Shown here: piece after piece, positions 1 to 64,000 of the stretch | How the letters are laid out: every line of letters starts with the position of its first letter | Position numbering within the stretch: the stretch's first letter is position 1 | NCBI RefSeq assembly: GCF_028389875.1 | Contig: NC_084679.1 | Coordinates: 310,001-374,000, forward strand | DNA from: Rhea pennata | Lineage: Eukaryota > Chordata > Aves > Rheiformes > Rheidae | Direction of reading: 5' to 3' | Length of the DNA stretch: 64,000 nucleotides | Made by a program: the position numbers and the translations under genes | Notes under the pieces: generated by a model | Seen by the model: the letters and a program-made list of their open reading frames with translations, nothing else | Database searches by the model: none | What the model was told of the DNA's origin: nothing

Positions 1-2190
1 CCAGCAGGCAAGAAAATTCTTATGTCCCCACATTGATGTATTTCTGCCCACAGGGCATAATCACCTCTGGCCTCCTTTTCTCCTCTGCAATGGGCTGCTC
101 TGCAGGGCTTGATGACATGTAGTTTCTCCCAACTTTATGCCTTCTGTCTTGATGATGATGGAGCACTTCTACCCAGCTATCTGGTGTAGGTGCCTGTAAT
201 CAGTCTTCAGCCCTTTATCAAGGCTAGAGTGATGTTCAGCCACTGCACCACCATTTGGGACTATGCATAGAAATGTGAAAGGGCATACAAGAGTAAGTTA
301 AATAAATGTGCCTCAATGTTTTCTGTTGAATGTTGCTTCAATATCCTGATAACCCATACTTTCCTAGCTGTGATTTAAAAATGCTGCTAACAACACTGCT
401 ATCCACTGCCCATTTGCAGTATTGCATGCTTCACAGGCATGAACCTACACTTTCAGAGGTATGCATATCCATTTCATTTACCTTACAGATTAAAACATGT
501 CTCTATGAGCAATAAACATTTTAAACAGATCTAAAAAAATTCAAAGGCCAGTTTGGTTATGGTTACATTCCGATCATGTTTGGAACATGGACTTCTCTTA
601 GTAGGCTCACAGACAAACACACTGGACCAAAATTTCAACTATTATTTACACCTCGTTGTTTCCATTTTTGAAGTTTACAGCCATGTGTATTTCCTGGCAT
701 GCTTTATTGAGAATTACTGTCAGTACAGGTTCCAATGTAAACTTCAATTGCGAGCTGTTAGCTGTCGCTAAGACATTTCCCTTTAAAAGCAGGTAGGTAT
801 TTCTTTAGAGGCATTAGACATTTGGAAGCCTAATGGAATTCAGAATTGCCATTAGCACTAATGTGTTTTACTGCAGTCAAGCCAGCTTAGTAGTTAAGGC
901 CCCACAAAGTTTTATGCATTCAGATAGGAGCTTGGTCTAGATGATCTCCATCAGTTCCTTCCAACCTTAACCATTTTGTGATCACCATTCAGATTGAAGT
1001 GTGAGAATTTATAGTGGCAGCAGATGGTCTTTATCTGAGATTTTCCTGTGGATGAGAGAAGCTAAATTAAGCTAAACTCAAAGTGTGTGTTTGTGGAGAG
1101 GCTGGAGAGAATAATACATGCTTTGAGGGACCTTTCAGAGATGTCACCTTTACAGCATGCTTCCTTGAGATCTTTCTAAAGAAAGGTCTTTCTGATCACT
1201 CTAAATTGTTTTTTGGAGTCCCATGTTCTACTGAGATATAAGTAACTCCACTCGTGTTACAGCAAGCACAGATCCAGACCCGGCACACATCTGTTACAGC
1301 TGCAGTTGATTACAAAATGTCTGTGATAGAAGCAACAGATCTGCCATAGCAAACTGATACCAGACACAAGCTTTAGAGCAATTGCAAACCCACTTCGAAG
1401 TCCCTGCCAAAATAAATTCTGTCCAGAGGGTTGGCTTTGTAACTGAAATACTCTTACCATCTCCACAGCTTGACAACCATATTTGCATGAGACTCTCAGT
1501 CAGCTGAGAGCACTGTACACAATCCTAAATAAGTTGAACTTTATTTTTTTTTCTCTCCTGCTTCCTGTACTGGAGAAAAACTTCAGTCTTCTTAAAATTC
1601 TTAATACAATTTAAGTGAATCAGTGTTTGACTCAGCCTAGAAACTCTCTCTTTTTTTTTTTTTTTTTTTTGATGTGTGATTTCCCTCATTTTGAAATCAA
1701 AGATTAGTACTAATCTGGCATACAAATTTATGTAGACTGTGAACTGTTTGAAGAGTTCTTGAACAGAAAATGTTAGAAGAGGGCAAAGCATTACATTCCA
1801 ATGAAACAACTTATTAAAATTTGGATTTGCTTTAAAACTCTCCTCATTCAAGTATTTATTGATTTTAGGCAGAGCTAGCCACACCTGGCTTCCATAATTT
1901 TAGTCTAAGGTAAAATGAAAGATCTGAAAACAAAAGCTACAGCAACACCTCTTGGTGTCTCTCTGCTTTCCTGGAGGCCCTCAGGTCATGACACATCTAC
2001 AGCCACTCTTCCCTGTCTGCAGCTTTCAGGTTTATTTCTACCCTGCTGTTGAGGAAAGTGACATGTCCTTGGGAATACATGGTTAAATTGAAAACTTTTC
2101 TAGACCAGAACAGTATTCTACCTCCTGTAAAAGGACCAGACATACACTCTCAGTCTTCACCTCAATTAAGAATGAAACACAGCCATCTAA
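1..2190. other. Left-edge region, no gene recognised
   Basis: I see no exon with supporting splice sites or homology here. Short open frames are not backed by anything else. A plus-strand AATAAA near 510 could belong to a transcript entering from the left. In human the next gene is XBP1, convergent with CCDC117, but I recognise no XBP1 coding sequence here. A T tract lies at about 1652-1670 and a CR1 tail at 929-986. Confidence 0.4.
929..986 (+). mobile_element. CR1 LINE 3' tail fragment
   Basis: The stretch reads like the CR1 3' end: GGTCTAGATGATCTCC, then CCTTCCAACCTTAACCATT. The terminal ATTCTATG repeat is missing or decayed. It is a short, 5'-truncated and diverged copy. Confidence 0.7.
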
Positions 2191-5097
2191 AAAATATTCT
2201 AAAAAATTTATTGAAAACTGACATACAAAGGGTGATTTGGTCCCAAGAGAAAACAGACCAGGATCAGATCGTCTATATTTAAAAATAAAGGATAAAGATT
2301 TTCCTAATACTATATCAACCATGCCATCCTGCTTGTAAACAGAATTAATAAAAGTCTTTTAAGGAAGCCAACGACAAATGGAACTGTCACAAATACAGAA
2401 GTTTGAAATGACTCAGAAACATTCCCCTCCCTTACACTCTCCAAATCATTGCTAGAGCAAAAACTTGCTCAGTCCTCGCACATAATTCCTACTCATACAC
2501 TTCTGCCCTCACCAATTAAGAGATTCACCTGTTCTCTTCTAAAAGAGGAGCTCAGATGAATTACAGAAGATTCAAAATAAACATCTGCACTAAAGCAAAA
2601 CTTCTTAAGACATTTTTTGCCCATCTCATTCATGGTCTTTCTTTATCAATAGTTCACTGCTAAGTTCTTGTTTCAGATGATAGGGGTCAGTGATAGTGCA
2701 TTGGCATCAAAGGATTAAAAGAAGAAATAGTCTGCTGAAAGTCAACCTTTAGTTCAAATTTAACAAGAAAAAAAAATCTTTTAAAGAGTTCTACATAAAT
2801 TTGTTCTCCTGCAAGTTAATCAATTTGTAATTAAAATTTTAAAAGGAAAAAACTCTGCATCTAGATTTCACATACTTAGGCTTCCCACAGTTTTCTAAAT
2901 CTTCTGCCATAATTCAAGTGTTGTTGAGATGGTTTAATCAAATCTTTTTTTTCTCCTTTCTTTTCAGTTCATTTAGGATCAGATCCATCAGGTAAAAGTC
3001 CCAACCTTGAACCTTCACTATAATCCTGCAAGCTTAAAACCAGTTAGGTATTTAGAGGCATCCTATTTTCTACCCTTATCGACTACAGCCTTCTCCAAAG
3101 GCATTGCTTTACATTATACTTGAGCAACCCAGCAAGTTGAAGGCTGTATATTTTAAGCAAGTTTAGCAGTGTAACAATACTCACATGAGAAATTTTACAC
3201 AGTTTATGGAAGAGATTTATAGCAGAGACTGAAAGTAAAAAAGCTGCACACATTCTCCAATTTAATATAAATTCCAGAATGGTAAAGTTGTACACCAGTT
3301 TCCAGACTAATATCTACTCAAATGCTGGTATGATTTTAGTGTAGTTCCAAGATTTTTTAGCAAGAGACAGCAAATTTTACACAACCTTCAACAAGAACAA
3401 GATAGACAGGATAAAACAAATGAAGGACTCCTCTCCCTTGACCAAAACATGCTTGTCAAAAGATACCTTTCCAATAAAGAAGTTTTTGCTGTCAACCAAG
3501 AGAGGAGAAATGATGACAGCAGAAAGGGAAGCTTGATTTTAAACTATCCACTATGGGTTATTCAACAACAAAAAAAACCCAACCCCACTTAAAAAAAAAG
3601 AAAAACACAAAGATTATTAAGAACCTGTGCAAAGAGAATAGAGATGATTTTTTCATGCAAACAAACAGCTGAATTACTGAAAGATCAATGTATCTCCATC
3701 TCTATGTTACACAGAAGTCAAAAGCAGACTGGGATGGTAACACTCCCAGCAGAGTCCATTACCGGGAAAGGAATTTATTAAGAAAAGTCTCAATTCAGAC
3801 ATCTCTAAGAAAGCTTGGAGACTGAATAGAAGATTCTTTACTTTGGTTAAGGGTTTTAAGCATAATAGAAGTGTTGTGTATTGAGGAAAGGTGCAAGAGG
3901 TAACTCATTGGCAGTTCCTTTTCCTAACACCATAAACAGAGATAAATTCTTTTGACATAAGTCTATATTAACTACCCGGCATTATATTAATGGCACATGT
4001 TCTGACTTAGACTGTAAGTCAAGTTTCACTCAGGAAGAGGGCAAGTATCTTACTCACTTCACCACCAATGTCAGCAGTCACACTTAAAGTTTGGGACTTA
4101 GTTATATATGGTAAGCAGCATTTAACCTTCCTTACCCAAAAAGCAGTTCCATGTTATCTGATTTAATTACCAGGTTTATCAAAATTAAAGCATACCATTT
4201 ATTTCATCAGAAGTTACACTGACCTCAACTGACTTTTCAACTTAATGCATATAAGCAAAGAATCACAGCACAACATAAAATGTGAATCAATTGGCTAGGA
4301 AACACTTTTCTCTAGATTTTGCATCATTTGAAAGGAAGATGGGGCCATCAAAAACGTAAGTACAGTTTTATGGGGCAGTGAACCAAAGAGAACTAATGTT
4401 AGGAGTTATCTTGCAAGTTAGTAGCCAAAATTACCTTTTTTTTTTTTTTAAGCAAAAGGCTTATACTCAGCTATGACATTCCTTCCCTACCACAGTGCAG
4501 CATGTGTCATGTCTACATTTCTACATTTGAGTTTAAATGAAATGCAAACCAGCCACATATAAAGTAATAATTGTGTGAAAAAGTTATATTTTTACAGGGA
4601 TTGCTTTTTTCCTAACCTGTGACCAGACTCAGAAATATTCCTTTCTTTCAGTACCTTTTTGTAATTCAGATGAAACTAACTGACAAAGCACAGTATATGC
4701 ATCAAAGTCTCAATGGCTCAGTAACTGAAAGGTGTGGCTTGAGCCACAGTTACATTCAGAATTTACATTATATACTTTACCAGGGACAATTAAGAGGATA
4801 TTTCCCCACTAACCAATATGGAAAGCTACTTCCTTGTTTGAAAGCCTTTTAGATTTCGTTCTCACTTTAAAAAGAAAAAAAAAAAAAGTATATTTAACAG
4901 ATCAGACTACAGAAGTCTTTTTTTTTAATTTCCTAAAGTTGCGTCTGGCCAATCTGTATTGATATGATTGTTACTAGGAGAAAACAAACAAGAAAATAAA
5001 ACTCCAGATTCACACATCAAACCAGAAATAAGCAGGAAATGAAGAAACAGCAATAAAAACATCAGAAGGTCACCACTTCCAGTCTAAAATCTCATAT
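2190..5097 (-). other. CCDC117: Probable CCDC117 3' UTR
   Basis: About 2.9 kb of AT-rich sequence follows the CCDC117 stop codon on the minus strand, without coding exons. A minus-strand AATAAA lies at 2207-2212 and is followed by a GT-rich stretch (TGGCTGTGTTTC), as expected of a cleavage site. The resulting UTR length fits my memory of a long human CCDC117 3' UTR. Alternative minus-strand AATAAA hexamers sit at 3773-3778 and near 4198-4203, so shorter forms are possible. The end is inferred, not proven. Confidence 0.45.
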
Positions 5098-8000
5098 CTA
5101 CAACTCCATTTCTTCTTCAGCACACCCAGGGATCCCCAAACTATCATACAAATTTGGAGACATTGAAGTCTGTTGTGGTTCAGGGAATGAGTCAGTCTGT
5201 GGGTGAAAATCAGCTCCTGGTGATGATTGCTTAGCTTGACACTCTTCCGTACTCTGCTGCTTGAAATTCTTCACAGAAACAGATGTCAGCTTATCTGTGA
5301 GAAATTCAGGAAGAGGTTTCCAAAGCACCAGCTCCATAGAAGGACGGCTCCTAGAAGGAATGGAGACTCAGTTGAATTAAAGTTCTCCAATCACAACTAT
5401 TAAATGCAGAAGACCAGTCAGTATCTTCATCCTTTGTGCTAACCTGGAGTTATGTCTCAGAATGCACATACCAGTTTTTTTTCCTATTAAATTTCCTCTT
5501 CCTTAACTAGTTCCATTACTTCTAGTTCTAACCTGTATTCAAGAAAAATCTTTTCTGTTGCTCCAAACTTGATGACCACTGTTGGTCACACTTCAGGACC
5601 TTCCTCCTTTGGAAGCTCACATACATAAAAAACAGAGTATGCATGCGCATTCAACATATTTCATCCTGTACAAGTGAGGAGTAAAAACAGACAGCTTGAT
5701 GACCACTAGAGTTACACTTGCTTCTGTTTTATATTAAGATAGCATTTCCTGGTTTTGACCAGATAAATGGTGTGTTATACAATGCTGACTGCATCATACA
5801 GTAATAAAGGACATCTCCACAAACATAACAGACTGGGTCTCTCTTCTAATTCGCATGTGTTAGCTACATAGCACCATGATTTCCTCCAGAACTTACATAG
5901 ATTCTATTATTTTCTTTGTCAGGACTTCACCAAAATCCCTCTTCATCCCTTTTTTAAGGGTATCTGACAGGATAAGAGTGGGCAGATTGCTAATATTTCC
6001 ATCAGCATGAACTTCCTCATCTTCATCAATTATCCTAGGAATGGAGGGGGAAGAGGGAAATAAACACCTTTGAGCATACTGTTAATAGGCACATCTACTG
6101 CAGACTACAGTTATATCTACATGCACTGCATTGTACAGTGTAGATATCTGACCTAGGTTGGGTACCAGAAGCAGCGGGGCTGTGTTAACATGAGTCTCTC
6201 TTGGGCCAATTTAACCTAAGAATGAATGTTAAAATATAAGCCACACAAGCAGCTATGCCATTTCTGGTACCTGAGCTAGCTTTATTATCTCTGCATTATC
6301 CAGCAGTATGCAATGCAGAAATACACTAAGAGAAAGAAAACAAATTCACTTCAGGGGAAAGTGTACAATTCAGTCATATTACAAGAATGAATCTTAGCTA
6401 TGCAGTAGCTTAACTTTCTCAGCTCCCCATGTCTTAACCTTCAGAATTACTGAAAAGCTACCAAACACTGTTCTTAAACTTTTTGTGTCATTTTAACTCC
6501 AGATAAATGGATGCAATATCCTTAAAGGTTAAGCATTTAGAACAAACTTAAGGCAATGCCTTTGTTTTTGATGCACCTTTCAAAGAAAATTTAACAGAGT
6601 AGCTGGGAGGGACAGAGAACAATCCTCTGAGAGAGCCAAAGCAAACTTCGTAATGTAGAAATAACCAGATAGTAAGACAAATATTACTGCTCTTATTTGC
6701 CCACAAAATATTAAAATTGTGCAACAGTACCTTGCATCTTTTCCAAATTTCTTATGGAGTAATAATCACCAAAAACATCTTTAGTCCTGTAATTTCTATA
6801 ACTTTTGGCTTTTCTAATGACTGTTTGCGAGAGTCACTTTAGAATATTTTGGAATACTAGCCCAACTGTAATCAACTGATATATACATGACATTCTCAGA
6901 AACCTTTCAAAGGCAAGAGCTTAATGCACAGTACATTTATTAAATGACTGCTTATAGTCGTCCCATTATAGCCATATCAGACCTTCTGACATTTAACTAT
7001 AAAAGGAACCCAGTCTTACTGCATACATGCAGAAAGATCTTACTGGTTCCTGCTATTTTGTATACTAACAGCTTCACATTTATCCCGAGCTACTAGAAGA
7101 ATTAATCAGAACAAGTTGCAATTGACAAAGAAAATGGTGAGCTAAACCTAACCAGACAATATCAGTTAAAGTTTGAGTTCTGGACAGTCACATAAGAATG
7201 ATTCAAAACCCACCCTGCTATTATGATGTTGCATAATTTTAAGGAGATAGTTATTTATTCAGTATATCTTGCTCTATAGCTCTCAAGTTCAGATCATAGT
7301 ATTGACCCCAAGAGGCATAAGACCATAGGGAGCCTAAAAAGAAATCACTCGAACAAAAGGTTCATCTCAGACTTGTAGCAGCATGGTTGTACTGCTCAAC
7401 GCTAATTACCCCTGAATGCCCAGCAAAAAAAAAGGAAAGCTAAGCAAAGCCCATCTACTCAATCCCTGCATTTACCTGTCCTCAATTTCCTGAAGCTTCC
7501 TGCGAGCAACCTCGCATTGCTGTTCCCCCATTGTCTGATCCATTTCTTCACCGGGCATTTCTAACATGGCAGCTTCAGGACGGCTGCCACCATACTGACT
7601 TGCTACCTCCCCAGCTGCCTGCTGACCTGCACAGAGAATCCATTCTTCAGTGCTGGGATTCAAAGGGGAATTTTTGGCTCCTGTCAGTCTCTTCTTCCTC
7701 ACAGGACAACTAGGAAACAAAACCAATTTACAATTGTCAAAAAAGAAATTGTACAGAGAATTTTTTCCTGTAACTTACAGGAAAAAAAAAATTTAGAAAG
7801 TCACATGCATTTCAAAGGATTTGACACACTACGGAAATTAAATCTCCTTCTCCGAAAGCATGTAAACCAACATTCCTCTTACTAAAATGCTACACAAATA
7901 ATTAGGTGAATAAAATGCATTTGGGCTCATATCTGCAATTCAGGGGAAGAGTTCCAAACAGAAACAGATAGAGGTTCCTTTTCTTTATATCTTGTAGATG

Positions 8001-9191
8001 AGATGCACTGAAATCCTTACAGAAAATAAAAAGCAAATTAAGATTTTTCAGACCAAAGAAGACAAATTTAATTTACCCTTCTGCCTCTTCTTCTAGTTTA
8101 TGCTTCTTTCCACAGCGAACAGACACACTGCAGAAAAAGAGCAAATGGTTATGTGGCTAGTAATTATCTTCCAAGTACACTGGGATTTCCAAATACTATT
8201 CTTCCTCCCTTTTAAAATTTCACTACAACAAATAACAAACGCTAAAACCAATTCATAACGTGTCACCAGCTGTGAAGGAAGTAGAAATTTTGGACAATAA
8301 ATGACCACTTTGTTCCAAAAGAAGTCAAAGAAGAAAGGAATTACTCAGTTCTCTGAGCTGAATTCCATGATAATTTCTCTTCCTGTATGGTATTTGTTTT
8401 TTTCCCACAGTGAGCAAGACTGATTTTTCCTACAGTTCAAATGTTTCGAGAAGTAGTATGTGATCCAACTTCACTCTGTCGCACAGTGACATACTCAAAT
8501 TAAATATGACCAAAAAATAAAATTCTGCATCATGGTTTTTGTCTTCACACAAATACTTTGTGCTCACGTAAGAAAAAAAGTAAAATAAAAGTACAAGAAC
8601 TTACAAGAACATCGAGATCTAGCTAAAAATGACCACATTTCTTTCCTTTTTTGAAAGCTTCTTCATGCCCCACCAATAAACTTAAGACAACAGGACAACC
8701 AAGGCAATTCTAATACTGCAGAAGCAGTGGCATACTAAAAAAGCACAAATTATGGTCTTTTTTGAAAAGAAAACTTAAACTTTGCATAGGCCTACTACAA
8801 CGGAGCCATATTTTCCTCCCCCGTTCGGGGAGATGTTTTCTACTTACTGGCTGTGGCACTGCTGCTGGAGCAAGCCCGGGGGCCGTTCTGCGTGTGTGAA
8901 GGAACCCACCGGTGCAACACTCAGACCCTCGTTATAGCTCCCAACCGCCGCTAAGGAGGCGAGGTCAAAGCTGTTCCGCAGCCGCAGGTCAGCGGAGCCG
9001 CAGCCGCGGACGCTGCCGTTCCCGTTCCCTGTCATCGTCACCATCCCCGGCTGCACCGACTCCAAGCCGACGGCTCCGGGCTGCGAGCCGGCCCCCGGCT
9101 GGCCGTGGCGGTCCGGGGCGCCGGCCAGGGCCTGCGGGAGCTCTGCGGCCGCGACAGGGAGGCCGCGGCAGGGTCTGCCCAGCGCTGCCAT
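5098..9191 (-). CDS. CCDC117: CCDC117, coiled-coil domain-containing protein 117 (5 coding exons)
   Basis: Coding exons in minus-strand order: 9191-8848, 8127-8077, 7709-7476, 6034-5897, 5350-5098. Every junction is GT/AG and phases match (2, 2, 2, 2), giving 339 aa. I chose ATG 9191 because MAALGRP matches the human N-terminus; an upstream in-frame ATG at 9242 is less likely. Landmarks are [10 protein letters not shown] in exon 2, CPVRKKRLT (a basic, NLS-like stretch) and [14 protein letters not shown] in exon 3, the acidic IIDEDEEV at the start of exon 4, [12 protein letters not shown], and the terminal EEEMEL. These match human CCDC117, which is 279 aa from memory; most of the extra length is in the Gly/Ala-rich exon 1. 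The protein is poorly characterised; a nuclear role is inferred from the basic stretch. It shares a CpG-island promoter with SLC2A11. Confidence 0.95.
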
Positions 9192-10200
9192 CTCCTGCTG
9201 CCGGGAGAGAGGGACATGGACACGGCCCGCGCGCGGCGCCACTAACGGCCGCCGACCAGGTCAAGTCAGGTTGCGCCGCGTCGCGTCGCGCCGCATCGCG
9301 CCGCGCCCCACAGCCGCTCACCGCCCAGAGCTCCACGCCGTGACGCCCAGGGCTCGCTCAGCCGCCCGCGCCACCCAGTGCGCTCTGCCGCGCCGCGCCG
9401 GGCTGGGCCCGGAGCGGGACGACACCACCAGCTCCCAGCTCCTTCCAGGCCTTTCGCGGCGCCTGGGGAGCGCGCCCGCAAGGCACGCCGGGAGCCGTAG
9501 TCCGGGCGCGGGGCACGCCGGGAGCCGTAGTCCGACCCTGGCGCACGCCGGGAGCCGGAAGGCGGTCGCGGGGCACGCCGGGAGCCGGAAGGCGGTCGCG
9601 GGGCACGCCGGGAGCCGTAGTCCCGGCCGCGCGGCACGCCGGGAGCCGCGGGGCCGGAAGGCGGTCGCGGGGCACGCCGGGAGCCGTAGTCCCGGCCGCG
9701 CCGCTCGCCGGGAGCCGCGGGGCCGGAAGGCGGTCGCGGGGCACGCCGGGAGCCGTAGTCCGGGCGGCGGGCGGCGCCCACCGGGTGTGAAGGCCGCGCT
9801 GGCTGCGGTGTCGCCCTGGCCACGGGGCAGCCCAGGCCTGGGCATGACGCTGCGATTGCGGCTGCTGCGCTGCCGCCGGGCGGCGGGCGGGGAGCCCCGC
9901 TGCCTTGTCCGGCCGTGCCGCGAGGAGCGCGCAGAGCTGGTGGCCCCCAGGGAGCCTCGAGGGTGCGGCGCCAGGCCGCGGACGGGGGGGGCTGCTGTGA
10001 CGGCCAAATCCCTGTCAGGTGAGGAGCTTAGCACACAGCTGCTCGCTGCCCCGCTGCCCGGAGTGACGTGGAGCCGCCAGCGCCCCGAGCATGCCGCCGA
10101 GGCACGAGGTAACTGCACTGCTTTTCCTGGGGGCCGCGGGCAGGGCTGGCTGCGGGCGCCTCTCCTGCTCCACTGGTGCGGGGAACCGCTCCCGCGTTAA
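8850..10200. promoter_or_regulatory. Bidirectional CpG-island promoter, CCDC117 / SLC2A11
   Basis: A sharply GC- and CpG-rich block separates the CCDC117 start (9191, minus) from the SLC2A11 start (10450, plus). It contains CCDC117 exon 1 and the 9483-9770 minisatellite. Good plus-strand splice donors at 10019 (GTGAGG) and 10109 (GTAACT) could end noncoding or short coding first exons of SLC2A11. An ATG at 10091 opens MPPRHE just before the second donor, but this frame does not join the MEYQPLL frame. Long open frames here on both strands are artefacts of stop-poor GC-rich sequence. Confidence 0.8.
9483..9770 (+). repeat. GC-rich minisatellite of nine ZNF143-like units
   Basis: The core GCACGCCGGGAGCC (one variant GCTCGCCGGGAGCC) starts at 9483, 9513, 9543, 9573, 9603, 9634, 9672, 9703 and 9741. 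Spacings are 30, 30, 30, 30, 31, 38, 31 and 38 bases. The last five starts form a higher-order unit of 69 bases (31+38). Units 1, 2, 5, 7 and 9 continue with GTAGTCC; units 3, 4, 6 and 8 lead into CCGGAAGGCGG. Read on the minus strand, the first type is GACTACGGCTCCCGGCGTGC, close to the known ZNF143/THAP11 promoter element with A-to-G changes. The second type holds an ETS-like CCGGAAG. Binding is inferred, not shown. Confidence 0.9.
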
Positions 10201-10449
10201 GGGTTCCCTGAAAGCGCCGCCGCGAGTTGCTGCCTAGACGCCGTGGCTTGGTAGGAGCTTACGGAAGTCGGACGTTGCTGTCGTGAGGGTCTCGTGCAGC
10301 ACTGGGAGGGATTCCGGTGGCTGTGCTGGAGTGCAGGCCCGTTGCCCCTGCTCCAGGGCAACAGCAACGTCGTTTCTTTGGCACCTTTCACTCCTGTAGA
10401 GTAGTTTACTAAACTTTTCAGAGGAAATGTAATTCAGCCCCTGCTAAGA

Positions 10450-13400
10450 ATGGAGTACCAACCCCTGCTGAGAGGGTCTGGCATGCAGCGCAAGGTAAGC
10501 AGAGCCATCTTAACCTGCAAGGATGACTCCTGTGGAGAGTTTGTGAGTTTAACAATGAATTGCCAGTTGGAAAGTCTCTAATCGTTTCATGTTTAGTTTC
10601 AAATCAAAATTACATTAAATGATCAGGCTTGTGAATTTTTTATGTTTTCCAGTGACTCTTAGCTGTGTTATAAGATGGGAACTGTAAAAGCGCATTTTCT
10701 GATTCTTGTGTTTTTACACTGAGTGTAAGTTGAGCTGGCTTTTGTTTCTGGCATGTTTCTGAAATTAGGTGAAAGTGCTCATAAGCAGTCATGAGTTAAG
10801 CAGCTCTCACAGAACAGGTAAGGCTGTTGTCTCTGCTCTGAAAAGTCAAGCTCCAAGCTCCCATGTGACACTGCATGTGAGGGTAATGAGCAGACTGATT
10901 TATTTGGGCAGGAAGAAGAATGGAGGTATCGTAACAAAATATAAGTTATAAGATATGTGTTAATTTTTCTGGATTTGCCTTTCTTTTTTTCCTTCCCCCT
11001 CTCTGCCTTAAGAACTTGAAGTTCTTAACGATAAGTTTTAACTATCTATCCTGCTGATCAGGAACCTGAGTTGCAGGGAAAGTAAGGAGCTAGTTCAGGT
11101 CAAATGGTCAGTGGCGGAGACAGGAATCAAATCCATGGGTCTTGCCTTCTATTTCTGTGGGTAATTAATGAGATTTGCACTTCTACATGTGACTGGTGTT
11201 GCTAATGCATCAGTGCTGCTACTTTTTTCTTAGTCTTGATAAGGATGATGTTGCTTTTTATTTATTCTGCGTTAAGCACGCTTTGATTGTCTGTGGTCAT
11301 ATTATGTAGATTAAAACAACGACCTTCGTAAATGTGTGAGATCTTTACAGGAATGTCTTGACATTGGATTATTCTAGAATTAAAGTGCTAACCATGAAAC
11401 TTCATTCTGGTTGGTAGAAAAAGATAGTATGGGCATGGAGGAGTTAGGACAAGCAATCATGTGATTTAACATTTGATTATGTCAAAGAAAATTCTTCTCA
11501 ACAAGAACGAAATCAATATTTGATAAACACTGCTTTTTCTCTGATCTCGTTGTACTTCAATGGATGTCACCAATGAGCTCTATCAGAGAACTGGTCTCCT
11601 TCACTCATTCTGGGTGTTGGAAAGAGCAGAATAATATTGAGAACTCCAAACTCTTTTGCATGGAATTGTTCTAAAATTACCTCTTCTTCTTAGTAATTGG
11701 AAATAGAGGGCATATGGCAACATTTGATAAGAATCTACTGTCACAGACACACATCAAAGAAGTAGAAGATTAATAGCATGGCTGTTTTAAAGACAAGAGA
11801 ACATTGCTTGGACCATGGATGACCTTTTATGGCTTTCAGACTTTTAATGTAGTTAATCTTCATGCTATCTTAAAAATTAATCAATATTACTATCTATTTA
11901 TAGAAAGTATAAGATATGTAATAATTTGTGGGGAAAAAATTACTATATCAGTGTATCAACTCAAATACCATAGAAGAATCAAGCAAACCTCAACTGATCA
12001 TGACTGAAGTCAGCATGAAATGTTTTTCCTCCTGCAGATGTTTGTGAAGTTGTATAGTTTTATAACCAAACACTTTCACTGTTCAAAAATAACTGACATA
12101 TAATAATGATAAATAACATAATAATGATTGTTTCACTGTGATTTTCTTCTAGACAGAATATGCGTGAATTGAAGGCCTTACCCCTTTAATGCCCCTATTA
12201 CTCTGTTTTGTTCTTTAGCTCCCCAGCTGGACCTTATTTCTGTCTGTCTGTGCTGTGGGAATTGGAGGGACCTTTCAATATGGATATAATGTTTCCATTA
12301 TCAATGCACCCACCCAGGTAAAACATTGTGCTGCTGTTCATAGGGTTATTTTATTGTGAGGGAGGTGTTCTATCTCACTGGACTGAGAGGCCAAATGCAC
12401 TTTGACTGTGATGGCAGTGGGAACCAAAGCAGATTTCCTCTAATATGAAGGATTCTTGTTGATTTCCTAACGGGTTTCATAAGAATTTGTTGTTTGAATA
12501 TCTCCTGTTAGAGGTATTCCACGTCTGATAAAAGTGAAAAAACATGCCACCTAAAAACCTTTTAGAAAGTCTGTTTTTGAAGGATTAACTGAATGAATAA
12601 GTAACATCTTTCATTAATACCTTTGACTAATGTAGCCCAGATATTAAAGATAGTTATAGCAGTCTATTACAAGACAGCATATTGGGAAAGATCTTTTTAG
12701 AGAGCGAAAAAACTTGGTTTGGTGATGTCTGAGCCTGAATCTTTAGCATTTCCACCCACTTGTTAGTTTTGCATCCATTACTATGGCCTTGAGGATTCTG
12801 CATACTTTATGGCTGACTCAAGAGGGACTGAGCTAATGAAAGAGCTAATCACTTTCTTATTAAAGTGATAGATACAATTTTCTGCTGCCAGCTGATTTAT
12901 TTTCCTATCCATCTGTGAAGACTGCATTTGCTATACTATTGTATGCTTTTCACAGATGTTAAAATAAGCTGATCATGAAGGAAGATGTCGTATGCTGGAA
13001 ACGGGGAGTGTCCAGGAAGTTGGTTCATGTATTAATTCTGTATTTGATGGCTAAAACCACAAGTCTGTAGTTGCAGATGCATGTCAGTTCAAGAGTTTCT
13101 GAAGGCAAATTTTACGTGTAGAATAACAGTTGGAGAGTACTGACATGTGAAGACTGTAAGAAAGGAGAAGGAAAATTTGAGTTGAAAAGGGGAATTTTAC
13201 TTTGAAGTATTGGATTACACTAAAAAGAAAATTTAAATGTAATGTCAGGATGAATTTTCTGGCAGTAGGATCTGTTAGATTTTGAGAGACTTCTTTTCTG
13301 TGAGGTGTTTCTAAAAGCAAGTGGGACTCGCCCACCTTCCCTGTCCCCTTTTCATTCAGAAGGACCTCAAAGCTCTTTCCCAGTGGTATATGGAAAGGTT

Positions 13401-16400
13401 ATGTGTCTCTAGTGGAATATAGACTGTCCTGAGATAAGGTACCAAAGGAAAGCCACTAGGCAGTTTTTGAGATGTATGGGGAATAGGAAATGGTATTCTG
13501 TTCAGAGAAGATTCTGCTAGTTATTAATATTTTCAATATAATGCCACTAAGATAGCTGTTTTTTGTTAGCTCCCGGAATGGGATTTCAAGATTTAGATGA
13601 AAATTATTTATAGCGCTATGTTATAGGGCTTATACATAGTGCTACACATTCCTCTTTCTTTTGTACTGCAGCATATACACAGCTTTTTAAATGAAACCTG
13701 GACTAGTCGTTATCACAAGAAGCTAAATCTGAATTTGCTGACTTTTCTCTGGTCTGTCATTGCTTCTATATTTTCACTTGGAGGCTTGTGTGGAGCCCTT
13801 ATAGGAGGCAGCATGGCAGTCCGGCTAGGCAGGTGAGTTGTAGCAGCAAGCAGAGATATAGCATGTTTTCTTTTCACACTTTCTCACTGTAAAGTAAAGT
13901 AAATAAATAGAAAAAGAATGGGAGAAAATGTACCTTAGGTAATTAAAAATGTTTTCACTAGGAAGCAGTTTTCTAGCAGTAATTTACGGTTTATTCTAAT
14001 GTTACTTTAAAAGAGGAAGAAGGATGATTTATAGTCTTTCAGTCCAGGCCTTCCATTAAATTTCTTGAAATCTAAGCAGAATTATGCATGTATTGTATGG
14101 AATGAAACACAGTTTCCCCATACACACATTTACAGCCTTCATGCCAGTAAGGACATGCTGCCTAATTTGCAACATTTCATAAGCATTCCATGTAGATACA
14201 GCATGAATGAACATGAATACGCCCCTACCTTGTTATGCATTTCTGCTGTATTTATGCCTTATGTTTGGACTTTATTTTTAAATATGAGTAAATAGTTCTG
14301 TTAGATTCTAGTGAATAGAGTGTCTTCAGAACAAAGCCCTTTTCTCCATATTATCAAAAAGGAAAAGGTCTTAAAAAACATGTTTCTCTATGTATCCATA
14401 ATGTTTTCTTTTTTTTTCCCCCTTTAGAAAAGGAGCTCTTTTGATGAACAATATCATAGCAATACTGGCCTCCATTTTAATGGGAATCAGTTTTCCTACA
14501 GGAATGTTTGAGCTATTGATTGTTGGCAGGTTTTTGATTGGCATAAATTCAGGTAAATGAATTTCTATTCCTACTTTCAATAAACTATAGTGAATGATAA
14601 CTTATTACTGCTGATTCTGTACATAGTGTGATTCATCTTTGTATGCCATTTTGTAAATATGGTGACAAAAATACTCTGCAGTCTGAATTGGAATCTGAAG
14701 GCTGTTAAGTTCATAGAGAGATCAGAAAAAGTCTGATTTCTTATATATTTGCTTCTCAAAGCAAAATCTAGAGCCTAAAAAGAATAGTGCTGTAATGCTG
14801 ACCTAATGTAATATGACATGTTATTAAAGGCATGGAAAATCATATCTCTGGTGGCATAAGGGGAATAATTATTTATAACGATGGTGGTATTTTGTCACAA
14901 GTTTCAGCAGTGGGCTGTGGCAAAGATTGTATCACTGGAGGAACTGAAAAAAACTCTATCTAGAGCTAGTTGAGGGAATTCTTGTAGCAATAGTTTAGGA
15001 AGAACATTATAAGAGGCAAAAGCCAAGTAGATCAAGAAAACTTGAATCAGGATAATGGGCAAAATAACTTTGATACAGCCTCCTGTGGAAAGAGTCCTTT
15101 AAACACAACAAAATTCAGAAGAAACTGTTCTGAGTTTCCAAGGATAAACTCCTAGTTCTGTATGCTTTAAAACAAGCTCTTTGTTGCAGCAGATGTTCCA
15201 TGCTGCATGTTGAATGTAAACTCAATCAGAATGCTTAAAGGCCTGGAGTTTTAGGAAGAAATAGAGAGGACAGTTAAAAAGAATCTAAAATAAACCAATG
15301 TGTCATAAATGGTGCCTCAGTATTTTTCAATAAACAGAATATGGTAAAGGATCAAACTATCTTTAGCATAGAAATCCAGGGTACATGTTGATTATCATGA
15401 ACTGTGTGAAAACCTAGTAAAATTTAATCCATTAAAAGAATTTTTTTTTCTTGCAGGTATTGGGCTCTGTGTGCAGCCTCTATATCTTGGGGAGGTTGCC
15501 CCAAAACATCTTAGAGGTGGTATGGCCATGGGCAGTTCCATCTTTTTGACAGGGGGGATTCTGGCAGGACAAATAATTGGTTTGAGGTTAGAAATACATT
15601 TTTTTGTGTGTGTTTTGTATTAGTCACATGTAGAGAGTTTCAATTGCCTGCAAAGCAGTCATTTTAACAGTGAATCAGCTGAAGCTCTGATCTACCTCTG
15701 GGTAGATCTATAGAAGATCTATCTGTAGGAAGAAAACCCTGTTTTCACTGCCTTATTTCTACTATTGCAAACCATCTGTACTACTCCGTATGGAGGTATT
15801 CTCAGATTAGATGGGTCAGCCAGAACAGCTTCAGTAAAGCAGGTACGGTTATGCTGAATTGGTGTTTCTTCCAGTTTCTTACTGGAGACAGTGGGGCATA
15901 ACATAATTCGTAAGACCAGACTAAGAGTAAAGATTAATTTATGCGTTTTAGCACTACAGCTGATCCTTGTCCTTTCTGAGCTCAGACCAGGTTGCTAATG
16001 ACTTTATCAAGTTGGGTCTTGAAAACTTCCAAGAGTGGAGACTGTACAATGTCAAAATGAACAGCTTCTTTCATGAACTCTGCTGGAAGCTTCCAGCTGC
16101 CTTAAGAGCCACTGTTAATACCTGAAAAATAGCATATCATCTGTTGTGCCTCTGTGCTGGTACTTAGAGCCACTGGACTTCCTTTTCTTTTTCTATATTG
16201 CCACTTTCTTAACTACTTTTGCTGGATACTTCAGGCATGAAGTCCTACCACATTCTATGAAATAAAGTAGAAAACAAGCTTCAGGCTATATAATTTTGTC
16301 TTACCTAAAAGCTAGGATCACTATTTAAAATGCAATACAATTTCTATTTTAACATGTTTGTATTGCCCACAATGCATCATTCTGCTGACTCTAGCTATAC

Positions 16401-19400
16401 CAATTTTAATGATTAATTTCTATTTAAATACATCTTCTCATCAGATCAGCTTGAATAGGAGGTGGGATCAAATGACCTCCGGGCTTCTCTTATGTAATTT
16501 ATTCTATGGTTATCAAAAGCAGATGTATTGCTGCTGATCTTAAGGTGAGGTCCTTATGTTTTCACTTTTCTACGCTACTAGGAAGCACTGCTTTGACAAA
16601 CCTGAAAATAATGCTTAGGACCAACACAGCAGTATGCAGCAGTAAGGTAGTGTTGCTTATCTCTTTACTTTCCAAACTTTCTGCTGAGGTTCACAAAAAG
16701 TAGGTAACCGGTTACAGGGAAACTTACCTCAAGGGAGAAACATCTTGCTCCCAACAGTCTTTTGAATGGTCACCATTAGCCAATTATATGATTTTTTCCC
16801 CCCTCCTTCTGCACTTCCTCCAGGGAATTATTGGGTGGAGAAACATATTGGCCTTTGTTGCTATCCAGCAGCTGTTTCCCAGCATTTGCCCAACTTGTAT
16901 TCCTGCCATGGTTTCCTGAAAGTCCCAGATACCTTCTTATTGACAGAGATGATGAGCTGAGCTGTGTCAAAGGTAACTTAGAGCATTTATGCTGTCTCTA
17001 AACCTTCAAAATATCACAGTGGCTATACAGGGTTCCAGATTACCATTTTCTTTTAATCAGCACAGCACAATTATTTTGCCTTGTGCTTTTTCACCAAGTG
17101 AGCTTATATGGAAAAATGACTTGTGGAACTTTATAATCTGTAATGGATTGTGAACAGAACTTCAGTACCTTGATTCAGATGTATGTTCATATTTTGTTAC
17201 TGTCTGCTAAAATCTCTGAAGGTTTCGTAATTTTTCTCTTATATTAAATAACATACGTAAAATACGTAATCTCTCACTGTTTTGTTCATTTCCACAAGTA
17301 AATGTAAGTTATCAGCTATATTTTTTATTTTCAGTGATACTATTGTACTATTACTGTAAAAAAAAGGAAATTAAAAGTAGTATAATAAAAAAGGAGACAA
17401 AAAAGGAGATCTTTTTATTAAAAAAGGTGTCATATTAAAAAGGGAATCTTTGGCTATTTTAGTAGAAAATTTTTTTGATCTCTATTTTCAAAATATTTAG
17501 ATATCTTTCTGAATATCCTTTTTTCCTCTCTGATGTCTCATGTAGGGAGAACTATGACAGTTTTCAGGTTATTTTCTCTTCGAGAGATGCATGATTGTTC
17601 TCATTTTATTCAAACTTTACTCATGAAATAACTATAACACAATAGCTGTGAAGTACTGCATAAATGAGCAAGTGAGGCCAATGTGCTATAAGAAGAACTT
17701 AAAACACACAAATTTAGATTATTTCTGATTTTTATTTATCCTGAAATTACAAAATTCTTCTACACTGCAAGAAGAAATTAATTATCAACAGATTCTTTTT
17801 TCTTAATAAAATGCCAAAAGGAGACACTGTGTTAGTCATTTGTATCCTCACACACCATGGATAGTATTTCACTTCCCAGACAGACCTCATGAAGTAGTAC
17901 TCCAAGGAGCAGAGTATTAGCCATTTTAAATAAGTCTACTTAATTCATTCAGCTTGATGGAATGTCAATCCTTTAAATATGAAAAGGCACTCAAAAAAAG
18001 GGGGGGGGGAGGGAGAAGGTGGGGGGGAAAAGACAGAAAGACTTGAAAGGAATCCCAGTCTACAAACCCAGACAATAAAATACTGAATCTCAAATTTGTC
18101 AGAAATATGCTCAGTCTTATAACACTTGTGACCTCTAGATTTTCCATTTAAAATGCTAAACAAGAGAGAAAAGAACAAAGGACAGCACGTTCTTTTCCAG
18201 GAGTAAAGTATAATCTGTTTGAAAGTGGTCAGATAGGTTAAGTATTGCCAAAGCTCTGTAGATTCTGTGAAGTTTTTGCTGCTGCTGTTGTAAACTTGTC
18301 CCTGTGAGATTGCATTCAGTAGTTACTTAGATCAAGATGGATTCTTTCGAGATGGTGATACTCCTTTGTGTCAAATTGTTGTTTTGTAAGATAAACGCTT
18401 ATGTGTTAAGGTCTTTGTTTAAAATCTTTGACGTATTTCGACACGAATTCAATGTATCTAAAAGTTTATTTCTGAGCAATACTACACAAATATAAATATG
18501 CAAAACCTGTTTTCTTTGGCTATTCATCATTAGGGGACACTAATGCATCAAACCTTCTGTTCATAAGGCTGGATAATATTTGCAGAAATTTTAAACTTTC
18601 GTGATGCATTCAAGGATTGCTAAGTCTGCTTTTTGTCCTCACTGAGATAATCTAGTATCATATAACTGTGTGTGAATACACATAGTTATTGCATAAACAG
18701 TATGTGAATATACATGTGTGAATATACATAAATATGAATATTATGTGAATATACATAATTTAGAAGTTTACCTTGTTAGCATCTGATAAGTTTATTTTTA
18801 CCTAATTTTATTTAATTCTCATTGTGTGCATAAATAAGGAAAACTTCAGTTCTTCCTTTGCCTTTTTAATGTTTCTTTTTTTGAAGCACTGTTGATAAGC
18901 CTGTGAGTTTTTACCTGTCTGGAAAAAGTATTCCTAGAGAGAGCAGTATGTCTTGTGAAAGGATCTTCAACAGTATTAAAAAGGAGACTGAAGAAGCTTC
19001 ATTACTGGAAGTGTCGAGGGCAAGGTTAAATCTGTCAGAAATGACAAGAGGGAAAAGGAAATTCATAGGGAAAGATAAAATCTTCTGCTACACTAGCTTG
19101 TGTAATTAATAAACAAGCAGACAAAATAGTAAAGTGTTTAGGTATAGCTGTGTGTACCTGCAAGTCTGTCTCTCTTTTTCCCTTCCTGGCCAAGTTTGTC
19201 AGCTGATCTGATATCTCTCTACTTACTTTGCCCCAGAGATAGTCATAGACTGTCACAATTGCAAAAGCACAATAACTATAAATGACATACAGAGTTAATC
19301 CTGCCTAATTGGGAAGCCATGGACAAGATGATCTTACTGTTACTTTCAGGTTATGATTTATTTTGTGTTTTTTTTAAACACAATTTTGTTAATCTAAGTG

Positions 19401-22400
19401 AAGCTTGCAAGCCTCATCATGTTGAAGTCTTTGCCTCTCTTTTTTTAACAGAATAATCAAGGATTGCTTTTTTTTTCCCCCCTATATTTTTTGGTTTTGA
19501 GGTATTTTTTTGTTTGAGCCCCCCCCCTAAGAATTGTGGTTGCTCCTGAATTGATACTGAAGAATGGCTAGAGCTTCAAACACACTACAGTATTAGCAAT
19601 AACAATAGCATTGAAAACTTTCTGCTTTCAGGATCATCGAAGTTCTGTTGTTCTGCTTAAAAAGACGAATCGTCACTTATGATGTACTTAATCTCGAAGA
19701 TTTTAGAAGAACTGATTTAGTAGAGATCTTTCAGTTTTGCATTCTAATGAATTTTGTTGATACTTGCTTTGGAAAAGTTTCCTATTCTCTTTACTGTAGT
19801 TCACTAAATGCATTCCACTGGCAAAAGTAAAGGCAATGACCTAACAGAAAAACTTGGTATCAGCTTATAATTTAAGCAAAAGACTATAAGGTGCTTGCAA
19901 ACACTGTTTGGAGGTCTGTGATTCAGATACAAAATACTTCAAAATATTCACCAAGCATAATATTTTAAAATGAGATAGTCCTCTAAGAAAAGTGAACACA
20001 AAGAACAAAAGAAGAATCACATTAATGAAATGTCCAAATCCACGAGAGCAAAAATTAAATTAAAAGAATACCCTTTATGGTGGAAGACCAACAAGCAAAT
20101 ACTAAATTATTAACCAAATGATTTTTTTTCCATAAAGTTTTCATATCCCAGCAAAGGTCAGGTTATTATGGAAAAACATGATTTTCTAGAAATTGTGTTC
20201 AATAGGTAAATGTACAAGAATCTATCATCTTCTTTTTTTATTAGCTTTGAAGCAATTTCATGGCTCTTTACAATATCAAATGGAGATGGAAGACATACAG
20301 CGGGAATGTTTTGCCTTAGATGGGGAGAAATCCAAGAAACCCTGGCAATTATTCACTGATCGTGGTGTGAGATGGCAGCTCATTACTGTGATTGTTATGA
20401 CTATGGGCCAGCAGCTCAGTGGCATAAATGCTGTAAGATTTCATACTTACAAACCTAAATAATTGCTAATTTCCATGTGTTTTATAACCCTTTATTAAAA
20501 TGAAGGATTGATGTAGAGAAGTTCAGAGACATGAGATAAATGAGAAAGAGTACCTTTGCTTTATTCATGTTTGTTAAATTGAAACAGATTTCTCCCCTAT
20601 GTATTTGCAAAGGTAGGAATTAATTTGTTTGAATTTCAGGAAGGGTTTTAAAAAAGTTACAAAGTAGTTCATACATTTTTTTTTTTCAGTAAGGACCTAA
20701 TACTTGTGTTTATATCTTCATTCTACTGGAAAAGTAAATAATGGTGGATCAGCTTATCCTGCTATATATAGCTTAAGAATGATGAAGCTAAATAACTATA
20801 TTCGCTTTTGTGCTAGTAACCATATTCACCTACACAGTAAATTATATATAGTAAGTTATATATAATCTTTGCTGTCTGCATCATATTTGTAAGTCACAAT
20901 ATAAAATATATTCACATGTATGTTTAGTATGAACTTGACTGTCTCCAGCTGATGATTTAACTACTGGGAATATCTTTAATGTCCTTTTTTCTTTCTTTTT
21001 ATTTTTTATTCTAGATTTATTTCTATGCAACTTATATTTTTAAACAAGCTGGGATCTCAGCAGAAAAAATCCCGTATGTGACACTAGGCACTGGAGCCTG
21101 TGAATGCCTCACAGCCCTCACCTGCGTATGTAACATTTTTTTTTCTGCCTTAAAGCAAAATTGTTGCTCTTTATGCTTGAAGAACAATTTTGGTAAATAT
21201 GTGGTCAGTATTGTAACAAAAATGTTCTGTCTTGTCCATAGGGCTTATTGATTGACTGTGTGGGAAGAAGATTTCTCATCATTGGAGGGTATCTGCTTAT
21301 GACCCTTTGGAGTATTGTTTTAACATTCTCCCTGACTTATCAGGTGCAAAGAAGGGTGAATTTATATTACATGATATGACAATAGTGAGTGAAAATCTGT
21401 GCTATTCAAAAGAACCTTTCAGGATGAGAGGTGCATAGGTTTAAATAGCAACACAATTAATGACAGCAATTAAAACATTTCCTAGGTGGATTTTGATCGA
21501 TTCTGGAATATTTCCCTAAAATAAAAGAATGGTCCAAGCTGAGATTTGATCCTGTATTTGTCTTAAAGCTACAGCTGTGTGCTTAATGTTGTTAAAATTA
21601 AGTAATGACAAAACAGCCTCTATTTTTTTAAGTAATTTAGGATGAAATACTACATAGTGAGATTGAGCATCGGTCTGCTTCAGTTACTTGTAAAACAGAC
21701 AAACAAAATCTTTTACAGATGTTGAAGTTCAAAATGTGCTTAAACACATTAGATCAGAATTAAATGTAAATTCAAAAAAACTGCAAAAACCTATTATAAG
21801 TATTCATAGTGTCCTAAATTCACCATGCAAATGTTCTTATTGATGTAGTATGAAGAGATGCATCATAAATTGCTCTGCATGTGTTATCATCTCGAGTAAG
21901 GCAGTCCCACAAACCTCCTGAAATGAAGGTTAGAAGAAATGCATCTCTACATTTCAAGACTATGCTCTACTATATACTTACTGTGTAGTGTTGAGGACCC
22001 CTCGTTACCTTCTGGTAATCCAAGCAACATGATGTAGGTGCAGCTGTCCAGGTCCCTGTTAAGTGCTGAGTCCTTCATGGCTTCTTACAGGAGCTCCAAC
22101 AGCGAGCAACTCCATTCATTTAGTATTTGATTGCCTGATAAATCCCTAGCTGACTAAGGTGGGATTAAAGAGCTGTAACACTTTCCCCATCTACACCACC
22201 AAAGTTTAGAGCTTGCTTTGAACAGGTGTGTGTATCACATGGTCACATTTTGGGTATGATGCTTGGAGGTACAGTAGGTCTACAGGCTAGCAAGCAGGCC
22301 ACAGAATTGGCAGCTGAAGGATGCAGGAGTAGAGTAAGCTGCTAGGCCAAGCAAAAAAATTGACTGAGCCAGGCTTTAGGCAGAGCATAGACTTAATTAT

Positions 22401-24465
22401 TTTATCATAACTTTTTGTAGACTTCTGCTTTTCTTTTTGTATAATGAGGCTTGGTCATAGTTGCAATAAAATAGGTGTGAGAAAATGTAACTGTTAAGGT
22501 AGGCCTGAACACTGGATAATCAAAATCTGAATTGGAACTTCTCATTCTCTTCTTTTCCAGGAACTATACTCATGGGTACCATATGTGAGCATGACATCTA
22601 TATTTGCCTTCATTTTGAGCTTTGGGTTGGGACCAGGTATTACACACTAATAAAAGTTTTTAAGTGGTAAGATGAGTGTTTGGGTAAAAAAAAAAAAAAA
22701 AAAAAGTCAAACTATGCTGTTCGAGCCAGACAATAAGTACTTATTGTATGGTTGTTGATGTGAAGGAACAAAAGTGGTCCTATCTCATCAAAACAGGGTA
22801 GTTTCATACAACCTGAAACATGCTTTGAAACTCATAGTGCATTTTTCTCAATGGCATTTAGACACGAGGGAAGTTTTAGTTCTGGTGTTTGATGCATTCT
22901 AGTTGCACAAAAAGAGGAAAAAAAAAAAAAAAAAACAACCAAAGTTGAGCTTTTAAAGGTTCGCTAGCTCCCTGAGCAGTCCCACTGAAATAGGGACACT
23001 TTTTTAAAGGATACGTACAACATGAGCAATAGATTCCTAATTTTGCAGTTAATCTATTGAGAAAAATTTTGAAGAGAAGCAGATCAGCTACTGGCATATT
23101 TGAAAGCAATTGCCTTTTCTTCAGCTTCAAACATACCTGAAAATGCACACTTAGCATAGTAACCTATTCTGTTTCTGAAACTGATTCTCCCAGGTGGCAT
23201 AACAAATACCCTGACAGCTGAATTATTTATACAGTCTTCACGTCCTGCTGCTTACATGATAGGAGGAGCTATTAGTTGGATTAGTTTCTTCACAATTGGA
23301 ATGCTCTTTCCCTTTATAGTGGTAAGTATCCATAACACTTCTTTTTCTAATTGTATCACCTTCCCTTACTCTTCTCTTAGGTTCCCTCAGATTGTTTTTT
23401 CTTATACAGTAACAGTTAAACATAGGATGTGCACAAACCCTTAACAGAGTATAACTAGATTCAGTCACTCTTAAAATACTTTTAATATCTAAACAGTAAT
23501 AAAACATAACAAAATAAGTGAAAAATATAAGGAATGTATGAGTGGTAATTTTCATCCTCAGAGTTAAAAAATGGAGAAGGTATCAAGACTAGAAAAACTT
23601 AGTTAGATACTGAGATTCAAATAACACATTTTTGTAATAGCTTCTCTGGCTATTGTGTCAAAGTAGTAGTACCACCTGAGGCTAGTAGCTTACTTCTCTT
23701 AGGTCTCACTAACCTGTCTAAACTAAACTTACAGAGGGTTCTCTGACCAGAAAGTATATTAGGGAAAATACTATGGACTTTCATTTCTAGCCTGTTATTT
23801 CCTGTTTTAGTATTTATTCTTGAGAGCATACAAGAACTGCATGCAGTAGAGTATCTCAATTTAATAATCTTTTTTTTTGATTTTTTTTTCTTGCTGTTGA
23901 ACAAGTATTCATAGTTAAAATTCTTCATAAACACTTATAAAAAGATTTATAAAAAAACTCAACTTTTAAAATGAGACAGCTAAGTCTAAGCAACTTTGAG
24001 TAAACAATGAGTTGTCAGTTTGTCACAAGTACAACATTTTTGTAACAAAAACTTGTCAGATTACACTTTAAACCCATGCACATAACGTGTGTGTGTACTG
24101 CAAACCATTAGTAGTCTTTTGTCTTCCCGAAAAAAAAAGCTATATGTAAAGTTATGATAATAGGTGGATCATCATTTAAAAAAAAAATCTGGTGACAATG
24201 TTAGGTTTGCCAGGAAACAGAAAGCTTTGTATTTTCCAAAACCCACTATCATATTTGACATATGTTGTAATCAGATATATTTTATTTTCAGAATGGGCTG
24301 AAACAGTATTGTTTTCTGGTGTTCTTAGTGGAATGCGCCTTAGTTGCTGCTTTCATCTTTGTCATAATTCCCGAGACAAAAAACAAATCTTTTCTGGAAA
24401 TCAAAAAGGAATTTCACAAGCTTAATTTTGGAAGAAATAATAAAGAAAAGGAAACAGCTGTATGA
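10450..24465 (+). CDS. SLC2A11: SLC2A11 (GLUT11-type facilitative hexose transporter), 12 coding exons
   Basis: Exons: 10450-10494, 12219-12317, 13672-13832, 14428-14552, 15457-15586, 16824-16972, 20245-20432, 21015-21125, 21242-21343, 22561-22636, 23194-23321, 24292-24465. All are GT/AG with consistent phases; the product is 495 aa against 496 in human GLUT11 (from memory). It is a 12-helix major facilitator of sugar in the plasma membrane. Visible family marks are GIGGTFQYGYN in helix 1 and an N-glycosylation site N55-E-T in the first outer loop. Further marks are RLGRK in loop 2-3, GRFLIGINSG, PESPRYLL (218-225), QQLSGIN (292-298) in helix 7, VGRR (343-346) in loop 8-9, and PETK (465-468) after helix 12. 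MEYQPLLRG, the start chosen here, carries an acidic/dileucine-like N-terminus. Its closeness to GLUT11 rests on shared GLRELLGG, IGTG/LGTGACE and LHRLNF-like ends; other class II GLUTs are less similar. Confidence 0.93.
15985..16130 (-). mobile_element. Degenerate CR1 LINE fragment, antisense, in SLC2A11 intron 6
   Basis: The plus strand reads CCAGGTTGCTAATGAC, then GTTGGGTCTTGAAAACTTCC and AAGAGTGGAGACT. This is the reverse complement of the CR1 region just after ORF2 (GGTTGTGGA...CTTCAAGGCCCACCTGGAT type). It is old and much diverged; the edges are uncertain. Confidence 0.6.
16456..16510 (+). mobile_element. Possible CR1 3' tail relic
   Basis: GGAGGTGGGATCAAATGACC followed by TCC and a pyrimidine-rich stretch, ending in TTCTATGG, resembles the CR1 3' end in worn form. 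Similarity is short, so the call is tentative. Confidence 0.4.
18000..18028 (+). repeat. G-rich tract in SLC2A11 intron 7
   Basis: A run of ten G is followed by AGGGAGAAGGT and seven more G, flanked by A-rich sequence. It has enough G runs to form a quadruplex in principle. No further function is visible. Confidence 0.7.
22686..22705 (+). repeat. Poly(A) tract of about 20
   Basis: A simple homopolymer lies shortly after SLC2A11 coding exon 10. A second tract of about 18 A lies near 22918-22935. No retroposed sequence is recognised next to either. Confidence 0.85.
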
Positions 24466-24842
24466 AGGAAGACAACTCCATGATGAATTTAAAAATATTC
24501 TGTGCAACTTTACAGCAGTAACTAATTAATGAGAATTATGAATAGTCTTCTGAATTAGCTATAACAAAATGAACAAGGAGCTTATTAACTGTTGTACATG
24601 CAGCAGGAGTTTAATTAAAAGACAGGTTAATCTTTCTGAAGTGTTATTAAATATATAGTGTATTACACACAGATTTCAAGTTTAGATACAACTTGCTATT
24701 GTACTAATGCAGAAATGCAGGGGAGAGGTGTTTACTGGGTCTCTGTTTTTTGCAGAATTCTTTAGAGAGCCAATAATATTCAGTAACTCTTTTTATTTCT
24801 AAGCCTAGTCTTCATATCCAGATAATCGAATATGTTTTATTC

Positions 24843-24848
24843 AATAAA
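24843..24848 (+). terminator. SLC2A11: SLC2A11 polyadenylation signal
   Basis: A canonical AATAAA lies 378 bases after the SLC2A11 stop codon. It is the first clear hexamer in the 3' UTR, apart from an overlapping one inside the last coding codons. Confidence 0.6.
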
Positions 24849-24869
24849 ATATTAACATAACTAGTATGC

Positions 24870-25813
24870 TGTAGACTTAAAACCCAAATGAGAACTTACC
24901 TACTCAAACTGCTATTTCAAATATTCTCATTAATATAAAACTTAAACTAAGGTATTTAGTTGCTGTTTTTCAAATAAGTAACTCCTTTGAAAGATTTCAG
25001 GATGTTCCTCACTGAGTCCTAATGTAACAATACAAGGACGGTCTATCCCATAGGAACAAAGGTGGTAGAGCATCTATTTGAATTATCTTTATTAAAATAA
25101 AGTTTATTAGGCTTATTTCCTGAAAGGGCACAATATAACAGTTTTGGGGGGAGGGGTTGATTTTTTTTTTCCTTCCTCAATCTAGCATTTTAACATTTTA
25201 AACTGAGTGACAGGTAAGACCTGCACTGGTTATGAAGGTCAATTCCCAGCATAACAAAATCAACATCGTTAAAAGCAGGTAAGTACCAGAGAGGGCAGAC
25301 AACAGAAATTAAAGACATTTCACCTTTGAAGACCTTCCAAAATGATCTGGTAGAACACAGACAAGAAGACTAAATAGAGCTTGGAGGGCCTGTGGAATGA
25401 GCTTTCTGCTTTATCTTCAACATACCAGACTTTTCCTCAAAATAAAAAGAAATAACATTTCTGAGCTACTAAAATGTTAAATTCCTTACTGTATTTGTAT
25501 GCCTGTTTGATACTAATTTCCATACCTGCAACCCCTGCTGGGACAGCAGTCCTAACTTACCTCTTACAATTTTCCTGCTTAGAAGCATTTCCTACTTCTA
25601 CCTGTTAATTAATCAGTGCTGCAGTAAGCACTGTATTTCTTCTATGTTAACCTTCTTTCTCTCAGAATCAAGAATTATAAATAAAACAAAACAAAACAAA
25701 AACAAAAAAAAGAACAGGAGGCAAATACCATTTCCCCAGTTTTTGGTTGCTGAATCAGATGTTTAATTGAAGATAACACTAACTCTTACAATAAAGGAAG
25801 CAGGGAAGCAGTA
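24870..25813. other. Tail-to-tail interval with probable HSCB 3' UTR
   Basis: No coding sequence is seen. Minus-strand AATAAA hexamers at 25088-25093 and 25103-25108 are candidate HSCB polyadenylation signals, giving a 3' UTR of about 0.7 kb. They would end within about 250 bases of the SLC2A11 signal, so the two transcription units nearly meet. Confidence 0.45.
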
Positions 25814-28800
25814 TCAGGAAGGGATCTTCTTGTTCTTTAGTTTATCCTCTAAGTTTGCAAAATATTTCATTTTGGCTAGAAGCTTCTTAGCTTCTTGAAG
25901 ATCATCTGAAATGAAATAAAATATTACTACTCTTAGAATTACTACTTCATAGTTATTTCTAAGGTAAATCCCAACATTCTACTGAAATTAGAATTAAGAA
26001 CTAAAAACTGTAAGGACCCATACACTATTAAAACAGAATTTTTGTATAGCATTACATATTTTGATTTCAGAAGGTTTTAGGGGCCTCAATTCAGATGTTC
26101 CACAAAACATTTAAAAATGTCTGGGACAAATGGCTTACAGCTGGAAAAAGAAATGTGACACAAATACCCTTTAGTAAGTTTCCTGTAAAGTGGCTATAGT
26201 GTTGATGTAGCAACTGAAGTAGTATAAGTATATAGGCAAGTGTTTTGTTTTTTTTTTTTTTTTTTTTAATGTATATGATTAGACTAAAAATGCAAAAGAT
26301 TTGGTGTTCAGATGGAGGCTGTTACAAAACTGGATTGAAGCAATTGCTCCTTACTTAAACAATTAAGTAATTTGAGGTGAAAGGTGGTTTATCTCCTACT
26401 GACAAGGACAGATGCAACACCATCCTTTACTCTCATGGAACAAGGAGTTGACAGACTATACCATTATAATTCTTCATATGCAGGTCTAGTCACCACTACC
26501 TTCCATATAGTACCTTGAGTTAACTATTACAACACGCTATCTAAACCTAACAATAAAAGCATTCTAAGACCCAGCAGAAGAATATTAATGTTTCTTCCCT
26601 GGGTAATAAGATAGTATGGATTGGTTCAAGCTCTTGTCAGTCAGTCAGCTAGTCGTGTTGGTCAAAGTTATGTTAATAATGGCCCAGGCAGTCCCTAAAA
26701 CCTTAGGCCTAGCCAAATGGGCCATCAAGTCCTCTTTTGCTATACAGGTTCAGTTGCAATCAGCAAACACATTCCTGTTTGGTCGCTTACTGCAAAAAGC
26801 AGTACCAGACACTATTTTGTTAACAGCATCAGGTCTGCTGAACAAAATCCCCAAATTCCATTTTGAAGCTTTAGATATTTTTATTTGAAGTTTGATTAAG
26901 AGTCTGTTTTTCCCAATATTTTGGGAAACAAACAAACAAAAAAATCTTAATCTCCAGGATGTGTTGGAAGTGACCATTTTGATGCAACTGGAATTTATTG
27001 AAACTTTTTTATTAGAGCTGCTCCCTGCCCTTATGAGGTCTAGGACTAAAGGAAAGGTCAAGTTAGATGTATTTATTTTAAACATCCAACACAGAACACT
27101 CGTTTAGGCAGTGAATAGCTCAGAAAATACTAGCCAATAAGAGAATGTGGGAGTTTTATTTAAGCATTTATTACCGATATTATGGCAGAAAAGTACTTAA
27201 TGCAAACAACTACCTCTTTCAAAAGCTGCAGTCACCTCTTTCGTCAGTTCTTCTTGTTTAACTGTAAAACAAAATAATTGTAATTTGTCATATACTTAGT
27301 ATATTCAATACCACTGCATTATGATTGTCTGTGGGGAACTTTATCAGTTTTATCACAGTTTTTTGGGAGCGAAGAGAATTTTCTGTATTAGTGCTGTCAA
27401 TTACTTTCACTATCAGTTCAAACATATGCTTCTTTGTTTAGACAGATTTTATGGACAGTGATGCCAATGGTCGCTAGATTCTCAGAAGTCTGACTTACTT
27501 TCAGAATTTGTTTGCTACAATTTTCTTTCATTCTATAACTTTTTATTCTAATTGCTTTTGACATAGCGTTGTTACTACAAAGAATGAAAAATAGTTATGA
27601 ACTAATGTTTTGGATATCACCAACCACATAAAAAGGAAACTTGCTAGTGTAAACATAGTGATCACTTACTAAATTGAAGAAAAATACTGCAAGTGATAGC
27701 TGCTAAGTTGAAGAAAATTACTGCAACTACAATATGGAGATAGTAATTGCGTTTGTAAATTATGTCGTGGTTACTTGCATTAACACGTAGAAAAACTATT
27801 TTGCTGAAAGGCTTAAGTCTCCTTTGTACAGAATAGCTTTGACATAGTTTATCACATCTCACTTGTCTTGTCCTCTTGGTTTAGTGGGCAATGGTTTGTT
27901 CAATCTGCACAACACTACTGCCATCAGATTATGCCAGCATCTTGTCTGGATTCTCCACTAGCACTGATTCATGAACTGCCTTTTAATGAAATATTTTATC
28001 AATTTTTCTTCTACATTCACCAAAATACTCAACTTTTTCAATTGAAGAGAGAACCCAGTGAAAGTTGGGAAGTCTTGTCACTGACAAATGACCACTTCTG
28101 GTAGAAAGTACTACTCAGTTTGGGCTCCTTCATCACAGAAAATTTCCATATATTTATCTGCTTGAAACCAGAAGATACCCAGTTAAGTAGTTTATTAAAC
28201 TCCATTTTGAATGGTTTTTACCTTTGGAACAATCTATGTGCCCTTATCTGCTGAAGACTGAGTAAGAACTTCCTTTTTATTGTGTATGTATACATATATA
28301 CACGCACATTTATGTATGTGTATATATATATATATACACACACATATACACACATATATACACATATATATGTACACATACACACTATATATACCTTCAG
28401 AATAGGTACTATCATGCAGATTTTCTGAAGCCTGTTTTGATTTTTAGGTGGCATAAATTGCTAATGATAACATTTCTACAAAAACAGTGCTTGGAGCAAG
28501 TCAGTTCAAGTGTAATGCAGGTAAGTGATACGAACTAAAAGAAATACACTGATAGAATTAAGAGTCTTAAGAGAGGCTAGCTTATTCGCATGTGACAAGA
28601 TACAGAAATGTAAATTAGTCCTGTATAAAACTGCTAAATTGCAACCTACCTTTAATTAAGGTTTCAATTTCTTCAAGGTTACCCTCGTTATTAGGCTCCA
28701 CTAATTTCTCATTAATTTCCATGATTTCCATGAGAAACTCTGAATCAGCATCATAGTCTGTCTCTTGTGCCAGCTGTATTCCATTCAGCTCCAGCTTGTG

Positions 28801-30214
28801 TAAAAAAAAAATAGGAATTTGGAAACAAATGTTGTTACATCTATTTTAGTGTAAATGATTTTCTAGAGTACTTATGTCTTTAAGTAGAGCTAACTTGCAC
28901 AGACTCGTATTTAATAAACTTCAAGTACGTGAACTTACTCAGTGAAGTATGCATTAACAGAGTCTGTTAAAATTAACTCCATAGGTAGACCCTAAAAATA
29001 AACAGTTAATCAGAGCAAGAAAAGTCACAAAGGCTGCAAAGAGCCTGACTCAAATTTAGAAGGAACAGGTAGGGCCAAAGACAACATATGAAACAGGTAA
29101 ATTAGTGACATAAGCAGGAAGTGAGAATACAGTAAAGTGTTAGACAAAATAGTGGTGTACAGAAAGGCTGATAACTTTTAGAAAGCTTGTTTTTGCCCCC
29201 TCTTCTGTCCTAGGTAGTCCTGTTTCTTTTTCAGAGGAACACAAAATAGCAAGTTAGTGGTAGAGTCTGAAGAATTTTATAAAGCTCTAGTTTGTTACAT
29301 TATCACCAGCTGCCCTCTCTACCTATGATTGGTTAGGTAAGTGTTAATACAGAGTGTAATGGAAACCTTACTAGATAGAGGCCACGGCTCAAAGGATTCA
29401 GAAGGGTTTGGTAGGCTTTGTTAAGCAAGGAAGAGTGCTGCTCAGAGTAGTACTGTTCTTTCTGTCAACAGAAAAACAAATAATAGCAGCAAGTTATGCA
29501 TAATAATAAATGGCAAGATACATTACGCTTAATTACCTGCAGAGGAATAACATTTCCACAGCAATACAGGTGTGTAGAGCTGAAAGCTCATTTTAACAGA
29601 GATGAAACGCAGAGCATGGGAGAGGGCTGGGCAAAACGGAGCCTTGGCCCCCTCCGGTGACCAAGGTCATGGAGCCGGCAGGAAGCCCGCGAGCTGGCGC
29701 TCCCGCCCGCTTCTCAGGCGGCAAAGCCCGGAGGCCGCTGGGGCCCCCGGGGAACAGCGGCGGCGCTGGGGGCGGCCCCGGCCGCCGCGGGGAAAGGCCG
29801 GGCCCGGGGCGCCGCCACCGGGCCGCACTCACCGGCGGCCTCTGGCCGAAGCGGTCGGGGTGGAGGGCGCGCTGCAGGCTCCGGAACCGCCGCCGCAGCT
29901 GCTGCTCGTCGAGGCGGAAGGAGCGGTCACTGCGGAGAGAGCGGCTCCGTGAGCGCGCGGCCGCCCGCGCCGCGCGCCGCGCCGCGCCGCACTCACCAGG
30001 CCAGGACGCGGAAGAGGTCAGGTCGCGGCCCGGGCGGCTGCAGGGACCGGCAGGCGGGACAGAAGCGGGGCAGCCCCCCGGCGCTGGGGACGGGGCCGCC
30101 GCAGCTCCAGCACCGCAGCGCCGCGGCAGAGCCCGGTCCGCCGCAGCGCGGCCGCGGCGCCGCCTCACAGGCGCGGCGGCCCCGGCAGAGGAGCTGCCCC
30201 AGCGCCGCCCGCAT
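25814..30214 (-). CDS. HSCB: HSCB, mitochondrial iron-sulfur cluster co-chaperone (6 exons)
   Basis: Exons in minus-strand order: 30214-29997, 29929-29833, 29461-29372, 28794-28650, 27261-27214, 25905-25814; 229 aa against 235 in human (from memory). HSCB is a DnaJ type III protein. It brings the scaffold ISCU to the HSPA9 chaperone for iron-sulfur cluster transfer in mitochondria. Seen here: an Arg/Ala-rich N-terminus suited to mitochondrial import, a zinc-binding pair CWSC (35-38) and CPAC (52-55), and a J domain with HPD at 96-98. The C-terminal helical domain includes [13 protein letters not shown] and ends in KNKKIPS. The Zn-finger cysteines are those expected in animal HSCB. The start at 30214 is the first ATG of the frame that precedes the cysteine pairs. 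It lies head to head with CHEK2. Confidence 0.95.
26248..26267 (+). repeat. Poly(T) tract of about 20
   Basis: A homopolymer in HSCB intron 5. Read on the minus (HSCB) strand it is poly(A). No attached retrosequence is recognised. Confidence 0.85.
28281..28396. repeat. (TG/CA)(TA) compound microsatellite
   Basis: About 115 bases of alternating purine-pyrimidine sequence, with TATATATATATA, ACACACAC and TATACACA blocks, lie in HSCB intron 4. The Tyr/Val/Cys-rich minus-strand open frame over it is an artefact. Confidence 0.9.
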
Positions 30215-30720
30215 CCCCGGCCTACAGCTCCCAGCAGCGCCCGCGGCGCGCCCGCGCCCGCATTGGCGCAGTTCGTAGCGAGGATTCGCGGGGCGCCTGC
30301 GCACCGAGGCGCGCGGCCCCAGGTTCGCGCGGCGGCGGGCGCGGGCGCTCCCATCCGTGAGTTCGCCCCCTCCCCGCCGGGCGCCTGGTGCCGCGGGCCG
30401 GGCTCGGCGTCGTGTCCTGGGAGGCCCGTGCGCTGCCCCCGGTCCGGCGCGGCCGCTCTCGCGCGCTGTGGCGGGGCGCTGGGAGGCGCGGCGGGGAGCG
30501 CCGGGCGCCGCCGGCGGGCGGCAGGGGGCGCTGCGGGGCGCGCGTGTGTGCGTGGGGGCGCTGCGAGGGGGCGGCGCCGCCGGCGGGCGGCAGGGGGAGG
30601 CCGCTGTGGCGGGGTGCGGCGGGGCCCCGCCCCCGTCGCCACCCACAGCTCTGTCGCCTCCCTCAGGGAGGTGAAGGCAGTAAGGGGCAGCACTGAACGC
30701 TGCCTTGATTGAAGCACTTG
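29600..30720. promoter_or_regulatory. Bidirectional CpG-island promoter, HSCB / CHEK2
   Basis: A dense GC/CpG block covers HSCB exons 1 and 2 and the space toward CHEK2. An inverted CCAAT box (ATTGG) is at 30262-30266 and a ZNF143-like site at 30222-30244. There is no TATA box. CHEK2 transcription probably starts between 30250 and 31320, since the CHEK2 ATG (31907) is preceded by an acceptor-like CTTTGAG. A purine-rich, GC-rich imperfect repeat (GGCGGGCGGCAGGGGG) occurs at about 30512 and 30582. Confidence 0.75.
30222..30244 (+). promoter_or_regulatory. ZNF143/THAP11-like promoter element
   Basis: CTACAGCTCCCAGCAGCGCC resembles the known ACTACAAYTCCCAGCATGC element. It lies just upstream of the HSCB ATG, where such elements usually sit near transcription starts. 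Binding is inferred. Confidence 0.55.
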
Positions 30721-31029
30721 GCATTTCTGCGCTTATTCCTTCTAGCTGTTTTTTTTTTTTTTGTCAGAGCACAACATACTAATTTTTAGGTAAAATTGCT
30801 GTGGTACCTACAGCACAGTAGAAATACATTGCTTGTAGTGTGTTTTTGTTAGGGTAAGTAATGGCAGAGCTTACAGGCCTTGCCTGCATTTCGAAATGCC
30901 CCTGTATAGGCCCATAAAAAGTAGAAAGGGAGCTATTTTTTCTTTGTGACTAGTAAAAACAAACTGTAGCAAACTGGGAGAGAGACTAATTTGTGTTCTA
31001 GCTGAGTAGCAACCCACTTAAAAGGTGAG

Positions 31030-31318
31030 GTGTGGCAATGGCCTGGGGAAGCAGGTGAGTGGGCAGGTGGCCGTGGCGGCGCGAACCCCCGTCTTGGGGA
31101 GGGCTGGGAGGAGCGCAGCAGCAGCAGCCCCCCGCGCCCGCCGAGGCCGCTGGTGATGCACGGCTTTCCCTGGGCAGGAGGAAGGCATGATACCGCGGCT
31201 GACACACCGGCGCTAGCAGAGCGCGTAAGAGCTGCTTGCGGCTTCATCCTGTGCTGCCCTTGAAACCCGCTGCTGGGGCTGCTGTGCCTGTCCCCGAGTC
31301 TAGCAGAGTTTTGCAGGT
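31030..31318 (+). other. CHEK2: Candidate noncoding first exon of CHEK2
   Basis: A second, smaller GC-rich patch ends at TTTTGCAG before GTAAAC (donor at about 31319). Human CHEK2 has a noncoding first exon upstream of the ATG exon. This patch, or the main CpG island, could provide it. The left edge is arbitrary. Confidence 0.3.
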
Positions 31319-31906
31319 AAACTTTTGTGGATTAACTATGTATAGATGTGGTTATTGCTGAATAGAACCTGCTTGAAAGATAGGTGTGCATGTTTGTGAG
31401 CAGCTAGCTGTGTCAAAGGAATCTTCAGCCACAACGCTAAACTGGCGTGCTGATGTGTTACATCTATCGGGTGCTTTCAGGGCCAACAGAAAGTACTTTG
31501 ATTTTGTAATTCTTTTCATCTTGTTACTTTTTCCCCCTTGTGTTTGGAGCTGCAGTGTTTATTGTTATGTCGGGGGTGCTTTGTCGGAGAGCACTGTGCA
31601 AACGTTCATGAAGTGCAGCACGAATCCTGAAGATCCCAACTTAAAATTGGAGATTATGATGTAGTTGTTGCTTTAGAATCAGTAAAGGGAGCACCACATT
31701 CTTATTAAAAAAAAAGAAAAAAAGTTACTGGTTACAAAAACTTGTGGATTTAAGCACGATCCAGTCATACACGCTTTGGCTGAAGTTTTCCTTACTTGAG
31801 GACTTAAAATAGACATGAATCTGAATGGTACTGTGTATAGGCGATTGTCAGCTATTCTCACTTTGCTGTAGTAATTTCTCTTTCAAACGTTCTCTTTGAG
31901 GCCAAC

Positions 31907-34900
31907 ATGTCTCGGGAGACTGGAAGTGAAGCGCAGCAGTCTCAAGGTGCTGCACAGTCGCAGAGCGGTACCAGCTCCACTTCCAGTGGGTCGCAGAGCA
32001 CTAGTCAGTCTTCCTCAAGCTCTGGGACACTCAGTTCTTTGGACACTGTTCCCACTCAAGAGCTCCCATCGATTCCTGAGGATCAGGAATCTGAAGAGCT
32101 GGTTCCTCAGCCTTGGGGTCGCCTCTTTGCACTTGGAAAAGGTTTCAGCAACTGTGGTATGTACATACTGTAGTAAATCTCTTGGTCCATTTGTTTAGAA
32201 AAACTTTGAGCAGCTTGGATGAGCCCTGTTTTTCATTTTCAAAGTAGAAGCAAATGGGAGCTTGCAACAACTGTGTATCCCATAATAGTAATAAGTAATA
32301 CTAAGCAGTAAATTAATAATTTATTAACAATTTAATAATGATGTAATAAAAATACTAAATAATAGACTAATAAAAGCCTAATAACAATAAATAAGCTAAT
32401 AATATGAATAATGCTTTTACGTTAAGCACTGAGATATACAGCTTTCATGGACTTAGAGGAGGAATTCTGAAGTATTCATGTTCTTTGTTACTTGCTTCAT
32501 TTTCTCTTTTGTAATTTATTTTGTTTATACATTATTCGAGTCTCTAGGTATTGCTGAAGGTGACTCTACTATTAATAAAGAGCTTATACTATGATTAAAA
32601 TATTGTAGCAAGATAGAAGGTTTTCACAGTATGTGCTCTTGTCTGAATTAAAATAAACAAACTTGATCATATCTGAAGAATCTTGTCTTTGTCTGTTATC
32701 CTACTTACTATCGTTTGGCATCATTCTGTAGTGCCAGACTTAATAACTTACTACAATTTTGTGTTCTCTCTCTGCTTTACTTTTCCATCCTCTACAGACT
32801 GCGTGAATGATGAATACTGGTTTGGAAGAGACAAAAGCTGTGATTATAGTTTTTCTAAATTAGGATTGTCTGAGACTGGCTTTTACCAAAACTATAGTAA
32901 GAAGCACTTCCGAATTTTCAGGGTAGGTGTTAAAAAGATTAACTATGTCTCTCTATCCTGGCATGATTCTCATTAAATCAAAGTTTAAATACTCTTCAGT
33001 GTTACTCCTTTGACAAGATTCTTGACAATACTCTGTTAACCAGGTTTATGAAATAACATTAATACTGTCTGACTTCCTGAGCTAACAATAGTACATTTCT
33101 ATAATCTGTCACATCTTTACGGTAATGTCTGTTTTCCCTGTTGTTATCTTTCTTGCATTTTCTCTTTTAGGAAATGGGTCCAAAAAATTCCTATGTTGCC
33201 TACATTGAGGATCACAGTGCAAATGGAACTTTCATTAATAGAGAACTCATTGGGAAAGGGAAGAAGCTTCCATTGACTCATAACTCTGAAATTGCACTGT
33301 CTATACAGACTAATAAGGGTAAAATATACTGTAGTATAAGTAGATTTTTTGTGTGTTGACCAAGAGGTCCTTTCTACAGATTTGAATATTTTTTCTTGCA
33401 ATTTGAGCATTTTTCCTAGATGCTGTATAGCTAAAACAATACCTGAGAATACAGTTATGATTTGATATTTTAGTACTCACATAAAAATTCTCTGTATCTA
33501 CCTCAAGCCTAGAAAAAATGAAAAAAGAAAATTTGAAAGCAGCTGCATCAAGAGCCACCATACCAAACTGTAAACTTTTATAGTTGTGTTCCTACTTTTG
33601 AACCCCATTTTTGCCTCAGTAGCTATATATGTGGTGGAGGAGCGGAGGAAACGACTATTCAAGGGAAGTGAAGAAAATGCTTACTTAAATATTTGCTATA
33701 TAATATTAAACGTTTCTCTTAAAAAAATAGGAGGGTTGATTTTTTTGTTTGTTTGTTTTCTCACCAATGTGTTCTCTTCCTGATTGTCACTTCTCTTTGT
33801 TCCTTGATTTGAGACTGAAGTTCTTGCCTGTTAATTTTATTGTTAAGTGTAGTGTTAATTGATTAACTGCTATTGTGTGGAGTTTATACCCGAAATGTGA
33901 CTAAGTACAGAACTTAAATTTTTCAGTAATAAGATCATCTTGTTAATCTATGACTGATGTCTTTTCTAGCATCAATTATTTTTTCTTATATATTTATGTA
34001 TTTTTTCTAGCTGGCAGCATTTTCTTAGTTATGTTGTTGACTAAATGCTCAGAAAGAGTAGTTGTTCATTATAACAAAATGTTTAAGTTAATAACAGGAA
34101 AATGATCTCCACTCATCTTCCTAGTGTTTGTATTTTCTGATCTTATGGTGGATGATCAGTTGGGATTTCCTAGAGAATTCAGAGAGAAATATATCATGTC
34201 AAAGACTTTGGGAAGGTAAGCATCCATCTTTCCATAATACTAAGTGTTAATTTTCTTACAGTTTTCAGTACATTGTGCCAGAATTATGACCAATGTTAAC
34301 TGAGCTGCTGTTTTAATTTTAATAATCCCACAAATACTCAAGGTGTTTTACAGGATAGTAAAACCCTGTTTAAAAAAAAAAAAGGTAGATACCATTTTTG
34401 ATGTTTGCATAGCTATTTCACTCCTTCAGTGATGTGCAGCAATTCAGTTTGATAAGGACTGAAATGCTTGAATTTCACTGAAATTTCTAGGGTCAGTACA
34501 AGGATATCTGAAACTGATACAGGTTAATAGAGACCATGAACCGTGTAGTATTAATTGCTTCATTTCACGTGAATGGTCTAAAGGTGATGCTATTTCAGGT
34601 AGTGTTTTGTTTGCTCTGGAGGTAAGGGTGTCTTTCTATGAAAGAGATCAAACCGAAGATATTTTGTGGCACAGGGCACTTACTAAGACCAGAATATTGA
34701 GAATGATGATGAATACAGTCTTTGTGGGTGATTAGAAGATGCTTTAAGTCAGTAAATGATGTAATTACTGAGTTCATTGCTCAACATTTCAAGAAACCAT
34801 TTTTTCCTTTGATGTAGTTACTTTCTTTACATGCAAGAATGTTTATGTAAGTTTACAGTTGTTAAAAGGAGGAAACTGGAATTTGAAAACTTTGCTGGAG

Positions 34901-37900
34901 AGGTTTCTTTTCAGAATACTGGAAAAATTGTAGTGTTAATGATGGACAGCCTAATGCTTAAAGCATGATCTTACTCCTTCAGACAAAATATTCTTTCCTG
35001 TAACTTATTTTAGAAATTGTTTGTTTTTGAAGTATAGCATTTCTAAAGTTATTTTATAAAATTGAATATAAAATGAGCTTATTCTTTGTTTTTATTTTGA
35101 AAGTATGGGATAGAGGCAGAAGGAATTAATTCTTCTTTACAGGCAGAGTAGTAGTAGTGACAGTAAATCTGAAATGTGGTAGACTATTCCTTTATTTGTT
35201 CCCCAAATAGATGGCTCTCTGATCTACTCTTTAAACTTTTGGCCATGGAGCAAAAATCCTTACACTGGATTTTAGCTCCGTACTCCAATTTCAACTGTTA
35301 AATGATGAAATAATTAAAAATCAAATATGTGAATGATAACCCATGAACAAACCTGTTCTTTACAGCAGCTTAGTCTGGAATTGTAGCTTTAATTTTTCTC
35401 ACTGGCTTGGGTTTATAAACTCCAATTAATTGGAAGTTCAAGTTTTTAGGAGATGAGAACAAAGTTTGTCAATTCTTAACAAGTTTTAACATTTTGTGTA
35501 TTATTGTTTTCAATGATCAGAAGTAGAAAAAAGAATGAGTTGTATGTCAGAATATAGCCTTCTGCAACATTACTTTTAAGTAATGGGCAGGCAAAAACAA
35601 GCCTTTTTTTTTTCCTCTTGGTGGTCACTGAAGAATTTGGAAGCGTGATTAAGTAGAAACAAACAAGAGAATGATAAGTAAAGAAATCTGAACAGAAGAT
35701 GCAAGGCTTTCTTTCCATAATATAGTTTCTACTACGTAGCAAAAAAGAAAGAAGAAAAAAGGGGAAAAATAGGTTCTTCCAATATCTGTTCTTTGAATTT
35801 GGGCAGTCCTGTGTTGCAAGGGCCCTTTTTCTTCTCTTCTTCAATACAGAAAGTGTATAAATGCGTTTATGTGATGGAAACATTGACAGAGCTTGTCCTG
35901 GACATTCACTGATATTCTTTGTACAAACTAACGATTTGCTGTACATATTTACTCCTGCCTTTCTGAATTGGTGGTCCTCAACATCACTTACTATTTATAT
36001 AGTGCCTTCTTAACTATTGAACATTTCTTGAGAAAGTTTTGACAACTTTAGTCAGAGTACTGGAAAGCAGTAGCCTCTAGTTGTATGTAGTCAGCCCAGT
36101 GCCTTTATTTTACATGTTCATACTTGTTACGCAGATTTTGAAAAGTATTTGTAAGCATTAACAGAGCTGTGCTTTTCTATTAGTGGTGCCTGTGGAGAAG
36201 TTAAATTGGCGTTTGAGAAAAGTACCTGTAACAAGGTTGCAGTAAAGATAATCAATAAACGGAAGTTTATGGCAAGTGGTATTAGAGAGGCAGTAAGTAT
36301 TTTTGTTTGTTTGTTTGTTCATTTCTTTTGCTCATCTTGGAGTAGTCCTGAAATATCTGGTAATGTCTCTCTCTGACTCCCTAGGTGTCCTCAGCTAACA
36401 AGGTTTTTCTTACTGTGTCTTTTGCATCTTTTGATGCCTTTTGATCTTACAGAATCCATTGAATTCTGTAGAAAACGTTTTATTTTTCTTTGAACACATT
36501 TCATTATGCTCATATTTTCAGACTGTTTATAAATGTGGTATGTGCAAAGGTGAAGTGGGTAGAATCTTGTGGGATATATCTTCTAAAATACATCAGAAAT
36601 GTACATCATTAACCCATGGAGTCTGACCAGAGATTTACAGACTTTTTTTTTTTTTTTTTTTTTTTTTGATTTGTTGTAACCTCATTAGTTATTTATGTTG
36701 TAAACATAATTATTCTCCACCATTCTCCATCATAATAATTTTTAATAAAATTTTATGAAGCTTTTTGGGAAGGGCTTTTTCTGTGTCTAGTCTTGTAGCA
36801 GAAGCCTGAGTTTGAAGGAGAAAAAATGTCAAGTGGCTGTATTTCAACAGATGGGAAAGAGATCCAGACAATTTTTCATCTATTAATTTATTTAATTATA
36901 TTCATTATAATAAATCGTAAATCTATTATTTAATTATATGTAAGTGTATAGGATAAATTCTGAAGCAAAATACATTTAGAGGTGAAGATGAACCAAAAAT
37001 GTAGTGATGTAATTTGTGTAGCTGTGTATTTACAAAGTTAGATCAAGTTGGACTAGCCTGATTATTTAAGAAAATTGACTTAAATGCACAGACACAATAT
37101 GCCGAATCTATTCAAACTTTGACAAAGCGCTTGATAGGGTGCTGTGTAAGAAATTACTACTTAATCTGAGAAATATATTTTTGTAAGGACAAAAATTCTG
37201 AAGTGGGAACATAGCTGGCTGAGGAAGGGATACCAGGAGGCTTCACTGGGAGGGGAATTAGTGGATGGAAGTGAAATTACTGATGGAAGTTTTCAGAATT
37301 TGTCTTGAGATTAGTTGTAGAAGATTATTTAGAAATCATTGCACAAAAAGTGAGAATGTACTAATTTAACTATTTGACTCTAACCTGAAGTCATGTTGAT
37401 GGACAGGAGGATTGTAGCACTGTGTAAGAAGAGCTGATGATACCTTTGTGAGCTGGAGCAGTAAAAATTAGATAAAGTTTAACAGACAATGCAAGGCTGT
37501 ATATCTCAAGACTAGTGACATTTTTTGCTATAATCTATGCTTTTCCTAGTTTAGAGGAGGAAGTAAATACAGCTATTTGTAAATGAATTAGTAGCATCAA
37601 TGTGATTGAAAACTGCTAAATGCTATTTTGGAGAATTTCTAGTAAAGATTAAGAAATGCTGTTATGAATTATAATTATTAAGAAATGTCATTGTACAAAG
37701 CAAGATAGGACCTCATCTGGAATGTTATGTACAGAATTGGTCATATGTCTTCAAAGATGATTAATTTAGATTGGAAGAAGACCAAGGAAGACTGCTGAGA
37801 TGGTTTTACTAGTTGAGCCTAAACCATGTGTTAAAAGAGATTAGAAGAACCTGCTTATGTTACCTTGCAAAAATAAAGGCTAGGAATGAGTAGTATTTAT

Positions 37901-40900
37901 TTTTAGGGGTAGCTCAGATGCGAAGCAATGAGGCAGGAAAGCTGTTTAAGTTAAAGGACAATACTGATACATGCTAGTCAAGATTAATTTTTTAGCAAGG
38001 AAATTAGGTGAAATTTTCTATTTCTTAGTAAAATGACATGTCTTGAGCAATATCTTCCTACAGATAGTGATGGCAGGCTATTCAGTTAATTCACAGAGGG
38101 CATCTGATCAGTTAAGGAGAAAGGTTATATGTTATGATTGCTTAAAGTAGCAAGGAATGTGAAACAATTGCTTTTCTGGTACTGTCTCTTACTTATTAAA
38201 TGGCTTATTTTAAAACGTCACTGTCTTACTCTGCATGATCTTTGATTCTTTTAATAGAACCCAGCTTTTAATATCAACACAGAAATAGAGATTTTGAAGA
38301 AAATAGATCATGTAAGTGTTGCTGTACATTTTGATTTCTTTTTGCTGCCTACTGTACTTCTCTAACCCACTCACTTTAGCATAGTAATTAATGTACAATT
38401 TTGCTGTAAATAAGTTCAGTGAAAACTTTTAAGTAAGCTATGTCTTAACAGACTTGAGATTTTTAAACCTTGAATAACTGAGATGTAAATTTGGGAGGAA
38501 ACTTCAGTCATGTTTCTGCCTGAACAACTTTTGTAGATTTTTTTCCTTGATGCATATTTTTTGTAAACATTGCCAGATGACCAAACATAAAAATTACATT
38601 TCCCTGGCAGGTGTTAGGATTTGTATACCTTCCCTCCATTTTTTTTCCAAAAAAAAACTTTTTTTTTTTTTTTTTTTCCTTTTGCTATGTGGAAAGTTTG
38701 TGTAATTTAATTAACATTCCCTTTAAATGCAACATTGCCTATAGAGAAAATATTGAGAGTTTAGAAACTCACGACTGGAAAAAAGAAGGGTGACTGGTGA
38801 GTTGAAGTTACTGCAAATCTGATATTTTTCTGTGTGGAGGTACAGGGGAGAAAACAATGGACTTGAATGTTTGCCAAAGCCTGGGATGCTAGTGCATAAG
38901 TGTTAATTTAATTGGTGCAGTTAAAATAATACTGAAATAGCAAATTTTGGATGATACAGTCGTTAGCTTTTACAAATGATTCTGCTTTCTTGTCTGTCTG
39001 TCTGTGTGTTCCCCTTTTATTAGCCTTGCTTAATCAAGATCAAAAACTTCTTTGAAGCAGAGGATTACTACATTGTTTTGGAACTGTAAGTAACTTATTT
39101 GAAAGCAAATGCATGAAATGAAACATTTTTCTTAGCCATAAAAGATGTGAAGCCTGTTTTCTTTTTTCTTTTGTCTCAACAACTGTCTGAAACCTCTGTA
39201 AAAGTTATGAACTATGATAATCAGGAGAGTGATCCTTTCACACTTTGAAGTGCATGGGCAGTTGCCCACCATGCTGTTGCAGATTGCTGCTACTTTGATT
39301 CAGGATTGTAAAAGAAGGTTGATCCAAAGTGATGAAGCAACTCCCAGTGAAGACTCAGAAGACAAGGCTTAATTCAGCAGTGCATGAACTGTGTTTAAAG
39401 CATTGCTCAGTCATTTTCAGAAATTAAATATATTCTTTCTCTTTCACTCAAATAGCCAAATTATTTTTTTTTGATTTTAGTCTTGCCTAATGAGGTGGAT
39501 ATTCTGCAACTAATATAGTGACTTGTTACTGGCTTCTCCTTTAGGATGGAAGGAGGAGAATTGTATGACAGAGTGTCACGACCAACCAAAATGAAAGAGG
39601 CTACTTGCAAGTTGTATTTTTATCAGATGCTGTTGGCTGTAAAGGTATGTAATCATGAATTCTGCCAAAAAAGTATGGTTGCACATATGCATCACTTCTG
39701 AAATGTGTGTAAGCAATCAGTACAGTGCTCTTCATAAGCTAGTTTAACAAGATTTTTTACCTCATTGCAGCCAAAGAATATTCAAACTCTCATACCTGTT
39801 GAAAACAGGGCTTGTTGAAAGCAAGCCATGCTCATTCATGGCAGGATTATCATGAGATCTTTAGCAATGTGTGGGCAAAGAGTCATCATTGCAGTCACCT
39901 TCAAAAAATATATATTGACATTTGAAGCATGATGGTTTCTAAGTTTGTTTTTTCTTTTCATTTCTTTAAAAAATGTGAACTACGTCGCTTTAAATCCATG
40001 CATGCCTCTTAGACAGGCATTTCAGTTATCCTGCCATAGCTATCAGAAAGATTGAAAAGCTCACATCATAAAAAAGATAGTAGTCTGTCTTTTGATGTAT
40101 GTGTATATTTATATATATTTAGTACCTTCATGATAATGGAATTATACACCGAGATCTAAAGCCAGAGAATGTGCTACTTTCATCTGCTGAAGAAACATGT
40201 CTTATAAAGGTAAGAAATTTTAATTTCTTTCTGTTTATTTAGAAATGTGAGAATACTCCTTGCCATTCTTCTCAATATTTAGTTAAACAGAACAATAAGA
40301 AGTATTATGGAATTAGTCATACAAACTATGAAGTAACCTAAAACATTAACAGTATTTTATAAACTTAATTTTATTATTATGGATGTTTCAATTGATACGT
40401 TTATGTGAGAACAACTGAGAAACTTTGTGCCTAATATCTTGCATAGCACTTAACGGAGCGCGACTTTAAATTTAGTTGCATTTTTTTTCAATAAAATATA
40501 AAGTATTGAATCACAGACAGCAGGTACACAAATTTCTAGGCTGTTTGGTGACAGAATGTTTTTCAGACAAAGAAATGAATAGATTTGTGCATTAACTGCT
40601 TATTTTTCAAGTAGTCTCTTTTTAATAAGGTAAAAGATCTTTATCTTGAGGTCTTCCATTTGCATTGAAATCTGACAGCAGCTTTTGCTAGTGCTAAATG
40701 TGATCCACTGTCATATTCCTCCCTCCTACTCTCCCCTTCTCAGTTGTTGTTTGTTGACTTTTTAATAATGGTTTAGGTAACTTTGCTTCATAGTCACGTA
40801 CTGGAACTTCGCCTTGGAAAGCAAGAGACTTAATATTACCTCCTGAGGTATTGATACTGAACATTGACATTGTATTAATTTGACATTGATCATGTATATG

Positions 40901-43900
40901 ATGGGTTGTAGTACAATCAATCCTAATATGTAATATGGTGTTACTATTTTTAAATACAAGATTACAGATTTTGGACAATCCAAGATTCTTGGAGAAACTT
41001 CTCTTATGAAAACATTATGTGGTACTCCCACGTATCTTGCTCCTGAAGTTCTAAATTCACTTGGGACTGCTGGATACAGCCGAGCTGTGGACTGTTGGAG
41101 TTTAGGAGTTATTCTTTTTGTATGGTAAGAAACTGCATAGCTTTTACCTTGATTGGGCAGTCATTGACATATACGGCTCAAGACTTGGCAAATTTTGTAT
41201 ATTTATTAGGAAGCACATGTACGTTTAAAAAAAATTACATGTAAAAGAGGCTATGATAGCAGATGCTTTAAAAAATATGATTTTATTTTTTCATCCACTA
41301 TTGCAAAACTTGTGGTGTTTAACTTGTTTTCTTCTTTTATATAGCTTGTGTGGATATCCACCATTTAATGAGCAGAATACTCAACTGTCTCTGAAAGACC
41401 AAATCACCCGTGGAGAATACACATTTATTTCAAAAGAATGGAAGCATGTAACAGACATGGGTATGACTCCATTACAATGGCTACCAGTGTATTTAGCTCT
41501 TTCATTGTAGTTCTTTCTCTTTAACTTCTTACCAGCTTTCAACTGTATGGAACATTGCACACTGATACATTCTTTTTAAGTTGTCCCTTAAAGCAAACAT
41601 TTCTCTTTTGTTCAGATTTGAAGTGTTAGAATGAGCAAATAAATTTTTCTGAAAGAGAAGTTACCTACAAGTACCTCTCTTAGTAATTTTTAGCATTATT
41701 AACTCTGAAAGTATACAGCTCTTGGACCCATATGTCTCTTTTGCATCCTTTACTTTTTCTTCTGACTTCATCAAGTTGGTCTGCAGGCTTTGCCTTGTTT
41801 AAAGATTCTTTTAAGTTTTGAACAAAAAATGCCGGGAGTCTAAGGAATGTGGGTTAAAATTCCAAGAAAGAAATGTTAAGAGTAATTTTAAGCCTGAAGT
41901 GCAGAGTCTAGCACCTTGAAGTATCAGCCACGCTTATGGAATCCATTGTTAACTTTGACCCTTAGCTAAGTAGTCTACAAAGCTAAATGATTTTTTTTTG
42001 CACAGCATAAACTAAAATGGTAGTTACTGTCTGCATGCTTTTTCTTTTCAGGACATTTTATATGTACAAAATAGAGTACTTGCCATGGATAACCCTGTAT
42101 ATATGCAGAGGTGCTTCTAACAAACGATGTGATTACTATATAAACTTATTCTAATAAATTTACCAAGTGTAACCCCTTCCTGAATTGTTTGAAGCTTGTC
42201 CAATAATAAATGGGACATATTAAAGTATGGAAAGTATGTTAAGGTTGTAAATAGTCCTAAACACCTATGGATGTTTAACTTCGGATCTTGTTTTGTAGGC
42301 ATTGTACACTGAAAAGTAAATCTTGCCAATAATCCTTTATGGGAGTTTGGGAGTAATTAAATATGACACAAATACTGTATTTTTCACAGTGTTTATAAAA
42401 TAATTCCCTATGAAAAGGAAATAACATGTGATCTTGTTAAGCATACGTCTTGGCTCTTCTTCCTCTGTGAGAGGAGTATCCATCTGAGAAGAAGAGAAAC
42501 TCGTTCTTTCCAAGACACCATAAACTGTTATTACTTCTCCAGTAACAGGAAATAGATTAAACTATCTTTGCATGTCCACAGTAATGTTGAAGCTTTTAGG
42601 AGAGTATTGAGCTTCCTGTGCATGCACAGAACATAAACTGTGGTAAATCTAGAGGTAGCTTTGGTATACTGAAAGTGTTGAATCGTGTGCGCACATGATG
42701 AAAAATGGCTATAGTCTGTGGTTTCCTATGCTTTGAAAAAAGAAAAATGATCTACCCAGCTAGCATTTTTCAGCATCACTGTTCTGAAGTGCCATTAAGA
42801 TGCATTACTGCACAAAGCTTTGGCATACGCAATATTGCATATTGCTTATTTTCAAATTATGAATTTACTGATTGTATGCCAACCAACTCTTCTCATTAGC
42901 TCTGGACCTTGTGAAGAAGCTGCTAGTAGTGGATCCAAGCAAACGTCTGACAACAGAGGAAGCCTTAGAGCATCCCTGGCTTCAGGTAGGAGTTGAGCCT
43001 TTGTTGAACTACAGCAAAGCTGCTTTTTTTTTTTCTGAGAATAAATTCTTAATATAAACTCAAAGGCAGCTGAATTTTGTTAGGTTTTGTTAATACCGTT
43101 TGTTTTGTCTCTGCAAGGAAGCAGGGGAACTGTGGCTACTTTGGTCACCAGAGATCTAGGTATGCCAGATCCTGCTTCTGTGGAGCACACCATGAAATGG
43201 ATACAATAATGGGCACTTGATGAGAACTCCAATTCTGTAGCTTCATGGTAACTTCAGGTCAGAACTTAAGTCTGCCTGCCTGTAAGCACTCTCTGACAGT
43301 AGACAGCAGGAGAGCAACTGCTGTTCTGCGCTTCTCACAGGCACTGCTGCCTGCCTGCCAGCTGGCTACTGTTTCTGTGAGACTAGTGGTATCCTGCTGC
43401 CTACTTATGGAGGGAGAAAAAAAGTAGAAGGCAAGGCTGTGTGTTTGGGAATTGTTTGCTTCTTTCATTGGCATTGTCAGTGACATGCAGGAGGAGGAGC
43501 TGCTACAAGAACCCGACCTGTAGGATGACATTAGCCCAGATACCCTAGCCACCACTTTCCTGTTGGACAACAGCTGTAAACCAGAGTGAACACTTTGAAG
43601 AGACTGCTGCCTTTTCTCTCTGCTGGAAGCCAGATGATCTTACAGCATTTTGTTGTGTGTCAAAGATTTTGTGGGATGAGGCCTTCTCTCTGTCAACCCT
43701 CTACGCAAATACCTCAACTCTTCCTTACAGCATGTAAAACCGACTTGTTTCTTTGCTCTCCCAACAAGCAAATCTGCACACAGCTTTCTTCCTATTCCTG
43801 TTCTTAGGTTTTCTTCTACCTATGGCAACTACTCCCTCTGCTGCTTTTTATTGCATTTGTCTTTTTGGTCCCTTTCCTTGGCATGTTCCATGTTCCTTTT

Positions 43901-46900
43901 GAACTGTTACTGCTGCTATTCCTAGTCTTGCAGCCTTGCCTGATGTCCAGTGCCTCTTCCTATCCTCCTTTTCCCAACTTCTCCTTTGCCCTCCACCTTG
44001 TCATGGTATCTCCACATGTAGAGTAACTTCCTCTCTTTCCAAAAGTGGTCACACTATTCTTAGTTTATGTCTGGTCCCTTTTCTTTTATTCACTGGGTAC
44101 TGCGACATCTTTACGGCTTAACTGTCTACTAGCACTGCAGTTCTCATGACTTCCTATACCCTCTCTGCACAGACTGAGGGCATCTTAACCAATCTGACAG
44201 CCTTCTATGATGGAATGACTGGACGGGTAGATGAGAGGAGAGCAGTGGACGTTGTGTACCTTGACTTCAGCAAGGCTTTTGACACTGTCTCCCATAACAC
44301 CCTCCTAGATAAGCTCAGGAAGTGTGGGTGAGATGAGTGGACAGTGAGGTGGATTGAGAACTGGCTGAAAGGCAGAGCTCAGAGGGTCGTCATCAGTGGC
44401 GCGGAGTCTAGTTGGAGGCCTGTAGCTAGCGGTATCTCCCAGGGCTCAGTACTGGGTCCCATCCTGTTCAACTTTTTCATCAATGACCTGGATGAGGGGA
44501 TGGAGTGCCTCCTCAGCAAGTTTGCTGATGATACCAAGCTGGGAGGAGTGGCTGACACACCCGAGAGCTGTGCTGCCATTCAGAGAGACCTGGACAGGCT
44601 GGAGAGTTGGGCGGAGAGGAACCTCCTGAGGTTCAACAAGGGCAAGTGCCAAGTCCTGCACCTAGAGAGAAATAACCCTAGGCACCAGTACAAGCTGGGG
44701 GCTGACCTTCTGGAGAGCAGCTCTGCAGAGGAGGACCTGGGAGTGCTGGTGGATGACAAGTTGACCATGAGCCAGCAATGTGCCCTTGTGGCCAGGAAGG
44801 CCAATGGTCTTCTGGGTTGCATTAGGCAGAGTGTTGCCAGCAGGTCAAGGGAGGTGACCCTGCCCCTCTGCTCAGGCCTGGTGAGGCCTCATCTCGAGTA
44901 CTGTGTCCAGTTCTGGGCTCTGCAGTACAAGAGAGACACGGAGCTACTGGAGAGAGTCCACTGCAGGGCTACGAAGATGATCAGAGGACTGGAGCATCTG
45001 CCCTATGAGGAACGGCTGTGAGAGCTGGGCCTGTTTAGCCTGGAGAAGAGAAGACTGAGGGGGGGATCTGATCAATGTGTATAAGTACCTGAAGGAGGGC
45101 ATCAAGGGGACAGGGACAAACTCTCTTCAATTGTCCTGTGTGACAGGACAAGAGGCAATGGGCAGAAATTGAAGCACAGGAAGTTCTGCCTGAACATGAG
45201 GGGGAATTTCTTCACTGTGAGAGTGACGGAGCACTGGACCAGGTTGCCCAGAGAGGTTGTGGAATCTCCTTCTCTGGAGATCTTCAAGGCCCACCTGGAT
45301 GCAACCCTGTCTACCATGCTCTAGGTGACCCTGCTGAGCAGGGAGGTTGGACTAGATGATCTGCAGAGGTCCCTTCCAACCTTACTGATTCTATGATTCT
45401 ATGATCTTTCAACCTTGACCAAATGATTACGTCCTAATACAGCCTGACTTATGCTGAAATGTTACCATTGCCTGCGCTGAAACCTTTGGCAACAACCGCA
45501 TGAGGTTGTATAGAAGAGCTTTTTGCTCTCATACAAAAGGCTCTATAATAAAGGCAGCCTGGGTCCTTGCTGAGTAATACCATTCTCCCAGACTAAAACC
45601 GTAGTATTTTATGACTGATCCCTCTTCAGTAACCTCTAACGGAATATTACCTTTTCAGTAGTATTCAGATAAAGGAGAAGATCTCAGATGCTATGTAGAA
45701 TTTGCTCTCCTGTTTTCATCTGGAAGAGAGCACTACACAGTTTGTATGATGGCTATTCTCTGGTTATTCTACAGGTGTTTATCTTTGGATCCTGTTTTAT
45801 AGGCATTGTGCAGTACTGAAGAGTTCTTTGGTCAAGCCTGTCTGGGTCCTGTTCTAGCCAATCACTGTTAGTTAAGGAGTGTGTCAGGAGCCCTCCACTC
45901 CTGACACCTCTGGCCTTTCTATCAAAACATTTGTCTCCTTTGCAGGAAGAAGAAGAAATGTTGATGTTCAGAGAAATAGATTTCAGTAGTCCTAATGGTA
46001 AATACCAACAACAAGCTTCTCATGGTTTATACTCTGGAAGACTTGGAATAGGCAGAACTTGCAAATATCTTCCTGGATCAACACTATAGACTGGTGGTCA
46101 AACACAAGTGATAGGTACAATTCTTTCCACCCATGTGCTAGTGCATCCAGCATGTTGCAAGTCTGCTGCTATATTTAATATCGGCTTCTCTGCCACATAT
46201 ACTTTCTTATCAGCCTGCTGGCTTCCGTTGCAGGCTCTGGCACCACTTCAACAACAGAGGTTAACAGGCTTCTCTATTTTTGCAGAAGGATATTGGTCTT
46301 AACGTAGTCATGTCCATATTCTGGTCCTGCTTCAACATCCTTTGCATGCCTCCATGACCTGGTCAGAATTTAATGGAAAATCCCAAATCTCTGCAATTTT
46401 TCCTCAGCAAATAAAGCCCAGTCTGTATCTGTAGCCTGTAGCTATTCTAAACTTTTAGACCTTTAGTCTCTGCAGAGATGGCTGGGAGAAAGAAAAGAAG
46501 GGGAAAAAAAAAAGCTTAGAGTATTCTGGTGAGCACCTTCTTTTAATACAACTGACAGCTTTTGCATCCATTCTGAGATACATCTTCCCAGACGCAACCC
46601 TGTCTAACATGCTCTAGGTGACTCTGCTGAGAAGGGAGGTTGGACTAGATAATCTCCAGAGGTCCCTTCCAACCTTACTGATTTTATGATTCTATAATTC
46701 TATGATTCTCGGAATCAGGATGCAGTTTTTGGAGACTAATTGTGGTTCCTATAGGAAGGACCTCTTCCTTTGAACTCTATAAGAGAGAAACACTCTTCAT
46801 CTTTTTTGTGTGGGCAGGCAGTGCAGAATCCTGCAGATGTGGTTCTTGGCAGGTGTTTGGGAGCCCTGAGTAGGAGATGATAGTTGCCTTGCTTCCTATT

Positions 46901-48312
46901 ATAGTCTAGTTGGGTTTGTGGGAGGTGGTCTTTACTTTTTTATTAACTTTGGCACCACAGAGGTGACTACTGAGCCTATGAGGTTTCTTGGCTAATTTTT
47001 ACCTCAGTAGGCTGAATGAAAGTCATGCAGTCTGCCTCTGAGCCACACAACAGATTCTGCCTATTCATGCTGTGCATAGTGCCATTCATATTTTTCCAGT
47101 GGGAATAGGAGCTAGTATTAAATGCTTAGATAAAGAGCCTAACAAACAGGGTGGAGTGATTAAGTATCATTCTGTGCTCAGCAGTTGGCAGTTTTCTGAG
47201 ACAGAGAATGCATTTGGACCCTTGTTTTTGAGAGTCATTAACTTGTCCTAATTATGCTGCTGGGCATCAGAAAATTCTTCCTGGCATCCTGACTTTTAAC
47301 TATCTTAGTTTGTGTGCAAATTTTACATAAAACAAAAATAAGAATGGTCAAATTGGCTGCAAATTCTTACATCTAGATTATCATTCTGAGCAGGATATGT
47401 TACTGGTAAGTCACGTTACACTGATCTTAAGATTCAAGGGTATGCATAAGATAGTGATTCAGACAAGCTAAGAAACTGAGATATTTCTGTATGTAAATAG
47501 TTTTTAGCATCTTGATTTATGTATTGCCTTGGGCAGAGCTCTTACTGACACGTATAATTTTGAAGACAGGACAAAATTTCAGAAGATACCATACTTGTAA
47601 ATCCAAGTATCATTAGGGTTCAGATGCTATTCTTTAAACTATTTCCCTTCAAGGGCTGTTACTAAGAGTATCAGTTGTTTATAGGTGATGTACACTGCCT
47701 GCTTGGAAGGCCGACGTCCAGTATGTTCAGTTCTAGATATCACACACCTTGAATACTACCACCGAAAGAGCTACTTCAGTGCTGTTACTGTGAGTAGTGA
47801 GGAGGAGCTACTGGCTCCCCACTCCCTCTTGCATTGTCTGTAAGTATTGTCTTTAAAAGTTAGTACAGAAAAAAGCAGCAGACACATGCTTTGCATGTAT
47901 AGCTGATGCATGTTAACCCTCTAGAGATTTTGGATCCACTAGAGAATTTTTCAGCTATTAAAAATAAGCATGTTCTCCAAAGAAACCTTAACTTCTTCAG
48001 CTTTTATCTAAACCAGTAGGGCTCACATATTAGTGTTTCAAATACGCGTGCTGTTTGCTCTATTTTTTGTTAAAATCAAAAGCTTTAAAGCTTAATGGGC
48101 TGCTCAAATCTGAGTACTGTTCATTGGAGATGCCTTATCTGTGTTTGAGTTATCTGAGGTTTCCAGCTATAACTTCAAGAAATCTGCATTAGCAAAATAG
48201 TTACGTAGTTAAGCACTTTTCAAAGGCTTGTAAGCCATAAATTGATGTCTGTGCCTCTGAAATTTTTACCATGATCTTTTGAATGGGAAAAGATTAGTTT
48301 GGTTGCGTGCAC

Positions 48313-48349
<37 letters not shown>

Positions 48350-50466
48350 GTTTGTTATATAAGTGAAAATATTTATCTTGCCTATCGAATTCAAACTTAG
48401 CCAAAGTCAAAACATACATCACTGGAAAACGAAGGTCAGTCCAAATTCCATATAAAATAAACTTGATATTCGCATCAGAGCCTTTTTGCAGTACTTAAGA
48501 ACATACATAAAGCAAAAAGGGAGATAACTGCAATACACTGTAGCTTTGAAAAAGAACCCTCCCTACCTTCGCTACCTTCCCCTCCCCCCAAAAATGTTAA
48601 ATCTTAGGAAAATCTTAGGAGTTAGAAGATCCTTATTTCTAATTGTGTCAATATTGGTGAATGTCCCATTCACTTCTGAGTTTACCAGTCTTTGCAGTGA
48701 TGATGGAATGGATTTATTACACAACCTGTTAGCTTCAATCTGCTGTTTAGAATAAAAATCTGTTTTTGGTTCTAGATCAGTTGTTCAATTGGTGCACATG
48801 CTGTCATTGTTCAATCTCAGCCAAAGGAAATAGCCTGTATTAAATCACTATGAATATCACACTTCAGTTAGCCCTGGGAAAGGTTTAAAGACTGAGTTTC
48901 AGCTTTGAAATTCTGATTTAGGGTTTGCAGGAAATTAATCCATGGTAACCTATTCTAATAAAACTGCTGCAGGAGAAATCACTGAAACTAAAGAAAGAGA
49001 TTTATTTTTAGAACAGGGAGTACTATGCCAACTAGACATCTTTTTGGCACTCATTTCCTGTTTTCCTGATACTGCCCAGCATAGACCGTGAGCACCCTGG
49101 TCACTGGCTGCTGAACCAGAACTGGTTCTATATGCTTTTTCTCTTGAAACTCTTCTGAATTTCTACTAAACTTGCTGCTCTCAACAAACAATCTGTGCTG
49201 CCTTTCTGGCAATGCTTCTGCAGTCAGGCCTGTTTATGCACAACTGGGACTAATAACATCCTTAAGGCCACTCCTTTCCAAGCACACTTCTCCCAGTTGT
49301 TCTGCCTCCACTAATGGCAGCTTCTGGCTTACCATTTTTGGTCTGATCTGCTAAACAGAGAATAAACTATACATCCAGTGTACTACTGTAGCAGTATGAA
49401 TGCTCTATGAATGATACCTGTTGATAAACATTTATTTTTTTTAAAAGGGTCTCAAACATGAATATTTGCTTTACAAATGTCTCCATTTATGACCTTTAAT
49501 ATGTTATATGGACTAACTGATGTTAAGTGTAACTATGGGGTATTTTTTTAAGATACTATTTTGTTTGAAATATTTTTGTAGGATATAAGTGTTTAAGTTA
49601 ATTTTTTTTCCTGCTTGTCGTATACAATTTTTCCTCGGGAAGATGAAAACTACCTACATTTGAGGTACTGGTGAAGTCAAGCTAGTGGAAATGAAAATAC
49701 TCTGTTAGAATGGGAAGTCATTATGAGAACAGAATGTGAGATTATAAGCAAAACACATGGTCTTTCAAGAACAATTAACTCTGTTTTGATGAAACCAGAT
49801 CACAAGAGCTGATAAGCCCTCTTCTGATAAGGTTTTGACTTATTTTTTTCTCTTTGCAAACTCCTAGCTTATGTTCTGTTGCTTCAGTGTTATTGTACTT
49901 AGTTGAATGATAATGTAATTTTATCTTGGCTAGTATTAGCTAAGTAGTAGTTATTGAGGGAAGCTGTCTCTTTGTAGAATAAAATAGAATTATTTTTTCT
50001 TAACAGTGGTATACAGAAAACACCTCAAAATTCTGTTCTGGGGCAGATTAGGAAGGTGTTAATTTGGGGAAAAGAGAGGGGTAGGGAGGTTGTATTAAAA
50101 GTTGACTGTTACTGTTGAAAGTCCTTGAGAGTGTTTATTCCTGAAAGTATCTGTTAGCTAGTACATTATTTTCTAAAAATTATATGTGCTCTAAATTTTC
50201 CCTGGGGAATAAAGCAGATGTTTCAAAGGACCAGCAGAGAGCTTGAGTTGATCTGCGGCTGATCATGCTTAGTCTAATAGCCACAAAACTAGTGCTGTGT
50301 CAACTGTGTTCAGTTCAGGATGGAGTCGACACTTCTTTTCACAAGGGCTGGTTTCTTAAGCCTTGGACTAATGAATGGATTGTGACCCCTGTTGTAGTGT
50401 TCCATGGCAATTTGGGATTAGCAATACACATTCTTTCTCCTAGTGCTATATGATTCTCTCTCTCTC

Positions 50467-50497
<31 letters not shown>

Positions 50498-51801
50498 CGG
50501 TGGTGGTGGTGATGGTGGAGGGATAACATCCTTTTCTCCTTTATTCATTCATTCCTGTTATTACTATACAAAGATTTTTTTTCCTCTGTTTTGAGAGCTG
50601 AACTAGAAATAATTGCTGTGTGATAACACCTACATTTGACTCTACATTAATATAAAATAACGTGTTTTCAGTATTCTTCATGAACAATGATGTATTTGAC
50701 AACTGTGTTCAAATTGAATTTTTCAATTTTCATATAATCATCAAAAATTGAAGTAGATTGGATTGAGTTTTCTTTAGGAATATGTCAATGCCATTATTGA
50801 TTTTCTTGAAATAGCTAAGTCTTCAGTGTCTAGTGTTAATCTTCAGTATGTGTGGTTGCTCAGTATCCTGGCAAGGTATTTTGAAAATCCTTAATTGTTG
50901 ATACACGATTAAACAAAATGTAGACTTTTCCCTTGAATATTCCATGTACTGGAGTTATAACCTTTTTCACAGGATGAGGATATGAAGAGTACCTTTCAAC
51001 ATTTACTTGCTCAAGCAAGTGCCACTATGAATCCACCACAAACGTCAAAAGTGGTATGTATAACATTATTTGAAGATTAATGCTTGATGCATAGAGAAAC
51101 TAGATTTGAAAGTAATCTATAATAAGAAAACCAAATAAATTTCCAGAACTTACTCTAGAAGTGTGCATGCTGGCTGTATGTAGTAGTCTGCTACGTATGC
51201 GATCTTTGCTTTCTGAATAGAAGCAATGGACCTTTATGCTTTGGCAAGAGACTTAGCTTAAACATACAGAAACAGTCTCTTAGGCATTAAAGAATTCATC
51301 ATATATTTAAAATTAATTACATGAATATGTATATTTTGATGGATTCAAGTTATGGATGCTTAACATCCAAGCAAAAAATTCTCATGTTAGTGAAAGTTCA
51401 GAAATGGTATTATGACATTACTAGACACTGGTTAGGAAAATTTTAAGCACTAGTGAAATATAAAACTGATTTTGTTAAAAGACTGGGGGCAGTGGAAGCA
51501 GGAAGAGGAATGAAGGACAGTGTATTATGTAAGAAGGATCATATATGATTAGATAGGTCGTAAGAGAGAGCTATTTGTTAGTTGTGCTGCTGTTTTGGTT
51601 AAAGGAAGGAGACTTTATCCAACATTTGTAATTTTCTAGTAGGCATGACAATCAGGCTCTGTCTTACCTGACTAATATAGCCATCCTGCTGCATCTTTCT
51701 TTTAGCCAACCACAACTAGAAAGCGTCTCCATGAAAATGAGGAAGAATCTGGCTCTTCTAAGCGTGCTGTTCCTTCTTCGTCATTTCAGAAAATGAGGTG
51801 A
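31907..51801 (+). CDS. CHEK2: CHEK2, checkpoint kinase 2 (14 coding exons)
   Basis: Exons: 31907-32156, 32798-32922, 33171-33318, 34125-34215, 36184-36292, 38258-38311, 39024-39085, 39545-39644, 40123-40209, 40961-41124, 41345-41460, 42900-42985, 50973-51053, 51706-51801. Splice sites and phases agree throughout; 522 aa (human 543, from memory). CHEK2 is the nuclear Ser/Thr kinase that ATM activates after DNA double-strand breaks. Domains: an SQ/TQ cluster in the first 60 residues with T50-Q, equivalent to human T68; an FHA domain with FGRD (R94) and ANGTF (143-146); and a kinase domain. The kinase has the glycine loop GSGACGEV (204-211), K226, HRDLKPEN with D324, DFG (345-347), activation-loop T360 and T364, and APE (369-371). 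A bipartite basic stretch at 496-512 fits the nuclear localisation signal. The DFG is followed by Gln where human has His. Intron 12 is about 8 kb and holds CR1 copies. Confidence 0.97.
32284..32412 (+). repeat. AAT/TAA-rich low-complexity tract
   Basis: Imperfect repeats of TAATAA, ATTAATAA and AATAAT fill about 130 bases of CHEK2 intron 1. It looks like a decayed trinucleotide microsatellite. Confidence 0.7.
36643..36667 (+). repeat. Poly(T) tract of 25
   Basis: A homopolymer in CHEK2 intron 5 with no recognised retrosequence on its complementary side. Confidence 0.85.
37080..38130 (+). mobile_element. Ancient CR1/L3-type LINE relic in CHEK2 intron 5
   Basis: Scattered but collinear pieces match CR1-family ORF2 in the plus direction. 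Near 37120 the bases read like the [12 protein letters not shown] part of the reverse transcriptase. Near 37705, AGGACCTCATCTGGAATGTT corresponds to [12 protein letters not shown] of the ORF2 C-terminus. Later A-rich sequence fits the following region. Many stops and frame changes show it is old. Boundaries are approximate. Confidence 0.6.
38660..38676 (+). repeat. Poly(T) tract in CHEK2 intron 6
   Basis: A run of about 17-18 T follows a short A-rich stretch after CHEK2 coding exon 6. Nothing else is recognised around it. Confidence 0.6.
44172..45406 (+). mobile_element. 5'-truncated CR1 LINE with most of the reverse transcriptase
   Basis: The longest open piece (44344-45021) encodes the second half of CR1 ORF2, and the piece before it, in the same frame, gives [20 protein letters not shown]. 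Key marks are the catalytic FADD in [40 protein letters not shown] and [18 protein letters not shown]. At least two in-frame stop codons (TGA at 44329-44331 and at 45019-45021) and a probable one-base shift near 45062 disable it. The 3' end is GGTTGGACTAGATGATCTGC, then ATTCTATG repeats, typical of CR1. It begins abruptly in the fingers region, as usual for 5'-truncated insertions. It is moderately young compared with the relic in intron 5. Confidence 0.95.
45946..46089 (+). other. Candidate alternative terminal exon of CHEK2
   Basis: A strong acceptor (TTGTCTCCTTTGCAG) ends at 45945. From there an open frame in phase 0, matching the end of CHEK2 exon 12, runs 47 codons ([19 protein letters not shown]...) to a TAG at 46087-46089. 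A plus-strand AATAAA follows at 46410-46415. Used as a last exon it would replace exons 13-14 and give a 511-aa kinase without the C-terminal basic stretch. No known CHEK2 form is recalled with this end, so this may be a chance alignment of signals. Confidence 0.25.
46593..46708 (+). mobile_element. CR1 LINE 3' tail, same subfamily as the 44172 copy
   Basis: The fragment begins GCAACCCTGTCTAACATGCT and ends in TTCTATGATTCT. By eye it differs at about six of the first 100 bases from the tail of the copy ending at 45406. It is a very short 5'-truncated insertion. Confidence 0.9.
47685..47839 (+). other. Coding-like candidate exon in CHEK2 intron 12
   Basis: An acceptor (TTGTTTATAG) and a good donor (GTAAGT at 47840) bound 155 bases that are open in one frame throughout: [15 protein letters not shown], then [15 protein letters not shown] and [15 protein letters not shown]. 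Base composition is richer in GC than its surroundings. I do not recognise the protein. Its length is not a multiple of three, so inclusion between CHEK2 exons 12 and 13 would shift frame and stop at once in exon 13. It could be a real cassette, a fragment of an unrelated retroposed gene, or chance. Confidence 0.25.
48314..48346 (+). repeat. Poly(A) tract of 33
   Basis: A pure A run in CHEK2 intron 12. It could be the tail of an old retrocopy, but no recognisable gene lies upstream. Confidence 0.9.
50452..50522 (+). repeat. (TC)n, poly(T) and (GGT)n compound tract
   Basis: Short TC repeats lead into about 27 T (50469-50495), then GGTGGTGGTGGTGATGGTGG. This is simple sequence; the Lys-rich minus-strand open frame over it is an artefact. 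Confidence 0.85.
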
Positions 51802-51906
51802 AAAAAAAGAGAAATTGACTTTTGTTAACTGTAGCTTTAGTTTATATAAAGCAGGCTTTTTATTTTTTAAAAAAATCTTGGAATAACTGTTGAAGTTGCA
51901 ATTGAT

Positions 51907-51912
51907 AATAAA
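51907..51912 (+). terminator. CHEK2: CHEK2 polyadenylation signal
   Basis: AATAAA lies 106 bases after the CHEK2 stop, in an AT-rich stretch followed by TTTGTAAGACTG and a GT-rich region. A short 3' UTR is usual for CHEK2. Confidence 0.7.
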
Positions 51913-51939
51913 AATAACTTTGTAAGACTGAAGCGACTA

Positions 51940-53709
51940 GTCTGTGTATGCATGAGAACCTACACAAATAGTCATGCTGCGGTTCATCAAGCTGTCTCAT
52001 TTGGGGAGAGTATCAATTACTAAAAAATTTTAGGCTACTTTCATCATCACCTAAGCCCTTAGTTATTTCTGTTCCAGTTTCTAGCTTAGGTGTGAAGATG
52101 ATGCTTAGTGTACTTAGAGGTAAAACAGGAATACTAACTTTGCTGAGCTCTTGCCTCAGCCATAGTATTAACTGTAAAATGCTCCCCACAGGTCTCTGAA
52201 GAATCTTACTTACAAAGGGAACTTTGGTATGTGAAGGACTGTGAGTAGAGCAGATGTAATTGTCAAATTATCATACCTGACATAGCATACCTCTTTTTGT
52301 TCCACAGATCCACCCTGAAAAAATATTAGGGACTAATCTTGTCATGCCTTATCAGTTCTGAATAAGTATTGATGGAACTTGTGGCTCTCTGGACTCCATA
52401 TAAAGGTTAATGCTAAATAGTGTGCTGGCATACTCCATAGTATTGTGTTCTGGGAAGTGTTCAATAGGCCTTCAAAGCAAAGGTTATCATCTACATGTGG
52501 GTGCTATTGGTCTCTTCTTGAAAAGTGTGTGCTGTGCTTGTTTGCCTTAGGATGGCTTGAGTAAGAAGAAACATAAAAAATGATGTAACAGATGGGTAAG
52601 TTCCTTCTGCAAGAGAAGAACAAGGAATTGAACTGAGAGACTACGTATAATTTGCTGTCTGCTGAGTGAAAAAGTTTTTGGACTGTATACTTACTACTTC
52701 AGGGCATTAATTCCATTATTTACTGAGAGTCAGGGAGGAATTTAGTAGCTTTGTTTAATACATGCATTTTCTGGTTAGAGGCATTTACTGTAAATGAATT
52801 TGGAAATAATAAAGACTAATGCATTATGAAATAAACCAGTGACAAGTTTAAGATAACACGTTCTTGAGGCAGGTTTTTCCACAGCTGCCTATCGTAGAGG
52901 GCTAGTACATTTTGAGGTATTTGATGTTAGCCATTTTTAATGATAAAATGGCAATTCTTGTACATTTGTATATTTTCTTGAATGAACCAGACGGAGGGAC
53001 ATAGGCTGAAAAATTCCACGGGATGACAAATACCGCTGGTGCAGATCCAATCCAGATGAACAGAGGTGAGAAAGGAGAAGAAATGCATATACATCCTCTG
53101 ACAACATTCACTGCTGGGTGCGTGAGTGAGTGGTTGACACATCCTCAAAGAACGCCGGTGGCCGGTGCTCACCATGGCTTCTCAGAGGCAAAGGGGAGCA
53201 CTCAGCTGCCATTTGCTAGATAACAGAATCTTAAAGGACTCGATGTGTTTGGGCTAGGTTTTTGAATTGGTGCACTGCAAAAGTTGATGCTTTGGGGATT
53301 TGGTTACCAATGATTTTAGGAAGATCTGTATCATTACATAGAGAAGATAACTCACTAGCTACCACTTACACTGTAATTTAACTGTAATGGTCTTCATGTA
53401 GAAACAGCACACTTCTGAAGCTGATTCCTCTTACCTTTTTGTGTCCCACTGTTGTTAGATTTCTTAACTGCCATCATGGATCCTTTCTTCATATCCTGAC
53501 TAAGGTCTGTTTACCAATGAAATCTTAATTTTGATCTCACTCATTTAAAGTCAAACCTTTGAGGCTATAGCTCATCTTACTAGTTCAGAAAACTTTCTGA
53601 AGTTTCAGACTTTTATATTTTTCTCATGAGAGGGTAAGTTTGGAGGGTGTTACTAAATTCCAGTGTACTGAAGCAGTGTCCAATTTCCATTTAGTCAAGA
53701 AATTAATTT

Positions 53710-53750
<41 letters not shown>

Positions 53751-53880
53751 CCTGAGCAGGAGATTGCAGGGTGTTCATAAAGGTAGTATTCACAGTACAG
53801 GAACTTGCAGCCTAATACTCTTGCTTATTTATTTCAACAGGCAAGAGTCCACTGCATTTTGGAGACCTCAGTTTAGCTGC
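51940..53880. other. CHEK2-TTC28 intergenic region
   Basis: I see no exon. Further plus-strand AATAAA hexamers near 52806 and 52830 could end longer CHEK2 transcripts. A slightly GC-richer stretch at about 53000-53220 has no recognised content. Confidence 0.5.
53712..53750 (+). repeat. Poly(T) tract of 39
   Basis: The longest homopolymer in the window, about 140 bases before the TTC28 CpG island. Confidence 0.9.
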
Positions 53881-54360
53881 TGGTTGCGTAAGTGATGGGA
53901 AGGGAAGGGATGCGCCTGGCTGTGCCTGGTAAGAGCGTGTCCCGCAAGGCCGCTCACGGAGGCGCGGACGGGGCAAGGAGTCTGGCCGAGGTTGCAGCCG
54001 CTCTTCGGAGAGCGCTCTCGCGCTGCTGCGCCGATGGTGATCCGGGCCCGCGCTCTGAGGGCCGAGCGGGCTCGGCGCTGTTCGTGGGCGGGAAGGCTGC
54101 CCGGCTCTTCTGCCGGGCGCGGGCTTCGCCTCTGCGGCCCCGCCGCGGGTGCGGGGGGACGGCGGGGGCCGGGCCGGGGGAAGGCGGGCACCGGGCGGGG
54201 GCCGGGGCGGGGGGCGCGCGGCGTGGCCGGAGCCCGCCCCGGGGCGGGGCCGGGGCCTCTCCACAGAGCCGGGCCCGGAACGTGGCGCCGGCCGGGCGGC
54301 GCGGGATCGGCCCGGCGGGGGGCGGCGGCCCCGTGGAGGAGGAGCCGGGGCCGCAGCGCG

Positions 54361-54453
54361 ATGGAGCAACAGGCGGCGCCGCCCGCCCCGGTGGGGGCCG
54401 CAGCAGGGGGCCGGGCTCGGCGGCGGCGGGAGCGGGAGTCGGAGCCTCCTCGG
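54361..54453 (+). CDS. TTC28: TTC28 coding exon 1 (partial gene)
   Basis: ATG at 54361 opens MEQQAAPPAPVG, continues through Ala/Gly-rich residues to RARRRRERESEPPR, and ends in phase 0 at the donor GTGAGC (54454). Human TTC28 begins MEQSPPPAPEP and has the same RRRREPESPP stretch at the same place, with an exon end nearby. TTC28 is a very large tetratricopeptide-repeat protein (about 2,480 aa in human, from memory) linked to midbody and spindle-midzone function in cell division. None of the TPR repeats lie in this window. The ATG is followed by G in a good initiation context. Position next to CHEK2 in the same orientation matches human 22q12.1, which supports the call despite the short exon. 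Confidence 0.88.
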
Positions 54454-54495
54454 GTGAGCGGCGGGACCGGCCCCTTCCCCCACGGCCGCCGCGCT

Positions 54496-54528
54496 GGGCC
54501 GGGCCGGGCCGGGCCGGGCCGGGCGGGC
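54496..54528 (+). repeat. (GGGCC)5 pentanucleotide tract
   Basis: Five perfect GGGCC units at 54496-54520 are followed by two GGGC units, 43 bases into TTC28 intron 1. It is a G-run-rich tract likely to be length-variable. Confidence 0.9.
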
Positions 54529-57469
54529 GCGATGGCTGCCCGGGGGCGCGGAGCGGGCGCGGGCAGGGAGGGGAGGTGCGGGCCCGTGGCGGGGCCGGGC
54601 CGAGGCGGCCCGCGGGCTGCGGCCGCCGGTGTGGGACGCTCGGCGGCTGCGGGGCGGGCGCGGCGCTGCCCCGCCGCGGGCCGGGGCTGGGGCGTCCGGC
54701 GTCGCTCGTGGGTCAGAAGCGGCTGGAGCGAGGGGTCGGCGGGCCGGGCGGCGGCGGCGGTGCGCGCCCGGCTGCGCGGGAGCCCCGCTCGCTCTGCTGC
54801 CGCGCCAGGACCGCGCTGTGTGGCGGCCGGGGCTGCGCGGAGCCGCCCGCCCGCCCCGCTGCAGCGGCGGGCGCCGGCTGCGCTTTCGAGCGGGCTGCTC
54901 GCGGCAGCGGGCGCTGCCGAAAAAGTTGCCAGCGAGGTGCCAGCAGCGCGCCCGTTGCCGGGGGCGTTTGCGGCGCGCTGCGGGCGCCGCTCCGCCGGCC
55001 GCAGCACGGGCGGGGGCGGCGGAGCCCGCGCGTGTCCGTGGATGCCTTTCGCTGCTCCCGGGGGTCTTGCACAGCTGTGGACAGCGTGTCGTCCCTCGCG
55101 TGCCGGCTGCCGGTGCTGTGTGAGAGCCCTTCAGGTGCCAGCGAAGCACTGCGCGCCTTTGCAAAGAGGTTTTTGATAAACGGATGGATATAGCTCGAAT
55201 GTTGGAAGATCTTTTTTCAGCGGTAGGACTGGAGTTTTGCACTTCCGTATATTTTCTATCTGATGTAAATGTGAAGTCGTGTGTTTTTGAAGAGTTAGAA
55301 CAAACTTGTAAGTTTGAGTAATGATTATTAACGATAACATTATTAATGATTATTATTCATGTTTACCTGTACTGTCTAAATATTCACTTTGAAGAGAGGA
55401 AATCTGCTGCTGCAACAGCATCAGTCCGTATCTATGTTTCTGCTGGGTATTTGATCAATTCCTGACTTTTAGCTACTTTGCTGTGTTTCACCATGTTATC
55501 CCCCTCGTGACTGAAGCTGAATACCGCTTCCTTACGACTGCATATGCTTTCCTCTTGTCCTGGCTACCAATTACTACTTTCCTCCAGAGAAGGTCACCGG
55601 GGAAGGGGATTGTAATGTGAGACTGAAGGTGAAGTGCCTGTATGCCTGCAGATGAGTGTTTCTCTTGCCACCATGCTGATATACCTGTGCTTGGAAGTGG
55701 CACACACTGCTCCAGAAAAGAAAACAGTTGGGCTGGAACAGTTGAATGATCAGCAGACATCATCATCCAGGGTGGATGCACGCCTGCTAAGAAGTCTTCC
55801 TTAAGCGGAAGTTCATGTTTAGACCTGGGTTTAACTGTATTATTGACTCATCTATCCATCGTTGTTGTGTCTGTCTACCTGTGACTGGCAGGTCGGTCAG
55901 AGGAAGAGGTGAGGTCCCAGACTGATAACCAAGATGATGAATTTAGTTATTGTGAATAATTAAATTAAGCTTTTGTGCTCCCTCCAGTTTATATTAGATC
56001 TTTCCCTTACATTAATGGGAGATCTTTTGAATAGCAGTGGGAGCAAACAACCCTTTAGATAGGAGGTCAACTTTTATTTCTTTTGTGTCTCAGTGTCATG
56101 CTAACTCTTTGAGAAAATGAGCTGCTTTTATAATTTGTCCTTCTTCATCTTAGTTTTTCTGTTGCTTGCCTTCTATGCCAAGTTTTCATTCTGTTTTTCT
56201 CGTTCTTTAAAAACTTTAGCTTTTTCACATTCTTTTTCTGAAATGATTAACAATAACATAAGTATTTTATTGATGTTGAGGGACTTTTCTGATACTCAAG
56301 GTAACTTTCTAATGGGATTAATAGGGACCTGGAGAATTTGCACTTCAGTGTTGGTTTTGGGCTTTCAGCATGTTCAAACGTAAATTTGAATTCGCATTCA
56401 CCAATTTACTTTTTAAGATTATCTCCGAGGCCACTAATGCTAGATTTTTGTTTTTAAGAGAAAAGGAAAAAGTTAGTCATCCCCCTGCCACCTATCCAGT
56501 TTGAGTCTGTTGAGCAGGCTATGTAAATGCATCATGCAAAGTGGACTCAGCCTGTGGCTGATATATTTGATGACATTGTGCTGAAGTTTCAATTCCAGCT
56601 GTTCTTATGGTGGAAGCATTCTGAATACACAGAAATAAATGATAAATGTATATTTTGAGCTTCTAGATGATTGACTGGCAGTGATGTATGAGGACCGGTC
56701 TGTTTTAGGTGTCTGTAATGTATCCATTACCATCACTATGGCTGTAGGCATCCATGGAAAAATGTTTTTTTAAATAGAATTTTGTCTCTGTCTTTATTTG
56801 AAAAGCAGTGTCATAAGAATTGATGTGTATTTGACTTTTGCTTTCATTTGCTGTTAAATTATACCAAAAGCACTGTTCTCTACATAAGATATTTTTATTT
56901 AAATTACTTTTTACAATACTTGAGAATTGAGTTAGTAGTTATCTATCATATTTTATTATATAAATGATGTTTTCCTTCTAGCATTGTTGGAGTTAAAAGA
57001 TAAGTATTAATTTTAATAAGCTTTTCAACATTATAGTTTCTTAAATATAAAGCTGTATAAAAGCAGCCTGAAGAGTAAGTTGTGATTTATATGTGAAAGG
57101 TTTACTTTTTGAATTTCATGACTGTGTATTTACAAAACTGAAGATATATCAGGCTATATAGCTATCTTTCATATCGGACTGTTGTAACACATAACTTGAA
57201 CTTATTGAATATTCATGATATGTAATTTGGAATTCAATAGCCTTTAGTGATTTTTTTTTTTCATTTTTTTTAAAATTACCTTTCAAATGCGTTATTTTAC
57301 TGGCACTTGTAACACCTGTGAGCATGTTAACTGCACTGGATGTGTAAGGCTACTTCATTTGACTTTACTTTCTGACTGTTTGATGTCTGTTTGTTCCTGT
57401 AAGAAATAGTAAATAATTGTTCCCTACTCACTTTACCTTTTCCATGGTTGTCATAATTTTATAGACCTT

Positions 57470-58000
57470 GACTTAATCCCATCAATTCTGCATTCAGTTT
57501 CTCAAGTTTCATGGTCCATCCGAGCCTCTCTTTGGATAGAGAGACTGTTCCATGTCTTTGGATATCTGTGTTACCCATCTGTGTTCCTTTTCTTTTTATA
57601 TGTATATACCTTTGTATGGTGGTGGGAACAAAACTGAACATGATATTCAAGATGTGTTCCATACCATGGATTTTTAGCATGGCACAGTTGTTTCCTGTTT
57701 TTTCTTCCCTAAGGATTCTCATTCTTTTACTCATCTTTTACTTGTCTCTCTGACTGCTCATGAACACAAGGACAGTGCTTCCAGGAGAATTTCCCCAAAC
57801 ACTTTAAAATGCCTCTTGTGGGGTTAAGGGTAAGTTAAGAGCAGTTCTTCCAATGAAAAGCTAAGGATTTTTTTTTCTTATTATTTTGCATTTACTGACA
57901 TTGAATGTCTTCTGCTATTTCCAAGAATGAACTGAAGAGTCTTCTGTGCTCTGGCATTTAGTTTTACATTTGGCTATCATTTTGTTTCATTAGTGTATAA
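57470..58000 (-). mobile_element. Old CR1/L3-type LINE relic, antisense, in TTC28 intron 1
   Basis: On the minus strand, the sequence near 57655-57610 gives MEHILNIMFSFVPTT, a worn form of [14 protein letters not shown] from CR1 ORF2. Further upstream in the element (plus about 57930-57880) the minus strand reads like FNVSKCKII, matching KFNVDKCKVMH. The two motifs are in the correct order and spacing for ORF2. The copy is heavily decayed and edges are uncertain. Confidence 0.6.
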
Positions 58001-61000
58001 AAAGCAGTTACATTTCAGTAGCTCACATGCATGCTGCATCAAGCAATTTGGGTTAGATCTCCAAGAAGCCTAGAAAGTTACTTGTGTGTCACAGTCAGGA
58101 AATGAAAGACCAATGCATTGCCAGTATCTTGAATTCATTAAATAAATTTGCCCGGAAATCTGTGATTGGCATCCACACTCTGTGCAGTCTGCCTCTTCTC
58201 TAGCATCCTTGCCAATATAACTTTGTATATATTTCCTTTTAAATTCTAGTCCGATGATTGATTTGACTGTGATCAAGAAACACTAGCAGACACCTAAGAA
58301 AGAAGCTGCAGGAAAATATTTTAGAGTTACAGATATATTGTCTCCATCTGTCTATTTCTTAATTCTTTAGAATGAAGTAAAATCTGTCCTCAACACTGAA
58401 GGTGTCTGAACAGTTGTGAATTGAGGAAGACCCTTCTTAATAATCCCTATAGGTAACTGGCTGAGGCTTTGAAAATTAACCTGCTTCCATTTTTCTCAGA
58501 AATTCATGAGAAAATGTTTAACTAGTGAGCTTTTGGATGTAAAGCTTTGAATAGAGATGTAGCTGAACAGAAAAAAATGATTCTTGTGTCACCAAAGGGG
58601 GGGGGTGTCTTTTTTTCGTGTTAGAGTAAATTTCATGCACATACTTATCTTGAAGGATATAACTTGTAAATTACAGTTTTCCATCCTAATAACAATCTGC
58701 AGATGAGGTCTGCACAGGAAGTCCCATTTACTCATATGCATCTCTTTGACTGTGTATTGGCCTGGCAAACACAGACTCTCAGGTTTGTTTACTTTGGTTC
58801 TATTTTATTCTAGGTCTTAAAAAATAATTTGCTAAAGAAACTAAAATTATGTGAAAGTTCTCTTTTGTATTGTGACACGTGAATGTTAATTGATGTTTCA
58901 AGGAATAAAACAAATTACTGTTTGTTGACAAGTTTAATTATCATCCATGTAGAATGTTAATCTAATTTTAGATCAGAAATCTGATATATCAGATCTGTTT
59001 TTATTGCCTCAGTGTTACTGTTTTAGTAAAGGAAAATACGGAATGTGAAGCGTACTGATGTGTAATGGAAAATTAAATAATTCTACATTTGAAACATTGA
59101 TCACCTTATAAAAGGGAGTATGGTTATTTTTACTGTTGGTCCTGATGGATTAAGGACCTTGTGGACTCATGCACCCAACTGATGCATCACCTAGTCTTTG
59201 TGAACTTCTGATTTGAATTTAAGATGCACTGTAACCAGAAGGTAAAAAAAATCAGAAAAAAACCAGGACAGTAAGAGCAAGAATAATGTAGGCTGATTTA
59301 TGACTGAAGAGCTTCTAGGAAACCCCTGAAAGTTATATATGAGAAGATTGTCATGATCTCTTTTGACTATTCGCTTGTTTATTATTACCTGGCTTCATAT
59401 TACTTGAGATGCTTCTTAAGGGAGGACTGAAACGAGCTTGAATGTCACCAATTTTAGGAAAGTGGAAATAAGTTTTCAAATAACTTGTTGCATATTGCTA
59501 ATAGCTTTTTAATTATTGTAAATAATTACATTTGGAACTGGGCATGTTACATGAAAAACTTGTATTACTTACACGATCCAAATAATATTTTGCAGTGAGT
59601 GTGTTTATGGTGAAATTGGGTTAGTTGCTGAATATTATTTAAAAATAACATTTGTACAACTTGCTTGTCTTGTTTTTGGAGTATATTTATTAAAAATAGA
59701 AATTTATTTCTTAAATATGTTACAAAAGTATAAATGAGGATGTAGTTTTATCTGCCTAACCTTTGGTTTTTAAAATGATGTATGAACTGAAATATTGCTT
59801 AAATTCAGCTATGGATTGCATAGTTCATATAATTTTAAGCAACATGTAGAGTAGCCTAAATTAGAGTGGATCTGACTGATGTTACAGTTACAGATACTGG
59901 TGGACAGTGATAGCCTTTCTACCGTGGAATCACAGCAGAACTGAAGTGATACAGACCAGGCTTGCTTGAGTTATCACATGTGTTCAAACTGTAACCTATC
60001 TTTTGCGGGTATTTGTACACTGTTCCTTCAGAGAAGTTAACTTTTTCAGGTGCAGTACTAGAAGCTCGCAGTTGCTTTTCATTTTTAATGAACTCTTTAG
60101 AAATTTGTATGAATTTGAGGTAAAAAATCAGTTTTCTTCCTATTGGTAATTTCATATTTAAAATATGTTCATCTCATTACAATGAAAAAATGAAATAATA
60201 AAATATTTTCAGAACAAAATTCTCTAGAAACTTATACCTATATTCCCTTAGGAAATTTACTACAATGTGTTTTTTTTTTCCTTAATCAGAAAATATAGGT
60301 TTATTCTTTTTTTTCATAGCAGTATAGTCCTGTAATTTATGGAAAGAGTTTCTGTTTAAGGTATTTATTCCTTGTGATTTTTTTTTGATTACTTTAGGTA
60401 AATTATAGCTTATTTTTTAAGATATAAGAATAGATTTCCATTAACTTCTAAAAATCCCTTCCAGAAGTTCATGAAGTCTTCATCTCTTCCAGATTTTATC
60501 CACATGGAAGCATATTTGCAGTGAGCACAGAGTCTTTAGGTTCTGGTGGATTCTACTTGAAGTTTGAAAAAGTGAAATGCGTTTGGAAGCTTGACTTCTA
60601 TTTTATGTATTATTTTGTGAAAATCTGTTTTTTTTTTTTTTTTTTTTTTTTTCACTACAGTGTGGTTTTACTGGAGGAGATTAAAATATCTGTAAGTAGA
60701 ACAATGTTTACTGAGACTTGCAGGAATTCTTTAGAGTAAATTAGACCCCCTGGTAATTAACACAGAGTAAATGTTAAGAGTTTAAAAACTGCAGAATATT
60801 GAAAATGACAGAAGTGACAGGAGCTGGTAGGATTTACTTCATTCTGCTTCTGCCAGAGAGAAGATTGCCTCAGTAGTGTGCCTGTTGAGTGGTGGCAGTG
60901 TTCTGGTGGCTGTTCTGTAACTGATGGTTGAATAGCATTTCTCTCAGTTACCTACAGTTTTAAGGGAGGAAATATCCTATGGTGGACTGGGCAACAGAAG

Positions 61001-64000
61001 GAGGTTCTTTGAAACATGCTGTTCCTGTGACTTTTCATTTATTTCTACACTGTTTCTGTACAAACTGTGTTGTGATTGGGTGAAGGCTGCATGTGGCTTG
61101 GCAGGTTCTGGTGTCTGCTCAGAAGTGTCCCAACGGGAGTGCTTGCTGCTCGGAGGTTTTGGGGAGGGCCTTCGGCTTCTTTGTCTGTTCTTGGACTCTT
61201 GTCCCACATGTTTTCCTCTACAATAAAACAGTAATACCCCAGAGCCTGGAGAGAAAAAAATATGAAGCCTTTTCAGAGGTGAACTTTTTCAAGTTAGGTG
61301 AAAGAATGATTCAACAATACTTTCAATCCAGCCTGCTTTGGAGGGAATTATAAAAGATGAAATGTTATGTAGTTGTTTTTGGAGAAAGGGAAACTCAGTT
61401 TTAGATTTGAGCTGATTTTGGAAACCTGTATTTACAGTAAGTAACTGTCACTTTGCTTCAGAATCCTTTTGGAATGCCAGCTTTTTCTGCTTAGCTTTTT
61501 TCCACTCATTTTCTTCCCCTCTGATGTTTCATTGAATATCTTGAGCTATTTAAATAATTTAAAACATGAAAATGCTACCTATCATACTTAATTTTTTTTT
61601 TGAAAGTTACTATTTTTTTTTAAAGGAGATCTTAATTATGGACTTCCCACCAAAAACACCATCTATAGAAGGCATATTTATTTGAATTGCACTTGTATAA
61701 CCTTAGATAAATTACATATGTACTAACAAGCTCTTTTGCATAAGATTCATCATTCTTAATCAAGCATTCCATTTGTGCTCTTGTACCATGTTATTTTCTG
61801 TTACGCTCTTTTACCATGCTGTTTTTTATTGCCCTCTTTCCTTGGAGCAGAATTTGGATTTCTGCTGTTATCTTTTGCCACTCATATTACTGGAATACAA
61901 TGAGAATCTATTCCTTTCCATTTTCTGGATGGGCATGTGCTGTTCAGTCAGATCTTTGTGCATATGATGCCTATTTTTTTTTTTAAATAAATGTTCGGTC
62001 TCTGTAAAGGACTGATTTTAGCAAGATCGATTTTGGGAGATAAACATTCTTGTAATGTAGCTTTGTCAGTGTGTTCAACTTGTTACTTGCTTTGGGGGTT
62101 GGGAGTTTTTTTTTTCTTGAAAATAAAATGGCTGAAGGAAATCATGTATTTAACACTCATTTCAAATATTTGGAAAGGCTGAATCTTGAGCACTTCTGCA
62201 GGAGGAGGAGGAGGTTCTTTGCCCAGTGCAGGAGATTAATTGTTGAGTCTTGTCTGAGGCAGATATTGTGTAAGCTTCTATCTGAGGTGACCTTGTGGTA
62301 GGAGCTGGTTTCTGGTGCCTATGCCTGGTTTGCAGAAATGAGAAGCTCATGCCATCTTCTTCTTTGTTAGTAATACAGGGGCTCCTACCTTAAGTTGTCT
62401 CCTCTGGATCCTCTTTTCCACTTGAGCAGCTCCTTTCTTGTTTGGCTGCAGCAAGGAACTTCTGCTTCTTCTGCAGTATTGGCTCAGTTTATAAGCAGTG
62501 AAGGAAAGCACTTCAAGCCTTGAGTAACCTCTATAACAAAGTGTTAGGCAGCCTAAATACGTGCATTGCCATCACCTTGTGGTATAATAACAGGACAGAA
62601 GAGCAGTTGTGAACAGAAAATGGGAATGTTTTTGAAATGAGTACTTTTTGTGCCTTGGTAGAGTACCTCACACAGTTGTAATATTCTCTCTCTTTTTAAT
62701 TTGTGGTTTGGGTGCCAGAGTGGCTCAGTTTTGCTCTGCGGTTCTTTCCTTTACGTAATGACATTCTACTGCCTTAAGTAGTTCTCCTGACAGCAGGAAT
62801 TAAGTAATAATGTATACTAGAAGTTATCATCATAGTTTCCTTTAAAACAGTTCCAGCTTTTTTTCATGAGACTATTTAGCTTCATAGGTTATTAAAGGCA
62901 GGAACCACGTTACTTGAACTGAGAGGATGTCTCTTCCTCATTACAGACTTGGCGTGATTCCGGGGAGGTCGCTAGCAGCTTTGTCTATCGATGTGTTCAG
63001 GCGTAATAAACAAAGGGACACAGAGCACAGCTATTGCACCACTTGTGTATTCTCTCTGTCTCGCTTGTACGCCTTGAGATTTTGCTTGATGAGATCTACC
63101 CTTGGTGAGGCCTGTCTATGCAGAGCTGAGTAACTCTGTTAGGTTGTTAAAGCTGCTCCCAAGCAAGTAGTTTCTGTGGCTCTAACAGCGTCTGCCCTTG
63201 TGGCTGGATGGAAGTGTCAAGAAAGATGCCACCTGCTACCACTGTGCTGAGCTAAAGGTGGATTCTTCAAAGTGAGATGCTTCACACTTTGGCTTGGTTG
63301 TCTTCTTGCAGCTAGACCGTTTCAGTTATAACAGTTACTGTTAAGTAGATTCTTAAAGTACTACTCTTCTAAATAACTTAGTAGGGACGTTTTAAGCATC
63401 ATTTCATCAGAGGTTCCAGCGCTCTTGCATCTGGAAGCTGCAGTCATTTGCTCTGAATGTGATGAAAGAATGGAAAGTACACAACATTTGATGCTGTCGT
63501 TTTCCCCAACACAAGCCAGTGGTCAGGAAATAAAACAGAGACAGGACAGCTTTTAAAAAAACACCTGAGAAACCAAAATACTTCGTTTGAAACGTTGTGC
63601 CCTTAAGCTTCTCATTGTTTAACAGATGAACTGTTTTTTCATATGAACAAAATGAGCAGTGTTTAAGCCAGAGATTGCCTTGGCTGATTGTATTGTGTAC
63701 TGTTTCTAATAGGTTCAGCTCAATGGGTTGAAATAGTAAGTTTTAGAAGCAAAATTATTTCCTTCACAGTCTGTGCTAAACACTGTCAGAAAGGTCACTG
63801 TCAGCTTTCTGCTGAGATTTTTGTGTTTTTTTATTCTGGTTATGTTTGTGACTGATTGATTAATTTGTTTGAGACTATGCCCTGCTTCTTCCACTCCTGT
63901 TGATGGGAATTAGCTGTATTTAATGCATCAAAATGAATTAAATTCCTTAGTGGACAACGCAGCCAGTTATGTAAGGGAAATTATAATTGCAGTTGATCAT

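Follow-up and report, generated by a model that had tools for sequence, protein, structure and literature searches.

The DNA between two divergent genes of Rhea pennata raises the question of why a short GC-rich unit stands there nine times in a row, what kind of element the unit is, and what such an array might do. The window, meaning the whole 64-kb stretch of DNA that was analysed, holds the features given below, with the matrix scores explained later in the text. Published work is cited by PMC identifier, in each case from a partial text of the source.

8801..10400, no strand assigned: CpG island within which the array and the two probable start codons lie
9189..9191, minus strand: probable CCDC117 start codon with leftward transcription, from a putative first-exon assignment
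9482..9771, plus strand: the array, nine units in tandem with GC 0.84 and CpG observed/expected 1.19
9483..9503, minus strand: unit 1, complete M4/SBS2-type element whose motif ACTACGGCTCCCG is read on this strand, matrix score 34.6
9513..9533, minus strand: unit 2, complete element with CGCGGG ahead, matrix score 37.8
9543..9561, minus strand: unit 3, CCGGAAG (9555) instead of the THAP11 half, ZNF143 side weak (13.1 bits, best shuffle 12.7)
9573..9591, minus strand: unit 4, CCGGAAG (9585) instead of the THAP11 half, ZNF143 side intact (23.2 bits)
9603..9623, minus strand: unit 5, complete element, matrix score 36.8
9634..9652, minus strand: unit 6, lacking the THAP11 half, CCGGAAG at 9654, ZNF143 side intact (23.0 bits)
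9672..9692, minus strand: unit 7, complete element, matrix score 36.8
9703..9721, minus strand: unit 8, lacking the THAP11 half, core GCTCGCC, CCGGAAG at 9723, ZNF143 side weak (13.2 bits)
9741..9761, minus strand: unit 9, complete element, matrix score 36.8
9555..9729, plus strand: four ETS-like CCGGAAG sites, at 9555, 9585, 9654 and 9723
10091..10108, plus strand: probable initial coding exon of SLC2A11B, six codons long, with GTAACT after it

TRF called the array at 9482-9771 with a period of 30 and 9.0 copies, and a second call at 9579-9769 gave a period of 69 with 2.8 copies and a 95% match. Measured directly, the unit starts (9483, 9513, 9543, 9573, 9603, 9634, 9672, 9703 and 9741) are spaced by 30, 30, 30, 30, 31, 38, 31 and 38 bases. 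These results agree with the original prediction of a nine-copy repeat of a GC-rich unit of 30-38 bases, and GTAGTCC was counted in five of the nine units, as had been claimed. The unit core GCACGCCGGGAGCC is exact in 8/9 units, the exception being GCTCGCC at 9703, and units 5 to 8 consist of two 69-base blocks that are identical at 67 of 69 bases. All five complete sites lie within 279 bases, a homotypic cluster in the putative promoter region. The probable start codons on either side, at 9191 and 10091, are divergent; 900 bases separate them, and the array occupies the middle of this interval, so the predicted location between divergent genes holds as well.

The neighbours had been named as CCDC117 and SLC2A11, and the first of these stands, the minus-strand exon at 5098-5367 being CCDC117 by Pfam (E 4.1e-23). 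To the right, the plus-strand exons at 13627, 14402 and 15372 are of the sugar-transporter type by Pfam, and no second copy of such exons was found at a convincing score in the window. HSCB, which adjoins CHEK2 in human, was found at 29993-30205. In the available text of the pigeon eye-colour paper, the gene order is CCDC117, SLC2A11B, CHEK2 and TTC28 (PMC8662629). When the exon at 10091-10108 is joined in phase with those at 12219 and 13672, the tryptophan of the third exon becomes residue 49, and the nonsense change of pigeon SLC2A11B is W49X (PMC8432899). Judged by gene order and by this tryptophan, the gene to the right of the array is in all likelihood SLC2A11B and not SLC2A11. SLC2A11B is described as lost in mammals and as required for iris pigment in the pigeon (PMC7935293). 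A possible alternative first coding exon of the sugar transporter was also noted at 10450-10494 (MEYQPLLRGSGMQRK, then GTAAGC), which would move the tryptophan to position 58.

The identity of the unit was approached through printed consensus motifs. Read as reverse complement, each of the five complete units includes ACTACGGCTCCCG, which matches M4 exactly (ACTAYRNNNCCCR; PMC5006282); these are the only 5 exact M4 matches in the 64-kb window (shuffle mean 0.37), and the other four units carry 3 mismatches each. A search for GCRYGCYGGGARYYGTAGTYC that tolerated as many as 3 mismatches likewise gave 5 matches in 64 kb, all in the array (shuffle mean 0.02). The longer M4 consensus RRACTACANNTCCCRRNRNRC is matched with one mismatch (A to G) in 5/9 units and with five mismatches in 4/9, and nothing as good as one mismatch was obtained from 500 and a further 1000 shuffles of the array, 200 shuffles of the island or 20,000 column-permuted decoys. 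From the 15-base Ronin motif CTGGGARWTGTAGTY the unit differs at 3 of 15 positions, all towards C on the given strand, and a match of this quality, reached by 10/20,000 decoys and 10/200 island shuffles, is not rare in the island; all three differences are of the A-to-G kind by which the original prediction had characterised the unit. The printed SBS2 27-mer is matched with 10 mismatches (1/20,000 decoys as good), and the printed human SBS1 27-mer with 13, no better than decoys (164/1000 as good).

The core of the element requires separate consideration. It reads CGGGA in 9/9 units and in none of them TGGGA, the printed human ZNF143 core. Human ZNF143 motifs, in the part of PMC11118474 available, have TGGGA as their anchor, inside a degenerate site of 29 bases; M4 as printed allows CGGGA (PMC5006282, partial text). 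The array element was filed as M4-type and as merely resembling a ZNF143 site because CGGGA replaces TGGGA. We also considered the loss of TGGGA as an argument against the whole class, and this argument was weakened by genome-wide counts. A degenerate 21-mer, GCRYGCYGGGAGYYGTAGTYC, has 108 matches in the Rhea pennata genome (1.27 Gb) and 0 for the reversed control. The 100 listed places of these 108 fall into 77 loci besides the window, and one site per locus, with the window and the arrays on C4 and C46 left out, gave a set of 75 sites, in whose frequencies the bases inside the 21-mer are biased by the search pattern. In these pattern-selected sites the core is CGGGA in 45 and TGGGA in 30. 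A CGGGA core is thus common among such sites in this genome, and matrices trained on human TGGGA may miss bird sites.

Outside the searched bases, positions -6 to -3 of the 75 sites read C in 58, G in 61, C in 72 and G in 57, where the local background frequency of either base is about 0.36. This flank is free of the search constraint and so provides independent evidence for the full ZNF143/THAP11 site class. Reversed, the flank CGCG corresponds to the CCGCG end that is common to the printed SBS1 and SBS2 sites in the available text of PMC7154149. In the window it is present in 7/9 units (9513, 9573, 9603, 9634, 9672, 9703 and 9741); six of the nine read CGCG followed by GG or CG, and the remaining three are CGCGCC at 9703, CGCAAG at 9483 and CCTGGC at 9543. 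CpG-island-like DNA surrounds 72/75 sites, compared with 49/154 locus ends. The complete array copies carry CC before GTAGT, which occurs in only 4/75 genomic sites, most M4-class sites of the genome having CT or TT.

A scoring matrix of 29 positions was built from these 75 sites elsewhere in the genome; since the search pattern dictates its core columns, the flanks alone are independent evidence. The five complete units scored 34.6, 37.8, 36.8, 36.8 and 36.8, within the range of ordinary genomic sites and below their median, with 10 to 25 of the 75 sites ranking lower (leave-one-out minimum 26.3, median 39.1, maximum 43.6). A comparison with shuffled GC-rich sequence had been set beforehand as the test that could refute the prediction, and the best array score was 37.8 against 4.8 for the best of 200 array shuffles. 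The incomplete units scored 1.5, 11.5, 10.0 and 0.2 on the full matrix. On the ZNF143 side alone they scored 13.1, 23.2, 23.0 and 13.2, and compared with a best shuffle of 12.7, two of them keep this side well and two barely. Taken together, the sequence comparisons and the genome-wide counts support assignment of the unit to the ZNF143/THAP11 (SBS2, M4, Ronin) class of promoter elements. The predicted ZNF143-like identity is partly supported, at the level of this class, and it is qualified in that the element is complete in only 5/9 units, reads CGGGA for TGGGA in 9/9 and resembles the SBS1 27-mer no better than decoys do.

The array in the window is one of several in this genome. BLAST of the array against its own genome returned 43 matches. 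An array was tallied wherever five or more sites of at least 15 bits lay within 500 bases; such arrays were found in 9/82 loci, which is not a genome-wide rate, five of the nine having been found as the window's own or as resembling it. They are the following.

Window: nine units, as above
C4, 191 kb: period 30 (11.2 copies)
C46, 374 kb: periods 50 and 246 among others
C5, 68.97 Mb: period 34 (23.4 copies)
C22, 8.70 Mb: periods 31 to 71
C18, 8.24 Mb: period 33 (4.9 copies)
C2, 0.51 Mb: periods 32 and 96
C42, 1.09 Mb: periods 33 and 64
C1, 214.87 Mb: sites of mixed strand

Site strand is uniform in the other 8/9 arrays, and linkers vary among arrays. The C4 unit agrees with the first unit of the window at 28/30 bases, so these two arrays might share an origin. 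Eight of the nine arrays are CpG-rich and the C46 array is CpG-poor (0.13). At C46:374-377 kb (L017), 44 sites of at least 15 bits were counted, with TpG where other arrays have CpG, as if the DNA had been methylated and had decayed. A 46-base tandem unit of 7.6 copies at C27:2236411-2236759 (L102) carries only the ZNF143-side half and holds no 15-bit site.

We consider it probable, with room for doubt, that an element of the ZNF143/THAP11 class has multiplied to nine units in a CpG-island promoter that CCDC117 and SLC2A11B have in common and that the array serves as a multi-site dock in both directions. This reading builds on the anatomy, the element class, its recurrence in CpG-island-like DNA across the genome and the other arrays documented above. 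According to the partial texts available, THAP11 (Ronin) binds ACTAYR and recruits HCF-1 (PMC5006282), and ZNF143, which is inherently bidirectional, occupies overlapping sites in turn with THAP11 (PMC7154149). In length, one unit roughly equals the site of 29 bases that has been reported for ZNF143. The five complete copies could dock THAP11 with HCF-1, or ZNF143 as a competitor, and in the four others the THAP11 half has been lost, with an ETS-like site in its place. The work of Michaud 2013 reportedly groups HCF-1, ZNF143, THAP11 and GABP at CpG-island promoters in its title. By our analysis, the array would most likely drive initiation both ways as such a dock. The copies would most likely have been gained via unequal exchange or conversion, the CpG island being close to the end of a chromosome, and their number could tune the genes. 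The core promoter of mouse Gsk3a offers a likeness, since it too holds many copies of the element: 11 Ronin-binding motifs are described there, motif number correlates with loop number, and Ronin by itself circularises motif DNA in vitro (PMC10329844, partial text). Compared with Gsk3a, known here by description and not by sequence, the bird array is a head-to-tail minisatellite with ETS-like sites and lies at a divergent gene pair. In the pigeon, very low levels of SLC2A11B are reported for skin and feather buds (PMC8432899), which would be unlike a housekeeping target and, on our analysis, counts against the multi-site dock. The CGGGA core, the below-median scores and the rare CC of the complete copies, the decoy-level SBS1 match, the commonness of 3-mismatch Ronin matches in island shuffles and the weak ZNF143 side of two incomplete copies count against it as well.

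A possible, though not a probable, account is that the element belongs to the right class and has expanded neutrally, as part of a GC-rich minisatellite that arose where a CpG island is prone to recombination, so that one or two copies work and the others are passengers. Birds are described as having no PRDM9, and zebra finch recombination as commoner at CpG islands with GC-biased conversion (PMC12047795, partial text); together these would favour unequal exchange and a T-to-C drift of the unit. The near-identity of the two 69-base blocks is also what recent duplication would yield in the absence of selection. A distance of at most 1.25 Mb to a contig end is seen for 7/9 arrays, compared with 16/73 of the other loci (unadjusted p = 0.0015), a limit picked after the data had been seen and with two of the nine arrays on contigs of at most 1.1 Mb; on contigs over 5 Mb the proportions are 5/7 and 14/67 (p = 0.010). 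The unrelated promoter motif TCTCGCGAGA clusters too, in 3/46 loci listed with a largest cluster of 3, as counted by hand from the first 50 (on three contigs) of 261 places, the reversed control having 695. The excess of large SBS2 clusters over those of TCTCGCGAGA was not significant (3/78 versus 0/46, p = 0.29). Because selection is not needed and an unrelated motif clusters as well, the passenger reading keeps an appreciable share of our expectation. Against it, at least eight loci with differing periods and linkers suggest that this element class has been hit repeatedly, as a count and not as a rate relative to other elements.

Rather doubtful is the wider proposal that the ZNF143/THAP11 element recurrently multiplies itself in this bird lineage, with CpG-island recombination near chromosome ends repeatedly making multi-site docks out of single sites, and with the number of copies determining how strong a promoter is and how promoters contact one another. 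If this were true, a housekeeping-type switch would be tied to SLC2A11B and hence to inherited variation in iris colour.

It is distinctly unlikely that the array binds mainly ETS proteins of the GABP type along with other GC-box proteins, the M4 likeness being an unbound relic marked by CGGGA and by CC before GTAGT. The four CCGGAAG sites speak for this, as does the CGGGA core of all nine units. These sites sit in the four units that lack GTAGTCC and are absent elsewhere in the 64-kb window on both strands, and the array shuffles gave a mean of 0.07 and at most 2 in 1000 shuffles, against 4 observed. As regards other motifs, one SP1-type GGGCGGG is present in the island, outside the array, and simple patterns for NRF1-type, CCAAT and TCTCGCGAGA sites found none in the island. 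The strict quadruplex pattern had no match on either strand, and two loose ones were found on the plus strand. The relic argument is countered by the 45/75 pattern-selected genomic sites with CGGGA, mostly in CpG-island-like DNA, and by the CGGGA that printed M4 permits.

That a GC-rich minisatellite resembles the motif by chance is very improbable; the genome-wide counts, along with the flank outside the search pattern, already refute this reading for the most part. The 13-base M4 match is indeed reached in 2/500 array shuffles, 3/200 island shuffles and 9/20,000 decoys, and prokaryote contigs totalling 257 billion bases yielded 5 matches to the 21-mer pattern, all bacterial and read as chance, with 0 in viral contigs. 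Three of these bacterial places (L001, L003 and L005) scored 24.0, 36.4 and 17.8 on the matrix, as expected, since the pattern chose them. None of the shuffles or decoys equalled the match to the longer consensus, and the genome counts (108 versus 0), the flank and the matrix scores also argue against chance. We give hardly any credence to the open frames across the array (420 codons on the plus strand, 292 on the minus) being coding, because, at 84% GC and with a unit length divisible by three, frames without stops are to be expected on either strand and in several phases.

Compared with the M4/Ronin/SBS2 element as known, the array is alike in its exact M4 in five copies, its CpG-island promoter setting and its CGCG flank at the far end, comes within one mismatch of the longer consensus, and is unlike in having CGGGA for TGGGA, in the CC before GTAGT and in the four of nine copies that lack the THAP11 half. 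MNS16A at human TERT is similar in that its tandem unit carries a transcription-factor site and differs in factor and gene, and copy-number variation is known for MNS16A (PMC5438627, partial text). In the literature covered, which is thin for subscription papers, no description of tandem arrays of the ZNF143/THAP11 element in birds was found. One genome offers a defined promoter element in natural copy numbers that range from one to about 44, which would allow the effects of THAP11/HCF-1 and ZNF143 dose, spacing and half-sites to be measured in native settings. One of these arrays stands at the probable promoter of SLC2A11B, on which eye colour is known to depend in the pigeon.

Two minor observations concern other sites of these kinds. 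At C2:164549575-164549666, three TCTCGCGAGA sites lie in 92 bases, 0.27 Mb off the contig end. Within the window, a single SBS2-like site with TCCCA intact lies at 30219-30239, on the minus strand of the matrix and just ahead of the probable HSCB start, with a score of 18.3; among 1000 shuffles of its island, a match to the long M4 was seen in 29 and a Ronin match in 1.
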